Shown here one piece after another: positions 1-64,000 of a stretch of 64,000 bases of DNA. The translations under genes were made by a program, and so were the position numbers. The stretch is from contig NZ_FMZF01000003.1 in NCBI RefSeq assembly GCF_900102745.1, positions 62,001 to 126,000 on the forward strand, written 5' to 3'. The first letter of the stretch is position 1. Every line of letters starts with the position of its first letter. The notes beneath the pieces were generated by a model. That model made no database searches. It saw only the letters and a list, made by a program, of their open reading frames with translations, and was not told where the DNA came from. Origin of the DNA: Geodermatophilus telluris. GTDB lineage: Bacteria; Actinomycetota; Actinomycetes; Mycobacteriales; Geodermatophilaceae.

Positions 1-2014
<2,014 letters not shown>

Positions 2015-2154
2015 TGTGATCCCTGTCGGTCAGCCGGGCCGGCCGGTCTCGCCGGGCCCTGCGGGGTGGTGTCGAGGTGTCGATGCGGACAACGCCGTCA
2101 CCGCCCGGGCGCAATCCGTGACGACGGTGACGTCGTGCCTGCTGCGGGGTGTGC

Positions 2155-3591
2155 TCAGACGGCAGCCGGGGACGGCGCGCCCGCACCGGCCCCGCCGGCG
2201 GCGGGGTCGAAGACCGGCGCGTGCCGACGCCAGGGCTGCCGGCGCTCCAGCTCCCCGGCCAGCCAGAGTAGTCGCGTCTCGCTGCCCGGGGGGCCGACCA
2301 GCTGGACCGCCAGCGGGGCCCCCTCGGCGCGCGTGCCGGCCGGGAGGACGAGCGCCGGCACCCCCGCGAGGTTCCAGGCCGGGGCCCACGCCGCCCAGCG
2401 CGAGGCGGCGCCGGCGTTGACCAGGAAGCCGCGCTCGTGCCACGGCCGCGCGGGCAGCGGCGGGCCGTTCGTGATCGGCGAGAGCAGCACGTCGAGGTCG
2501 GCGTCGGCGAAGAAGGCCGCCGTCCGCTCCCGGAACCGCTCGGCGGTCGCCGGGCGGACCAGGCCGGCCCGGCGGGCCAGCCGGCCCAGCCGGGCGTGCG
2601 TGCGGCTGCGCGGCAGCAGGGCCGACCGGTCGACGCCCAGGGCTGCCGCGTCGTCCTCCGCGCCGGCGAACCAGCGGACCAGCCCGCCGAGCGCGGCACC
2701 CGGCGGGACCACCGGGTCGCGCTCGACGACGACGTGCCCGGCGCCGCGCAGCAGCCGCGCCGTCCGCTCGACCGCGTCGCGGGCGGGCCCGTCGGGCCGC
2801 ACGCCGGGCAGCGGCGAGCGCCGGGCGACGGCGATCCGCAGCGGCCGGCCCGGGTCCGGGAGCGGTGCCGGCGCCTCCCCCGCCAGGACGGCGGTGCCCA
2901 GCGCGACGTCGGCGACCGTGGTGGCCAGCACGCCGTTGGCCACCATGCCCGACCAGTCGTCGGCGCCCACCCCGCCGGGCAGCACGCCGCGGCCGGGCTT
3001 GAGCGTGACCAGTCCGCACGCGGCGGCCGGCAGGCGCAGCGAGCCCAGCCCGTCGTTGCCGTGGGCGAGGGGGACGACGCCGGCGGCCACCGCGGCGGCG
3101 CTGCCCCCGGAGCTCCCGCCCGGCGACAGCGCGGTGTCCCAGGGGTTGCGGGTGACCGTGCCCGGGCCGTCCGTCGTCGGGTAGAGGCCCAGCTCCGGCA
3201 TCCGGGTGATCCCGACGACGACCGCGCCGGCGGCCCGGAGCCGGGCGACGACGGGGTGGTCGGCCGCGGCCGGCCGCGCCCCGGTCACCGCGCCGCCGTC
3301 GGTGGCGGTCTCGCCGGTCAGGGCGACGTTGTCCTTGACCGCGACCGGGACGCCGGCCAGCGGCAGCGACGCGCGGTCGGGGCGCGCGTCGACCGCGGCC
3401 GCCTCGGCCAGCGCCGCCTCCGCCCGGACCACGCGGAACGCGCCGATCCGCGGCTCGACGTCGGCCAGGTGGGCCAGGTGCGCGCGCACGACCGCGACGG
3501 CGGACAGCTCGCCGGAGCGGACCCGGGCGGCGAGCTCGGTGGCGGGCAGGCCGACGAGCCGGGCGCCGCCCGGACCTCCGCTAGCGTCCAT
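2155..3591 (-). CDS. Amidase signature family hydrolase
   Basis: A 478-residue amidase-signature (AS) enzyme that should hydrolyse an amide; the substrate cannot be read from sequence. The Ser-cisSer-Lys triad is visible: K86 in PVAVKDN, the cis-Ser in GGSSGGSA (160-164), and the nucleophile S184 in GNDGLGSLRLPA. The last block is usually GSDTGGSIRIPA, so the substitutions around the nucleophile are mildly unusual. It could be an indole-acetamide, nylon-oligomer or aryl-acylamide hydrolase, or a GatA-like paralogue; no gatB or gatC is nearby. ATG 3591 was chosen because homology begins there, although no clear ribosome site precedes it. It diverges from the MBL gene across 48 bp. Confidence 0.88.
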   Translation of the reverse strand: MDASGGPGGARLVGLPATELAARVRSGELSAVAVVRAHLAHLADVEPRIGAFRVVRAEAALAEAAAVDARPDRASLPLAGVPVAVKDNVALTGETATDGGAVTGARPAAADHPVVARLRAAGAVVVGITRMPELGLYPTTDGPGTVTRNPWDTALSPGGSSGGSAAAVAAGVVPLAHGNDGLGSLRLPAAACGLVTLKPGRGVLPGGVGADDWSGMVANGVLATTVADVALGTAVLAGEAPAPLPDPGRPLRIAVARRSPLPGVRPDGPARDAVERTARLLRGAGHVVVERDPVVPPGAALGGLVRWFAGAEDDAAALGVDRSALLPRSRTHARLGRLARRAGLVRPATAERFRERTAAFFADADLDVLLSPITNGPPLPARPWHERGFLVNAGAASRWAAWAPAWNLAGVPALVLPAGTRAEGAPLAVQLVGPPGSETRLLWLAGELERRQPWRRHAPVFDPAAGGAGAGAPSPAAV

Positions 3592-3639
3592 GACCGCGAC
3601 CGTAACCACGGCCGGCGACATTTCTCGAACGGAGGCCCC

Positions 3640-4296
3640 ATGAGCTACACCGGCGACGTCGAGGTGGGCGGCGCGGCCGACGTCCGCGAGCTGCCCGGGC
3701 TGACGATCGCCAAGGTCGCGGTCAGCGAGATGGCCAACAACGCCTACCTGCTGCGCTGCACCGCGACCGGCCAGGCGCTGCTGGTGGACGCGGCCGCCGA
3801 GCCCGACACCCTGCGCGGCCTCGTCGGCGACGCCGACCTGCGCACCGTCGTCACCACGCACGGGCACTGGGACCACCACCGCGCGCTGCCCGACGTCGTC
3901 GCGGCCACCGGCGCGCGGACCGTCGCGCACGCCGCCGACGCCGGCGACCTGCCCGTGCCGGTGGACCGCACCGTCGCCCACGGCGACACCGTGGAGGTCG
4001 GCGAGCAGGTGCTCGAGGTGGTGCACCTGCGCGGACACACGCCCGGCAGCATCGCCCTGGTCTGGCGCGGCTCCGGCGACGCCGGCACGCACGTCCTCAC
4101 GGGTGACAGCCTCTTCCCCGGCGGCGTGGGCAAGACCTGGTCGGCCGCCGACTTCACCAGCCTGCTCGCCGACGTCGAGGAGCGGCTGTTCGGCGCGCTG
4201 CCCGACGACACGTGGGTCTACCCGGGCCACGGGAAGGACACGACGCTGGGCGCCGAGCGGCCGTCCCTGCCGGAGTGGCGCGCCCGCGGCTGGTGA
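3640..4296 (+). CDS. MBL-fold metallo-hydrolase (glyoxalase II-like)
   Basis: A 218-residue metallo-beta-lactamase-fold hydrolase. The dinuclear metal ligands are all visible: THGHWDHH (H74, H76, D78, H79), a His in HLRGHTPGS, Asp in TGDSLFPG and the terminal His in VYPGHG. The family hydrolyses thioesters or related substrates; many actinobacteria keep such a gene beside uvrA. GGAGG at 3631-3635 supports ATG 3640, and a TAGCGT -10-like box lies at 3582-3587. The last 150 bp are repeated at 5969-6118, so this 3' end may not be the ancestral one. Confidence 0.93.
   Translation: MSYTGDVEVGGAADVRELPGLTIAKVAVSEMANNAYLLRCTATGQALLVDAAAEPDTLRGLVGDADLRTVVTTHGHWDHHRALPDVVAATGARTVAHAADAGDLPVPVDRTVAHGDTVEVGEQVLEVVHLRGHTPGSIALVWRGSGDAGTHVLTGDSLFPGGVGKTWSAADFTSLLADVEERLFGALPDDTWVYPGHGKDTTLGAERPSLPEWRARGW
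4147..4296 (+). repeat. Direct repeat copy A (3' end of the MBL gene)
   Basis: This 150-bp stretch matches 5969-6118 in the same orientation at a constant offset of 1,822 bp. There are four mismatches, at 4154, 4158, 4167 and 4216; the last 129 bp differ once. It ends exactly at the stop codon. Three of the four mismatches fall within the first 21 bp. Confidence 0.95.
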
Positions 4297-4300
4297 GCAG

Positions 4301-4531
4301 CTAGCGCGCGAGAGCCCGACACTCCGGACACCATGACGCGGCCAGTCCGACGCCGGGCGTCCAGTCGCCTTCCACCTCGTACACCTCGGTGCCGCACACC
4401 GCCCGGATTGGGTTGCTGATCGGTCCCGCCACCACCGCATGCAGCGGTCCAACCTGCTCGGCGAAGTTGTAGGAGTCCGCCATGGTGGGCGCCGGGACAA
4501 GACGGCGAACACGCCCTGTGTAAAGAGTCAT
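4301..4531 (-). CDS. Small protein of unknown function with CPEC motif
   Basis: A predicted 76-residue protein I do not recognise. It has one isolated Cys, a Trp-rich middle and a C-terminal WCPECRALAR, so a metal-binding CxxC is possible. ATG 4531 is favoured over upstream in-frame ATGs because TACTCT (4538-4543) lies 6 nt before it, the spacing of a leaderless actinobacterial promoter. It is the first gene inside the repeat-bracketed segment and starts 83 bp beyond the next small gene on the same strand. Confidence 0.6.
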   Translation of the reverse strand: MTLYTGRVRRLVPAPTMADSYNFAEQVGPLHAVVAGPISNPIRAVCGTEVYEVEGDWTPGVGLAASWCPECRALAR

Positions 4532-4537
4532 GTACGG

Positions 4538-4543
4538 AGAGTA
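4538..4543 (-). promoter_or_regulatory. -10 box TACTCT (leaderless start)
   Basis: TACTCT on the minus strand, 6 nt before ATG 4531. TAnnnT at this spacing is typical of leaderless actinobacterial transcripts. Confidence 0.45.
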
Positions 4544-4614
4544 AGGACCGGCGCGGGCCTTCGGCAACCTCGACCGAGCGGGATGTCTCCTTGGAGAGAC
4601 AAGGGCTGAGGACG

Positions 4615-4797
4615 TCAGCGGCGCCGGTCCGGGTCGATCCGCAGGTGGTCGATGGGCAGCATGTGCTCGGCGGGGACATCCGGGCGGTCAGTGATCCACC
4701 GCGTGTGCCTCAGGTTCAACTCCGCCAGGACCCGGCGCCCCTCCTCGGCGTCGCGCAGGTCCTGCCGGTCGGCGTCGGTGAACCACCGGATCGTCAT
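4615..4797 (-). CDS. Small hypothetical protein (60 aa)
   Basis: A charged 60-residue protein with no recognised domain; it opens MTIRWFTDADRQDL and ends IDPDRRR. Its ATG overlaps the stop of the preceding 96-residue gene by 4 bp (ATGA), which suggests translational coupling and supports both as real. Located in the repeat-bracketed segment. Confidence 0.5.
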   Translation of the reverse strand: MTIRWFTDADRQDLRDAEEGRRVLAELNLRHTRWITDRPDVPAEHMLPIDHLRIDPDRRR

Positions 4798-5084
4798 GCC
4801 GATAAGGGTCCTGGGTCCGGTTGCCCCACGCTGCCACGCCGGTGCCGCTCGGCGCGGTGATGGTCAGCCGCCATCTCGATGGCGCCGTCGCCGGAGCCGA
4901 CGGTCACGAGGTACCCGCACTCATGGCAGTGCCACGAGCGCAGCCACGCCATGTGCCATTCGGAGGTGGGGTCGTCGGGGTCACCCGACGTCGCCTGCGC
5001 CTCGCTGAACCCCCGGTTGCCGAACCTGGCCGCCAGGCGGCCCCGGGACGTCAGCCGACGGTTGGAACCAGTGCGGTTCGCCAT
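4794..5084 (-). CDS. Small hypothetical protein with CHEC motif (96 aa)
   Basis: A 96-residue basic protein, no family recognised. A WHCHECGYLVTVGSG stretch followed by DHHRAERH gives two Cys and several His, a possible single zinc knuckle. It is coupled to the downstream 60-residue gene by a 4-bp overlap. The related flavour of this protein (WHCHEC) and the one at 4301-4531 (WCPEC) suggests both are small nucleic-acid or protein-binding factors, but that is speculation. Confidence 0.5.
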   Translation of the reverse strand: MANRTGSNRRLTSRGRLAARFGNRGFSEAQATSGDPDDPTSEWHMAWLRSWHCHECGYLVTVGSGDGAIEMAADHHRAERHRRGSVGQPDPGPLSA

Positions 5085-5286
5085 GCGCCGAGGCTCCTCG
5101 GATCGACGGCCGTCTGCAACGCAGCCAGGGAGCCGCCCTGCCGTCTGTCAAGGCGCCTGCCCCTCAAGGCGGCATGTGGACATCATCGCGAGGTGGATGG
5201 ACATGACTGCGGCGAGTGGCCAGAGTGGCCGCACGCGTGTCGCAGGGTGATCAAGGGTGGTTTGCTCGACCGTCTTGAAGGCGAAG

Positions 5287-5886
5287 ATGACCGCCGCACC
5301 TCCTTCAGAAGCGGACTGGGAGGATCAAGTGCTTGGAGAGGCGGCCGCAGCAACGAATAGCGCCTCCGCGATCTTCGCACTGCTGGGGGTGGGAGTCACT
5401 GCCACGGCCACCTTGGTGGGCGTCGTGTTGAAGCACAGATGGGACGTGGCCGCCGAGAAGCGACAGCACGAACGCGACCGAGCGGCAAAGCAGGAAGAAT
5501 ACAAGCGCGAAGTCGAAAAACTTCAACTGCAAGTCGCGGAGGAGCGCCGACGCTCCGATCGTACGGAACGCCGGATACTGTACGCCCGAGCCTTGAACGA
5601 CCTCAACGGGTTAATCACTGCCCTGAACCATTGGAGACGCGATAGCCCTGACGAGAAACGACGGGAAATCTACGACTCTTGGTCCTTGCTCCAGAGCATC
5701 GGTAACGAGATGAGCCTATTGTCCACACCGCCGGTGCGGAATGCAGCGGTCGACGTGATAAGGATGCTGGACGATTTGCGAGTTGCTTGCCTAGAGGGGC
5801 GACCCATTCCACCCAACTGGCAGGTCGAAGTCGGCGATCTGTACGTGACCTTGACCCGGAACATGAGACAGGAGCTTCGCGACTAG
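5287..5886 (+). CDS. Membrane-anchored coiled-coil protein, unknown
   Basis: A 199-residue protein. After a ~25-residue acidic N-terminus comes one hydrophobic segment (about residues 28-46, IFALLGVGVTATATLVGVVL). A strongly charged coiled coil follows (about 50-95, rich in Glu, Lys, Gln and Arg), then a helical C-terminal domain. The layout resembles small single-pass effectors of phage-defence or stress cassettes, but no specific family is recognised. Base composition is clearly lower in G+C than the neighbours, a sign of transfer. ATG 5287 has a GAAGG site; a GTG at 5257 is an alternative. Confidence 0.7.
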   Translation: MTAAPPSEADWEDQVLGEAAAATNSASAIFALLGVGVTATATLVGVVLKHRWDVAAEKRQHERDRAAKQEEYKREVEKLQLQVAEERRRSDRTERRILYARALNDLNGLITALNHWRRDSPDEKRREIYDSWSLLQSIGNEMSLLSTPPVRNAAVDVIRMLDDLRVACLEGRPIPPNWQVEVGDLYVTLTRNMRQELRD

Positions 5887-5968
5887 GACGATCGGAGTAA
5901 GCAGATCCGGGCAGGCCAGTCTGGCACCCCTGCGTCAGCGCAAGGGCTCACCGTATGCCCGAATTTGC

Positions 5969-6118
5969 GCCGACTCCACGAGCCTGCTGGCCGACGTCGA
6001 GGAGCGGCTGTTCGGCGCGCTGCCCGACGACACGTGGTTCTACCCGGGCCACGGGAAGGACACGACGCTGGGCGCCGAGCGGCCGTCCCTGCCGGAGTGG
6101 CGCGCCCGCGGCTGGTGA
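5969..6118 (+). pseudogene. Truncated second copy of the MBL gene 3' end
   Basis: Encodes, in the original frame, the last 49 residues of the MBL hydrolase (ADSTSLLADVEERLFGAL... to the stop) with no start or upstream domain. Relative to copy A it carries two amino-acid changes (Phe to Ser, Val to Phe in WFYPGHG) and two silent ones. It lies 15 bp from the stop of the next gene on the other strand, probably the original genomic neighbour. Confidence 0.9.
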
Positions 6119-6133
6119 CGCCGGCCCGCGCGC

Positions 6134-6766
6134 CTAGGGGCGGCCCGGCTGCACGACGACCGTCGTCACGGTGACGAAGTCGCCGAAGAAGGTGCCCGTG
6201 CCCGTGATCACGATCTCGTGCGTCCCGGGCGGCAGCGGGTGCAGGAGCGCGACGTACCCGGCGGCGACGGAGAGCGCCTGCTGAGGGGCCACCCCGAGGA
6301 TGTTCTCCGCGGGCAGGTCGAGCGTCAGCAGCGGTGTCTCCACCAGGCTCAGCGGGACGGGTCGCCCGTCCACGGTCACGGTGAGGGTCTGCCCCGGCAC
6401 GTCCACCGCCCGGGCGCAGGCCCGCAGCTCGGCCTCGGTGCTGCCGGAGAAGGGTGGCGGCTCGACGGTGCTGCACTCGATGGTCACCGCCGCGACGAGG
6501 ACCTTCGTGCCCGGCCGGACGGTGCACGTCGGCGGGGCCGCGGGGTCCAGCGTGAACGGTGCGACCACCCCGTCCAGGTCGACGCACCACGGCTCGCCCG
6601 CGGCCAGCGGGTTCTCCGGCACAGGCGTCTCGAGGACGGTCTCCCAGAGCTCCCCGAGCAGGGCCTCCGGACGATCCGGCGCGGCGGACGCCGCCGGGGC
6701 GGTGACCACCCCACCCACCACGACACCCACCAGGACGGCCAGCAGGGCACGCGCGAGACGCCACAT
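6134..6766 (-). CDS. Secreted protein of unknown function
   Basis: A 210-residue exported protein. Residues 1-29 form a typical Sec signal peptide: basic MWRLAR, a hydrophobic Leu/Val core and a cut after an Ala-rich ASAA. The mature part is beta-rich, with Cys pairs (EPWCVD, PTCTV, IECST, LRACA) that could form two disulfides. It ends in an Ig-like THEIVITGTGTFFGD stretch. No enzyme motif is seen. A GGAGGGGGA site supports ATG 6766. Confidence 0.8.
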   Translation of the reverse strand: MWRLARALLAVLVGVVVGGVVTAPAASAAPDRPEALLGELWETVLETPVPENPLAAGEPWCVDLDGVVAPFTLDPAAPPTCTVRPGTKVLVAAVTIECSTVEPPPFSGSTEAELRACARAVDVPGQTLTVTVDGRPVPLSLVETPLLTLDLPAENILGVAPQQALSVAAGYVALLHPLPPGTHEIVITGTGTFFGDFVTVTTVVVQPGRP

Positions 6767-6882
6767 CGGACTCCCCCTCCTCCGGTCGGGCGATCCTCCG
6801 CGCGTCCGGCCGGCCGCGGTCGGGACGGCGACCGGCGGGACCCCGGGGGCGTGCCCTCAGGCGGTGGTTCGGCGCGCCCCGG

Positions 6883-7644
6883 TCACAACTGGATGCCGCG
6901 GGTGAGCGCGCCGTCCACGACCAGGTTGGTGCCGGTGGTGAAGCTCGACACCGGGCTGGAGAGGAAGACCACGGCGCGGGCCATCTCCTCCGCCGTCCCC
7001 ATCCGGCCGGTCGGGTTGAGCGCCAGCGACGCGGCGAACAGCTCCGGGTCGCCGTTCTCGATGCCCTGCCAGAAGCCGCCCTCGAAGTACGTGTTGCCCG
7101 GCGAGACGACGTTGGCCCGCACCCCGCGACCGGCCAGCTGGAAGGCCAGCCCGGAGACGTAGCCGACGATCGCGGTCTTCATCGTCCCGTACGGGCCGGC
7201 GGCGAAGTCGGCCTCGCGGCCGGAGACGCTGGAGACGGCGACGATCGAGCCGTTGCCGCCGGCCTCCAGGTGCGGCAGCGCGGCGGTGGCCAGCCGGACC
7301 GTGTGCATGAGGTCCACCTCGAAGGAGGCGTACCAGTTCTCCTCCCCCGGCCCCGCCGCCAGGGCGCTCACGTTGGCGACGACGGCGTCCAGCCCGCCGA
7401 GCCGGCCGGCGGCCGCCTCGACCCAGGCGGTCAGCGCCGGCCCGTCCCGGACGTCGAGCCGCACGCCGGTGGCCCGGCCACCGCGGTCGGCGACCGCCTT
7501 CTCCGTCGCCTCGATCTCGGCGGCGTCGCGGGCGCAGAACTCCACGACGGCGCCCTCGTCGGCGAAGGTCTCGACGATCGCGCGGCCGATGCCGCGGGTG
7601 CCGCCGGTGACGAGCACGCGCGAGCCGGTCAGCTGCAGGTCCAC
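6883..7644 (-). CDS. Short-chain dehydrogenase/reductase (SDR)
   Basis: A 253-residue classical SDR, an NAD(P)-dependent oxidoreductase. The Rossmann motif TGGTRGIG is at residues 13-20, NVSA starts at N91, the catalytic Ser is near 138-141, and Y152/K156 form YGTMK. GTG 7644 is preceded by CCAGGAGG. It starts 16 bp after the formamidase-family gene and probably shares its transcript. The substrate is unknown; the two upstream genes suggest small-acid or amide catabolism. Confidence 0.92.
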   Translation of the reverse strand: MDLQLTGSRVLVTGGTRGIGRAIVETFADEGAVVEFCARDAAEIEATEKAVADRGGRATGVRLDVRDGPALTAWVEAAAGRLGGLDAVVANVSALAAGPGEENWYASFEVDLMHTVRLATAALPHLEAGGNGSIVAVSSVSGREADFAAGPYGTMKTAIVGYVSGLAFQLAGRGVRANVVSPGNTYFEGGFWQGIENGDPELFAASLALNPTGRMGTAEEMARAVVFLSSPVSSFTTGTNLVVDGALTRGIQL

Positions 7645-7660
7645 GGGGGTCCTCCTGGGG

Positions 7661-8662
7661 TCAGAGCAGGGACGCCGCGCGGCGGCGCAGGTCGTCGTGC
7701 AGCCCGCCGTACGCGGCCGCCCGGGGCAGCAGCGACTTGCGGGCCTTCACCACGGTGCTGTAGTTCGCGTCGACCACGTTCGCGATCGGCACCTCGGTGA
7801 TCTGGGACAGCAGCTGGTAGGCGTCCATCGGGTGCAGCCCGTACAGCTCGCCGAACCACCGCACCAGCTCGACCTGGCCGATCCGCCACGCGTCCTCCAG
7901 CGGCCGGCTCGAGCCGACGGTCATCCAGTGCGTGTCGTCCTCCAGGCGCGGCCACAGCGGCGCCCCGCCCTTGACCAGCTCGACGACGAGCGTGGTGGTC
8001 ATCGCGCCCTCGACGGCGGTGCCGCAGGCCTCGCCCTCGCCCTGCCGGTAGTGCCCGTCGCCGATCGAGAACAGCGCGCCCTCGACGTTGACCCCGAGGA
8101 AGCAGGTGGTGCCGGGCCGCATCTGCGGGGTGTCCATGTTGCCGCCGAACCGCTCGGGCACCAGCGAGCTGCGCACCTCGCCGCCGGGCGGCGCGACGCC
8201 GACCGTGCCGAGCATCGGCTCGACGGGGAGGGCGATCTCCAGGTCGGTGTGCCGGGCCGCGAAGGTCACCGTGTTGCGCGCGCGGTCGAGCTCGTAGATC
8301 CAGGTGGTGTCCGGCAGCGGTTCCTGCAGCGTCGCCGTCCGGTCGGTGCTGGTCAGCCCGCCGAAGAACGGGATCGCCGCCGAGGCCCCCCAGTCGCGCG
8401 CCGGCTCCATCGCGACGAAGTGGAGCGCGAGGGTGTCCCCCGGCTCGGCGCCCTCCACGAAGAACGGGCCGGTCTGCGGGTTGACGAAGCGGAGGTCGAC
8501 CTTCTCGCTGGAGAGGTCGGTGGGCTTCTGCAGCGCCCCGCAGAACGCGTCGTCGGACCAGACTCGCAGCGCCGTGCCGGGCCGGATCCGCACCAGCGGG
8601 GCCACCCCGCCGAAGGTGAACGCGTACTGCTCGAACGTGGGAACGACCTCGACGACGTCCAT
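7661..8662 (-). CDS. Acetamidase/formamidase family protein
   Basis: A 333-residue FmdA/AmdA-family hydrolase that releases ammonia from short-chain amides. Family blocks are present: RFVNPQTGPFFVEGAEPGD, a central GGNMDTPQM, then FLGVNVEGALFSIGDGHYRQGEGE with its conserved Gly, Asp, His and Glu. Length is usual for the shorter branch. ATG 8662 has no ribosome site, but a TAGGGT box lies 6 nt upstream, so leaderless translation is likely. First gene of a probable two-gene unit with the SDR. Confidence 0.9.
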   Translation of the reverse strand: MDVVEVVPTFEQYAFTFGGVAPLVRIRPGTALRVWSDDAFCGALQKPTDLSSEKVDLRFVNPQTGPFFVEGAEPGDTLALHFVAMEPARDWGASAAIPFFGGLTSTDRTATLQEPLPDTTWIYELDRARNTVTFAARHTDLEIALPVEPMLGTVGVAPPGGEVRSSLVPERFGGNMDTPQMRPGTTCFLGVNVEGALFSIGDGHYRQGEGEACGTAVEGAMTTTLVVELVKGGAPLWPRLEDDTHWMTVGSSRPLEDAWRIGQVELVRWFGELYGLHPMDAYQLLSQITEVPIANVVDANYSTVVKARKSLLPRAAAYGGLHDDLRRRAASLL

Positions 8663-8668
8663 CGCCGC

Positions 8669-8674
8669 ACCCTA
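8669..8674 (-). promoter_or_regulatory. -10 box TAGGGT (leaderless start)
   Basis: TAGGGT on the minus strand, six bases before ATG 8662, in the 45-bp gap after the alpha-hydroxy-acid oxidase gene. Confidence 0.5.
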
Positions 8675-8707
8675 GGAACTCGCAGGTGGGGAGGGCAACC
8701 GGCAGGC

Positions 8708-9922
8708 TCAGGGGCGCAGGCGCACCCGGTCCGGGGTCAGCTCGGCCACCGACGTCACGCCGAGCAGCTGCAGGGTCCGGGTGACCTCCCGGGCCAGGAT
8801 GTCGGTGGCCCGCTGCACCCCGCGCTCGCCGCCGGCCATGAGCCCGTACAGGTAGGCCCGGCCCACCAGGCAGCCGCGCGCGCCGAGGGCGACGGCGGCC
8901 ACCACGTCGGCGCCGTCGAGGATGCCGCCGTCGAGGTACACCTCCGCGCGGTCGCCGACCGCCCGCACCACCGCGGGCAGCTCCTCCAGCGGCGTGGGGG
9001 CCCGGTCGAGCTGGCGGCCGCCGTGGTTGGAGACGACGACCGCGTCCGCGCCGGCGTCCACGACCGCCCGCGCGTCCTCCGCCGTCTGCACCCCCTTGAC
9101 CACCAGCGCCCCCGCCCACGTCCCCCGCAGCGCCCGGACGTCGTCCAGCGTCGCGGCCGGCTCGAAGACGCGGTCGGCCAGCTCGGCGACGGTGCCGCCC
9201 CACGAGCGCAGCGAGGCGAACTGCAGCGGCTCGGTGGTGAGCAGGTCGATCCACCAGCGCGGGTGGACGGCGGCGTTGGCGACGGTCCGCGCCGTCAGGG
9301 CCGGCGGGATGGTGAAGCCGTTGCGGACGTCGCGCAGCCGCGGCCCGGCCACCGGGGTGTCCACGGTGAGGACCAGCGCCTCGTACCCCGCGGCCGCGGC
9401 CCGCTCGACCAGCGCGGCGCTGGCCTCCCGGTCGCGCCACAGGTAGAGCTGGAACCAGCGGCGCACCCCGGGCGCGGCGGCGGCCAGCTCCTCGATCGTC
9501 GTCGTCCCCATGGTCGACAGGGCGTGCGGGATGCCGACCCGCTCGGCCACCCGGCCGACCGCCCGCTCGCCCTCGGTGTGCATGAGCCGGGTGAACCCGG
9601 TCGGCGCGAACGCCAGCGGCAGCGCCGACGGGCGGCCCAGCAGCACGGTCGAGGGGTCGACGACGGAGACGTCGCGCAGCACGCTGGGGCGGAACTCGAC
9701 CCGCTGGAACGCCTCGCGGGCGCGCCGCAGGGCGATCTCCGCCCCGGCGGCGCCGTCGGTGTAGTCGAAGACGGCCCGCGGCACCCGCCGCCGGGCGACC
9801 TCGCGGAGGTCGCCGATGCTGGCCGCGCCGGCCAGCCGGCGGTCGGTGGCGTCGCCCGCGCGGGGGCGTGGGCGGGCCAGCTCCCTCAGCTCGGACCAGC
9901 GGGGCAGCCGGCGCTCGACCAC
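8708..9922 (-). CDS. FMN-dependent alpha-hydroxy-acid dehydrogenase/oxidase (LldD-like)
   Basis: A 404-residue flavoprotein of the lactate/glycolate oxidase family, oxidising a 2-hydroxy acid to a 2-keto acid. Motifs: FDYTDGAAGAE near the N-terminus, APTGFTRLMHTEGE, FQLYLWRD, the FMN Lys in GALVVKGVQ, the catalytic block SNHGGRQLD and C-terminal DGGILDGADVVAAVALGA. Related mycofactocin-cluster enzymes (MftD) look similar, but no mft genes are here. GTG 9922 has GAGGAGG. It lies 10 bp after a terD-like gene, so the two are probably co-transcribed. Confidence 0.93.
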   Translation of the reverse strand: MVERRLPRWSELRELARPRPRAGDATDRRLAGAASIGDLREVARRRVPRAVFDYTDGAAGAEIALRRAREAFQRVEFRPSVLRDVSVVDPSTVLLGRPSALPLAFAPTGFTRLMHTEGERAVGRVAERVGIPHALSTMGTTTIEELAAAAPGVRRWFQLYLWRDREASAALVERAAAAGYEALVLTVDTPVAGPRLRDVRNGFTIPPALTARTVANAAVHPRWWIDLLTTEPLQFASLRSWGGTVAELADRVFEPAATLDDVRALRGTWAGALVVKGVQTAEDARAVVDAGADAVVVSNHGGRQLDRAPTPLEELPAVVRAVGDRAEVYLDGGILDGADVVAAVALGARGCLVGRAYLYGLMAGGERGVQRATDILAREVTRTLQLLGVTSVAELTPDRVRLRP

Positions 9923-9932
9923 GGGGACCTCC

Positions 9933-10673
9933 TCACTTGCGGCCGGGCGTCCAGTCCATGCCCCAGCCGTAGGTGCGGTCGAGGACGTCCTGGCCGCCGT
10001 GCACGTAGCGCACCTCGCGGTTCACGACGAGCTCCCCGCCGCGGTTCTCCAGCAGCGCGATGGCGCAGATCCGGGCGCGGGGGTCGTGCTCGTCGAGGCG
10101 CACCTCGATCTGCGGCCCGCTCGCGGGGTACATCGTCACGACGGCGTCGGCCTGGCCCCAGTTCGGCACGCCCTCATAGATGAGCGCGAACACCAGGATG
10201 CGGCGGATCAGCGCGGTGTGCTGCAGGTCGATGAGCAGGTTCTCGCCGCCGCTGACGGCCCCCGAGCGGTCGTCGCCGTCGAGCCACGCGACCGACCGGC
10301 CGTCGCCCAGCGAGTGCTGCCCGCGGAAGGCGTTGCCGAGCGCCTGGATGACGCCCTTGGACCCGTCGGCGTACTCGTAGAGGCAGCCGAGGTCCAGGTC
10401 GATCGCGCCGCCGCCGGCCGCCGAGGCCAGCCGCTTGAGGAAGCCGCCGCCCCCGCCGCCCGCGGGCCTGGAGTTCCAGTTGAGGTTGACCCTCAGCACG
10501 CCGGTGGTGCCGGCCGTCTTGGTGAGCGAGACCGACGGGGCCGCCTTGGTCAGCGACACCTTGCCCAGGTTGACGCCGCCACCCTGCGGCGGGGCCGGGG
10601 GCGGGGGCGCCTGCGGCGGCGGCTGCTGGGGCGGCGGTGCCGGGGACTTGGGGCGCTTCGTGTAGTCGACCAA
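9933..10673 (-). CDS. TerD-family protein with Pro-rich N-terminus
   Basis: A 246-residue TerD/CABP-type protein. Residues 1-30 are a Pro/Gln-rich tail; a GGVNLGKVSLTK strand opens the TerD fold, followed by a Gly-rich insert. The core IDLDLGCLYEYADGSKGVIQALG holds the acidic positions that bind calcium in TerD proteins. The C-terminal HGGQDVLDRTYGWGMDW is typical of the branch. The TTG start at 10673 is set by GAGGAGGG. It is separate from the terD at 23528-24109 and forms a unit with the hydroxy-acid oxidase gene. Confidence 0.9.
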   Translation of the reverse strand: MVDYTKRPKSPAPPPQQPPPQAPPPPAPPQGGGVNLGKVSLTKAAPSVSLTKTAGTTGVLRVNLNWNSRPAGGGGGGFLKRLASAAGGGAIDLDLGCLYEYADGSKGVIQALGNAFRGQHSLGDGRSVAWLDGDDRSGAVSGGENLLIDLQHTALIRRILVFALIYEGVPNWGQADAVVTMYPASGPQIEVRLDEHDPRARICAIALLENRGGELVVNREVRYVHGGQDVLDRTYGWGMDWTPGRK

Positions 10674-10693
10674 GGGGAGCCCTCCTCGCAGCT

Positions 10694-10710
10694 GACCCCG
10701 CGGCGGGGTC
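10694..10710 (-). terminator. Short GC hairpin between S9-like and terD-like genes
   Basis: A 7-bp perfect stem (GACCCCG/CGGGGTC) with a 3-nt loop and no U-tract. Weak terminator candidate or leader structure of the terD-like mRNA. Confidence 0.3.
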
Positions 10711-10745
10711 GCTGCACTCCGAGCTGCGGACGTGTCCCCCCGACC

Positions 10746-12443
10746 CTAGGGGGCGCCGCCGGCGGCGGGCAGCCAGCGGTCCCACCAGCGCAGCAGGTGC
10801 CCGAGCCGGGCCGCGCGGTCGCCGGGCCGGTCCCCCGGCAGGAGCAGCAGCTCGCTGGGCACACCGTGCCGCTGCAGCGCGGCGAACAGCCGCGGCCCCT
10901 CCCCCGGCGGGCAGTCCCGGTCGACCTCGGCGGCGACGACGAGCAGCGGCGTGCGCAGCGCGTCGAGGTCGCCGGGCAGGCTGCCGGCCGGGAGGTGCTC
11001 GACCACGGCGGCGGCCACCCGGCCGGCCCCGGCGAGCAGCCGCAGCGCGGTGCCGGCGGCGTCCCCGGCGGCCAGGACGCCGACCCGGTCGGCGTCGAGC
11101 GGGCGACCGGCCAGGGCCGCGTCGAGCAGGGCCGTCGCGGCGGGGACGTCGTCCGGGTCGCCCTGCACGACGGCGTACCCGGCCGACACCAGCGCCTGGA
11201 CGTCCTCGCGCAGGCACCACCCGCCGCCGGGCAGCACCAGCAGCACCGGGTGCGGCCCCGCGCCGGGGGGCACGGTGACCCGCCCGCCGGCCGGCGCGTC
11301 GAGGCCGCCCGCGCGGTGCAGCCGCCCGGTGGCGCCCAGCGCGCGCCCGAAGCCGGTGAGCAGCCGCCGCCGGCCGGGGGTGAGCGCCACCAGCTCCCCG
11401 GCCGACCGGTCGTGCGCGACGGTGGCGACGACGACCCCGCCGCCGGCCGCCACCCCGCGGACGGTGAACGGCCCCTCGACCAGCGTCTCGGCCGGCCCGC
11501 CGTCCAGCGGCACCCGCAGCAGCTCCACGGCGCCGTGCCGGGCGACGCCGAGCAGCGCCGCCCCTCCGGCCAGCACGGTCGCGGGCGTCTCGTCGGCGCG
11601 GGCGTCGGCCAGCAGCGGCTCGAGCGACCCGCCGGAGAGGGGCACGCGGCACAGCACCGGCCCCCCGGCGCCCCGGTCGAGACCGGCCGGGCCCAGGTCG
11701 GGGTGGGCGGTGGCGTAGAGGGTGCGGCCGTCCGGCGCGAAGGCGGGCAGCCGGCACTCGCCGCGGCCCCGGGTGACCCGCCGCGGCTCCCCGCCGGCGG
11801 CCGGGACGACGTAGACGTCGCGGACGAGGTCGCGCCCCGCGCGCGCGTGCCGGGCGGAGACGAAGGCCAGCGTGCCGCCGTCGGGCGACCACGCGACGTC
11901 GGCGTCGTCCCCGGTGCCGTCGGTCACCGCGCGCGGCGCGGGCAGGGGCACCGCGTCGTCGTCGGGGTCGCCGGGCAGGTCGACGACGAACACCCGCCGC
12001 GGCGGCCCCCCGTCCGGCCGCAGGGGCAGGCGGGTGAGCAGCCGCGGACCCGCGGCGTCCGGCGGCGGCACCCGGGCGGAGAAGGCCAGCCGGCGGGAGT
12101 CGGGTGACCAGACGGGGGCGCCCGCGCCGAGCGGCAGGTCCGTGAGCCGCCGGGGCGCGCCGCCGGCGGTGGGCAGCAGGTGCAGCTGCGCGGGCTCGCC
12201 GGGCCGCGCGGAGAGGTGGGCCAGCCACCGGCCGTCGGGCGAGAACGCGGGGGCGGAGTCGCGGGCGCCGGAGGTGAGCGGCCGGGCCGGCGCGGACCCG
12301 TCGGTGGGCACGGCCCACAGCTGGGCGCGGTACCCGTCGGCGTCGGGGTCGGGCCGCTCGACGGCGACCACGGCGATGCGCCCGTCCGGGGAGACGGCCG
12401 GCACGCCCGGGGTGCGCAGCAGGGCGAGGTCGGCGGGCCGCAT
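10746..12443 (-). CDS. S9 prolyl-oligopeptidase homologue, predicted pseudoenzyme
   Basis: A 565-residue protein with an N-terminal WD40-like propeller (repeated AFSPDGRW, VWSPDSRRLAFS, AWSPDGGTLAFVS; about residues 15-340) and a C-terminal alpha/beta-hydrolase domain. The active site is degraded. The usual GxSxG nucleophile loop reads GVLAAGDAAG, with no Ser. The usual His segment reads LLPGDRPGDRAARLG, with no His. The Asp loop (AEVDRDCPP) survives. It may bind rather than cleave peptides. A TACCCT box (12453-12458) lies 9 nt before ATG 12443. It sits between the AIM24 trio and terD. Confidence 0.85.
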   Translation of the reverse strand: MRPADLALLRTPGVPAVSPDGRIAVVAVERPDPDADGYRAQLWAVPTDGSAPARPLTSGARDSAPAFSPDGRWLAHLSARPGEPAQLHLLPTAGGAPRRLTDLPLGAGAPVWSPDSRRLAFSARVPPPDAAGPRLLTRLPLRPDGGPPRRVFVVDLPGDPDDDAVPLPAPRAVTDGTGDDADVAWSPDGGTLAFVSARHARAGRDLVRDVYVVPAAGGEPRRVTRGRGECRLPAFAPDGRTLYATAHPDLGPAGLDRGAGGPVLCRVPLSGGSLEPLLADARADETPATVLAGGAALLGVARHGAVELLRVPLDGGPAETLVEGPFTVRGVAAGGGVVVATVAHDRSAGELVALTPGRRRLLTGFGRALGATGRLHRAGGLDAPAGGRVTVPPGAGPHPVLLVLPGGGWCLREDVQALVSAGYAVVQGDPDDVPAATALLDAALAGRPLDADRVGVLAAGDAAGTALRLLAGAGRVAAAVVEHLPAGSLPGDLDALRTPLLVVAAEVDRDCPPGEGPRLFAALQRHGVPSELLLLPGDRPGDRAARLGHLLRWWDRWLPAAGGAP

Positions 12444-12473
12444 GGGCCCCCCAGGGTAGTGGAGCGGTGACTC

Positions 12474-12501
12474 CCCGCCCCGGGACGCGCGCCGGGGCGG
12501 G
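12474..12501 (-). terminator. GC hairpin after the AIM24 genes
   Basis: A 10-bp perfect stem (CCCGCCCCGG/CCGGGGCGGG) with an 8-nt loop, 22 bp past the last AIM24 stop. There is no U-run, as is common for actinobacterial terminators. Confidence 0.5.
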
Positions 12502-12522
12502 AGCCCGCTCAGTGCTGCTCGG

Positions 12523-13431
12523 TCAGTGCTGCTGTTGCTGCGCCCGCGCGACCAGCCGCTGGCCCAGCGACCCGGCCTGGGCGTTGGTCAGCAGCTGGGT
12601 CTGCGACTCCACCAGCCGCAGCACCGCCGGGTCCTCCCGGGCGACCTCGGAGGACTGCAGCAGGATCGTGCCGCTCCCGGTGAAGTCGTACTGCCGCTCC
12701 TCGCCCGAGGCCCGGCCCAGCGCGCCGGAGATCATCCCGCGGATGTTCTGCGTCATCCACTGCGCGTCGTGGTGCACCGACGGCGAGGGGCAGTCGGCCC
12801 ACCCCAGCAGCGCGTCGGGGTCGGCCCGGAACGGCGGCTCGACGAAGATCACCGGCCCGTTGGACGAGGCGATGAACTTCCCCGTGCCGATGAGCGTGAC
12901 GAAGCCCGGCACGATCGACTGCTTGAGCTCCAGCTGCGGGGAGAACGCGCAGAGGTTGTTCGCCTTGATCGTCAGGTTGCCGGCGTCGAGGTCGTAGGCG
13001 TTGAGGTCGAAGCCGCGGTCGCCGATGAGCACCTTGCCGCGCCCGGTGGCCACCACCCAGTCCTGCACGTAGACGGGGCTGGAGAAGCGGGCGGCCACCC
13101 ACGCCTGCACCGAGGTGTACTCGGTCACGGCCTCGAAGCGCACGTCGCCGTAGTAGGCGAGCATCGCGCCCTTGCTCATGAACCAGTCGCCGGCGAGCGA
13201 GACGCAGAAGACGTAGGGGTTGACGTTGTCGTCGTCCGGGAGGGTGTGCGGGTTGAGCGTCGTCCCGGTGGGGGCGGGCGGCGGCGGCCCGTAGCCGGGC
13301 GGGGGCTGGCCGTACCCGGGCTGCGGCGGCTGCCCGTAGCCGGGCGGGGGCTGGCCGTAGCCGGGCTGCGGCTGGCCGCCGTAGGGGCCGGGCTGCGGCT
13401 CGCCGTAGGGGGTGCCGGGCGGGTACGTCAT
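12523..13431 (-). CDS. AIM24-family protein with PQGY repeat tail
   Basis: A 302-residue AIM24 protein, related to the yeast mitochondrial Aim24 beta-barrel family. Residues 1-55 are low-complexity Pro/Gln/Gly/Tyr repeats (PGYGQPPPGYGQPP). The folded domain follows (GAMLAYYGDVRF, GKVLIGDRGFDLNAYDL, ending SGTILLQSSE). Third gene of an AIM24 triplet with 10-bp and 3-bp gaps. ATG 13431 has AGGA seven bases upstream. AIM24 genes often accompany terD in actinobacteria; the biochemical role is unknown, with membrane or envelope stress the leading idea. Confidence 0.88.
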   Translation of the reverse strand: MTYPPGTPYGEPQPGPYGGQPQPGYGQPPPGYGQPPQPGYGQPPPGYGPPPPAPTGTTLNPHTLPDDDNVNPYVFCVSLAGDWFMSKGAMLAYYGDVRFEAVTEYTSVQAWVAARFSSPVYVQDWVVATGRGKVLIGDRGFDLNAYDLDAGNLTIKANNLCAFSPQLELKQSIVPGFVTLIGTGKFIASSNGPVIFVEPPFRADPDALLGWADCPSPSVHHDAQWMTQNIRGMISGALGRASGEERQYDFTGSGTILLQSSEVAREDPAVLRLVESQTQLLTNAQAGSLGQRLVARAQQQQH

Positions 13432-13441
13432 GTCGCCGTCC

Positions 13442-14086
13442 TCAGAACTTCTGCTCGCTGGCCTGCACGTACACGGTGCCGTAGCCGCTGATCCGCAGCT
13501 GGAAGGCCTCACCGGAGCCGCGGCCCACCACGTCGCGGAGGCCCACCTTGGCGGCGAGGTCCACGGTGAGCTGGCCGACGTGCCCGACGTAGGCCTGCGG
13601 GTCGACGCCGACCTGGGTGCCGCTCAACTGCAGGGGGAAGGCGCCGCCGTGCGACAGCAGCGCCACCGACCCGCGGCCGTGCACGTTGGTGGTGAACAGC
13701 CCCTGCCCGGTCATGGCGCCGCCGATCGCCTGCTTGATGCCGCCCGAGCCGAGGAACTGGACGCTGGTCTGCAGGGCGGCGTCGTGCACCAGGAGCCGGT
13801 CGGCCTCGCACACCAGCGGCGCGCCGCCGTCGAGCTCGAGCACGGTGACGTGCAGGCCCTTGTAGCCGTAGAGCACCTCGCCCTGGCCCTCGGTGGCCAT
13901 CATCGGGTTGGACTCCCCCGACATCGCGGCGCCCACCATGCCGCCGATGCCGCGGCCCTGGCCGTGCACCGGGCGGAAGGTGACCTGCCCGGAGTAGCCG
14001 AGCATCGCGCCCCGCCGGGCGAGCACCGGTGACGCGGGGCCCACCCGCGCGCGCACGACCTTGCTGTTGACCTGCTCGAACGGCAC
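13442..14086 (-). CDS. AIM24-family protein
   Basis: A 214-residue AIM24 protein and the most canonical of the three: NSKVVRARVGPASPVLARRGAMLGYSG at the start, GEVLYGYKGLHVTVLELDG in the middle, and the end block GEAFQLRISGYGTVYVQASEQ. No signal peptide or membrane segment. Middle gene of the triplet, 3 bp after the preceding stop, so certainly co-transcribed. Confidence 0.9.
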   Translation of the reverse strand: MPFEQVNSKVVRARVGPASPVLARRGAMLGYSGQVTFRPVHGQGRGIGGMVGAAMSGESNPMMATEGQGEVLYGYKGLHVTVLELDGGAPLVCEADRLLVHDAALQTSVQFLGSGGIKQAIGGAMTGQGLFTTNVHGRGSVALLSHGGAFPLQLSGTQVGVDPQAYVGHVGQLTVDLAAKVGLRDVVGRGSGEAFQLRISGYGTVYVQASEQKF

Positions 14087-14089
14087 GGC

Positions 14090-14707
14090 TCAGCGCTCCG
14101 AGGACTGGACGAGCACCAGGCCGTGCCCGGTGAAGCGGAGGGAGAACGGCTCGCCGGAGCCCTCGCCCACGAGGGACTTCCAGGAGACGCCGCTGACCAG
14201 GTTCATCGAGAGCTGGCCGCGGGAGCCGACGTAGGCGTCGGGGTCGACGACGAGGTCCTGGCCGGGCGCGACCTCCAGCGCCATCACCGGGCCCTCGGAC
14301 ACCAGCGCCACCTGGCCGTGACCGGTGACGGTGGTGGTGGCCAGGCCCTGGCCGCTGGTGACGCCGCGCAGGCCGGCGAACTGGACGTCGAGGCGCAGCT
14401 GCTCGGTGTGCGCCAGGACGTGCTCGCTCTCCACGGTGAGCGTGTCACCGGCCAGGTCGACGACCAGCACGTCCATGGCGTCGCGGGCGAGGTACACCCG
14501 GCCGTGACCGGTGCAGTCCATCAGCGAGAGGCTCTCCCCGGCGACGGCGCGCTTGAGCGCCGCCCGCATGCCCCCGCCCCCGCCCATGCCGGCGTTCTTG
14601 AAGTCCACGGTGCCCTCGACGGCGACCATCGAGCCGCTGGCGGCCCGGATGCGGTCGCCCTGGAGGTCGGCGTGCAGGACGCGCTTGTGCGCGGTGAGCA
14701 GGGCCAC
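14090..14707 (-). CDS. AIM24-family protein
   Basis: A 205-residue AIM24 protein. It shares with the other two the segments GRVYLARDAMDVLVVDL, LRGVTSGQGLATTTVTGHG and PFSLRFTGHGLVLVQSSER. The start is GTG 14707, with GAGGAA four bases upstream; an in-frame ATG further upstream lacks a site. First gene of the triplet, so paralogy by tandem duplication is clear. The three products could form a hetero-oligomer; that is inference. Confidence 0.87.
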   Translation of the reverse strand: MALLTAHKRVLHADLQGDRIRAASGSMVAVEGTVDFKNAGMGGGGGMRAALKRAVAGESLSLMDCTGHGRVYLARDAMDVLVVDLAGDTLTVESEHVLAHTEQLRLDVQFAGLRGVTSGQGLATTTVTGHGQVALVSEGPVMALEVAPGQDLVVDPDAYVGSRGQLSMNLVSGVSWKSLVGEGSGEPFSLRFTGHGLVLVQSSER

Positions 14708-14800
14708 GGGTTCCTCTCGCGGACGGGTCGGGGGGACGGCGCGGGACCGTATCGGGACCCGCGGCGCGGCGGTAGCCCCCACGCCGTGGCCCGGACGGCA

Positions 14801-14831
14801 GCGGCCCCGGGGCGGGGTGCCCCGGGGCCGC
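14801..14831 (-). terminator. Strong GC hairpin downstream of the DUF475 gene
   Basis: A 12-bp perfect stem (GCGGCCCCGGGG/CCCCGGGGCCGC) with a 7-nt loop, 22 bp after the DUF475 stop. It separates that gene from the AIM24 operon. Confidence 0.6.
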
Positions 14832-14852
14832 GTCGTGCGGGAGGTGCGCCGG

Positions 14853-15965
14853 TCAGCGGCCGACGGTCACCTCGTCGCGCTCCCGCTCGGCGGCCGGCAC
14901 CTCGGCCCGCTCCCGCCGGGACTCCACGATGCTGCTGATGACCGCGGCGACGATGAACAGCAGGCCGGTCAGGCCGGTGACGTACTCGCTGATGTGGAAC
15001 CGCAGCTCGAGGATCATGATCGCGGCGAGGAAGCCGATGGCCCACATCGCGCCGTGCTCGAGGTAGCGGTACTCGTCGAGGGTGCCCTTGTCGACCATGT
15101 AGATGGTCAGCGACCGCACCCAGAAGGCGCCGATGCCCAGGCCCAGCGCGATGATGAAGATGTCGCTGCTGATCGCGAACGCGCCGATGACGCCGTCGAA
15201 GGAGAACGACGCGTCGAGCACCTCCAGGTACAGGAACGCCGCGGCGCCGGCCCCGGCCACCGCCTTGGTCGCCGTCCCGACGTCGCTGCGGGTCGTCGAG
15301 CCGCCGGTCGCGGTGACGTCGTCGGCGTCGTCGTCCTCCTCCGGCGCCTCCATGAGCTCGTTGAGCCCGCCGATGAGCAGGTAGGTGAACAGGCCGGCGA
15401 TGCCGGAGACCAGCACGGTGGAGTACTTGTCGTCGTCGGCGATCTGCGACCCGACGTAGATGACGGCCAGGGCGATGACGATCGCGAGGTAGGGCAGCTT
15501 GCCGGCCTTTGCCAGCGGCCGCTCCAGCCACGACAGCCAGTGGATCTCCCGGTCCTCGTCGAAGAGGAAGTTCAGGAAGATCATCAGCAGGAAGATGCCG
15601 CCGAAGGTGTAGATGGCCTCCGCGGCCGCCTCGACGTTCTCGCCGTAGGCCTGCTGGTCGGTGAGCGCCAGGTCCCACACCTCGGGGATCGACAGACCGG
15701 CGGTGACCGACACCAGCACGATCGGCAGCAGCAGCCGCATGCCGAACACGGCGATGAAGATGCCGACGTAGAGGAAGAGCTTGCGCCACAGCGGGCTCAT
15801 CCGGCGGAGCACCTTGGCGTTGACCACGGCGTTGTCGAACGACAGGCAGACCTCGAGCACGCCGAGGACGGCGACGGCCAGGAGGGCCGCCGGGCCGCCG
15901 AAGAACACGGCGGTGACGAGCGCGGCCACCGTCAGGAGGACGGAGAAGCCGAAGTAGCGGAGCAT
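14853..15965 (-). CDS. DUF475 (TerC-like) integral membrane protein
   Basis: A 370-residue multi-pass protein of the DUF475 branch of the TerC/LysE-like transporters. Two inverted repeats each carry the acidic membrane motif: EVCLSFDNAVVNA near residue 50 and VLDASFSFDGVIGAFAIS near 255. An acidic loop (PEEDDDADD) lies between the halves. It probably moves divalent metal ions. ATG 15965 is preferred over GTG 15983 because GGAGAGGAA sits 8 nt before it. An ECF-sigma-type promoter is visible upstream. Confidence 0.9.
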   Translation of the reverse strand: MLRYFGFSVLLTVAALVTAVFFGGPAALLAVAVLGVLEVCLSFDNAVVNAKVLRRMSPLWRKLFLYVGIFIAVFGMRLLLPIVLVSVTAGLSIPEVWDLALTDQQAYGENVEAAAEAIYTFGGIFLLMIFLNFLFDEDREIHWLSWLERPLAKAGKLPYLAIVIALAVIYVGSQIADDDKYSTVLVSGIAGLFTYLLIGGLNELMEAPEEDDDADDVTATGGSTTRSDVGTATKAVAGAGAAAFLYLEVLDASFSFDGVIGAFAISSDIFIIALGLGIGAFWVRSLTIYMVDKGTLDEYRYLEHGAMWAIGFLAAIMILELRFHISEYVTGLTGLLFIVAAVISSIVESRRERAEVPAAERERDEVTVGR

Positions 15966-16057
15966 CAGGGGGTTCCTCTCCACCGCCGGGAGGTCGGGCG
16001 GTGACGACTGGGGGGTCGACCGGGCCGGGGTCGGCCGGGAACCCGGGTCGGGGTGTC

Positions 16058-16083
16058 AACGCGACCCGGGGAGGCGGTGTTCC
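16058..16083 (-). promoter_or_regulatory. ECF (SigH/SigR-type) promoter candidate for DUF475
   Basis: On the minus strand GGAACA is followed after 17 bp by GTT, matching the published SigH/SigR consensus (GGAAT/C, N17-18, GTT). It is about 93 bp before ATG 15965. A 7-bp stem (CACCGCC/GGCGGTG) lies between it and the ribosome site. Confidence 0.4.
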
Positions 16084-16252
16084 CCGCTCCCCCGCGGGGG
16101 CGGGCACCGGGTCAGCGGCCGGGGCGCCTCCCGCCGTCCGCGCGGCCGGGCGCCGCACCGACGCGGGGCCGCCCGGCGTGGTATCCATCGGCCCCCGGGG
16201 CGTGGACGCCCCCGGCGGGCGGCGACGACGGCAGCGGCGACGGGAGGCGTGG

Positions 16253-17545
16253 ATGGCCGGGCTCGGTTCCGGTGCGGCTCCGCGCTGGTGGCGCCGCGAC
16301 GCGGACGCCGCCCGGCGCCGGGCCGCCGCGGCGCGCGAGGCGGCCGCCGCGGCCATGCTGGAGCTCGACGCCGCCCTCAGCGACCTGCCCGACGCGGTGG
16401 CCGTCGCCGAGGAGCGCGCGGAGGAGGCGGCCGCGGCGGGCGCGCGCGGAGGACGGGGCTCGCACTCCGCATCCGCCCCCGACTCGTTGACCCGTGACTG
16501 GCGGGACCTCTCCGCCCACGCCGACGCGGTCATTGGACACTATCTGCAGGCGCTTTCCAACCACGACGCGGACGCCGCGACGGAGTCGGGACCGGCCCGC
16601 CAGGCCACCGCCGAGCTCGGCCGGGCGGCCGACGCGCTGCGCGAGGTGCTCGCCCAGGTGGTGCGCTTCCGCGAGCAGTACGGCGCGGCGCTGACCGCCG
16701 CCTCGAGCGCCCGCGCCGGGGCGGCGCGCACGGTGTCCGCGGCCCGGGACGCCGTCGCCACCGCCGGGGCCGCGCTGGCGGAGGCGACCGTCGCCGGGCT
16801 GGCCGACCCCGCGCTGGACGCCGCCCTCGCCGAGGCCCGCACCGCGGCCGCGACGGCGGAGGCCGAGCTCGCCGCGCGCCACCCGGGTGCCGCCGGCGCC
16901 GCCGCCGAACGGGCGCGGCGCACCGCCGCCTCGGTCACCGAGCGGGCGCGGGCGCTGCCCGGCCGCGCCGCCGACGTGCGCCGCGGCGAGGCCTCGGTGC
17001 GCACCCGGCGGGAGGCGCTGGGCACCCGGCACGAGCGGCTGGCGCCGGTGATGAGCGAGCTGCGGCGGCGCTACCCGCTCTCGGCCTGGGCCGACGTCGA
17101 GCGGGCACCCCAGCGGGCGGCCGAGGCGCTGGCCGAGGTGGACGCCGCGCTCACCGGCCTGCACGCCGCGCTCACCGCGCCGGTGCTCGACGTCCCCGCC
17201 GCGGCCGCGCTGCTCGCCCGGGTGCGGGCGGCCGCCGGCCGGGTCGACGACGAGGTGCGTGCGGCCACCGGGCGCCTCGAGCAGCTGGACGCCGTGGCCG
17301 CGGACCCGCGGGCGCTGCTGGGCGACGTGCAGCGCGCGCTGGTCGACGCCCGCCGCTTCCTCGCCGGCCTGCCCGAGGAGCGGGCCCGCCGCTTCCGGCG
17401 CACCTTCGAGGAGCTGGCCCGCCGGCTGCCCCCGCTGGAGGAGGCGGCCCGGGCCGAGCGGCCCGACGTCGGCGCGGTGCTGCGCGAGGCGACCTCGATC
17501 GAGCGGGGGCTGGCCGGCCTGGTGCGCACCGCCCGGGCCGACTAG
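16253..17545 (+). CDS. Large Ala-rich coiled-coil protein, unknown
   Basis: A 430-residue, highly Ala/Arg/Glu-rich, almost wholly helical protein with no signal peptide or transmembrane segment. Heptad-like stretches run from residue 15 to the end and include an RRTFEELARRLPPLEEA segment. I recognise no family. GGGAGG five bases before ATG 16253 makes the start firm. It diverges from DUF475 across 287 bp and converges on the HAD gene, whose stop codon it overlaps (CTAG at 17542-17545). Location inside the Ter island suggests a structural partner, but that is inference. Confidence 0.8.
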   Translation: MAGLGSGAAPRWWRRDADAARRRAAAAREAAAAAMLELDAALSDLPDAVAVAEERAEEAAAAGARGGRGSHSASAPDSLTRDWRDLSAHADAVIGHYLQALSNHDADAATESGPARQATAELGRAADALREVLAQVVRFREQYGAALTAASSARAGAARTVSAARDAVATAGAALAEATVAGLADPALDAALAEARTAAATAEAELAARHPGAAGAAAERARRTAASVTERARALPGRAADVRRGEASVRTRREALGTRHERLAPVMSELRRRYPLSAWADVERAPQRAAEALAEVDAALTGLHAALTAPVLDVPAAAALLARVRAAAGRVDDEVRAATGRLEQLDAVAADPRALLGDVQRALVDARRFLAGLPEERARRFRRTFEELARRLPPLEEAARAERPDVGAVLREATSIERGLAGLVRTARAD

Positions 17546-18360
17546 GCCCGGGCGAGCAGCCAGCGGACGATCTCCTCGCCGGCCGCCGCGCCGGTGGCCG
17601 CGGTGACCGCCACCCGCGCGCCGGTCCAGCCCTGCTCGTGCAGCTCGCCGTGCGCGGGCCGCACGGCGGCGTCGGCGGCCAGCAGCATCGGCGCGTCGAG
17701 CAGGCTGTCACCGGCGCACAGCAGCCGCGGCGCGGGGCCGCCGGCGGTGAGCAGGCGCCGCAGCCGCAGCAGCCCCGCCGCCTTCGACAGCCCGGCCGGG
17801 ACGAGGTAGACCTTGCGGCCCTGCACCGACAGCGTCGCCCCGGCGGCGGACGCGGCGGCCGCGGTGCCGGCCAGCCAACCGGCCGGGATCGCGTCACGGG
17901 AGTGCGCCACGAGGTAGCAGAACAGCCCCTCGGCTGCGCGGACGGTGCGCACCCACGGCTCCCCGGCGACCGCCTCGAGCAGGCCGAGCAGCTCCGGCAG
18001 CGGCGCCGCGCGCGCGGCCACGCCGGCCGCCCAGTCGTCCCAGCCCGGGTCGCGGACGCCGTCGGCGAGCAGCACCCCGCCGTTGCCGCACAGCGCGTAC
18101 CGGGGCACCACGGGCAGCCGCACCCGCTCGTACTGGGCCACCGTGCGGGTGGTCACCGGGACCAGCAGCGCCCGTCCGGCCAGCTCGGCGAGCAGCGCCC
18201 ACGAGGCCGGGGTGGCGTGCGACAGGGGGGCGCCGTCGAGGTGCTCGACGACCTCGAGGCCCGCGGTGCCGCCGGCCGCGGCCGCGGAGTAGATGAGCGT
18301 GCGGTCGAGGTCGACGGCGGCCACGGTCGTGGGCACGGTCGCCGGCAGCACCGCCGTCAC
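17542..18360 (-). CDS. HAD-superfamily phosphatase of the Ter-linked module
   Basis: A 272-residue HAD hydrolase. The nucleophile motif DLDRT is at residues 17-21; TTRTVAQ gives motif II, K in GRKVYLVPAGLSKA motif III and CAGDSLLD motif IV. It resembles sucrose-phosphate-phosphatase-like (Cof-type) enzymes. The GTG start overlaps the stop of the StiP gene by 4 bp. In the Ter-linked biosynthetic operons described by Anantharaman, Iyer and Aravind (2012), a HAD enzyme is a regular member and presumably dephosphorylates the nucleoside-like product. Confidence 0.88.
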   Translation of the reverse strand: MTAVLPATVPTTVAAVDLDRTLIYSAAAAGGTAGLEVVEHLDGAPLSHATPASWALLAELAGRALLVPVTTRTVAQYERVRLPVVPRYALCGNGGVLLADGVRDPGWDDWAAGVAARAAPLPELLGLLEAVAGEPWVRTVRAAEGLFCYLVAHSRDAIPAGWLAGTAAAASAAGATLSVQGRKVYLVPAGLSKAAGLLRLRRLLTAGGPAPRLLCAGDSLLDAPMLLAADAAVRPAHGELHEQGWTGARVAVTAATGAAAGEEIVRWLLARA

Positions 18361-19481
18361 CGGTCCACCGGCCGGATCAGCCCCACGCAGGAGTAGGGCA
18401 GGTCGGGGACGTCGACCAGCGGCACCCCGCGGGCGCGGGCCAGCGCGGCGACGTGCCGCAGGTCGGCGGCGCGGTCGGGCCGCACCAGCACCTGCCAGGG
18501 CACCCGGCGCAGCAGCACCCGCGTCGTCTCCCCCACCCCGGGCTTGACCAGGTGGACGTCGGCGATGCCGTGCGCGGCGGCGATCCGCTCCACCGCCGCC
18601 CACCCGGCCCAGGTGGGCGTGCGGGCGCCGGCGGGCACGTCGTCGGCGGGCGGGACGGCGGGGAAGGCGGCGGCCACGGTGTCGACGAACCGCGCGGACA
18701 CGTCGGCGGGGGCGAGCTCGGCGTAGTACTTCGCGCCGTGGAACATGCCGGGGCCGATGAGGTCGTCGCGCAGCACCGTGCGCGACACCAGCCCCGACAC
18801 CGTGCTGTTGAGGCAGGCGCTCGGGATGAGGAAGTCGTCGCGGGTGCCGTGCAGCTCGGTGCACGAGCCGGGGTCGGCGAGGACGGCGAGCCGGTCGTCG
18901 AGGGCGGCGTCCTCCGGGTGCGCGGCGACCCACCCGGCGACGGCCGCGGTGAGCTGGCGCTGGATGGCGCCCTTACCGGTCCAGCCGTCGACGAAGCGCA
19001 CCGCCGACGCCGGGTGGCGGGCGAGCACGTGGGCCAGGGCCACCTCGTCGATCCCGCGGCCGCGGATGATCGAGATCGTGTAGTGCGGCACGTCGACGCC
19101 GCGGGAGGCCCGGAACCAGCGGCGCAGCAGCACCCCGACCGGGGTGCCGGCGCGGGCCAGGGAGACGAGCACCGGCGTCTCGCCCTGCGCGGCGGCGGCG
19201 TCCCACACCAGCTCGCCGACCCGGGCGACGGCGTCGGCCAGCCGGCCCGCGGACGCCTCGAGCGCCGCGTCGAAGAGCGCGAGGTAGGCCGCGTCGGGCT
19301 GGTACTCGACCGGCAGCATCTCCGAGTAGTGGGTGCCCGACTGGATGGCCTCCTCGCGGTCCTCGGTGCCGCGCTCCAGCGCCACCGCCGACAGGTCGGT
19401 GAGCAGCCAGGTCACCTCCTCCGGCGGGTAGGAGCCGAACCGCCCGGGGACGGCGGGCGCGAGGGCCTGCACGGCGGTCAC
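18357..19481 (-). CDS. StiP/PRTase-like protein with C-terminal PELOTA domain
   Basis: A 374-residue protein of the StiP family (annotated elsewhere as a cysteine-protease StiP domain; originally described as PRTase-like). Landmarks: FGSYPPEEVTWLLTDLS, the block EREEAIQSGTHYSEMLPVEY (here DREEAIQSG), SLARAGTPVGVLLRRW, PHYTISIIRGRGID, FVDGWTGKGAI and SACLNSTVSGLVSRT. The last ~90 residues (VHLVKPGVGETTRVLLRR) fit the PELOTA RNA-binding fold. It overlaps both neighbours by 4 bp. The catalytic role is unproven. Confidence 0.85.
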   Translation of the reverse strand: MTAVQALAPAVPGRFGSYPPEEVTWLLTDLSAVALERGTEDREEAIQSGTHYSEMLPVEYQPDAAYLALFDAALEASAGRLADAVARVGELVWDAAAAQGETPVLVSLARAGTPVGVLLRRWFRASRGVDVPHYTISIIRGRGIDEVALAHVLARHPASAVRFVDGWTGKGAIQRQLTAAVAGWVAAHPEDAALDDRLAVLADPGSCTELHGTRDDFLIPSACLNSTVSGLVSRTVLRDDLIGPGMFHGAKYYAELAPADVSARFVDTVAAAFPAVPPADDVPAGARTPTWAGWAAVERIAAAHGIADVHLVKPGVGETTRVLLRRVPWQVLVRPDRAADLRHVAALARARGVPLVDVPDLPYSCVGLIRPVDR

Positions 19482-20755
19482 GGGGCCGGCTCCGCGACCG
19501 GCACGGGGACCAGGTGCACCGTGCGGGCGGCGTACGGGCGCAGCGCCTGCACCAGCGGCGCGCAGTCGGCGGCCGGGGCGTCCACGACCACGACGACGTC
19601 GTCGGCGCGCAGGTCGGCCCAGCGACCACCGGCGGGGACGGCGGCCGGGTCGGTGAGGTTGTGCACCCGGGAGAGCCGCTCGGGGTCGTCGGGCGCGGGG
19701 AAGGCGAGGCTGCGGCGCAGGGCGTAGCCGGGGTCGTCGGCGGCGTGCACGGGGCTCCGGGTGGTCGACTGGGTGGTCACGGGGACGCCGGGCAGCCGGC
19801 CGGCCACCCGCGCGGCGACCACGGTGGGCGCGTGCATGAGCTCCTCCGTGCCGAGCACGAGGACGCCGCGGCTGTCGGCCAGCGCGGGGGCGAGGGCGGC
19901 GGCCACGGTGTCGGCCGCGGCGTGCACGGCGGCGGTGCCGGCCGGGGTGAGGCCGTGCCGCGCGGTGGTGGGCACGCCGGCCGGCCACAGGCCCTCGTGC
20001 ACCACGACGGCCCCCGGCGCACCGGCGGGCGCGGGCGCCGGCGGGGGCAGCGCGGCGCGGGCGGCGGCGGCCCGCCCGAGGACGTCCGCGGGCAGCACCA
20101 GCTCGGCGGTGAGCACCGCGGCGACGTCGACGCGCACGTCCAGCGCGGCGGCCCGCTCGGCGAACGCCCGCCGGGCGGCCGCGGTCCGCGCGTCGAGCAG
20201 GGTGGCGACGACGTAGCGCTCCCGCGGCCAGCGCGCCTGCAGCTCGGCGACCGTGTTCAGCGCGGTGCGCCCGCTGGTCAGCTCGTCGTCGACCAGCACC
20301 AGCGCGCCGGGCACGTCGAGGGTGACCGGCCCCGAGGGCTGGAGGGCGTGCGCGACGGCGTGCGAGTGCTCCTCCTCGAACGCGGCGGCCACCGGGACGC
20401 CCGGGTGCAGCCGGCGGGTCGTGTGCAGGTAGGCCGCGCCGAGCCGGGCGGCGGCCGCGTGGCCGAGGCCGGTCGCCGTCTCGCAGTAGCCGACGACCAG
20501 GCCGGGGACGGCGCCGCCGAGGACGGCGGCCACCGCGTCGCCCACCGCCGCCCCGGCGCCGAGGACCTCCTCCGGCGCGACCGGCACGTGCTTGCCCAGC
20601 ACGCGGGAGACCACGAGGTGGGCGCGGCGCGGGTTGTCCCGCAGCGCCAGGCCGCACAGCGCGGCGAAGCCGGCGGGGTCGCCGGCCACGCCGACGCCGA
20701 GCAGCGCTCCGACACGTCCGCCGAGGCCCGCGGCACCCTGCAGGGTCGCCGTCAC
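19478..20755 (-). CDS. Phosphoribosyltransferase with TRSP domain
   Basis: A 425-residue protein. Residues 1-210 form a PRTase with GYCETATGLGHA and the PRPP-binding loop LVDDELTSGRT (about 154-164). The C-terminal part carries the TTQSTTRSP signature of the TRSP domain, which always follows this PRTase type. Predicted to join a base or base-like group to PRPP. Coupled by ATGA/GTGA overlaps to the lyase upstream and StiP downstream. Confidence 0.9.
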   Translation of the reverse strand: MTATLQGAAGLGGRVGALLGVGVAGDPAGFAALCGLALRDNPRRAHLVVSRVLGKHVPVAPEEVLGAGAAVGDAVAAVLGGAVPGLVVGYCETATGLGHAAAARLGAAYLHTTRRLHPGVPVAAAFEEEHSHAVAHALQPSGPVTLDVPGALVLVDDELTSGRTALNTVAELQARWPRERYVVATLLDARTAAARRAFAERAAALDVRVDVAAVLTAELVLPADVLGRAAAARAALPPPAPAPAGAPGAVVVHEGLWPAGVPTTARHGLTPAGTAAVHAAADTVAAALAPALADSRGVLVLGTEELMHAPTVVAARVAGRLPGVPVTTQSTTRSPVHAADDPGYALRRSLAFPAPDDPERLSRVHNLTDPAAVPAGGRWADLRADDVVVVVDAPAADCAPLVQALRPYAARTVHLVPVPVAEPAP

Positions 20756-21948
20756 GAGCGCCGGGCCTCCCCGGCCGCGAACACCTCGGCCAGCCGGCGC
20801 TGGCCGGCCGACAGCAGGTCGACCAGCGCGGCCTCGTCAGCGACGACGCCGTAGACGGCGGCCCGGCGGCTGACCAGCTCGGCCCACAGCGCGTGCGGCC
20901 CGATCTCGTTCATCCGGCCGCGGCCGGACACCGCGATGCCGCCGCGGCCGCGGGCCGTGAGCACCTCGAGGGCGTCGTCGTACTCGTCGCGGGAGACGGT
21001 GAGCAGCGCGTTGACCACCGACACGTGCGACGGGTGGATCACCGTCTTGCCGAGCACGCCGTTGGCCTTGTCCAGCGCCACCTCGCGCATCAGGCCGTCG
21101 AGGTCGCCGTCGATCATCCGCTGCCGCAGCGGGCCCTCGTGCTGGTCGCTGAACGGTGTGGAGCGCAGCTGCGGCTTGAAGAGCCGGGGGCCGGGGATGT
21201 GCTCCCACACCGCGCCGGTGACCACGTGCTCGCCGCCGCGGGTGAAGCGGTTGACCACGTCGGCCAGGCAGTCGCGGACGACGGCGACGTCCCAGATGGT
21301 CGTGTCGCGGTCCCGGCGCAGCCCGAACAGCCCCGACAGGTCGGTGCCGCCGACCCGCAGGCACAGCACGTGCTCGCGGTGCGCGGCCACCACCGCGGCG
21401 AGCGCGGCCAGCGCCCCGGCGCGGGTCTCCCGCCAGGCCAGGTCGGCGGTCTCGAGGATCGGCATGCCGTAGAGCGGGTGGCCCGACGCGGCGCTGACCT
21501 CCGCGACCGCCGCCAGCATCGGGCCGAGGGTGGCCGCGGTGGCCTTGGGCAGGCTGAAGCCGGTGAGCCGGGCGAGCGCCGGGCCCGCGGCCAGCGCGAT
21601 CGAGCGGATCTGCTCGGGGGTGCGCACCCGGACGAACAGCAGCGGCAGGTCCGCGCCGTCGGCGGCCCGCTCGTCGACCCGCTGCAGCGCGGCCACCACG
21701 TTGGCCTCCGCGGCGGGGACCTCGGCGTGCGGGATGGCGTCCTCCAGGCACCACACCACGCTGGTGGCGCCGACCGAGGCCGCCCGCGCGGCGTCGGCGT
21801 CGAGCGCCGGCCGGGTGCCCGGGCTGTAGAGCGTGGCGCCGAGGGCCAGCGCGAGCATGCCGCGCGGGGTGGCCGGGCCCACCTCCCCCGGGGGGACGGC
21901 GAACAGCCGCTCGCGGTCGTCGTCGGTCAGGTACGCGAAGTGGCGCAC
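20752..21948 (-). CDS. CitE-like (HpcH/HpaI) C-C lyase of the Ter-linked module
   Basis: A 398-residue TIM-barrel enzyme of the citrate-lyase-beta/HpcH-HpaI superfamily. Visible blocks are LYSPGTRPA, VVWCLEDAIPH (metal acidic), LFVRVRTPEQI, FSLPKA, PILETADL (catalytic Glu), LRVGGTDLSGLFG and GKTVIHPSHV. It probably makes or breaks a C-C bond in a small acyl or keto-acid unit used by the module. GTG 21948 with AAGGGA six bases upstream is favoured over longer frames. First gene of the coupled four-gene run, 59 bp after the TerD-vWA gene. Confidence 0.9.
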   Translation of the reverse strand: MRHFAYLTDDDRERLFAVPPGEVGPATPRGMLALALGATLYSPGTRPALDADAARAASVGATSVVWCLEDAIPHAEVPAAEANVVAALQRVDERAADGADLPLLFVRVRTPEQIRSIALAAGPALARLTGFSLPKATAATLGPMLAAVAEVSAASGHPLYGMPILETADLAWRETRAGALAALAAVVAAHREHVLCLRVGGTDLSGLFGLRRDRDTTIWDVAVVRDCLADVVNRFTRGGEHVVTGAVWEHIPGPRLFKPQLRSTPFSDQHEGPLRQRMIDGDLDGLMREVALDKANGVLGKTVIHPSHVSVVNALLTVSRDEYDDALEVLTARGRGGIAVSGRGRMNEIGPHALWAELVSRRAAVYGVVADEAALVDLLSAGQRRLAEVFAAGEARRS

Positions 21949-22007
21949 GGTCGTTCCCTTCCACCCGCTGCTGGATGTGGGTCCTGGGGTGCCGGCGGGC
22001 CGGCGGG

Positions 22008-23360
22008 TCAGCGGAGCAGCAGCCCCTGGGCGCGCGCCCGGCGCAGCCAGTCGGGGTACTCGGTCATCAGCCGGTCGAACAGCGCGTCGTCGCTGATCGG
22101 GCGGCGCCCCATCAGGTCGTCCTGGTCGACGGCGAAGAAGTCGGCGTTGTCGGTGTAGCGGCCCTCGAGGTCGTCGAGGCGCTGCAGGTAGGAGAACTGC
22201 CGCTCCGGGCCGATCCCCATGAACTGCCAGAACACCGGCTCGTACGACGCCGACCGGATCTGCCGGGTCGCCACCGACTTGTCGCTGGGCGCGCCGTCGG
22301 TGAGGAACATGACGTAGACCGGCACCTGCGCCGGCTGCGGCTCCACCCGCTCCCGGCTGTCGCCGAAGTACGCCTGCCGGACGGCGGCCATCGCCGCGCC
22401 GTAGCGGGTGTCGTACTCCAGCGGGTACTGCCGCGACAGGTCGGCGATGTACTGCTGGTGGCCCTCCAGGCGCAGCCCGGGCTCGGGGCGGTGCACGTCC
22501 TTGCCGAACAGGAAGACGTCGACGACGCCGTCGTCGTCGAAGCGCAGCCCCAGTGCGAGCACCCGCTCGGCCAGCCGCTGCACGGCGCCGGCGCGATAGA
22601 GGGCGGCCATCGAGCCGGAGATGTCCAGGACCAGGGCGACCCGCGCGGTGTGCTCGCCCAGGCCCCGCTTCTCCAGGCTGACGCCGGCGGTCTTGACCAG
22701 GCTGAGCATCCGCGGCGCGGAGGTCGCGAGCCTCTTCTCCAGGTCGACCAGCCGGCGCTTCTCCGTGCTGACCGGCGGGGTGCTGGGCGCGGGCGGGGCC
22801 GGCGGAGCGGCGGGCGCGGGCTCGTCGTCGATGCTGACGCCGACGTCGGTGGCCATCCCGGCCAGGCCGGTGGTGAACCCCTGGCCGACCGCGCGCACCT
22901 TCCACTCCGTCCCGCGGCGGTACACCTCGGCGAAGACCAGCGCGGTCTCCGGGCCCGCGGCCAGCTCGCAGCGGACGGCGGCCGCGCCGCCCTCGGCGCC
23001 CACCTCCACGGCGAGGCCGGAGAGCCCCCCGAAGGTGCCCGGCCCGTCGAGGGAGGCGCCGATGACGACCTTCTCCACGTCGGCCGGCAGCGCGGCGGGG
23101 TCGATGCGCACCTGGTCGACGGTGGCGCCGCCGCGGGCGGACTTGCCCAGGTGGCGCACCGCCCCGCCGGCGCCGGAGGGCTGGTTGTAGAAGACGAAGT
23201 CGTCGTCGCTGCGGACCCGGCCGGCGCCGGTGGTGAGGAACGCCGAGAGGTCGGCGTCGACCCCGGGGGCCGGGGTCCAGGTGAGGGTGACGACGACGGG
23301 GCCGGTCAGGCCGGCCTGGGCCAGGCCGACGTTGCCGCCCGGGGTGAGGACGTGGACCAC
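22008..23360 (-). CDS. TerD-vWA fusion protein
   Basis: A 450-residue protein. Residues 1-177 form a TerD domain ([39 protein letters not shown]), 180-200 a Pro linker, and 235-450 a von Willebrand A domain with the MIDAS motif DISGSM at 246-251 and FLTDGAPSD further on. Such proteins are proposed metal-dependent scaffolds for Ter complexes. The start is uncertain. GTG 23360 has no ribosome site; a 14-codon ORF with a strong site ends 12 bp before it, so either coupling or a frameshift is possible. Confidence 0.9.
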
Positions 23361-23371
23361 GCGGCGGCCGC

Positions 23372-23416
23372 TCAGCCGCGGGGGCGGGGGGTGGACGGGC
23401 GGCCGGGCTCGGCCAT
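23372..23416 (-). CDS. 14-codon ORF leading into the TerD-vWA gene
   Basis: ATG at 23416 follows GGAGGT by four bases; the frame encodes [14 protein letters not shown] and stops at 23372. Its strong ribosome site contrasts with none for the GTG of the main gene. One base added or lost in its C-runs would fuse the two frames. It may be a coupling leader or a broken N-terminus. Confidence 0.4.
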
Positions 23417-23460
23417 GGGGACCTCCGGGTCTCGGGGGCTGGTGCAGCGCAGGACGGCGG

Positions 23461-23490
23461 CCCCGGCCGGGCGGTGCCGCCCGGCCGGGG
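23461..23490 (-). terminator. Distal hairpin after terD (14-bp stem)
   Basis: A perfect 14-bp GC stem (CCCCGGCCGGGCGG and its complement) with a 2-nt loop, the second hairpin reached by transcription past terD. No U-run. Confidence 0.55.
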
Positions 23491-23491
23491 T

Positions 23492-23522
23492 GCCGGGCCC
23501 GGACGCGCGGTCCGGGCCCGGC
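23492..23522 (-). terminator. Proximal hairpin after terD (13-bp stem)
   Basis: A perfect 13-bp stem (GCCGGGCCCGGAC and its complement) around GCGCG, 5 bp past the terD stop. Together with the next hairpin it forms a tandem terminator or attenuator between terD and the TerD-vWA operon. Confidence 0.6.
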
Positions 23523-23527
23523 GGGGC

Positions 23528-24109
23528 TCAGCCGACGTTGACGCCGAAGTCCTGGGCGATGCCGCGCAGGCCGGAGGCGTAGCCCTGGCCCACCGCGCGG
23601 AACTTCCAGTCGGCGCCGTTGCGGTAGAGCTCGCCGAAGACCATGGCGGTCTCCACCGAGGCGTCCTCGGTGAGGTCGTAGCGGGCGATCTCCGAGCCGT
23701 TGGCCTGGTTGACCACGCGGATGAAGGCGTTGCGGACGGCGCCGAAGTTCTGCTTGCGGCTGTCGGCGTCGTAGATGGACACCGGGAAGACGATCTTCTG
23801 GCAGTTCGGCGGGACCGAGGCCAGGTCCACCTGGATGACCTCGTCGTCGCCCTCGCCCTGGCCGGTGAGGTTGTCACCGACGTGCACCACCGAGCCGTCG
23901 GGGCTGCGCAGGTTGTTGAAGAAGACGAAGCCCGAGTCGTCCGGGGTGACCTTGCCCTCGGGACCGATCATGATCGCCGACGCGTCGAGGTCGAAGTCAC
24001 CACCGGAGAACGTGTTGACGTCCCAGCCGAGGCCGACGTTCACCGCGGTCAGACCCGGGGCCTCCTTGGTCAGCGAGACGTTCCCGCCCTTGGAGAGGCT
24101 GACACCCAT
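23528..24109 (-). CDS. terD: TerD, calcium-binding stress protein
   Basis: A 193-residue canonical TerD. It starts [20 protein letters not shown] and carries the acidic calcium sites in [10 protein letters not shown] and [31 protein letters not shown] and the end block [17 protein letters not shown] are all family-typical. Single-domain TerD proteins act in tellurite and metal stress and in envelope or differentiation stress in actinobacteria. ATG 24109 has GGGAG nine bases upstream. A promoter may be TTGCCG, 17 bp, GTATCC, about 200 bp before the start. Confidence 0.95.
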
Positions 24110-24234
24110 CTGTTTGGACTCCCATGTCGCGTGCGGATGCGGGCCGGCGGTCGCCGCCCCGCCGAGACGCCGGCCGGGCCGGCGCTGCCGGGCGACGGCG
24201 CGGGCGCGGAGCGCCCGGGCGTGGCCCCCGGCAC

Positions 24235-24271
24235 CGCTCCGCGGGACGCCGGTCGGGCGCCCCGCGGAGCG
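24235..24271 (-). terminator. GC hairpin between terC and terD
   Basis: An 11-bp perfect stem (CGCTCCGCGGG/CCCGCGGAGCG) with a 15-nt loop, 72 bp beyond the terC stop on the minus strand. Likely ends the terC transcript. Confidence 0.5.
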
Positions 24272-24342
24272 GACGTGTCTCGGATACTGCCCGACGAGCA
24301 CGGGCGGCAACAGGTTCCCCGGCCTCCTGGCCAGGGCGGCGG

Positions 24343-25503
24343 TCAGACGCCGCCGCGGCCGTCCCCGGGGTCGCGGGAGCCGGCCGGCGCCGGGGTGACC
24401 GCGCGGTCGCCGCGGTCGCCGCGGTCGGTGCCGTCGACCGGGACGCCGTCCCCGCGGACCTCGCCGGCGACGCCGGGGCCGGTGCTGCCGACCGTCGGGG
24501 TGCCGGTGCTGCCGGCGCGGGCCGCGGCCTCCCGCTCGTCGCGGCGGCTGCGGGCGAGGCTCGCGACCGTGGTGACCAGCAGGGTGAGCACGATGACCGC
24601 CAGCGACAGCCAGGTCGGCACCTCGGGGATCACCGTGACGTGCTCGCCGCCGTTGATGAACGGCAGCTCGTTCTCGTGCAGGGCGTGGATGAGCAGCTTG
24701 ACGCCGATGAAGCCGAGGATGACCGCCAGGCCGTAGTGCAGGTAGACCAGCCGGTCGAGCAGTCCGTCGATGAGGAAGAACAGCTGGCGCAGGCCCAGCA
24801 GCGAGAAGGCGTTGGCGGCGAAGACGAGGAAGGTCTCCTCGGTCAGGCCGAAGATGGCCGGGATCGAGTCGACGGCGAAGAGGATGTCGGCGCTGCCGAT
24901 GGCGACCAGGGCGATGGCCAGCGGGGTGATGTACCGCCTGCCGTCGAGCTTCGTCGTCATCCGGTCGGAGTGGTACTCCTCGGTGGTCGGGACGATGCGG
25001 CGGACCAGCCGGAGGAAGCCGTTCTCCTTGAACTCCTCGTCCTCGTCACCGCTGGCCCGCGCCTGGGCGACGGCGGTGTAGATGAGGAAGGCACCGAAGA
25101 GGTAGAAGACCCAGCTGAAGTTCTCGATCGCCGCGGCACCGAGGAAGATGAAGACGGTCCGCAGGATGAGCGCGAAGGCGATGCCGAACAGCAGCACCTT
25201 CTGCTGCAGCTCGCGGGGCACCGCGAAGCTCGCCATGATCAGGACGAAGACGAACAGGTTGTCCACCGAGAGGCTCTTCTCGGTGATGTAGCCGGCGAAG
25301 TACTCACCGCCGTACTGGCCGCCGGCGAAGACCCACACGCCGATGCCGAACACGATGGCGATGGCGACGTAGATCGTCGACCAGGTGGCCGCCTCGCGCA
25401 GCGACGGGGCGTGCGGGGTGCGCACGTGGCCGACGAAGTCGAAGACGATCATGGCGACGATCGCGCCGACCGTGATCGCCCAGACCCAGAAGGGGACGTC
25501 CAA
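24343..25503 (-). CDS. terC: TerC-family membrane metal exporter
   Basis: A 386-residue TerC protein with about nine membrane helices. The paired acidic membrane motifs are [10 protein letters not shown] (near residue 78) and [15 protein letters not shown] (near 205). The last ~70 residues are a long soluble Gly/Asp/Arg tail. TerC proteins export Mn2+ (MeeF-type) or act with TerD in tellurite tolerance. The start is TTG 25503, seven bases after GGAGGT. The Mn2+ riboswitch directly upstream argues for manganese efflux as the working role. Confidence 0.93.
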
Positions 25504-25550
25504 GGCAGGTACCTCCGGTGACTCTGCGGCGCGTCCGCGCCGCGTGTCGG

Positions 25551-25656
25551 GCCTGAGGTCTCTCCCGCCGCCTCGGTCGAGGTGGCCGGCGGTACCGGAG
25601 GCCCTCGGGGACCTCGTGTTGACGACACCGCCGCGTGGGGATACTCCCCTCCACGG
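25551..25656 (-). ncRNA. yybP-ykoY (Mn2+) riboswitch upstream of terC
   Basis: Read on the minus strand, GAGG is followed by GGGGAGTA (loop L1). GGCGGTGTCGTCAACACGAG and CCTCCGGTACCGCC pair through GGCGGT/ACCGCC and GAGG/CCTC, and GAGACCTC closes P1. These are the conserved parts of the yybP-ykoY aptamer in the same order and pairing. Between the aptamer and the ribosome site a GCGGCGC/GCGCCGC hairpin (about 25526-25544) could be the switch. Mn2+ would be expected to turn terC on. Confidence 0.88.
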
Positions 25657-25737
25657 ATGACCCCCCGAGGCGGACCTGCTGACGGACCGCGGTCGGGGGG
25701 TTCCTTCCCCACAGACGCCCTCGGGATGCGCGGTGTT

Positions 25738-25765
25738 CCGGCGATGAGAGAACTCTCATCGCCGG
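25738..25765. promoter_or_regulatory. 28-bp perfect palindrome, candidate operator
   Basis: Two 13-bp arms (CCGGCGATGAGAG and its exact complement) flank AA. It lies about 80 bp outside the terC riboswitch and 240 bp before the AhpD-like gene. The tiny loop suits a dimer-binding DNA site better than an RNA hairpin. It matches no operator I know. Confidence 0.4.
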
Positions 25766-25982
25766 CGCCGCCCGTCGGTCGTCCGCCGGCCGCCCGGCCC
25801 CGGGGTCGACCTTGGTCCCTGGCCGCCGTCGTCGGACGGCGCTAGCTTGCAGGCTCCTGGGCTGCGGACGACGGGTCCCGACCGGGACGCACGCCGCTCG
25901 CCCGCGGGCCGGGACCGTGGGGTTGGGGCTCCCCCACGGGCCCGGGCAGCCGCCGGGCTGCCCCTCTCCGAGGGAGGTCGTC

Positions 25983-26372
25983 ATGGCGAAGAGCAGGGCC
26001 GAGGTCGAGGCCGACATCAAGGAGACGCTGGGTCTCGTCCCGCACTTCTTCTCCCGGATCCCGGACGCGTTCATGGAACCGGAGTGGGAGGTCTTCAAGC
26101 GGATGGAGCTCGGGGAGACGCTGATCCCCAACAAGTACAAGGAGCTCATGGGCGTCGCCCTGCACGCGGAGACCAAGTGCGGGTACTGCACGCTCTTCCA
26201 CACCGAGGCCGCCAAGCTCTTCGGGGCCACGGACGAGGAGATCCAGGAGGCCGTCCACTACGCCAAGACCAGTCTCGGCTGGAGCGCGTACCTCAACGGG
26301 ATCCGCGAGGACTACGACGCGTTCGCCGCCGAGCTGGCCCAGATCGGTGACCACATGAGCGCCCGGGCCTGA
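25983..26372 (+). CDS. AhpD-like / carboxymuconolactone-decarboxylase-family protein
   Basis: A 129-residue CMD-family protein with the peroxidatic layout E63-x2-C66-G-Y-C69-x3-H73 (ETKCGYCTLFH), as in AhpD alkylhydroperoxidase. It probably reduces peroxides through its Cys pair with an unknown thiol partner. GGGAGG sits just before ATG 25983. A TAGCTT box at 25843-25848 may be the -10. Followed after 1 bp by a small hypothetical gene. Confidence 0.92.
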   Translation: MAKSRAEVEADIKETLGLVPHFFSRIPDAFMEPEWEVFKRMELGETLIPNKYKELMGVALHAETKCGYCTLFHTEAAKLFGATDEEIQEAVHYAKTSLGWSAYLNGIREDYDAFAAELAQIGDHMSARA

Positions 26373-26373
26373 C

Positions 26374-26604
26374 GTGGAGCTCGAGCGGCTCCGGCCGACG
26401 GTGCTCCGGGTGACGCTGCACACCTACGAGCTCGCCGCCGTGATGGCCGCCGCCCGGTACGTCGTGACGGCGGCGCCCGGCGACGTGCCGGACGCCGCCC
26501 GCGACCAGCTGGGCGAGGTCCTGCGGGACTACGACGCGAAGCTGCGGCGGCTCGCCGCGCCGACCGGCCGGGCGCAGCCCGGCCGGTCCCGGCCGCTCGC
26601 CTGA
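26374..26604 (+). CDS. Small hypothetical protein (76 aa)
   Basis: A 76-residue mostly helical protein (VLRVTLHTYELAAVMAAARY, then DQLGEVLRDYDAKLRRL) ending in a basic tail. No recognised family. GTG 26374 follows the AhpD-like stop by one base, so translation is coupled and the two probably act together. Confidence 0.65.
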   Translation: MELERLRPTVLRVTLHTYELAAVMAAARYVVTAAPGDVPDAARDQLGEVLRDYDAKLRRLAAPTGRAQPGRSRPLA

Positions 26605-26625
26605 GGCCCGGCCCGGGACGCGGCC

Positions 26626-26630
<5 letters not shown>
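26600..26630. terminator. Bidirectional hairpin over two convergent stop codons
   Basis: A 9-bp perfect inverted repeat (CCTGAGGCC/GGCCTCAGG) with a 13-nt loop. Its arms contain the stop of the 76-residue gene (26602-26604) and that of uvrB (26626-26628), so it can end transcripts in both directions. Confidence 0.55.
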
Positions 26631-28746
<2,116 letters not shown>

Positions 28747-28752
28747 GGGACG

Positions 28753-28758
28753 ACGGTA
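28753..28758 (-). promoter_or_regulatory. -10 box TACCGT for uvrB
   Basis: TACCGT on the minus strand with a 6-nt gap to GTG 28746, consistent with a leaderless uvrB transcript. Confidence 0.5.
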
Positions 28759-28871
28759 CGACCGCGCGGTGACAGAACGGCGGGTGTGACGGGAGCGCAG
28801 GGCGGGACGCCTGGGCCGCGCCGGTTGCGCGCCGGTGTCCCGCTGTGCTCGTGCCGCGCCCCGGCCTGCGC

Positions 28872-28877
28872 TAGCGT
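28872..28877 (+). promoter_or_regulatory. -10-like box TAGCGT in the glgX leader region
   Basis: TAGCGT about 350 bp before glgX, in the 479-bp gap between uvrB and glgX. If used, it gives a long leader containing the two hairpins at 29009-29044 and 29150-29176. Nothing else recognisable lies in the gap. Confidence 0.3.
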
Positions 28878-29008
28878 GCGTCCTCGCAGGCGCGGTGCCG
28901 CGCCGGGGACCAGTGCCACCCGGGATGCCCGGACGAGGTCGGACCCCGGCGCCCCGCGACTCGGTACCAGGTGTCCCGGCCCGCACCGGAGCGCCCGGGA
29001 CCTGCGCA

Positions 29009-29044
29009 CGACGCCCTCCGCGGCCCCGGCCGCGGAGGGCGTCG
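29009..29044 (+). terminator. Long perfect hairpin in the glgX leader
   Basis: A perfect inverted repeat with 16-17-bp arms (CGACGCCCTCCGCGG and its complement) around CCCCGG. No gene precedes it on this strand, so it is more likely an attenuator or leader structure than the end of a transcript. Confidence 0.4.
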
Positions 29045-29149
29045 CCGTCCCCGCGTCGCCGTCTCCAGTGCCCGGGCGTGACCTCCGCCGCGTCACGTGT
29101 GGACCCGCCCGGATCGGGCACAGGGACCCGCGGGCGCCAGCTGCCCAGA

Positions 29150-29176
29150 CCCCTCGCCGACGGCCGCGGCGAGGGG
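29150..29176 (+). terminator. Second hairpin in the glgX leader
   Basis: A 10-bp perfect stem (CCCCTCGCCG/CGGCGAGGGG) with a 7-nt loop, 49 bp before the glgX start. Possible attenuator with the hairpin at 29009-29044. Confidence 0.4.
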
Positions 29177-29225
29177 CCGTCGCGTCCCTGAGGTGTGGGA
29201 CGCCCGTGCAGGAGGAAACACTCGA

Positions 29226-34644
<5,419 letters not shown>

Positions 34645-34649
34645 GCCGC

Positions 34650-34680
34650 GCGGCCGCCGGGGGGCTCCCCCGGCGGCCGC
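34650..34680 (+). terminator. Hairpin terminator after the Rpf gene
   Basis: A 14-bp perfect stem (GCGGCCGCCGGGGG and its complement) with a 3-nt loop, 5 bp after the stop. Confidence 0.65.
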
Positions 34681-34754
34681 CGGCCCCGGGGGTTGACGGG
34701 ACTCCCCACGGGCAAGACGGTCCGGTCACCCGCACGACCCCTGGAGGCCCCCGC

Positions 34755-36506
34755 ATGTCCGCACCCGTCGAGTTCGCCGTCTGGGCGCCGGTCCCCGAGC
34801 GGGTCCGGCTGCAGGTCGACGGCGCGGTGCACGAGATGCGCCGCGACGACGCCGGCTGGTGGCGGGCGGAGGTCGAGGCCACGCCGGAGGCCGACTACGG
34901 CTACCTGCTCGGCGACGACGACACCCCCCGGCCCGACCCGCGCTCGCGGCGCCAGCCCGACGGCGTGCACGGGCTGTCCCGCCGCTTCGACCCCTCGGCG
35001 CACGCCTGGGGCGACCGCGCCTGGACCGGCCGCCCGCTGGCCGGCGGCGTCGTCTACGAGCTGCACGTCGGCACCTTCACGCCCGAGGGCACGCTGGACG
35101 CGGCGGTCGAGCGGCTCGACCACCTCGTCGACCTCGGCGTCGACTTCGTCGAGCTGCTGCCGGTCAACGGCTTCGACGGCACCCACAACTGGGGCTACGA
35201 CGGCGTCCTCTGGTACACGGTCCAGGAGAGCTACGGCGGTCCCGCGGCCTACCAGCGCTTCGTCGACGCCTGCCACCAGCGCGGCCTCGGCGTGGTCCAG
35301 GACGTCGTCTACAACCACCTCGGGCCCTCGGGCAACTACCTGCCGCTGTTCATGCCGGTCTTCTCCGAGGGCGGCGCGAACACCTGGGGCGAGTCGGTCA
35401 ACCTGTCCGGCCCCGACTCCGACGAGGTCCGCCGCTACGTCCTGGACAACGCGCTGATGTGGCTGCGCGACATGCACGTCGACGGGCTGCGCCTGGACGC
35501 CGTCCACGCGCTGGTCGACGAGCGGGCCACCCACGTGCTCGAGGAGCTGGCGCAGGAGGTCGACCGGCTGTCGGTCGCCGTCGGCCGGCCGCTGACGCTG
35601 ATCGCCGAGAGCGACCTCAACGACCCCCGCACGGTCACGCCCCGCATCGCCGGCGGCCTGGGCATCTCCGCCCAGTGGAGCGACGACTTCCACCACGCGC
35701 TGCACGCCACGCTCACCGGCGAGGGGCAGGGCTACTACGCCGACTTCGCGGCGGCCGGCCTCGGCGGGCTGGCCAAGACCCTCACCGGCGCCTTCTTCCA
35801 CGACGGCGCCTGGTCGAGCTTCCGCCGCCGCCACCACGGCCGGCCGGTGGACACCGCCGCGCTGCCCGGCTGGAAGTTCCTCGGTTACCTGCAGGACCAC
35901 GACCAGATCGGCAACCGCGCCGTCGGCGACCGCGTCTCGGCGTCGGTGTCGCCCGGCCTGCTCGCCGTGGGCGCGACGCTGGTGCTCACCAGTCCCTTCA
36001 CGCCGATGCTGTTCATGGGCGAGGAGTGGGGCGCCGCCACGCCGTGGCAGTTCTTCACCAGCCACACCGACCCGGAGATCGGCCGGGCCACCGCCGAGGG
36101 GCGCAAGGGCGAGTTCGCCGAGCACGGGTGGGACGCCGACGAGGTGCCCGACCCGCAGGACCCCGAGACGTTCCGGCGCTCGAAGCTGGACTGGTCGGAG
36201 CCCGGGCGGGAGCCGCACGCCCGGCTGCTCGAGGTGCACCGGACGCTGCTGCGGCTGCGCCGGCAGCACCCCGACCTCGTCGACCCCGACCTGTCGGCCG
36301 TGGAGGTCGGCTGGGACGACGACGACCGGCTGCTGGTCGTGCACCGCGGCGCACTGCGGGTGGTGGCCAACCTGGCGGGCGAGCCGCGGGAGGTCGACCT
36401 CGACCGGGCGGCGACCGGCGTGCTGTTCGCCACCGGGGACGCCCCCGGGCTCGACGGGACGACGGTGACCCTGCCGGCGGAGAGCGCCGCCGTCCTGACC
36501 ACCTGA
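34755..36506 (+). CDS. treZ: TreZ, maltooligosyltrehalose trehalohydrolase
   Basis: A 583-residue GH13 enzyme that releases trehalose from maltooligosyltrehalose. N-terminal E-set domain ([15 protein letters not shown]), then [38 protein letters not shown] (nucleophile), [10 protein letters not shown] (acid/base) and [14 protein letters not shown] seven bases before ATG 34755. The stop overlaps the next start by 1 bp (TGATG). Completes the trehalose route begun by glgX-treY. Confidence 0.97.
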
Positions 36507-37228
36507 TGCGCCGGCTGCACCCCGCCCCCGCGGAGGACCTCTCCGACGACGACCTGGCGGCCGCGTACGCGCTGCCGCCGGGCCGGTCGGTGCGGGTCGA
36601 CTTCGTGACCTCGCTGGACGGCGCGATCACCGTGGACGGCCGCAGCGCGGGGCTCGGCTCCCCCGGCGACGAGCGGGTGTTCCGGGTGCTGCGGGCGCTG
36701 GCCGACGCCGTGCTGGTCGGGCACGGGACGGCCGCCGCCGAGGGCTACCGGCCGGTGGCGGCCGACTCCGCGGTCGGGCGGCTGCGGGCGGCGCTCGGCC
36801 GGCCGGCCACGGCGCCGGTCGTGGTCGTCTCGCGGCGGGCGTCGCCGGCGCCGGGCGACCGGCTGGCCGTCCCCTCGACGGTGCTGGTGACGTGCGCGGC
36901 GGCCGACCCCGACCGCCGCGCCGCGCTGGCCGACGCCGGCGTCGACGTCCTCGTCTGCGGGGACGACGACGTCGACCTGCCGCTGGCGCTCGACCGGCTG
37001 GCCGAGCGGGGCCTGGCGCAGCTGGTCTGCGAGGGCGGCCCGGCGCTGCTCACCTCGGCACTGGCCGCCGGGGTGGTCGACGAGCTGGACCTCACCGTCT
37101 CCCCCGCCCTGGTCGGCGGGGAGAGCCGGCTGGTGACCGCGGCGCTGCCCGGCGTCGTCCGCCCGCGGCTGCTGCAGGTGCTCGAGGAGGACGGCGTCCT
37201 GTTCACCCGCTACGCCGTCGACCGCTAG
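36506..37228 (+). CDS. RibD C-terminal-domain reductase (pyrimidine reductase family)
   Basis: A 240-residue NADPH-dependent reductase of the RibD-C/dihydrofolate-reductase-like fold. Key blocks: VRVDFVTSLDGAITVDGRSAGL, DAVLVGHGTAAAEGYRP and LAQLVCEGGPALLTSAL. Stand-alone RibD-C proteins act in riboflavin or tetrahydromethanopterin-like pathways, but this paralogue has no rib neighbours. Translation is coupled to treZ through TGATG; a link to trehalose metabolism is not obvious. Confidence 0.88.
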   Translation: MRRLHPAPAEDLSDDDLAAAYALPPGRSVRVDFVTSLDGAITVDGRSAGLGSPGDERVFRVLRALADAVLVGHGTAAAEGYRPVAADSAVGRLRAALGRPATAPVVVVSRRASPAPGDRLAVPSTVLVTCAAADPDRRAALADAGVDVLVCGDDDVDLPLALDRLAERGLAQLVCEGGPALLTSALAAGVVDELDLTVSPALVGGESRLVTAALPGVVRPRLLQVLEEDGVLFTRYAVDR

Positions 37229-37253
37229 CGGCTCCCTCGTCCCCCGCGGTGGC

Positions 37254-37640
37254 TCAGCCGAGCAGCCGGACCACGTCGCCGTAGCCGAGCAGCCGCTGGT
37301 CCGCGGTCAGCAGGACGGCGCCCTCCGCCACCGCCTGGGCCACCAGCAGCCGGTCGAACGGGTCGCGGTGCACGTCGGGCAGCTGCTCGACCGCGGCGGC
37401 GTGCTCGGCGGTGACCGGCAGGTGGTCGAGCGCGAGCTCGCGGGTCACCCGTCGCGTCCAGGTCCGGACGTCGGCGCCCACCGACACCTTCCCGAGCCGC
37501 TGCTTGATCGCCAGCTCCCAGAAGCACACCGCCGACGCCAGCCGGCTGTCCGCGTCGGTGAGGAGGCCGGTGTCCGCTCCCAGCCTCTCGGGGGTGGCGG
37601 CGGCCCACAGCAGCACGTGGGTGTCGAGGAGGACCCTCAC
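37254..37640 (-). CDS. vapC: VapC-type PIN-domain toxin
   Basis: A 128-residue PIN ribonuclease. Acidic metal-binding residues are visible in LLDTHVLLWA (D6), FWELAIKQRLGKV (Glu) and HRDPFDRLLVAQA (Asp). Probably a Mg2+-dependent endoribonuclease kept inactive by the antitoxin. Its ATG overlaps the antitoxin stop by 4 bp. Converges on the RibD-like gene. Confidence 0.92.
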   Translation of the reverse strand: MRVLLDTHVLLWAAATPERLGADTGLLTDADSRLASAVCFWELAIKQRLGKVSVGADVRTWTRRVTRELALDHLPVTAEHAAAVEQLPDVHRDPFDRLLVAQAVAEGAVLLTADQRLLGYGDVVRLLG

Positions 37641-37870
37641 TCCTCTCCCTCGAAGGCGCGCTGCAGGTCCCCGGGGAGGTCGTCGAAGTCGTCGGCGACC
37701 CAGACGTTGCCGCGGTCGAACCCGAGGTCCGGCGTCCGCGGGGTCGGACCGACCAGCCGGGCGACCACGCGGCCGCGGTTGGTGATCTCGACCTCCTCAC
37801 CGGCGGCCACCTGCTCGAGGAGACGTGACAGGTGCGTCTTCGCCTCGTGCACCCCGACCGACACCGTCAT
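37637..37870 (-). CDS. vapB: Phd/YefM-type antitoxin (VapB role)
   Basis: A 77-residue antitoxin: an N-terminal Phd fold (VGVHEAKTHLSRLLEQVAAGEEVEI, RGRVVARLV) and an acidic C-terminal tail (DFDDLPGDLQRAFEGEE) expected to wrap the PIN toxin. Leaderless start: TAGACT lies 7 nt before ATG 37870. Usually autoregulates its operon. Confidence 0.9.
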   Translation of the reverse strand: MTVSVGVHEAKTHLSRLLEQVAAGEEVEITNRGRVVARLVGPTPRTPDLGFDRGNVWVADDFDDLPGDLQRAFEGEE

Positions 37871-37877
37871 GCCACTT

Positions 37878-37883
37878 AGTCTA
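37878..37883 (-). promoter_or_regulatory. -10 box TAGACT for the vapBC pair
   Basis: TAGACT on the minus strand, seven bases before ATG 37870; leaderless arrangement. The surrounding CTCAGTAGACTAAGTGG is partly palindromic and may be the antitoxin's operator. Confidence 0.5.
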
Positions 37884-38044
37884 CTGAGCTGGTCATCTCC
37901 TCGGCGCCTCGTCGCGACGCAGGACTCCCGTGGGGGTGGCCGGGGGCTCAGATGGGGGTCGGCGCCCCATGTCCGCGGGCCGGGCCGTCCCTAGCGTCGT
38001 CGCCGTGCCCGCCGACGAGGCGGGCCGGCGCTCCAGGAGGAGAC

Positions 38045-38407
38045 ATGAGCAAGGCCGTCGTCAGTCTGGCCACCGGTCTGGAGGACCCCGAGAAGGTCAC
38101 CGTCGCGATGCTCATGGCGGTCGGCGCCGCCGAGACCGGCCGGGAGACCGTGGTGTTCGCCGCCAAGGAGGCGGTGCGCCTCGCCGTGGAGGGCACCGCC
38201 GTCGGGACCGCCTGCACCGGCTGCCCACCGCTGGCCTCGCTGCTGGACCGCTTCACCGCCGCGGGCGGGCGCTGGTTCGTCTGCCCCATCTGCTTCGAGG
38301 CCAAGCAGCTCGACGCCGGGCAGCTCGTGAAGGGCGCCGAGCTCGCCGGCACCGTCCCGCTGTGGAACTGGATCGGCGACGAGGGCGCCACGACCTTCAG
38401 CTACTGA
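38045..38407 (+). CDS. DsrE/F-like family protein
   Basis: A 120-residue DsrE-fold protein (KAVVSLATGLEDPEKVTVAMLMAV, ETVVFAAKEAVRLAV). Cys occurs in ACTGCPP and in VCPICFEAKQL, the position used for persulfide transfer in some DsrE proteins. A sulfur-relay or redox role is possible but not shown. GGAGGAG precedes ATG 38045; TAGCGT at 37992-37997 is a -10 candidate. Its 3' end overlaps the LuxR gene by 11 bp in a convergent arrangement. Confidence 0.85.
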   Translation: MSKAVVSLATGLEDPEKVTVAMLMAVGAAETGRETVVFAAKEAVRLAVEGTAVGTACTGCPPLASLLDRFTAAGGRWFVCPICFEAKQLDAGQLVKGAELAGTVPLWNWIGDEGATTFSY

Positions 38408-40955
38408 GCAGCCCCAGCTCGCCGGCCCGGCGGACCGCCTCCCGTCGGCCGTCGACCCCGAGCCGGCCGAGGACCGCGGTGACGTGGTGCTCGGCCGTCC
38501 GCGGGGAGACCACCAGGCGCGCCGCGATCTCGGCGTTGGTGAGCCCCTCGGCGAGCAGCCGCAGGACCTGCTCCTGGCGGGCGGTCAGCCCGGCCGGGTG
38601 CGCGCGGGTGGTGCCGCGGCGGCCGTGCCGGACGGGCAGGCCGAGGGCCCGCATCCGCCGGGCGACCCGCGCGGCCAGCGGCGCGGCGCCGAGCAGGCGG
38701 GCGGTCTCCAGCGCCTCGGCCAGCGCGGCGGGGTCGTCGAGGGCGGACAGGCACAGCGCGCGGTCGTAGGACCAGCCGACGGCGCCGAACGCGTCGGCGG
38801 CGGCGCGCCAGTCGCCGGCGAGCACCGCCCGGTGCGGGGCCGCGGCCCGGGTGCGCCGCTCGACCGGGCAGCCGGCCACCGCGGCCCAGGCGGTCATCCG
38901 CACGCCGCCCCACCCGGCCCAGTCGGTGGCCCGGGCGAGCGCGTCCACCCGGCGGACCCGGGCCACCGGCATCGGCGCCCCGTGCAGCAGCGCGTGCTCC
39001 ACCTCCAGCTCGAGCACCGGCTCGATGCGCTGCATCTCGGCAGTGGCCCAGGCCTGCGCGGCGACGTCGGCCAGGCGGGTGGCCGCGTCGTCGTCGCCCC
39101 GGCGGACGGCGATCTCGGCGAGCACGGTCTTGGCCAGGATCTGGTTCACCGTCACGCCCCGGTCCAGCTGGGCCCGGGCGACCCGCTCGGCGGCCGCCCA
39201 GTCCCCCGCGCGCCCCCGCAGCCAGGCGAGCGTGACCTCCGCGTACTCGCCCAGGGCGTCGACCTCGTGCTGCCGGGCGTGGGCCAGCGCCCGCTCCGCC
39301 GCGCGCCGTGCCTCCGCGGGACGCACCCACAGCAGCTCCGACCACGCCCAGCAGATGAGCGCGCGCACCGCCTCGTGGGCGTCGCCGGCGGCGTCGGCGG
39401 CCGCGAACGCCTGCTCGAGGGTGGCGGTGTCGTCGGGGTCCCGGGTCGCCCGGACCTTGCCGGTGTTGACCAGCGCGTGCGCGTGGGTGGACCGGTCGCC
39501 GACCCGCAGCGCCAGGTCCGCCGCCCGGCCCGACCACGCCAGCGCCTCCTCCGAGCGGCCGGCGAGCATCGCGAGCTGCCCGACGACGCTGCACGCCCGG
39601 GCCAGCTCGGCGGTCTGCCCCAGCGGCTCGAGCAGCGCGACGGCCGCGCGGGCCTCCCGCTCGGCGGCCGCGCCGTCCCCGGCGTACCAGTGCAGCCGGG
39701 AGCGGACCCGCGCGCACCGCCCGAGCCCCTCGCGGTCGCCGGTGTCCCGGTGGGCCGCGGTCGCCGCGTCGACGGCCTCCCGCGCCTCGGGTATCCGCCC
39801 GGCCAGGTACGCCGTCCCCGCCAGCTCCTCGTACAGCGCCGCCCGCTGTGCGACGGGCAGCGAGCCGGCCAGCGGCAGCGCCCGCCGGAAGTGGGCCAGC
39901 GCCTCCCGGTTCGCCCCGGCCGCCGCCGCGCTGCGGGCCGCCGGCAGCGCGGCCGCGGCGAGGGCCGCGGCATCGCCGGCGGCCTCGGCGTGGTGCACCA
40001 GGTCGGCCGGGTCCGCACCGAGCCGCTGCAGGGCGGCGAGCACGGTGGCGTGCAGCCGCCGGCGGTCGGCGGCGGTGAGCCCGTCGGCGACGGCGGTGCG
40101 GGCGAGCTCGTGCCGGAAGGCGACCCACCCGCGCTCCACGCGCAGCAGCCCGGCCCGCTCGGGCTCGGCCGCGGCCGCCGCCCACCCGGGCAGGGCCGCG
40201 TCGAGCACGTCGGTGCCGGTGCGACCGGGGACGACCGAGACCAGCTCGACCAGCGCCCGGGCGCCGGGTCGCAGGGCGGCCACCCGGCCGGCGACGGCGT
40301 CGCGCACCGACGGCGGCACCCCGTCCGCCGCCGCGCCGGCCAGCTCGGTGACGAGGAACGGGTTGCCGCCGGTCAGCGCGTGCACCCGGTCGGCGCGCTC
40401 GCCCACGAGCTCGGCCACCGCCGCCCGGGACAGCGGGACGAGCGGCACCCGGGTCACCGAGCGCGGGGGCAGCACGGCCAGCGCCCGGCGCAGCGGCGCC
40501 CCGGCGTCGACCTCGCCGTCCCGGTAGGTCAGCACGAGGACGGCGGGCAGGGCGGGCACCCTCCGGCCGACGGTGCGGACGGCGTCCACCGTGGCGTCGT
40601 CCGCCCAGTGCACGTCCTCGAGCACCAGCACCGTGGGCGCGGGCCCGGCCAGCTCGGCGAGCAGGTGGTCGTGCACCGCCGGGGCGGCCCGGTCGGCGAG
40701 CGCCTCGGCCAGCGGGCCGCCGACGGCGCCGGCGACGTCGCGCAGGGCGCCGAAGGGGCGGGGGGTGGTCAGGTCGTCGCACTGGCCGGTCAGCACCCGG
40801 ACGCCCGGCAGCCGTCCGGCCAGACCGCCCACGAGCGCGGTCTTGCCGATGCCAGGCTCGCCGGTCACCAGCACGACGCTCCCCCGGCCGCCCGCTGCCG
40901 CGCGGGCGGCCGCGGCGAGCAGGGCCAGCGGCTCCTCCCGCTCGAGCAGGCGCAC
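38397..40955 (-). CDS. LuxR-family ATP-binding regulator (LAL/MalT type)
   Basis: An 852-residue large LuxR regulator. N-terminal AAA/NACHT-like ATPase with Walker A TGEPGIGKTA (about residues 36-45) and Walker B VLVLEDVHWAD; a central TPR-like region of Ala/Arg-rich helices; C-terminal LuxR HTH (LTARQEQVLRLLAEGLTNAEIAARLVVSPR). LAL regulators respond to ligands or nucleotides and control catabolic or secondary-metabolite genes. The start is placed at GTG 40955 because TAGCGT lies 7 nt upstream. Target genes are unknown. Confidence 0.93.
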   Translation of the reverse strand: MRLLEREEPLALLAAAARAAAGGRGSVVLVTGEPGIGKTALVGGLAGRLPGVRVLTGQCDDLTTPRPFGALRDVAGAVGGPLAEALADRAAPAVHDHLLAELAGPAPTVLVLEDVHWADDATVDAVRTVGRRVPALPAVLVLTYRDGEVDAGAPLRRALAVLPPRSVTRVPLVPLSRAAVAELVGERADRVHALTGGNPFLVTELAGAAADGVPPSVRDAVAGRVAALRPGARALVELVSVVPGRTGTDVLDAALPGWAAAAAEPERAGLLRVERGWVAFRHELARTAVADGLTAADRRRLHATVLAALQRLGADPADLVHHAEAAGDAAALAAAALPAARSAAAAGANREALAHFRRALPLAGSLPVAQRAALYEELAGTAYLAGRIPEAREAVDAATAAHRDTGDREGLGRCARVRSRLHWYAGDGAAAEREARAAVALLEPLGQTAELARACSVVGQLAMLAGRSEEALAWSGRAADLALRVGDRSTHAHALVNTGKVRATRDPDDTATLEQAFAAADAAGDAHEAVRALICWAWSELLWVRPAEARRAAERALAHARQHEVDALGEYAEVTLAWLRGRAGDWAAAERVARAQLDRGVTVNQILAKTVLAEIAVRRGDDDAATRLADVAAQAWATAEMQRIEPVLELEVEHALLHGAPMPVARVRRVDALARATDWAGWGGVRMTAWAAVAGCPVERRTRAAAPHRAVLAGDWRAAADAFGAVGWSYDRALCLSALDDPAALAEALETARLLGAAPLAARVARRMRALGLPVRHGRRGTTRAHPAGLTARQEQVLRLLAEGLTNAEIAARLVVSPRTAEHHVTAVLGRLGVDGRREAVRRAGELGLLSS

Positions 40956-40962
40956 GGGACGG

Positions 40963-40968
40963 ACGCTA
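40963..40968 (-). promoter_or_regulatory. -10 box TAGCGT for the LuxR gene
   Basis: TAGCGT on the minus strand, seven bases before GTG 40955, giving a leaderless message. Confidence 0.5.
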
Positions 40969-41062
40969 GTGACCCGCGGCCCGTCCGGGGACCCCGCGCC
41001 GCGCCACCCGTCCGGTCGACGCCGTCGTGTCCGCCCCCTCCCCCGCTGGTTCACTGACCGGC

Positions 41063-42130
41063 ATGGACCTGCCCCTCCTGCCGCCGGTGAAGCCGATGCT
41101 GGCGAAGGCCGTCACGCGGCTGCCCACCGACGACGGCCTGTTCTACGAGCCCAAGTGGGACGGGTTCCGCTGCATCGTCTTCCGCGACGGCGACGAGGTG
41201 GAGCTGGGCAGCCGCAACGAGCGCCCGCTGACCCGCTACTTCCCGGAGGTCGTCGCCGCGGTCAAGGAGGCGCTGCCCGAGCGCTGCGTCGTCGACGGCG
41301 AGATCGTCGTCCCGCAGGGCGACCGGTTGCACTTCGAGTCGCTGCTGCAGCGCATCCACCCCGCGAAGTCGCGGGTCGACCTGCTGGCCGAGCAGACGCC
41401 GGCGCACTTCGTCGCCTTCGACCTGCTGGCGCTGGGCGACGAGTCGCTGCTGGAGACGCCCTTCGCCGAGCGGCAGGCCCGGCTGCACGACGCGGTCCGG
41501 TCCACCGAGCGGGTGCACGTCACCGCCGTGACCCGCGACGTGGCGACGGCGCAGCGCTGGTTCGAGGAGTTCGAGGGCGCGGGCCTCGACGGCGTCGTCG
41601 CCAAGGCCCCCGACCTGCCCTACGGCCCCGACCAGCGGCTGATGGTCAAGGTCAAGCACGTCCGCACCGCCGACTGCGTGGTCGCCGGGTTCCGCTGGCA
41701 CAAGAGCGGGCCGGTCGTCGGCTCGCTGCTGCTGGGCCTCTACGACGACGGCGGGCTGCAGCACATCGGCGTCGCGGCGTCCTTCCCGATGGCCCGGCGC
41801 GCCGAGCTGGTCGAGCAGCTCGCGCCCTACCGCGCCGACGCGCTCGACGGGCACCCGTGGCAGGACTGGGCCAACGCTGAGGTGCAGGAGAACGGCGAGC
41901 ACCGGATGCCGGGCGCGCAGAGCCGCTGGAACGCGAAGAAGGACCTGTCCTGGGTGCCGCTGCGGCCCGAGCTCGTCGTCGAGGTCAAGTACGACCAGCT
42001 GGAGGGGCGGCGGCTGCGGCACACCGGCCAGTTCCTGCGCTGGCGGCCCGACCGCGAGCCGCGCAGCTGCACCTACGACCAGCTCGAGGTGCCGGTCCGC
42101 TACGACCTCGCCGAGGTGTTCTCCGGGTGA
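41063..42130 (+). CDS. ligC: LigC-type ATP-dependent DNA ligase
   Basis: A 355-residue ATP-dependent ligase. It starts MDLPLLPPVKPMLAK as in mycobacterial LigC. Adenylation Lys31 lies in EPKWDGFR (motif I), then LGSRNERP, DGEIVVP, FVAFDLLAL, GLDGVVAKAP and VKVKHVRTADCVVAGF, with an OB domain after residue ~220. LigC works with the adjacent primase-polymerase in short-gap repair in mycobacteria. The gene pair here is split by a peptidase gene. ATG 41063 fits the family start; an upstream ATG at 41027 is unlikely. Confidence 0.94.
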   Translation: MDLPLLPPVKPMLAKAVTRLPTDDGLFYEPKWDGFRCIVFRDGDEVELGSRNERPLTRYFPEVVAAVKEALPERCVVDGEIVVPQGDRLHFESLLQRIHPAKSRVDLLAEQTPAHFVAFDLLALGDESLLETPFAERQARLHDAVRSTERVHVTAVTRDVATAQRWFEEFEGAGLDGVVAKAPDLPYGPDQRLMVKVKHVRTADCVVAGFRWHKSGPVVGSLLLGLYDDGGLQHIGVAASFPMARRAELVEQLAPYRADALDGHPWQDWANAEVQENGEHRMPGAQSRWNAKKDLSWVPLRPELVVEVKYDQLEGRRLRHTGQFLRWRPDREPRSCTYDQLEVPVRYDLAEVFSG

Positions 42131-42170
42131 GAGGCCTGCCACGACGGCGGCACGCGCGGAGCGGGCCTTC

Positions 42171-42176
42171 TAGCCT
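42171..42176 (+). promoter_or_regulatory. -10 box TAGCCT before the lipoprotein gene
   Basis: TAGCCT, seven bases before ATG 42184: a leaderless start, implying that the peptidase gene has its own promoter inside the ligC-polymerase cluster. Confidence 0.5.
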
Positions 42177-42183
42177 CGGGATC

Positions 42184-43758
42184 ATGCGTCTGCGCCGCGG
42201 CCTGTTCGCCGCCTCGACCGGACTGCTCCTCGCGGTCACCGGCTGCACCTCCTTCTCCTCCTCCTTCTCCGGGTCGACGTCGTCCTCGGGGTCGTCGTCC
42301 GCGGAGAGCGCCCCGGCCGAGGCGGAGGCCGCGCCGATCACCTGGACCGACTGCGACGCCCAGATCACCGAGCTCATCGCCGGGACGCCGGGCAGCGAGC
42401 GCGACCTCGCCTTCGAGTGCGGCCGCACCGAGGTGCCCATCGACCACGACGAGCCCGAGGGCGACGCGCTGCCGCTGTTCCTGGTCCGCGCGAAGCTGGC
42501 CGGCCAGACCGACCGGATCGGGTCGCTGCTGGTGAACCCGGGTGGGCCCGGCAGCTCGGGCGCCGACGCCGCGCTGAGCCTGGCGCTGTCGCTGCCCGAG
42601 GACGTGCTGCGCCGCTTCGACCTGGTCGGCTTCGACCCGCGCGGGGTGGGCCTGTCGACGCCGGTCGAGTGCATCCCCGACGAGCTCAAGGACCGCTCGC
42701 TGGCCACCGAGCCGCGGCCGACGACGCAGGAGCAGATGGACGAGGTGCTGGCGCTGACCGACGAGGTCGCCGCCGGCTGCGAGGACGAGTACGGCGAGGC
42801 GCTGGGCACCTTCAACACCGTCGACACCGCCCGCGACATGGACCTGCTGCGCGAGTCGCTCGGCGACGAGCAGCTGACCTACCTCGGCTACTCCTACGGC
42901 ACCACCCTGGGCTCGACCTACGCCGAGCTCTTCCCCGACCGGGTGCGCGCGCTGGTGCTCGACGCCGCGGTCGACCCCGACAGCGACGAGCAGGCCGACG
43001 CCGAGGCCTCGGCCGCGGGCCTGGAGGCCGGCTTCGACGCCTTCGCGGCCAACTGCACCGGCCTGGTCTCCGGCTGCCCCCTCGGCGGCGACCCGCGGCG
43101 CTTCGTCGAGGACCTGCTCGCCGCGACCGCCGCGAACCCGATCGCCAGCAGCGTCCCGGGCGAGACCCGGACCGCGACGCCGGGCGTCGTGCTGACCGCC
43201 GTGCTGTCGGCGATGTACGACCCGGGCTCGTGGCCGCAGCTGTCCCAGGGCCTGGCCGCGGCCAGCACCGGCGACGCCGCCGGCCTGTTCTCCCTCGCCG
43301 ACGCCTACAACGGCCGGCTCGACGACGGCACCTACACGAACCTGCAGGACGCCAACCTGGCGATCAACTGCGCCGACCTGCCCGAGGACGAGGCGTTCTC
43401 CGAGGAGCAGGTGCTGCAGCTGGCGCAGGACTGGGGGCAGCGCTACCCGCTGTTCGGGGCCGGCGCGGCCGCCGGCCTCTACACGTGCGGCGCGTGGGAC
43501 GCCCCGCGCACCCCGCTGCCGGAGCGGGACGCCGACGGCAGCGCGCCGGTGCTCGTCGTCGGCAACCAGGGAGACCCGGTGACGCCGCTGCCCGGCGCCG
43601 TCGACCTGGCCGAGGACCTCGACGCCGGCGTGCTGCTGACCTGGCAGGGCCAGGGGCACACCGCCTACCCCAAGACGCCGTGCGTCACCGACGCGGTCAA
43701 CGCCTACCTGATCGACCTGGTGGTGCCGCAGGACGGGCTGACCTGCCCCGCCGCCTGA
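42184..43758 (+). CDS. Secreted lipoprotein peptidase (tripeptidyl aminopeptidase, alpha/beta hydrolase)
   Basis: A 524-residue exported hydrolase of the S33/SlpD-E family. A lipobox (AVTGC, Cys21) follows a short signal peptide, then a Ser/Gly linker. Triad: Ser in GYSYGTTLG, Asp in GNQGDPVTP, His in QGQGHTAYP. The oxyanion block is VNPGGPGSSG. Two Cys pairs (NCTG, SGCP) may form disulfides. It trims N-terminal tripeptides outside the membrane. Probably leaderless; it lies 53 bp from the genes on either side. Confidence 0.94.
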   Translation: MRLRRGLFAASTGLLLAVTGCTSFSSSFSGSTSSSGSSSAESAPAEAEAAPITWTDCDAQITELIAGTPGSERDLAFECGRTEVPIDHDEPEGDALPLFLVRAKLAGQTDRIGSLLVNPGGPGSSGADAALSLALSLPEDVLRRFDLVGFDPRGVGLSTPVECIPDELKDRSLATEPRPTTQEQMDEVLALTDEVAAGCEDEYGEALGTFNTVDTARDMDLLRESLGDEQLTYLGYSYGTTLGSTYAELFPDRVRALVLDAAVDPDSDEQADAEASAAGLEAGFDAFAANCTGLVSGCPLGGDPRRFVEDLLAATAANPIASSVPGETRTATPGVVLTAVLSAMYDPGSWPQLSQGLAAASTGDAAGLFSLADAYNGRLDDGTYTNLQDANLAINCADLPEDEAFSEEQVLQLAQDWGQRYPLFGAGAAAGLYTCGAWDAPRTPLPERDADGSAPVLVVGNQGDPVTPLPGAVDLAEDLDAGVLLTWQGQGHTAYPKTPCVTDAVNAYLIDLVVPQDGLTCPAA

Positions 43759-43811
43759 TCCCCTGCCCCCCTGACCCCCTCCCGACCCGCCGTGCCCGAG
43801 ACGAGGAGCCC

Positions 43812-44879
43812 ATGGCCAGCAGCAAGGACGCCGTCGTCCTGACCGTCGACGGGCACGAGGTGCGGGTCTCCAACCCGGAGAAGCCGTACTTCGCCGAGCG
43901 CGGCATCCGCAAGATCGACGTCGTCGAGTACTTCCTCGCCGTCGGCGAGGGGATCCTGTTCGCGCTGCGGGACCGGCCGACGACGCTCGAGCGCTGGCCC
44001 GGCGGGGTGTTCGAGGGGGCCCGGCTGTCGACGCGGGTGGACAACACCGGCGACGCCTTCTACCAGAAGCGGGTGCCCAAGAACGCGCCCGAGTGGGTGC
44101 CGACGGCGCACATCACCTTCCCCAGCGGGCGGACCGCGGACGAGATCGCGCCGGACTCGGTCGCGGTGGTCGCCTGGTGCGCCAACCTCGGCACGCTGAC
44201 GTTCCACCCGTGGCCGGTGGACAAGACCGACGTCGAGTCGCCGAACCAGATCCGCATCGACCTCGACCCGCAGCCGGGCACCGACTTCTCCGACGCCGTG
44301 TGGGTGGCGCCGCACGTGCGCGAGCTGCTGCACGAGCTCGGCATGGAGGGCTGGCCGAAGACCTCCGGCGGGCGCGGCGTGCACGTGTACGTGCCGATCC
44401 AGCCGCGGTGGACCTTCACCGACGTGCGGCGGGGGGTGATCGCGTTCGGCCGCGAGCTGGAACGGCGCCTGCCCGACCGCGTGACGATGTCGTGGTGGAA
44501 GGAGGAGCGCGGCGAGAAGATCTTCATCGACTACAACCAGATGGCCCGGGACCGCACGATCGCCAGCGCCTACTCCATCCGGCCCAAGCCGCACGCCCCG
44601 GTGTCCGCGCCGCTGGACTGGGACGAGCTGCCCGACGTCCACCCCACCGACTTCACCGTGCTCACCATGCCGGAGCGGTTCCGGGCGGTCGGTGACAAGC
44701 ACGCCGGGCTCGCCGGGCACGCCTTCTCCATCGAGCCGCTGCTCGAGCTCGCCGAGCGCCAGGCCGCCGACCAGGGGCTGGGCGACCTGCCCTATCCCCC
44801 CGACTACCCGAAGATGCCGGGCGAGCCGATGCGGGTCCAGCCGAGCCGGGCCAGGCACTCGGCCGGGGCGGACGGCTGA
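43812..44879 (+). CDS. LigD-polymerase-like primase-polymerase (PolD1/Prim-PolC type)
   Basis: A 355-residue archaeo-eukaryotic primase-fold polymerase, without ligase or nuclease domains. Catalytic Asp pair in RIDLDPQPG, the block KTSGGRGVHVYVP and the metal-binding WWKEERGEKIFIDYNQ are present. Single-domain versions in mycobacteria (PolD1/Prim-PolC) fill short gaps and add ribonucleotides, and sit beside ligC. GAGGAG precedes ATG 43812. The synteny with ligC is kept apart from the inserted peptidase gene. Confidence 0.94.
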   Translation: MASSKDAVVLTVDGHEVRVSNPEKPYFAERGIRKIDVVEYFLAVGEGILFALRDRPTTLERWPGGVFEGARLSTRVDNTGDAFYQKRVPKNAPEWVPTAHITFPSGRTADEIAPDSVAVVAWCANLGTLTFHPWPVDKTDVESPNQIRIDLDPQPGTDFSDAVWVAPHVRELLHELGMEGWPKTSGGRGVHVYVPIQPRWTFTDVRRGVIAFGRELERRLPDRVTMSWWKEERGEKIFIDYNQMARDRTIASAYSIRPKPHAPVSAPLDWDELPDVHPTDFTVLTMPERFRAVGDKHAGLAGHAFSIEPLLELAERQAADQGLGDLPYPPDYPKMPGEPMRVQPSRARHSAGADG

Positions 44880-44936
44880 GCTGGTCCCTGGCGGTGCTCC
44901 TTGAGCATCGCCCGTAGGCTGACCAGGATCCAGGCC

Positions 44937-45212
44937 ATGACGACGCAGTCGCTGGCGGCGGTCAAGGCGCACTTCAGCCAGGTGATCGACGAGGTCGCCG
45001 GCACGCACGAGCGCGTCACCGTCACCAGGAACGGCAGCCCGGTCGCGGTCATCCTCGCCGTCGAGGACTACGAGTCCCTGATGGAGACCCTGGAGATCCT
45101 CTCCGATCCCCGAGCGCGCTCGCAGATCAGGCAGGCCGAGGAAGCGATGGCCGCCGGCGAGGTCCACGGTGAGGCCGAGGTGCGGGCCGCACTCGCGGCC
45201 CGCCGGCGGTGA
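44937..45212 (+). CDS. Phd/YefM antitoxin
   Basis: A 91-residue Phd/YefM antitoxin: TTQSLAAVKAHFSQVIDEVAGTHERVTVTRNGSPVAVILAVEDYESL is the DNA-binding and dimerisation fold, followed by a charged C-terminal tail. ATG 44937 is chosen over ATG 44901; AGGA precedes it, and TAGGCT at 44915-44920 is a plausible -10. Its stop overlaps the toxin start by 4 bp. Confidence 0.92.
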   Translation: MTTQSLAAVKAHFSQVIDEVAGTHERVTVTRNGSPVAVILAVEDYESLMETLEILSDPRARSQIRQAEEAMAAGEVHGEAEVRAALAARRR

Positions 45213-45484
45213 CCGGTCCTCCTCGGTACACCGTCGTCCTCTCCGCAGCGGCCGAGCGGGCCATCGAGCGCGACCGCCCCGAGCCGGTGGCCGTCGCGGT
45301 CGTCGACTTCCTCTACGGGCCGCTGGCCGCGGACCCGCACCGCGTCGGGAAGCCGCTGCGCTTCGAACTCGAGGGCTACTGGTCCGCCCGACGAGGCCAG
45401 TACCGCGTCGTCTACTCGATCCACGACGACGAGGTCCTCGTCAGGGTCGTGCGCATCTCGCACCGCGCCGACGTCCACGGCTGA
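45209..45484 (+). CDS. RelE/ParE-family toxin
   Basis: A 91-residue RelE/ParE-fold toxin. Typical pieces: YTVVLSAAAERAIE, PHRVGKPLRFELEGYWSARRGQYRVVYSIHDDEVLVRVVRISHR. The Arg/Tyr/His set (YWSARRGQYRVVY, SHR) fits a RelE-type mRNA interferase that cuts mRNA on the ribosome. Coupled to the antitoxin by GTGA. The 207 bp after it hold no gene that I can see. Confidence 0.92.
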   Translation: MTGPPRYTVVLSAAAERAIERDRPEPVAVAVVDFLYGPLAADPHRVGKPLRFELEGYWSARRGQYRVVYSIHDDEVLVRVVRISHRADVHG

Positions 45485-45691
45485 CCGCCCCTCCGTGCCG
45501 GTCCGGACGCGACAACTCGCCCGATGACCCACCCGCTCACGCTCGACGCCGACCTGCGGTTCTGCCGCTCTGAACAGCGCTCTCGTGGTTCGCTCCCCGA
45601 CGATGCCGGGCGCGCCGATGCGGGCGAAACCCAGCCGCGCCCGGCGCCCGGCCGGCGAGGACGCCTGATCCGGGCGCTCGCACCGGGGTGG

Positions 45692-46480
45692 TCACCGACC
45701 GGCGAGCCTCCGCTCGACCACCGCGACCTGCTCGGGAGAGCCGATCAGCTCCCCGATGGCGTCCTGCTCGGCCTGGAGGCCCTCCGCGAGACCGACCCGC
45801 CCGGCGATGTCCACGAGCCGCTTGACGTGGCGTGTCGCCCGGCGGCTGTGCCCGGCGATCTCACCGGCCAGCGCGAGTGCCGCGGCGAGCGGATCGGCGG
45901 CCTGCCGGGTCGCCAGCCCGAGCGCCACGGCCTCCTCCCCGCTCACCTCGCGGCCGGTGAGCGCCAGCTCCTTGGCCACGTCCCGGCCCACCAGCTCGGG
46001 CAGGACCTGCGTGCCGGTCATGTCCGGGACGAGCCCCCAGAGGATCTCCCGCACCGACAGCCGCGCGTCCGGGGCGACGATCCGGATGTCGGCGCCCAGG
46101 GCGATCTGCAGCCCACCGCCGAAGGCGACCCCGTGGACCGCCGCCACGACCGGCGCCGGCACCAGCGACCACACGTGCGCGGCCTGCTGCCCGCGGGTCC
46201 GTGCCGCGCCCACCTGCGCCCGCGGGGCGTCGACGCGCGGCCCCTGCCGGTCGCGCATGGCGGCGAACTCGGCGAAGTCGAGGCCGGCGCAGAACGCCCG
46301 CCCCTCGCCGCTGAGCACCACGGCACCGACGTCCTCGCGGTGCACCAGTTCCGAGCCCGCGGCGACCAGGGCCTCGAACATCGCCGAGTCCAGGGCGTTG
46401 AGCTTCTCCGGGCGGTCCAGCCGGACGTGGGCGAGCCCGTCGGTCACGTCCCAGCTCACCCGCCGCTGTCCGTCGTCCAT
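45692..46480 (-). CDS. Enoyl-CoA hydratase/isomerase (crotonase) family
   Basis: A 262-residue crotonase-fold enzyme. Oxyanion-hole blocks: VVLSGEGRAFCAGLDF and AVHGVAFGGGLQIALGADIRI; VREILWGLVPD holds the usual catalytic acid region. It acts on an acyl-CoA; exact reaction unknown. A strong GGGGAGGAG site precedes ATG 46480. It lies 91 bp downstream of the aldehyde dehydrogenase and is probably in the same transcript. Confidence 0.9.
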   Translation of the reverse strand: MDDGQRRVSWDVTDGLAHVRLDRPEKLNALDSAMFEALVAAGSELVHREDVGAVVLSGEGRAFCAGLDFAEFAAMRDRQGPRVDAPRAQVGAARTRGQQAAHVWSLVPAPVVAAVHGVAFGGGLQIALGADIRIVAPDARLSVREILWGLVPDMTGTQVLPELVGRDVAKELALTGREVSGEEAVALGLATRQAADPLAAALALAGEIAGHSRRATRHVKRLVDIAGRVGLAEGLQAEQDAIGELIGSPEQVAVVERRLAGR

Positions 46481-46571
46481 GGACCTCTCCTCCCCTTGTG
46501 GCGGCCCCTGCCGCACGCGACCCGTCCCGGGTCCCCCGAGGGTGCCCGGCGGCCGCTGGTCGACAGGACGG

Positions 46572-48023
46572 TCAGATCGAGATGCCGACGAGCTTGGTGT
46601 CGAGGTACTCGTCGATCCCCTCGTACCCGCCCTCGCGTCCCAGGCCGCTGGCCTTGACCCCGCCGAAGGGCGCGGCGGCGGAGGTGGGGTTGATGTCGTT
46701 GACCCCGACCATCCCGAACCGCAGCTTCTCGGTCACCCGGATCGCCGTCGACAGGTCGTTGGTGTAGACGTACGCGGCCAGGCCGTACTCGGTGTCGTTG
46801 GCCCGGGCGACGACCTCGTCCTCGTCGTCGAACGGCGTCACCGCGGCGATCGGCCCGAAGGTCTCCTCGCGGGAGACGAGCATCTCCGGCGTCACGTCCG
46901 CCAGCAGCGTCGGCGCGAAGAACGTCGTGCCGGCCAGCCCCTCGACCTGCACCCGCTCCCCTCCGGCCACGACCCGGGCGCCCCGGGTGCGGGCGTCGTC
47001 GACCTGCGCCTCCATCTTCGCCACGGCCCGGTCGTCGATCAGCGGACCGATGGAGATCCCCTCCTGGTCCCCCCGACCGACGCGCAGGGCCGCGATGCGC
47101 TGCTCGAGGGTGGCGACGAAGGTGTCGTAGAGGGAGCGGTGCACGTAGATGCGGTTCGGGCTGATGCAGGCCTGGCCGGTGTTGAGGAACTTGACCAGCG
47201 CCGCTCCCTTGGCCGCGCGGACCGGGTCCGCGTCCCCGAAGACGAGGAACGGCGCGTGGCCGCCCAGCTCCACCGAGACGCGCTTGAGCGTGGCGGCGGC
47301 CTTGGCCGCCAGCACCTTCCCGACCGCGGTGGAGCCGGTGAAGGTCAGCTTCCGGACCACCGGGGAGTCCAGCAGCGCGTCGCCGACCTCGGCGGCGCGC
47401 GTGGTGGTGACCATGTTGACCACGCCGGCGGGCAGCCCGGCGTCGGCGAGCAGCTGCACCGTCGCCACCGCGCACAGCGGGGTCTGGTCGGCGGGCTTGA
47501 GCACCGAGGTGCAGCCGGCCGCGATGGCCGGCGCCAGCTTGCGGGTCAGCATCGAGATCGGGTAGTTCCACGGGGTGATCGCCGCGACCACGCCCACGGG
47601 CTGGCGCATCGTCACGAACCGCTGGTCGGCCCGCGCCGAGGGGATCGTGACGCCGCCGATGCGCTTGGCCTCCTCGGCGAACCACGCCAGGAAGTCCGCG
47701 GCGTAGGCCACCTCGTTCATCGACGCCTTGAGCGGCTTGCCCTGCTCGCGGGTCATCAGCGCGGCCAGCTCGCGCCGGCGCTCGCGCATCAGCGCGTCCG
47801 CCCTCGCGAGGACGGCCGCGCGCTGGTACGCGGTCGTGCCCGACCAGGCCGGCAGCGCGCGGGCGGCCGCCTCGATCGCCGCCTCGGCGTCGACCCGGCC
47901 CCCGTCGGCGGCCTCCCCGATGACCTCACCCGTGGCCGGGTCGGTGACGGCGAAGGTGGCCCGCGCGTCGGCGGCACACCACTGCCCGCCGGTGTAGATG
48001 GTGTGTCCGCGTTCGGCGGTCAT
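46572..48023 (-). CDS. NAD(P)-dependent aldehyde dehydrogenase (succinate-semialdehyde type)
   Basis: A 483-residue aldehyde dehydrogenase, closest in motif to GabD-type succinate-semialdehyde dehydrogenases. ITPWNYPISMLTRKLAPAIAAG, KPADQTP, FTGSTAVGKVLA, catalytic Glu in VSVELGGHAP and Cys in NTGQACISPNR are intact; the C-terminus has EETFGPIAAV. ATG 48023 is a clear start for homology. With the crotonase it suggests catabolism of a short acyl or amino-acid-derived compound. Confidence 0.92.
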   Translation of the reverse strand: MTAERGHTIYTGGQWCAADARATFAVTDPATGEVIGEAADGGRVDAEAAIEAAARALPAWSGTTAYQRAAVLARADALMRERRRELAALMTREQGKPLKASMNEVAYAADFLAWFAEEAKRIGGVTIPSARADQRFVTMRQPVGVVAAITPWNYPISMLTRKLAPAIAAGCTSVLKPADQTPLCAVATVQLLADAGLPAGVVNMVTTTRAAEVGDALLDSPVVRKLTFTGSTAVGKVLAAKAAATLKRVSVELGGHAPFLVFGDADPVRAAKGAALVKFLNTGQACISPNRIYVHRSLYDTFVATLEQRIAALRVGRGDQEGISIGPLIDDRAVAKMEAQVDDARTRGARVVAGGERVQVEGLAGTTFFAPTLLADVTPEMLVSREETFGPIAAVTPFDDEDEVVARANDTEYGLAAYVYTNDLSTAIRVTEKLRFGMVGVNDINPTSAAAPFGGVKASGLGREGGYEGIDEYLDTKLVGISI

Positions 48024-48151
48024 GGCGTCGTCCTCACTGGGTCGCGGTCGGGCCGGTCGGTCGGGGGGACGGGAGCACCACGGCCCCGCCGGCGCTCCAC
48101 GTTGCCAGGAGTCCGACGACGCGGGGCGACCCCGGTCCCCCCGGCGACACC

Positions 48152-49387
48152 TCAGGGGCGGCCCGGGATCGGCGGCGGCGGCGTCACCAGGTCGCCGGGC
48201 ACCGCCGACAGCACGCGGTCGACGTAGTCCCGCACCGCGGCCGGCATCCCGACGTCCCGGCCGGCCGCCTCGGACAGGAACCACCGGTGCTCGAGGATCT
48301 CGTGGAACACCTCGGCGGCGTCCAGCCGGCTGCGCAGGTGCGCGGGGACGGCGGCGATCGCCGGCTCGTAGCTCTCCGTCAGCCAGCGGATGGCGGCCGC
48401 CGTCTCGGAGACCGGGCCGCCCGCCGCCTGTTCGAGGCCGGCCCGGTAGCGCGCGATGTCGGCGAGGAGTCGGCGGGCCTGCTTCTCCTGCACGTCCAGC
48501 CCGGTCCGGGTGAACAGCGCCCGCCGGGAGTCGCCGGGTTCGGCGACGCGGGTGGTGAGGCGCAGCCGGCTGCCGCCGGCCGGGTCCTCGACGAGCTCCA
48601 CCTCGTCGACGTCGAACCCCAGGTCCTGCAGTCTGCGGATGCGCTCGGCGACGCGGAGCTGCTGCTCCTCGCGTGGCATGACCTCCTCGCTGGTCAGCTC
48701 GGCCCACAGCCGCTCGTACCGCGCCACGAGGTCGGCCGCCGCGAGGGTCGGGTCGAGGTCCTCGGCCAGGGAGCCGCTCGCCCGCAGGTCCGTCAGCTCG
48801 CCGACGACCCGCGCGTAGGCGACGTCCGTGTCGTGGTCCCGCTGGCCCTGGGTGAGCCGCTGGTGCACCTCCCCCGTCTCGGCGTCGACGAGGTAGGCGG
48901 CCAGCGTCCCGGCGTCGAACCGGAACAGGGTGTTGGCCAGCGAGCAGTCGCCCCACACGACGCCGGCCAGGTGCAGCCGGACCAGCAGCTCGACCTGCGC
49001 GTTCATCACCCGGTCGACCAGGTGCGCACCCCGCGGGTTCGCGAACAGCGCGAGGAAGGACGACGAGTAGTCCAGGAAGCGGGTGACCAGCACCGCCTGC
49101 TGGTCACCGGGCCGGTCGACGACGGCGCCGACCACCTCGACCGCCGGGATGCCGAGCTCGTGCAGCCGGCGCAGCACCTCGTACTCGCGGCGGGCGGACG
49201 GCTCGGGCAGCTCCTTGAGCGCGAACACGCCGCCGGCCTCGGCCACGAACCGGACGACGTGGCGCGAGCGCCCGTGCTGCGGGATCTCGACGATCCGGTC
49301 GTCGGTCCACTGCGCGAGCGGCAGGTCCCACGGCAGGGTCAGCAGGTCGGCCGCCGCCTCGGCGGGAGGGCTGAACACGAAGCGCAC
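48152..49387 (-). CDS. DUF4032 protein with kinase-like fold
   Basis: A 411-residue DUF4032 protein. The N-terminal half looks like an LPS-kinase/eukaryotic-like kinase lobe: FALKELPEPSARREYEVLRRL (ATP Lys and Glu), then LHLAGVVWGDCSLANTLF and YLVDAETGEV, corresponding to the catalytic WGD-N and DAE positions. The C-terminal half is a helical DUF4032 domain with EFHEILEHRWFLSE (here VFHEILEHRW). Function unproven; an unusual kinase or phosphotransferase is possible. GTG 49387 lies five bases after GGAGG. Confidence 0.85.
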   Translation of the reverse strand: MRFVFSPPAEAAADLLTLPWDLPLAQWTDDRIVEIPQHGRSRHVVRFVAEAGGVFALKELPEPSARREYEVLRRLHELGIPAVEVVGAVVDRPGDQQAVLVTRFLDYSSSFLALFANPRGAHLVDRVMNAQVELLVRLHLAGVVWGDCSLANTLFRFDAGTLAAYLVDAETGEVHQRLTQGQRDHDTDVAYARVVGELTDLRASGSLAEDLDPTLAAADLVARYERLWAELTSEEVMPREEQQLRVAERIRRLQDLGFDVDEVELVEDPAGGSRLRLTTRVAEPGDSRRALFTRTGLDVQEKQARRLLADIARYRAGLEQAAGGPVSETAAAIRWLTESYEPAIAAVPAHLRSRLDAAEVFHEILEHRWFLSEAAGRDVGMPAAVRDYVDRVLSAVPGDLVTPPPPIPGRP

Positions 49388-49563
49388 CCGCACCTCCGGT
49401 CCTCGGACCCGGTTCCCCCGCGAGGCTAGCGCGTGGCGGTGCCGCGCCCCCTCGGCGAGGACGTCCACCGAGGGGACGGGGTCCTACGACCGCAGACACG
49501 TCCCGTCCGGCGCCCTACGGTCCCTCCGTCGGACAGCGGAGCGCAGTTCGCGGAGGCAGAGCG

Positions 49564-49998
49564 ATGACCGACGACGACACCCGCACCGTCATGGAGGCCT
49601 ACCTGGGGGCGTTGCTCGGGAACGCGGACTTCGAGCGGTTCCTCGCCCCGGACGTCGTGTGGACGACCATGGAGACCGGTCAGGAGACCCACGGGCGGCA
49701 CGCGGTCCGGGACCTGATCACCAGTCTGCACACCCAGGTCTTCGACGCCCGTCCGGAGCTCGTGAGCCTGGTCTGCGGCGACGGGACCGCGACGATCGAG
49801 GCGGTCTTCGACGGCAGGCAGACCGGCGAGTTCGCCGGCGTACCGGCCCGCGGAGCGCACGTCCGCATCCCGTACGCCGTGTGCTACGACGTGGCCGACG
49901 GGCTCATCACCGCACTCCGGGCGTACTTCCCGATGGCGGCCCTCCGTGACCGGCTCGCCGGAGGCGACCGGCCGGTGAGCGCGATCCCCACCACCTGA
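49564..49998 (+). CDS. SnoaL/NTF2-like protein
   Basis: A 144-residue SnoaL-fold protein: MEAYLGALLGNADFERFLAPDVVW, then HGRHAVRDLI and RIPYAVCYDVADGLITALRAYFPM. These small cone-shaped proteins can be isomerases, hydrolases or binding proteins; catalytic residues are not obvious. GGAGG precedes ATG 49564 and TACGGT at 49516-49521 is a -10 candidate. Single gene. Confidence 0.82.
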   Translation: MTDDDTRTVMEAYLGALLGNADFERFLAPDVVWTTMETGQETHGRHAVRDLITSLHTQVFDARPELVSLVCGDGTATIEAVFDGRQTGEFAGVPARGAHVRIPYAVCYDVADGLITALRAYFPMAALRDRLAGGDRPVSAIPTT

Positions 49999-50132
49999 GC
50001 GCCGCACGCGGCCGGGGTCGGCACGGTGTCCGGAGGCGCCCCGTGACCACCGCAGGGGTGCGTGACGGCCACGAGACCGGGCAGGGACCTTCGCCCGTGG
50101 GGGTGCACCTCCGGGAGCGCTACGGTCGGCCC

Positions 50133-50207
50133 GTGCCCGGACCCGCGACCTCGTTCGTCCGCCCCCGGCTGCCGAGCAGCCGTGCGGGCGCCGAGGTCTG
50201 CCGGTAG
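50133..50207 (+). CDS. Leaderless 24-residue ORF before the PheRS-like gene
   Basis: GTG 50133 lies 6 nt after TACGGT (50121-50126), as in other leaderless genes here. The frame runs 24 codons, is rich in Pro, Arg and Ser, has one Phe and one Cys, and stops at TAG 50205, 65 bp before the next gene. Possible leader peptide; no family known. Confidence 0.35.
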   Translation: MPGPATSFVRPRLPSSRAGAEVCR

Positions 50208-50272
50208 TCCGATCACGGAGCCGTCGGCCGGGGGGTCGAACCACCACCCACCGACACCCCGAGGGGGACTCC

Positions 50273-51418
50273 GTGACCACCCTGCTCTCCGCCCGCGACC
50301 TGCACGCCGCGCTCGAGCTGCGCGACCTGTCCGACCCGGCCGACGGCCCGCACGCCATGCAGCTGCTGCTCGAGGAGCTGCTCACCGCGCTGACCGGCGC
50401 GTGGCCGTGCACGCTCGAGCTCCAGCGGCGGCGGCCGCTGGTGAGCGTCGAGGACAACTACGACCGCCTCGGCTACGCCGCCGAGGACGTCACCCGGGAC
50501 GCCCGCTACAGCCGGTACGCCGCCGAGACCGTCATGCTGCGCAGCCACACCAGTGCCGGCGTCCCGCCCGCCCTGCGCGCGCTCGCGGCCACCGCCACCG
50601 CCACCGCCACCGCCGGGGCCGACGTCCTGCTGGCGCTGCCCGGCCTGTGCCACCGGCGGGACGGCATCGACCGCCTGCACGTGGGCACCCCGCACCAGGT
50701 CGACCTGTGGCGCATCCGCTCCGGCCCCGCCACGGGCCCGCTGGACGAGGACGACCTGCAGCAGATGGTCGAGCTCCTCGTGGGCGTCGTCCTCCCCGGC
50801 GCGCTGTGGCGCACCCAGCCCGCCCGGCACCCCTACACCCGCAGCGGCCGGCAGGTCGACGTCCACACGGCCAGAGGCTGGGTCGAGCTGGCCGAGTGCG
50901 GGCTGGCCGCCGAGCACGTCCTCGCCGGCGCCGGCCTGGACCCCGGGCGCTGGAGCGGGCTGGCGCTGGGGCTGGGCCTGGACCGGGCGCTCATGCTGCG
51001 CAAGGGCATCGACGACATCCGCCTGCTGCGCTCCGCCGAGCCGCGCATCGCCGCGCAGCTGTGCGACCTGCGCCCGTGGCGGCCGGTGTCGTCCCAGCCG
51101 CCCGTGCGCCGGGACCTCTCGGTCGTCGTCGACACCCCCGTCGACGACGAGCTGCTCGGCGACACGGTCCGTGCCGCGCTCGGACCCGCGGCCGACGACC
51201 TGGAGTCGGTGCACGTCGTGACCAGCACCGGCTGGGCCGACCTGCCACCGGCCGCCCGCGACCGGCTGGGTCTGCGCCCCGACCAGGTCAACGTGCTGCT
51301 GCGCCTGGTGCTGCGCCCGCTGTCGGGCACCCTGACCGACCGGCGGGCCAACGAGCTCCGCGACGAGGTGTACGCCGCCGTGCACCGGGGCCGGCACCGG
51401 GAGTGGGCCGCCCGGTGA
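50273..51418 (+). CDS. Monomeric PheRS-like protein (PheS core plus FDX-ACB domain)
   Basis: A 381-residue protein built like mitochondrial phenylalanyl-tRNA synthetase. A class II core carries LRSHTSAGVP, the motif-2 region CHRRDGIDRLHVGTPHQVD and motif 3 LALGLGLDRALMLRKGIDD; a ferredoxin-fold anticodon-binding domain follows (PPVRRDLSVVVDTPVDDE). Normal bacterial PheRS is a two-gene alpha/beta enzyme, so this is a paralogue. The stretch equivalent to the canonical FPFTxP reads HPYTRS, so the amino-acid pocket may differ. No RNA-binding N-terminal coiled coil. GGGGGA precedes GTG 50273. Confidence 0.85.
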   Translation: MTTLLSARDLHAALELRDLSDPADGPHAMQLLLEELLTALTGAWPCTLELQRRRPLVSVEDNYDRLGYAAEDVTRDARYSRYAAETVMLRSHTSAGVPPALRALAATATATATAGADVLLALPGLCHRRDGIDRLHVGTPHQVDLWRIRSGPATGPLDEDDLQQMVELLVGVVLPGALWRTQPARHPYTRSGRQVDVHTARGWVELAECGLAAEHVLAGAGLDPGRWSGLALGLGLDRALMLRKGIDDIRLLRSAEPRIAAQLCDLRPWRPVSSQPPVRRDLSVVVDTPVDDELLGDTVRAALGPAADDLESVHVVTSTGWADLPPAARDRLGLRPDQVNVLLRLVLRPLSGTLTDRRANELRDEVYAAVHRGRHREWAAR

Positions 51419-51476
51419 GCGGCCCGTTCCTCCGGAGCGACCCCGCGGCCCACCCGTGCCCGCGTCCGGCCGGGGG

Positions 51477-52676
51477 TCACCCCCCGCCCGGGCCGCCCCC
51501 TGCCGGCACCGGGGCCGCCACCGCCGGCCGCCGGTCCAGGGCGACGACCAGGGCGGGGAACAGCAGCACGGTCAGCACGCCGGCACCGACCAGCGCGGCG
51601 GCGTTCTCCGGCAGCATCGTGCCGCTGCGCACGCCGATCTCGGCCAGCGCCACCAGCACCGGCAGCGCCGTCGCGCTGACCAGCGCGGTCTGCACCCGCT
51701 GCCGCGCCGGGAGCACCCGGCGGTAGACCAGCAGGGCGGGGCCGCCCCGGACCGCGAGCATGAGCACGAGGAACAGCAGCAGCCGCAGCGGGGTGTCGGC
51801 GATCGAGGCCAGGTCGAGCGCCATGCCGGAGGAGACGAAGAAGACGGGGACGAAGAAGCCGTAGCCGACCGCGTCGAGCTTGGCCTCCAGCTGCGGCGCG
51901 GCGGCGCCGACCCACTGCCGCAGGACGACGCCGGCGAGGAAGGCGCCGAGCACCGCGTCGAGGTGGAACCGGTCGGTGACGGCGATGAGCGCGACCAGCA
52001 GCAGCACCGTGGCGCGCAGGGTGGTCTGCCCGGTGTCGTCCTGACCCGCCCGCACAACTGCGGCCAGCCGGCCGCCCTCCCGGACACCGCGGCGCAGCAG
52101 GCCGAGGACCACGGACAGGACGGCGACGGCGCCCAGCGAGGCGAGCGCGGCCAGCCGGCCCTGGCTGCCCAGGAACACCGCGATGGCGAGGACGGGGAAG
52201 AGCTCCCCCACGCCGCCGGTGGCCAGCAGGTACCGGCCGAGCCGGCCTCCGAGCAGGCCCTTCTCCCGCAGCACGGGCAGCAGGGTGCCGAGCGCGGTGG
52301 TGGTCAGCCCGAGCGCCACCGGCAGGAAGGCCCGGACCACGCCCGTGGCGGCCAGGACCCCCACCACCCCCAGCGCCAGCCCCACCGAGACCGACCACGC
52401 CAGCACCGCCCGCCGGCCGGCGTCCTCGCGGAAGAGGCGGGGGTCCAGCTCGTAGCCGGCGAGCAGGAAGACGAAGCCGAGCCCCACGTCGGCGAGCACC
52501 CGCACGTCCGCCGCCGTCCCGAGGTCGAGGACGTGCGGGCCGAGCACCATCCCGCCGGCGAGGAGCAGCACCACCTGGGGCACCAGCAGGCGCGGGAACA
52601 GCCCGACGACGACGGCCGCCAGCAGCGAGACGGCAGCGACGGCGGCCAGGGTGTCGATCGACACGACGTCGTCCAC
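51477..52676 (-). CDS. CPA2-family cation:proton antiporter
   Basis: A 399-residue multi-pass transporter (about 12-13 helices) of the KefB/NapA-type CPA2 family. Visible features are LLLAGGMVLGPHVLDLG, a broken-helix GLGFVFLLAGYELDP, ATGGVGELFPVLAIAVFLGS and FHLDAVLGAFLAGVVLRQ. It probably exchanges Na+ or K+ for H+. No RCK domain is attached. GTG 52676 follows GGGGAGA. Convergent with the PheRS-like gene. Confidence 0.92.
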   Translation of the reverse strand: MDDVVSIDTLAAVAAVSLLAAVVVGLFPRLLVPQVVLLLAGGMVLGPHVLDLGTAADVRVLADVGLGFVFLLAGYELDPRLFREDAGRRAVLAWSVSVGLALGVVGVLAATGVVRAFLPVALGLTTTALGTLLPVLREKGLLGGRLGRYLLATGGVGELFPVLAIAVFLGSQGRLAALASLGAVAVLSVVLGLLRRGVREGGRLAAVVRAGQDDTGQTTLRATVLLLVALIAVTDRFHLDAVLGAFLAGVVLRQWVGAAAPQLEAKLDAVGYGFFVPVFFVSSGMALDLASIADTPLRLLLFLVLMLAVRGGPALLVYRRVLPARQRVQTALVSATALPVLVALAEIGVRSGTMLPENAAALVGAGVLTVLLFPALVVALDRRPAVAAPVPAGGGPGGG

Positions 52677-52829
52677 CCGGATCTCCCCTCGCCCGGCGCG
52701 CAGCGATCCTCGCCGGTCCCGCAGCGCGGTGGAAGGCACGCGTGCGCGACCCCACGGCGACCGCAGCGACGGCACACGCGCGGTTCGATCTCCCCTGTGG
52801 GTGCGACGCCGCGGCCTCGACGGACCGGG

Positions 52830-52916
52830 TCAGCGGCGCGCCCGCTCCGGCGGCAGCTCCGCCCGGGAGCAGCCGAGCACGTGCACGCCGAACGGCGCGT
52901 CGGCGGGCGCGGTCAC
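52830..52916 (-). CDS. 28-residue ORF coupled to the FAD/NAD(P) gene
   Basis: GTG at 52916 overlaps the FAD/NAD(P)-gene stop by 4 bp (GTGA). The 28-residue frame (VTAPADAPFGVHVLGCSRAE...) has one Cys and stops at 52830. Could be a micro-protein or the remnant of a lost downstream gene. Weak call. Confidence 0.3.
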   Translation of the reverse strand: MTAPADAPFGVHVLGCSRAELPPERARR

Positions 52917-54787
52917 GAGGCCACCTCCACCACGGCCTCCTCGGGCACCAGCACTCCCCACAGCGCCCGGGCGAGCGCGTCGTTCTGCCGGAAGAAGGGG
53001 GCGTTGGTGCCCGGCCGGGCGAAGGCGGCGACCTGGGCGCCGGAGGTCCAGTAGCCGGCGGCGAACAGTCGCGGGTGCGGCGTGCCCGCGGCGTCCACCA
53101 CGCGCTGCGCGGCGTCGACGTGCAGCCGGCCCCCACGACCCCGGCCGGCCGCCTCCCCCCGCTGCAGCAGGCCGCCGACCAGCGGGTCCGGCGTGACCGC
53201 GACGTCGGGCGCCGGCAGCCGCGCCTCGACCAGGGCGCGGGCCTCGGTGACGCCGTCGACGGTCGCCGAACGGGCGCGGAACAGGCCGGTGGCGCCGTCG
53301 AGGTCGATCTGCACGTCGCCGCCGAGGAACCGGACGACGCCGGCCTCCGACAGCGCGAGCAGCTCCTCGAGCCGCGGCGCCGGCGGCCCGCTGGCCAGGT
53401 AGCTGAACAGGTTCATCCACCAGCCGGCGACGTCCTCGGCCTCCGAGCGCGGGGTGAGCCGGCCGGTGGCGGCGAGCGCGACCACCGTGCCGTGGCAGTG
53501 CAGCAGCGCGGTGAAGACCGCGGCGTCCGGGCTGTGCGCCGGGTCGGCGGCGCGGGCGAGGTCGGCGCGGACGTGGGCCCGCAGCCACGCCTGCAGCTCC
53601 CCGGCGTCGGCGAACCGACGGCCGGCCAGCGGGCGGTCGCGTCCGGCCAGGTCGAAGTGGTCGGCGGGGTCGGGGACGGCCTGCTCGGCCAGCGCGTCCA
53701 CGCCGTCCGGGTCGGCGAGGAAGCGCTCGGCGAACCCGTCCCACGCCATCCGGGTCCGCTCCGGGTGGGCACGGAACAGCTCGGTGTAGTGCGCCCACGC
53801 GAGCTCGCGGGCGAGAACCGGGGCGAGGTCCGCGCGCAGGTCCAGCCGGCCGGGGCCGAGGGCCTCCTCGATCGCCGTCGGGGTGAAGAAGCGCAGCGGG
53901 ACGGGCGGGCCCGGCCAGACGTAGCCGAGCTTGGAGCGGTAGGGCACGCCCCGGCGGGACCCGACGTGCAGCACCGGCTCCCGCCCGGAGGCCCGGTAGC
54001 GCAGCCGGCCGTCGTCGCCGCGCTCGAACTCCCCGCCCCGCCCGCTGGTGAGCAACACGACGAGGTCGACGAACGCCAGCCCGGCGCCGCGCACGAGCAC
54101 GTCCTCGCCGGGCCGCAGCGCCGACAGGTCGAGGTCGGCGGTGTAGCCCGGGGGCACGTAGCTGAGCCCGCGGGCCGCGGCCCACCGCTCGGTGGCGCGC
54201 TCGGCGGTGGACGGCCGCGCGTCGAGGTGGCCCTGGGCCAGCAGGACGGCGTCGACGGCGAGCACCCGGCCGTCGGCGAGCACGACGTCGGCGCCGTCGG
54301 ACCGGGGTCGCACGTCGACCGCCCGCTGCCGGTGGCGGTGCACCCGCACCTCCGGCTCGCCGGCGGCCACCACCTGCTCCAGCACCCAGCCGAGGTAGGC
54401 GTTGACCAGCGGCCGGGACGGGAAGGACGTCGGGGTCAGCCGCCGCGCCTCGGCGCCGACCGGGTCGTCCCCGGGCAGCCCGCGGCCGACCTGCTCGACC
54501 CACTGCCACAGCGTCGTCCCCTCCCCGACCGGCCCGTCGACGACGACCGAGCGGTCGGGCAGCACGGTGACGTCGGCGACCAGGGAGTTGGCCCACAGCA
54601 GGCGCGGCTGCTCGGCCCGCCAGACGCGGCCGCCACCGGGCGGGTGCGGGTCGACCAGGTGGACCTCGAGAGGCCGGCCGTCGCGCAGCTCGGCGGCGTT
54701 GGCGACCAGGCGCTCGAGCACGCCGACGGCGGTCGGGCCGGCGCCGACCACGCACAGGACGGCGGGGCGGGGGGACGGGAGGGGCAT
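52913..54787 (-). CDS. FAD/NAD(P)-binding oxidoreductase (NAD_binding_9 type)
   Basis: A 624-residue flavoprotein. N-terminal FAD motif VVGAGPTAVGVLERL, then LWANSLVADVTVLPD; a second nucleotide-binding stretch VLVRGAGLAFVDLVVLLTSGRGG; and a long C-terminal region ending RPGTNAPFFRQNDALARALW. It probably supplies or accepts electrons in sulfur-compound oxidation. It lies 180 bp downstream of the aminotransferase gene, with a leader peptide between. The substrate is unknown. Confidence 0.85.
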   Translation of the reverse strand: MPLPSPRPAVLCVVGAGPTAVGVLERLVANAAELRDGRPLEVHLVDPHPPGGGRVWRAEQPRLLWANSLVADVTVLPDRSVVVDGPVGEGTTLWQWVEQVGRGLPGDDPVGAEARRLTPTSFPSRPLVNAYLGWVLEQVVAAGEPEVRVHRHRQRAVDVRPRSDGADVVLADGRVLAVDAVLLAQGHLDARPSTAERATERWAAARGLSYVPPGYTADLDLSALRPGEDVLVRGAGLAFVDLVVLLTSGRGGEFERGDDGRLRYRASGREPVLHVGSRRGVPYRSKLGYVWPGPPVPLRFFTPTAIEEALGPGRLDLRADLAPVLARELAWAHYTELFRAHPERTRMAWDGFAERFLADPDGVDALAEQAVPDPADHFDLAGRDRPLAGRRFADAGELQAWLRAHVRADLARAADPAHSPDAAVFTALLHCHGTVVALAATGRLTPRSEAEDVAGWWMNLFSYLASGPPAPRLEELLALSEAGVVRFLGGDVQIDLDGATGLFRARSATVDGVTEARALVEARLPAPDVAVTPDPLVGGLLQRGEAAGRGRGGRLHVDAAQRVVDAAGTPHPRLFAAGYWTSGAQVAAFARPGTNAPFFRQNDALARALWGVLVPEEAVVEVAS

Positions 54788-54830
54788 GGGGGGAGCTCCG
54801 GGCCGGGGGACGTCGCGGACGGGACGGCGG

Positions 54831-54908
54831 TCAGCGAGCCGGGCACAGGGCGCTGCTGGTGCGGCGCAGGTCGATGTGCCGGCGTCGCGACAGGGCCGGT
54901 CGGCGCAC
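54831..54908 (-). CDS. Cysteine-containing leader peptide upstream of the FAD/NAD(P) gene
   Basis: A 25-residue peptide starting at GTG 54908 after GAGGAGGGGAGG. It contains the actinobacterial leader-peptide signature RRRHIDLRRTSSALC, known in front of sulfur-metabolism genes and proposed to sense Cys by ribosome stalling. It stops 43 bp before the FAD/NAD(P) start. With the SAM-IV riboswitches it puts the whole block under sulfur control. Confidence 0.8.
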   Translation of the reverse strand: MRRPALSRRRHIDLRRTSSALCPAR

Positions 54909-54967
54909 GCGTCCCCTCCCCTCCTCAGCCGGGACCAACAGCCGGCCGGCGCCCGGGCTTCCCGCGG

Positions 54968-56323
54968 TCACCGCGGGCCTCCGCACGCGGCAGCCCGGGC
55001 CGGCGCGGACGGGCCGGCGAGCGGGCGCGGGTCGTCGGCCGGCTGCCAGCGGCCGTCCCGGCGCGCGTAGGCCACCTGCGGGCCGGTGGCGAGGTGGGCG
55101 GCGAGGGCGGCGAGCAGCCGGTCGACGTCGGCCGCGGTGGTGCCCACGCCCACGCTGGCCCGCAGCGCGCCCTCCGGCACGCCCAGCCGGGCGAGCAGCG
55201 GGTGCGCGCAGAACCGGCCGTCGCGGACGCCGATGCCGTGCTCGGCGGACAGGAACGCGGCCACCAGTCCGGGGTCGGCGCCGTCGACGGTGAAGGAGAC
55301 GACCCCGGTCGGCTCCGCCGAGTCGGCCCAGATCCGCAGCACGCGCACACCCGGCAGCGCGGCCAGGCCGTCGACCAGCCGCGCGCGCAGCGCCCGCTCG
55401 TGCCGCTCGAGGGCACCGGCCGGGAGCGCCGCCAGCGCGGCGCACGCCTCGGCCAGCGCCACCGCACCCAGCACGTTCGGCGAGCCGCCCTCGTGCCGGT
55501 GCGGCGCGGGTGCCCACACCACGTCGTCGACGGCGACCTCGGTCACCGCCCCGCCGCCGGCCAGGTGCGCGGGGGCGGCGTCGAGCCAGTCGCGGCGGCC
55601 GACCAGCGCGCCGGCGCCGAAGGGGGCGTAGAGCTTGTGCCCGGAGAAGGCCACCCAGTCCGCGGCGGTGGCGGCGAGGGAGAACCGGCGGTGCGGCACC
55701 AGCTGGGCGCCGTCGACGGCGACCCGGGTGCCGGCCGCGTGCGCCAGGGCCACGACCTCCGCGAGCGGCAGCGCCTCGCCGGTCACGTTGGACGCCCCGG
55801 TGACCGCCAGCAGCGCGTACCGCCCGCGGGACAGCGCGTCGGCCAGCGCGCGCAGGGTGGCGGTGACGGTGGCCCGCACCGGCAGCACGGTGGCCGGGCC
55901 GCGCCGCTGCCAGGGCAGCAGGTCGGCGTGGTGCTCGCCGTCGAGGACCAGCACGGAGGCACCGGCCGGCACCGCGCCGGCGAGCAGGTTGAGCGCGTCG
56001 GTGGTGTTCCGGGTGAGGACGCAGACGTCGTCCGCGCGGGCGCCGACGAAGCCGGCCACCGCCTCGCGGGCCGACTCGTACAGCGCGGTGGAGACCTGCG
56101 AGAGGTACCCGGCGCCGCGGTGGACGCTGGCGTAGAGCGGCAGCACCTCGGCGACCCGGTCGGCGACGGCGGCCAGCGCCCGGGTGCTGGCGGCGGAGTC
56201 CAGGTCGGCGTAGCGCACGCTGGCACCGGTCACGAGCGGGACGGTGGTGTCGGCGCCGACCAGCGGCAGCAGCGGGGACTCCCCCGCGGGGGCGACCGGA
56301 CGGTCGAGGACGGCGGTGGGCAC
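54968..56323 (-). CDS. Class V aminotransferase / cysteine-desulfurase-like enzyme
   Basis: A 451-residue PLP enzyme of the class V aminotransferase (SufS/CsdA-like) family. PLP Lys in VAFSGHKLYAPFGAGAL, NTTDALNLLAGAVP, DGEHHADLLPWQ and GASNVTGEALPLAEV are characteristic. It probably removes sulfur from Cys or a related compound. GTG 56323 follows AGGAG, and a SAM-IV riboswitch lies 70 bp upstream. Natural partner of the flavin genes in this cluster. Confidence 0.9.
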   Translation of the reverse strand: MPTAVLDRPVAPAGESPLLPLVGADTTVPLVTGASVRYADLDSAASTRALAAVADRVAEVLPLYASVHRGAGYLSQVSTALYESAREAVAGFVGARADDVCVLTRNTTDALNLLAGAVPAGASVLVLDGEHHADLLPWQRRGPATVLPVRATVTATLRALADALSRGRYALLAVTGASNVTGEALPLAEVVALAHAAGTRVAVDGAQLVPHRRFSLAATAADWVAFSGHKLYAPFGAGALVGRRDWLDAAPAHLAGGGAVTEVAVDDVVWAPAPHRHEGGSPNVLGAVALAEACAALAALPAGALERHERALRARLVDGLAALPGVRVLRIWADSAEPTGVVSFTVDGADPGLVAAFLSAEHGIGVRDGRFCAHPLLARLGVPEGALRASVGVGTTAADVDRLLAALAAHLATGPQVAYARRDGRWQPADDPRPLAGPSAPARAAACGGPR

Positions 56324-56392
56324 GCGGCACTCCTGGTGGGCCGGGGACCCGGGGAGCGGGTCCGCGCTTGCGGACTGCCGGGCGGCAGCCGC

Positions 56393-56473
56393 CTGGTCGT
56401 CACCCGGGGCACCCCGTCGCGGAGGAGGGTTGCCGGCCAGCGAGCCGGGGCTTCGCGCTGGCACTCTTGACCG
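56393..56473 (-). ncRNA. SAM-IV riboswitch (aminotransferase gene)
   Basis: Read on the minus strand: GGTCAAGAGTGCCAGCG, AAGCCCCGGCTCGCTGGCC, GGCAACCCTCC, then CGGGGTGCCCCGGGTGACGACC closing P1. These are the conserved SAM-IV elements in order. High S-adenosylmethionine should turn the aminotransferase gene off. It shares its promoter-side sequence with the second copy at 59772-59853. Confidence 0.93.
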
Positions 56474-56497
56474 AGGTCGAGCCTGCCAACCGGGATA

Positions 56498-56526
56498 CAT
56501 ACCCGTCAAACCCGATCGGGATGGTG
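56498..56526 (-). promoter_or_regulatory. Conserved promoter/operator element, copy 1
   Basis: On the plus strand CAT-A-CCCGTCA, AACCCGATCG and TGGTG match 59879-59906 (CAT-CCCGTCA, CCGATCG, TGGTG). Spacing to the SAM-IV 5' end is the same, 24-25 nt. A perfect palindrome CCCGATCGGG (56511-56520) lies inside it. Candidate promoter plus regulator site for the sulfur cluster; it also overlaps the 5' side of the FMN reductase gene. Confidence 0.5.
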
Positions 56527-56542
56527 TAGTTCACTGTGCGGC

Positions 56543-57034
56543 ATGGGCACGATCGCCGTCGTCGGCAACCCCAGGCCCCGTTCCCGCACCCGCGCCGCGG
56601 CCGAGCTGGTGGTCGAGCGGCTCACCGGCGCCCCGCCGGACGTCGTGGTCGACGTGGTCGACCTCGGCCCGGGGCTGCTCGGCCGGGGCGACCCCGCGGT
56701 CGGCGCGGCCGTCGAGGCGCTGACGGCGGCCGACGTCGCCGTCGTCGCCAGCCCCACCTACAAGGCCACCTACACCGGCCTGCTCAAGCTGTTCCTCGAC
56801 CAGGTCGGCACCGGCGACCTGGCCGGCGTGGTCGCCGTGCCGCTCATGCTCGGCGGCGGGCCGACCCACGCCCTGGCGCCGGAGCTGCTGCTCAAGCCCG
56901 TGCTGGTCGAGCTCGGCGCGACCGCGCCCACCCGCGGGCTGTACCTGGTCGAGAAGAGCTGGGACGACCCGGCGGCGCTGGACCCGTGGCTGGCCACCGC
57001 CGCGCCGCAGGTGGCCGCGGCGCGGCGGCGCTGA
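56543..57034 (+). CDS. NADPH-dependent FMN reductase (SsuE-like)
   Basis: A 163-residue flavodoxin-fold reductase: VVGNPRPRSRTRAAAELV binds the FMN phosphate, and SPTYKATYTGLLKLFLDQV is the usual flavin loop. It supplies FMNH2 to the two-component monooxygenases encoded nearby. It is transcribed away from the aminotransferase gene and converges on the monooxygenase operon. ATG 56543 has no clear ribosome site, so the message may be leaderless. Confidence 0.92.
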   Translation: MGTIAVVGNPRPRSRTRAAAELVVERLTGAPPDVVVDVVDLGPGLLGRGDPAVGAAVEALTAADVAVVASPTYKATYTGLLKLFLDQVGTGDLAGVVAVPLMLGGGPTHALAPELLLKPVLVELGATAPTRGLYLVEKSWDDPAALDPWLATAAPQVAAARRR

Positions 57035-57049
57035 GGTCCCGCGGGACCG

Positions 57050-58387
57050 TCAGGGCAGTGGCGCCAGGCCCAGGTGCTCGCGCAGGGTCGTCCCCTCGTA
57101 CTCGGTGCGGTGCACGCCGCGCTCCTGCAGCAGCGGGACGACGCTGTCGACGAAGGGGTCCAGCCCGCCGGGCACCAGGTGCGGCACGAGGATGAAGCCG
57201 TCGCTGGCGTCGGACTGCACGAGGTCGTCGATCTCCGCGGCCACCGTGTGCGGGCTGCCGACGAACGACTGCCGGCTCTGCACCTCGGTCATCAGCTCCC
57301 GGATGGAGTAGCCCTTCTGCGCAGCGAGCTCGCGCCACTGCCGCGCGGTGGCCAGCGGGTCGCGGTACGTGCGCACCTGCGCCCGGCCCTGGGCCACGTG
57401 GGTCTCCCCCACCAGCGGGTCGACGTCGGGCAGCGGCCCGTCGGGGTCGTAGCCGGACAGGTCGCGGTTCCACACCTGCTCGAGGAACCGCAGCGCCGTC
57501 TGCCCGGACACCTGCTGGCGGCGGATCTCGTGGGCCAGCTCCGCGGCCTCGGCGTCGGTGTCGCCGACGACGAACGTGGCCGCCGGCAGGATGAGCAACT
57601 GGTCGGGCGTGCGCCCGTACCTCCCCAGCCGGCCCTTGACGTCGCGGTAGAAGGCCTGGCCGGCCTCCTTCGTGCCGTGCCGGCTGAAGATCGCGTCGGC
57701 CGACGACGCGGCGAACTCCCGCCCCTCCTCCGAGTCGCCCGCCTGGAAGACCACGGGCCGGTCCTGGGGGCTGCGCGGCACGGAGAACTGCCCGGCGATG
57801 TCGAAGTGCGCGTCGGTGTGCGCGAACGCGCCGGGGTGCGGGTCGCGCAGGAAGACGCCGGCCTCCTGGTCGGCCACGACCTCGTCGCCGCGCCAGGAGT
57901 CGAACAGCTCCCACGTCGTCTGCAGGAACGTGCGGGCCCGCTCGTAGCGCTGGTCCTGCGGCAGGAAGCCGCCCCGGCGGAAGTTCTCGCCGGTGAAGGC
58001 GTCCCACGAGGTGACGACGTTCCAGGCGGCCCGGCCGCCGGTGAGGTGGTCGAGGCTGGCGAACTGGCGGGCCACCTCGAATGGCTCGTTGAACGTCGAG
58101 TTGATCGTCCCGGTCAGCCCGAGCCGCTCGGTGACCGCGCCCAGCGCGGCCAGCACGGTGAAGGTGTCCGGCCGGCCGACGACGTCGAGGTCGTAGATGG
58201 CCCCGTTCTGCTCCCGCAGCCGCAGCCCCTCGGCGAGGAAGAGGAAGTCGAACCTCCCCCGCTCGGCGGTCTGCGCGAAGTGGACGAACGAGCCGAAGTC
58301 GATCTGACTGCCCGACGCCGGGTCGCTCCACACGGTGGTGTTGTTGACGCCCGGGAAGTGCGCGGCGAGGTGCACCTGCTTGGTCAT
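57050..58387 (-). CDS. FMNH2-dependent monooxygenase (NtaA/SnaA/DszA family)
   Basis: A 445-residue LLM-type flavin monooxygenase of the NtaA/DszA branch: FGSFVHFAQTAERGRFDFLFLAEGL near the start, NVVTSWDAFTGENFRRGGF in the middle, FQAGDSEEGREFAA and DGFILVPHLVPGGLDPFVD at the end. It uses FMNH2 to open C-S or C-N bonds. GAGAGGA precedes ATG 58387. Downstream of the second monooxygenase gene by 11 bp; probably scavenges sulfur from an organosulfur compound. Confidence 0.92.
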   Translation of the reverse strand: MTKQVHLAAHFPGVNNTTVWSDPASGSQIDFGSFVHFAQTAERGRFDFLFLAEGLRLREQNGAIYDLDVVGRPDTFTVLAALGAVTERLGLTGTINSTFNEPFEVARQFASLDHLTGGRAAWNVVTSWDAFTGENFRRGGFLPQDQRYERARTFLQTTWELFDSWRGDEVVADQEAGVFLRDPHPGAFAHTDAHFDIAGQFSVPRSPQDRPVVFQAGDSEEGREFAASSADAIFSRHGTKEAGQAFYRDVKGRLGRYGRTPDQLLILPAATFVVGDTDAEAAELAHEIRRQQVSGQTALRFLEQVWNRDLSGYDPDGPLPDVDPLVGETHVAQGRAQVRTYRDPLATARQWRELAAQKGYSIRELMTEVQSRQSFVGSPHTVAAEIDDLVQSDASDGFILVPHLVPGGLDPFVDSVVPLLQERGVHRTEYEGTTLREHLGLAPLP

Positions 58388-58398
58388 GTCCGGTCCTC

Positions 58399-59595
58399 TC
58401 AGGCGGCGGCGTAGCGGTTGGCCGGGCGCGGCAGGCCGAGCAGCCCGCGCAGGGTGCCCGCCTCGTACCCGGTGCGGAACACGCCGCGGCGCTGCAGCTC
58501 GGGCACCAGGCCGCGGGTGACCGCGGTGAGGTCGTGCGGCAGGGCGCCGGGGCGCAGCCGGAAGCCGGTGAGCCCGGCGGCGGCCCACTCCTGCAGCAGG
58601 TCGGCCAGGCCCGCGGGCGTGCCGGTGAAGACGTGCGCGTCGCTGCGGAACTCCGCGCCCGCGCGCTCGTCGAGGCGGTCCCGGCGGGCGCGGGCGGCGG
58701 CCGCGTCGTCGTCGAGGAAGACGACGACGTCGCCGAACACGTGCACCGGCTCCCCGGCGCGGCCGGCGGCCTCCTGCGCCTGCCGCACCTCCGCGACGAT
58801 CGCGCGGGCGTCGCCGGCGTCGCGCGGGGTGACGAAGCCGAGGTCGGCGGACGAGGCGACCAGCTCGTAGGGGATGCGCTGGTGCGCCAGCGCCGCGACC
58901 GGCGGCTGGCCCTGCGGTGGGCGGGGGGTGATCGAGGGGCCCTTGACCGAGAAGGAGCGGCCCTGGAAGTCGACGTAGTGCAGCTTGTCGCGGTCGACGA
59001 ACCGGCCGGTGGCGACGTCGCGGATCTCCGCGTCGTCCTCCCAGCTGTCCCAGAGCCGGCGGACCACCTCGACCCAGTCGGCGGCCTCGTCGAACGCGTC
59101 GCGCAGCACCCGCTGCACCGCCGGGTCGTCGCGGTCGACGCGGGTCAGCTCGGGGAACTCCCGCCGGCCGACCAGCCGGGCCTCGTGCTGCGCCAGCGAC
59201 ACCCGCACCTGCACGCCGGCGCGCCCGCCGCTGACGAAGTCGAGGGTGGCGATCGCCTTGGACAGGTGGAACGGCTCGGTGTGGGTGACCAGGGCGGTCG
59301 GCACCAGGCCGACGGTGCGGGTGAGCGGCGCGACGCGGGCGGCCACGAGGACGGCGTCGAGCCGGCCGCGCACCCGGTCGGTGCGGTCGTCGGGCCGGAA
59401 CCGGTCGTCGGACTGCAGCGCGAAGGAGTCCTCCAGGGTGACCAGGTCGAGCAGGCCGGCCTCGGCCTCGCGGACCAGGTCGGTCCAGTAGCCGGCGGTG
59501 AACAGCTCCGCCGGGCGGGCGTCGGGCTCGCGCCAGGCGGCCGGGTGCCAGCCGGCGCCGTCCAGGGCGACGGCCAGGTGCAGGGGGTCAGGCAC
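58399..59595 (-). CDS. LLM-class flavin-dependent monooxygenase
   Basis: A 398-residue LLM flavin monooxygenase: LVREAEAGLLDLVTLEDSFAL, TALVTHTEPFHLSKAIATLDF, GRAGVQVRVSL and FRLRPGALPHDLTAVTRGLVPELQRRGVFR. It is divergent in sequence from its neighbour at 57050-58387 and may be a separate oxygenation step. GTG 59595 lies downstream of a GGAGGAGA site. First gene of the operon, 176 bp after the SAM-IV riboswitch. Confidence 0.9.
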   Translation of the reverse strand: MPDPLHLAVALDGAGWHPAAWREPDARPAELFTAGYWTDLVREAEAGLLDLVTLEDSFALQSDDRFRPDDRTDRVRGRLDAVLVAARVAPLTRTVGLVPTALVTHTEPFHLSKAIATLDFVSGGRAGVQVRVSLAQHEARLVGRREFPELTRVDRDDPAVQRVLRDAFDEAADWVEVVRRLWDSWEDDAEIRDVATGRFVDRDKLHYVDFQGRSFSVKGPSITPRPPQGQPPVAALAHQRIPYELVASSADLGFVTPRDAGDARAIVAEVRQAQEAAGRAGEPVHVFGDVVVFLDDDAAAARARRDRLDERAGAEFRSDAHVFTGTPAGLADLLQEWAAAGLTGFRLRPGALPHDLTAVTRGLVPELQRRGVFRTGYEAGTLRGLLGLPRPANRYAAA

Positions 59596-59721
59596 GGGAG
59601 GTCTCCTCCAGCCGCTCGTCGGCGCAGGGCAGGTCGGTCGCCCGGGTGGGCTCCAGGGTGACCGAGCCGCCGGGGCCCGGCACGCCCGGGGACGGCGACC
59701 GGTCGGGGGCGGTGGGGGCGG

Positions 59722-59747
59722 CCCGCCCCGGCACCAGGCGGGGCGGG
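59722..59747 (-). terminator. Hairpin between SAM-IV and the LLM gene
   Basis: A 9-bp perfect stem (CCCGCCCCG/CGGGGCGGG) with an 8-nt loop, 24 nt after the aptamer. Candidate terminator of the riboswitch; it lacks a U-tract. Confidence 0.4.
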
Positions 59748-59771
59748 AGGACCGACCAGCGGGACGGCGGC

Positions 59772-59853
59772 CTGGTCGTCACCCGGGGCACCCCGTCCCA
59801 GCGGAGGGTTGCCGGTCAGCGAGCCGGGGCTCGCCGCTGACGCTCAGGACCCG
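59772..59853 (-). ncRNA. SAM-IV riboswitch (monooxygenase operon)
   Basis: Read on the minus strand: GGGTCCTGAGCGTCAGCGG, GAGCCCCGGCTCGCTGACC, GGCAACCCTCC, then CGGGGTGCCCCGGGTGACGACC. Same aptamer class as 56393-56473, with the compensating GTCAGC/GCTGAC stem in place of GCCAGC/GCTGGC, evidence that the stem is kept by selection. Confidence 0.93.
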
Positions 59854-59878
59854 GCCCACGACCCAGGACGGCGGCCGC

Positions 59879-59906
59879 CATCCCGTCAGTTCCGATCGAC
59901 TTGGTG
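59879..59906 (-). promoter_or_regulatory. Conserved promoter/operator element, copy 2
   Basis: On the plus strand CAT-CCCGTCA, CCGATCG and TGGTG at the same distance from the SAM-IV aptamer as in the copy at 56498-56526. Shared spacing suggests a common regulator or sigma-factor site. Confidence 0.5.
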
Positions 59907-60032
59907 GGGATGAGAGGCGGCGCACACTCCCCCGCCGCCGTCGGGACGGTCCGGTGGCCGTGGCCGCAACCCTGGACCGCGCCGGGGCGGCACACGAGAC
60001 TGGCCGGGCACCGGAACCTCCAGGAGGCGCGC

Positions 60033-61022
60033 GTGGAACTCGGCATCGACCTCGGCACGACGACGACGGTCGTGAGCGACGCCCGCCGCGGCGTCCTGTT
60101 CGAGGGACCCACCGTGATGCTGGTGCGGCGCGGGGCCGGCCGCCGGGACCGGGTCCTCGCCGTCGGCACCGAGGCCGCCGACCTCCTCGGCCGCGCCCCG
60201 TCCCGGTTCACCCCGGTGCGGCCCCTCGACGACGGCGTCGTCACCGACCTGGAGACCGCGCGCGTCTACCTGCGGGCGGTCCTGCACGCGGCCGGGCAGC
60301 GCCCGTGGCGGCTGCCGGTCCGCGCCGTCGTCACGGTGCCCGTCGGCTCCTCCGCGCTGGAGACCCGGGCGCTGCTCGAGGCCGCCGAGGAGGCGGGCAT
60401 CCGCCCGGTGACCGCGCTCGACGCGCCGATCGCCGGTGCGGTGGGCTGCGGTGTCGACCCGATGGAGCGGCGCGTGCACCTGGTGGTCGACGTCGGCGGC
60501 GGGACCGCGGAGGCGGTCGCGTTCTGCTACGGCGGGGTCCTCGCCTCCCGCACCGGCCGGACCGGCGGGGAGGAGATGACGCTGGCCGTCGCGCGCTGGC
60601 TGCGCGAGGAGCACCAGCTGCACGTGGGCGACCTGGAGGTGGAGGCGCTCAAGGTCCGGTTCGGCTCCGACGGCGACGGGCCGCTGGTGGTGCAGGGCCG
60701 CGACGGCGTCGTCGGCCGCCCGCGGCTGGCCACGGTGCGGGCCGCCGAGGTGGCCGAGGCGGTCCGCCCGGTCACCGACCAGGTGGTCCGGACGCTCGCC
60801 CCCGTCCTGGACGACCTCCCCCCGCAGGCCCTCTCCGACGTGATGGCCGAGGGCGTGCTGGTGTTCGGCGGGGGCTCGCTGGTCCCGGGCCTCCCCCAGG
60901 AGCTGGAGCGCGCGCTGGGCCTGCCGGTGACGACGGCCGCGGAGCCGCTCACCTGCGTGGCCCAGGGCGCCGCCCGGGCGCTGCGCAACCGGCCGCTGCT
61001 GGCCGCCTACGGCCGCCGCTGA
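60033..61022 (+). CDS. MreB/actin-like ATPase paralogue
   Basis: A 329-residue actin/Hsp70-superfamily protein closest to MreB. Phosphate-1 LGIDLGTTTT, phosphate-2 VVDVGGGTAEAVAF, adenosine motif VFGGGSLVPGLPQELERAL. It is somewhat short and lacks the usual MreB N-terminal membrane helix. AGGAGG five bases before GTG 60033. Convergent (3 bp apart) with the SEDS-PBP fusion gene, which suggests a role in wall growth; that is inference. Confidence 0.88.
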   Translation: MELGIDLGTTTTVVSDARRGVLFEGPTVMLVRRGAGRRDRVLAVGTEAADLLGRAPSRFTPVRPLDDGVVTDLETARVYLRAVLHAAGQRPWRLPVRAVVTVPVGSSALETRALLEAAEEAGIRPVTALDAPIAGAVGCGVDPMERRVHLVVDVGGGTAEAVAFCYGGVLASRTGRTGGEEMTLAVARWLREEHQLHVGDLEVEALKVRFGSDGDGPLVVQGRDGVVGRPRLATVRAAEVAEAVRPVTDQVVRTLAPVLDDLPPQALSDVMAEGVLVFGGGSLVPGLPQELERALGLPVTTAAEPLTCVAQGAARALRNRPLLAAYGRR

Positions 61023-61025
61023 CGC

Positions 61026-64000
61026 TCAGGGCGCCTGCACGGGCCCCGTGGCGAGCACGTCGGCACGGTGGTCGAGGTAGTACCGCAGCCCCTCCTGGGC
61101 CACGGTGGCCGCGTCGCCCTTGCGGGCCTCCGGCGCCTGCACCAGCGAGGTCACCACGATCTCGGGGGCGTCGCTGGGAGCCGCCGCCGTCATCCAGTAG
61201 TCGTACTCGTCGGGGCCGAGGCCGCCGTCCTGGGCGGTACCGGTCTTGGCGCCGACCGGCGCGGGCAGGGTGCCGAGGCGGGTGGCGGTCCCGCCGGTCA
61301 CGACCTGGCGCATCCCCTCGCGGACGGGGCCGAGCGCGTCGGCGAAGGGCAGCGGCGCCGGGGCCGGCGCGGGGACGGCGGTCCAGCTCCCCTCCGCGCC
61401 GACCGCGAGGCCGAGCCGGGGGGTGACCAGGGCGCCGGTGGCGACGGCCGCCGTCCACCGGGCGTTCTGCAGCGGCGTCACCTGGATCTCGCCCTGCCCG
61501 ATGCCGAGGATGACGGTCGACCCGCCGTACCAGGTGCCGCCGTCGGCCGCCACGGACTCCGGGGTGCCCAGGTAGCCGGCCGACTCCCCGGGCAGGTCGA
61601 TGCCGGTCGGCTGCCCCACCCCGAGCGCCGCCGCGGTCTCGGCGATCGCCTCCGCGCCTAGCGCCAGCGCCAGCTTGTAGAAGTAGACGTCGTTGGACCA
61701 GGCGATCGACTCGACGAGGTCCATCGGCCCCATCGGCTTCCAGTTGCCGAACGTGTGGCCGCCGTAGGTGAAGTCGGCCCCGGTGGGCACGGCCCGGTAC
61801 GGGTCGAGGACGCCGTGGGCCTGGTTGGCCGCGGCCACCACCAGCTTGAACGTCGACCCGGGCGGCAGCGCCGCCTGGGTGGCGTGCTCCAGCGTCGGGG
61901 AGCCCGGCGCCTCCGCCAGCGCCGTCAGCGCGCCCGTATCGGCCGGTGGCCCGTACACGCCGTTGTCGAAGGACGGCGCGCTCGCCATCGCCAGCACCTG
62001 CCCCGACCGGGGGTCCATCGCGACGGCGGCGGCGACGTGCCCGTCGGCCCGCCGCTGGGCGTCCAGCGCCGCGACCAGCCCGTCGTACAGCTGCCGCTGC
62101 AGCCCCAGGTCGAGGGAGAGCCGCAGGTCGGCACCGGGCACCGGCGCCACCCGCTCGGCCAGCGCGACCGGCACGCCCGACGGGTCGACGTAGAGGCACT
62201 GGCGGCCGTTGACGCCGCGCAGCACCGCGTCGTACTGCAGCTCCAGCCCGGCCCGCCCGACGAACTCCCCCGCCGGCAGTCCGGCCCAGCGCTGCTCGGA
62301 CTCGGGCGTGGCCACCCCGACGAAGCCGAGCACCGGCCCCAGCGCCGCGCCCTGCGGGTAGGACCGGCGGGGCTCGGGGACGACGAGCACGCCGGTGATC
62401 CCGGCGGCGGTCACCGCCTCGCCGGTCGGGCGGGGCACCTCGGCCACCGGCAGCGAGAGGGTGGTGGGCTCCGCGGCGTCGATCTCGGCCTGCAGGTCAC
62501 CGGGCACGCGGCCGGTCAGGGCGGCCAGCCGGTCGACGGCCGACGGGGTGTCGCGCAGCAGGGCCGGCACGACGAGCACCCGGTCCACCCCCGTGCCGGT
62601 GGCCGAGGCGTCCACGGCGAGGGGCGTGTCGTGCCGGTCGGTGATCGCGCCGCGGGGGGCGGGCAGCCGGACGCAGCGGGTCATCTGCTCCTCGCCGGCC
62701 AGCGTCAGCTCCTCGCCGCGGGTCACCTGCAGCCGCCAGCCGTAGACGCCGAAGGAGACCAGCAGCGCCGACAGGGCCAGCGCGGCCAGCCGGACCAGCC
62801 GCGGGCGCCTGCTGCGCCGGCCGGACCGCGCCCACAGCCGCCGGCGGGCACCGTCGCGGCGGACGCCGAGGACCACGCCGATGGCGGCCAGGTGCACCAC
62901 CAGCGCCGTCCCGCCGTAGCTCAGCAGCGGGAACGGCACGCCGGCCAGCGGCAGCAGCCCGAGGTTGGCGCCCACGGAGACGACGGTCTCCACGCCCATG
63001 AGGACGGCCAGCCCGCCGGCGACGAGGGCGCCGTGCGCCGTGCGGGACCGCCGGCTGGCCAGCGCCAGCCGCCACACGAGGACGACGACGGCGAGCACCA
63101 CCCCGGCGCCGGCGACCAGCCCCCACTGGCCGACGAGGCTGGCGGGGGCGAGGTCGGTGTGCCCCTCCGGGAGGTACTCCGCGCGCAGCTCCCGGAGCGG
63201 GTCGCCGCTGCGGCCGAACAGCCCGGCGGAGCCCAGGGTGATGTGCGCCTGGCGCAGCGCCCAGCCCGAGCCGGTCGGCGACTCGTGGGCGCCGACCAGG
63301 AAGGTGCCCAGGCGCTGCAGCTGGTAGGGCTGCAGCAGGCTGATCATCAGCGGTGCGGAGACCGCGACCGCGGCCACCAGCGGCACCAGGAAGCGGGCGG
63401 GCACCCGTCCGATGACCAGCATCGAGCCGGTGAGGACGACGAGCAGCATCGTCGTGCTCAGGTCCGGCTGCAGCAGCGTCAGCCCGGTGGGCGCGGCAGC
63501 CAGCAGCACGGCCAGCGCGAAGCGCTGCCAGGCCGGCCGGCCCGAGCCGAGGACGCCGGCGAGGACCAGCAGCAGCCCGAGCTTGGCCAGCTCCGAGGGC
63601 TGGAAGGTGAACGGGCCGACGACGATCCAGCGGGTGGCCCCCTTGGCGGACACGCCCGTCACCAGGACGCCGACGAGCAGCACCACGGCCGCGCCGTAGG
63701 CGACCCGGCCCAGGACGTCGAGGTAGCGCACCCGCACCCGCCAGCACGCCGCCAGGGCGACGATCCCGCCGACGGCGATGGCCGCCTGCCGCCCCGCGAG
63801 CTCGGTCTCGCCGATGAGCACCAGGTTGGCCAGCCCGAGGCCGACCAGGGCGAGCGCGGCGACGACGGCGAGCAGGTCGAACAGGGCGCTGCGGCGGTCC
63901 CGGCGCTCCTGCCGGGTCCGCCGCCGGCGACCGGTGTCCTCCCCCGGCTCGTCGGCGGTCTCCGGCGCGGCCCACAGGACGCGGCGCTGGCGGCGGGTCC
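61026..64000 (-). CDS. SEDS (RodA/FtsW)-class B PBP fusion, 5' end missing
   Basis: About 990 residues are visible; the frame is still open at the right edge, so the start is outside. A charged cytoplasmic stretch precedes the SEDS polytopic domain (GATRWIVVGPFTFQPSELAK, LQPDLSTTMLL, LPEGHTDLAPASL, PFPLLSYGGTA). A membrane helix then leads into a penicillin-binding transpeptidase with SxxK as PPGSTFKLV, SxD as WSNDVYFYKLA and KTG as GAKTGTAQDG. One polypeptide therefore joins glycan polymerisation and cross-linking, normally done by two proteins. Confidence 0.93.
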   Translation of the reverse strand, partial: TRRQRRVLWAAPETADEPGEDTGRRRRTRQERRDRRSALFDLLAVVAALALVGLGLANLVLIGETELAGRQAAIAVGGIVALAACWRVRVRYLDVLGRVAYGAAVVLLVGVLVTGVSAKGATRWIVVGPFTFQPSELAKLGLLLVLAGVLGSGRPAWQRFALAVLLAAAPTGLTLLQPDLSTTMLLVVLTGSMLVIGRVPARFLVPLVAAVAVSAPLMISLLQPYQLQRLGTFLVGAHESPTGSGWALRQAHITLGSAGLFGRSGDPLRELRAEYLPEGHTDLAPASLVGQWGLVAGAGVVLAVVVLVWRLALASRRSRTAHGALVAGGLAVLMGVETVVSVGANLGLLPLAGVPFPLLSYGGTALVVHLAAIGVVLGVRRDGARRRLWARSGRRSRRPRLVRLAALALSALLVSFGVYGWRLQVTRGEELTLAGEEQMTRCVRLPAPRGAITDRHDTPLAVDASATGTGVDRVLVVPALLRDTPSAVDRLAALTGRVPGDLQAEIDAAEPTTLSLPVAEVPRPTGEAVTAAGITGVLVVPEPRRSYPQGAALGPVLGFVGVATPESEQRWAGLPAGEFVGRAGLELQYDAVLRGVNGRQCLYVDPSGVPVALAERVAPVPGADLRLSLDLGLQRQLYDGLVAALDAQRRADGHVAAAVAMDPRSGQVLAMASAPSFDNGVYGPPADTGALTALAEAPGSPTLEHATQAALPPGSTFKLVVAAANQAHGVLDPYRAVPTGADFTYGGHTFGNWKPMGPMDLVESIAWSNDVYFYKLALALGAEAIAETAAALGVGQPTGIDLPGESAGYLGTPESVAADGGTWYGGSTVILGIGQGEIQVTPLQNARWTAAVATGALVTPRLGLAVGAEGSWTAVPAPAPAPLPFADALGPVREGMRQVVTGGTATRLGTLPAPVGAKTGTAQDGGLGPDEYDYWMTAAAPSDAPEIVVTSLVQAPEARKGDAATVAQEGLRYYLDHRADVLATGPVQAP

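Follow-up and report, generated by a model that had tools for sequence, protein, structure and literature searches.

A Ter-linked operon encoding two predicted phosphoribosyltransferases lies in a presence/absence block of Geodermatophilus genomes

The window, by which we mean the whole analyzed stretch of 64,000 nucleotides, is part of the 4.8-Mb genome of Geodermatophilus telluris, assembled in 12 contigs. Its reverse strand encodes a CitE-like lyase, two multidomain proteins of predicted phosphoribosyltransferase (PRTase) fold and a HAD phosphatase, which lie among Ter genes and further genes inherited together with them. The features of the locus, in window coordinates, are as follows.

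9933..10673, reverse strand: TerA-like/TerD-related protein in a separate small insertion, matching TerA-like genes beside StiP elsewhere and missing in five StiP-negative genomes
12448..24540: presence/absence block, from the S9 peptidase side to the TerC C-terminal side, delimited by blastn breakpoints in five StiP-negative congeners
12523..13431, reverse strand: AIM24 family paralogue a (PF01987), within the absent block
13442..14086, reverse strand: AIM24 family paralogue b (PF01987), within the absent block
14090..14782, reverse strand: AIM24 family paralogue c (PF01987), within the absent block
14853..15983, reverse strand: DUF475, TerC-like membrane protein (PF04332, E 6e-110), within the absent block
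16001..17545, forward strand: cc514, a convergent, co-inherited coiled-coil protein without a Pfam family
17542..18360, reverse strand: HAD-IIB family phosphatase
18357..19481, reverse strand: StiP, of PyrR/HGPRT-like PRTase fold, with a PELOTA/L7Ae-like domain (PF11202, E 2e-102; PF15608, E 1e-33)
19478..20755, reverse strand: PRTase_2, APRT/XPRT-like and type I, with a TRSP domain (PF15609, E 1e-57; PF12500, E 6e-28)
20752..21948, reverse strand: CitE-like C-C bond lyase with a TIM barrel, opening the operon (PF15617, C-C_Bond_Lyase, E 6e-104)
22008..23360, reverse strand: TerD domain with a TerF-like vWA domain, TerD-vWA (PF02342, E 2e-37; PF10138, E 2e-56)
23528..24109, reverse strand: TerD (PF02342, E 2e-82)

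Re-reading of the DNA confirmed the 4-bp overlaps described by the initial annotation at all three junctions of the four enzyme genes; all three are GTGA, and none is the ATGA that had also been proposed. The HAD, StiP-PELOTA, PRTase_2-TRSP and CitE-like genes all start with GTG. The 59-bp gap between TerD-vWA and the operon was also found as described (the TerD-vWA stop codon ends at 22008, and the CitE-like gene starts at 21948), but position 23416, given as the end of the region, corresponds to an out-of-frame ATG: TerD-vWA starts with a GTG at 23360, at the same place as in Geodermatophilus obscurus, with whose StiP that of the window shares 90% identity. Overlaps of four bases are by themselves common in bacteria; the operon goes beyond chance because all four genes keep an identical order and strand in 75/75 actinomycete loci that hold them all. 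These loci belong to a set of 80, of which 78 could be scored for gene fusion and 63 were long.

Comparison within the genus shows that the operon is part of a larger unit. Five StiP-negative congeners keep the order UvrB, TerC, second TerC paralogue, S9 peptidase and acetamidase; at this otherwise syntenic site, blastn breakpoints show that everything from AIM24a through TerD is missing (window positions ~12448-24540, i.e., ~12.45-24.54 kb), as is the TerA-like interval at 9934-10767. The absence of DUF475 and AIM24 in the negative genomes was read at this block site. As the whole block is missing, the unit comprises about 12 genes: TerD, TerD-vWA, the four enzymes, cc514, DUF475, three AIM24 genes and the TerA-like gene. 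The TerC gene at 24343-25503 remains in the block-negative genomes and thus lies outside the unit. The four enzyme genes sit in a 12-kb stress-response block, which is gained or lost as a whole among soil actinomycetes. Block-negative genomes were seen to carry the second, tandem TerC paralogue (L161:4206-5662, with matching sites in L162-L165) where the positives hold the Ter block. The block markers thus offer a natural comparison in one genus, with 13 species carrying them, 13 lacking them and an empty site mapped in five, and this comparison would allow a direct search for the product of the operon.

Co-occurrence with terD across genomes, on which the initial annotation had made its reading depend, is almost perfect in the phylum and complete within the genus. 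StiP was matched in 20 of 396 actinobacterial genomes, one of which (G210) was excluded by sequence as a PyrR; TerD is present in 19/19 of the remaining StiP-positive genomes and in 1/377 others (Fisher 1.7e-31, a value inflated by relatedness). StiP and TerD also occur in the identical 13 of 26 Geodermatophilus genomes, a match with a chance of 1e-7 under independence; because the genomes tested are related, both p-values overstate independence. Full-length CitE is found in the same 13 congeners, and cc514 in 12/13 StiP-positive versus 0/13 StiP-negative ones. Beyond the genus, cc514 is present in 56/63 long actinomycete loci, and TerD-type genes lie within 10 kb of the StiP operon in 60/63. 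The other three loci belong to Frankia or Pseudofrankia, whose genomes carry TerD; in Frankia QA3, TerD lies ~17 kb from StiP. The cc514 protein is alanine-rich and recurs beside actinomycete StiP operons, its Streptomyces versions having a hydrophobic N-terminal stretch.

In 2012, Anantharaman, Iyer and Aravind reportedly predicted that Ter-linked biosynthetic operons make a nucleoside-like metabolite, and the initial annotation assigned the four genes to this group. The assignment is borne out at the family level: PF15617, PF15609 with PF12500, and PF11202 with PF15608 are families defined around Ter operons. The exception is the HAD protein, a diverged HAD-IIB member that belongs to no Pfam family built for Ter operons; it has no Pfam match, a weak HAD-IIB match in NCBIfam and a match to the solved structure PDB 6cj0, labeled "trehalose phosphatase" (E 4e-14). 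The cluster furthermore contains a nucleobase-type PRTase with a HAD phosphoesterase, TerD-type ligand-binding proteins, a DUF475/TerC membrane component and a TerF-like vWA protein. The PADLOC defence set gave no match for eight proteins of the locus, and PHROGs gave none either. The G. telluris locus thus belongs to the Ter-linked systems of the 2012 prediction, which concerns a nucleotide derivative and was restated in 2021 (PMC7824862); a Klebsiella study likewise took the cluster as a putative biosynthetic operon with an unassigned product (PMC8115787). None of the Ter-operon papers found in this analysis identifies the product.

Active-site loss in several enzymes, named in the initial annotation as a finding that would refute its reading, was not seen: the expected residues of CitE, PRTase_2 and HAD are intact when the proteins are aligned with distant relatives from plasmids and phages. 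The CitE-like protein keeps T.R / LED / GK..IHP, and of its segments GATLYSPGTRP, LEDAI, ETAD, GGTDL and GKTVIHP, those that the malyl-CoA lyase alignment covers match the motif residues of that enzyme, with the core kept in the relatives. PRTase_2 conserves the PRPP-loop motif VDDE..(S/T)G.T, and the HAD protein keeps D17/D19/T21, T70, K193, D218 and D222 in the pattern DxDxT / T / K / GD...D. The StiP loop VDGW.GKG is conserved, but it has one acidic residue instead of the two of a canonical PRPP loop.

Structure models show that the operon would encode two proteins of type I PRTase fold, PRTase_2 being APRT-like and StiP PyrR/HGPRT-like. The AlphaFold2 model of PRTase_2-TRSP (pLDDT 89.1, pTM 0.91) is closest to APRT through its first domain, PRTase_2 (VIA Z 14.0, rmsd 3.5, 173 residues aligned), and the PRTase domain fills the list of its structure matches. 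For the StiP-PELOTA model (pLDDT 92.6, pTM 0.92), Foldseek and VIA-align superpose residues ~65-265 on PyrR and HGPRT (Z ~10.3, rmsd 3.5, 151 aligned). The C-terminal domain resembles L7Ae, Nhp2 and Snu13 by Foldseek, with a probability near 1.0. Identity of StiP and PRTase_2 to PyrR/HGPRT and APRT, with which the StiP N-domain and PRTase_2 respectively share their fold, is ~12-18%; the additional TRSP and PELOTA domains and the single acid of the StiP loop set the Ter proteins apart. A kinship of StiP with UPRTase, suspected from its RAG and VD motifs, gave no hhalign alignment, and a profile comparison of StiP with PRTase_2 gave no match.

These models bear on the name of StiP. According to the Pfam description of PF11202, NCBI product names and plasmid annotations, StiP is a cysteine protease, which would make the operon partly proteolytic; we consider this very improbable. 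No invariant StiP cysteine is found in either 8 or 31 aligned sequences, plasmid and phage relatives included; the StiP model superposes on PRTases, with no protease among the matches listed; the StiP HMM also matches a PyrR gene (G210); and hhalign pairs RAGTPVG and VDGWTGKG of StiP with two loops of a PyrR, those for pyrophosphate and PRPP (E 0.002). The lack of an invariant cysteine suggests that the widely copied name is wrong. Many plasmid proteins (in L042, L043 and PF11202 annotations) are labeled "cysteine protease StiP" despite the predicted PRTase fold.

An ATP-grasp gene, which occurs in such operons, had been reported missing from the window, with a check of the remaining genome proposed. 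PF15632 (ATPgrasp_Ter) was rejected as a test because it is too broad alone, matching 13/14 control genomes; two full-length profiles, A4 and A9, were used in its place. With these, a phylum search at 1e-10 found no ATPgrasp_Ter orthologue in the G. telluris genome, the window included; a partial match of 1.5e-5 at C3:385156 lies inside another, long ORF and was discarded. Neither ATPgrasp_Ter near the operon in the 80 actinomycete loci nor any other conserved biosynthetic gene able to replace it and shared across genera was found. Full-length relatives exist in 7/11 sampled Streptomyces-type genomes (genus g8; L136-L142), remote from and unlinked to the StiP locus. We therefore treat the ATP-grasp enzyme as accessory and not as defining for the Ter-linked nucleotide-derivative system, as plasmid versions usually have it, the phage ME3 version has none nearby, and the restatement of 2021 (PMC7824862) does not name it. 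The locus narrows the Ter unit to a definite gene list, of which ATP-grasp is no fixed part in actinomycetes. One prophage-like contig (L126:1302-15366) has CitE, PRTase, StiP, HAD, a TM protein and ATP-grasp, and after these come genes for macro-domain, vWA and ADP-ribosylglycohydrolase proteins; with no TerD within 9 kb, it holds a Ter-free operon copy beside ADP-ribose enzymes. Having the actinomycete gene order with ATP-grasp just downstream, it is possibly an intermediate. A link of the operon to the macro-domain and ADP-ribosylglycohydrolase genes was dropped, being repeated in other loci only by one ADP-ribosylglycohydrolase match.

Homologues occur in 2,566 plasmid records, of which many come from hospital bacteria, and three phage records hold them as well. 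The IncHI2 plasmids (L042, E. coli pXGE1mcr) and a Pseudomonas plasmid (L043) resemble the window in having PRTase_2-TRSP, StiP-PELOTA, CitE-like and HAD genes beside TerD/TerC/TerB genes; they place ATPgrasp_Ter first, followed by PRTase-HAD-StiP-CitE, whereas in the window CitE comes first, HAD last and ATP-grasp is lacking. Acinetobacter phage ME3 (PMC7824862) likewise has PRTase, HAD, StiP, TerD and DUF475 in one cluster, but no CitE-like or ATP-grasp gene in the 21 kb covered, and its StiP is 31% identical to that of the window. Genes annotated as NAD synthetase and Appr-1-p processing lie near this cluster (L044:1031-3362). The Streptomyces Ter locus of the fused type encodes the four activities of the window operon in unchanged order and also has DUF475, TerD, TerA-like and cc514 genes; it differs in that the two PRTases form one polypeptide and that the TerD-vWA-like gene is on the opposite strand. 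One uninterrupted reading frame encodes PRTase_2-TRSP and StiP-PELOTA in 59/78 actinomycete loci, nearly all of them Streptomyces, whereas in Geodermatophilus the two are split yet coupled by a 4-base overlap. A quick tree with long branches places the window sequence with Geodermatophilus and calls for several gains or losses of the fusion. This analysis adds the all-or-none block and the site that lacks it, shows cc514 and AIM24 to be inherited with the operon, describes an actinomycete gene order in which ATP-grasp is missing and a PRTase fusion that is frequent, and brings PRTase-fold evidence against the protease name; some of these points may already be in the 2012 work.

From genes, folds and motifs we predict that the four genes form the biosynthetic arm of the actinomycete Ter stress module. 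We consider it fairly probable that the two PRTases carry out a PRPP-dependent synthesis of a ribosylated small molecule, with C-C chemistry by the CitE-like enzyme and dephosphorylation by HAD, and that this molecule serves the Ter membrane module under stress. The gene unit, folds, motifs and co-inheritance are observations, to which substrates, order of steps, product and its use are added by inference. The APRT-like PRTase_2 and the StiP PRTase would act sequentially or as a complex, as their being one polypeptide in most Streptomyces suggests, and would draw on PRPP to attach ribose-5-phosphate to a base or a base-like acid, which the CitE-like enzyme may make or trim. HAD would then take off the phosphate, and TerD-family proteins at the membrane may sense the resulting nucleoside-like product, or use it, under stress. 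Against a pathway of four enzymes, CitE is missing in phage ME3, and the metagenome-assembled genome (MAG) L038 shows only PRTase-like and StiP-like genes; with CitE or HAD missing in some relatives, the chemistry cannot need all four enzymes everywhere. The single acidic residue of the StiP loop speaks against a PRPP pathway, and the L7Ae-like domain suggests an RNA role for which a metabolite pathway does not account.

That role is central to the main rival, in which StiP is an RNA-binding enzyme or regulator, combining PyrR-like and k-turn-binding L7Ae-like domains, and the operon acts under stress by modifying or monitoring RNA instead of making a free metabolite. PyrR, an RNA-binding attenuator, is the closest fold of the other StiP domain, and residues K313, P314, E318, T320, R321, R325 and R326 of the Pelota domain are invariant; the near-certain matches to L7Ae, Nhp2 and Snu13 also speak for this reading. 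However, PRPP loops are kept in both PRTases, and the partners CitE and HAD are small-molecule enzymes. We find this rival rather unlikely. Somewhat less likely still, the enzymes recycle damaged bases or phosphosugars that oxidative or metal stress produces, and they are inherited with Ter because both serve the same stress niche, not because of a signal: APRT-like and HGPRT-like folds are typical of salvage enzymes, and HAD-IIB and CitE-like enzymes would suit scavenging, but the operon families are separate from housekeeping salvage enzymes, and all-or-none inheritance with TerD, TerD-vWA, DUF475, AIM24 and cc514 suggests a dedicated circuit. A bolder form of the preferred biosynthetic reading, to which we give as little weight as to an RNA function, is an ATP-grasp-free second-messenger circuit, in which the PRTase pair, one member also binding k-turn RNA, would make a new ribosylated signal read at the membrane by TerD-family, AIM24 and cc514 proteins; if true, the Ter response would include cc514 and AIM24 as components not recognised so far.

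Three distant actinobacterial MAGs (L038-L040) encode a StiP-like gene with TerD and no detectable CitE or HAD; a PRTase_2-like gene was detected in L038 only, and AIM24 also occurs in L038-L039. This gene set is possibly a minimal form of the system.
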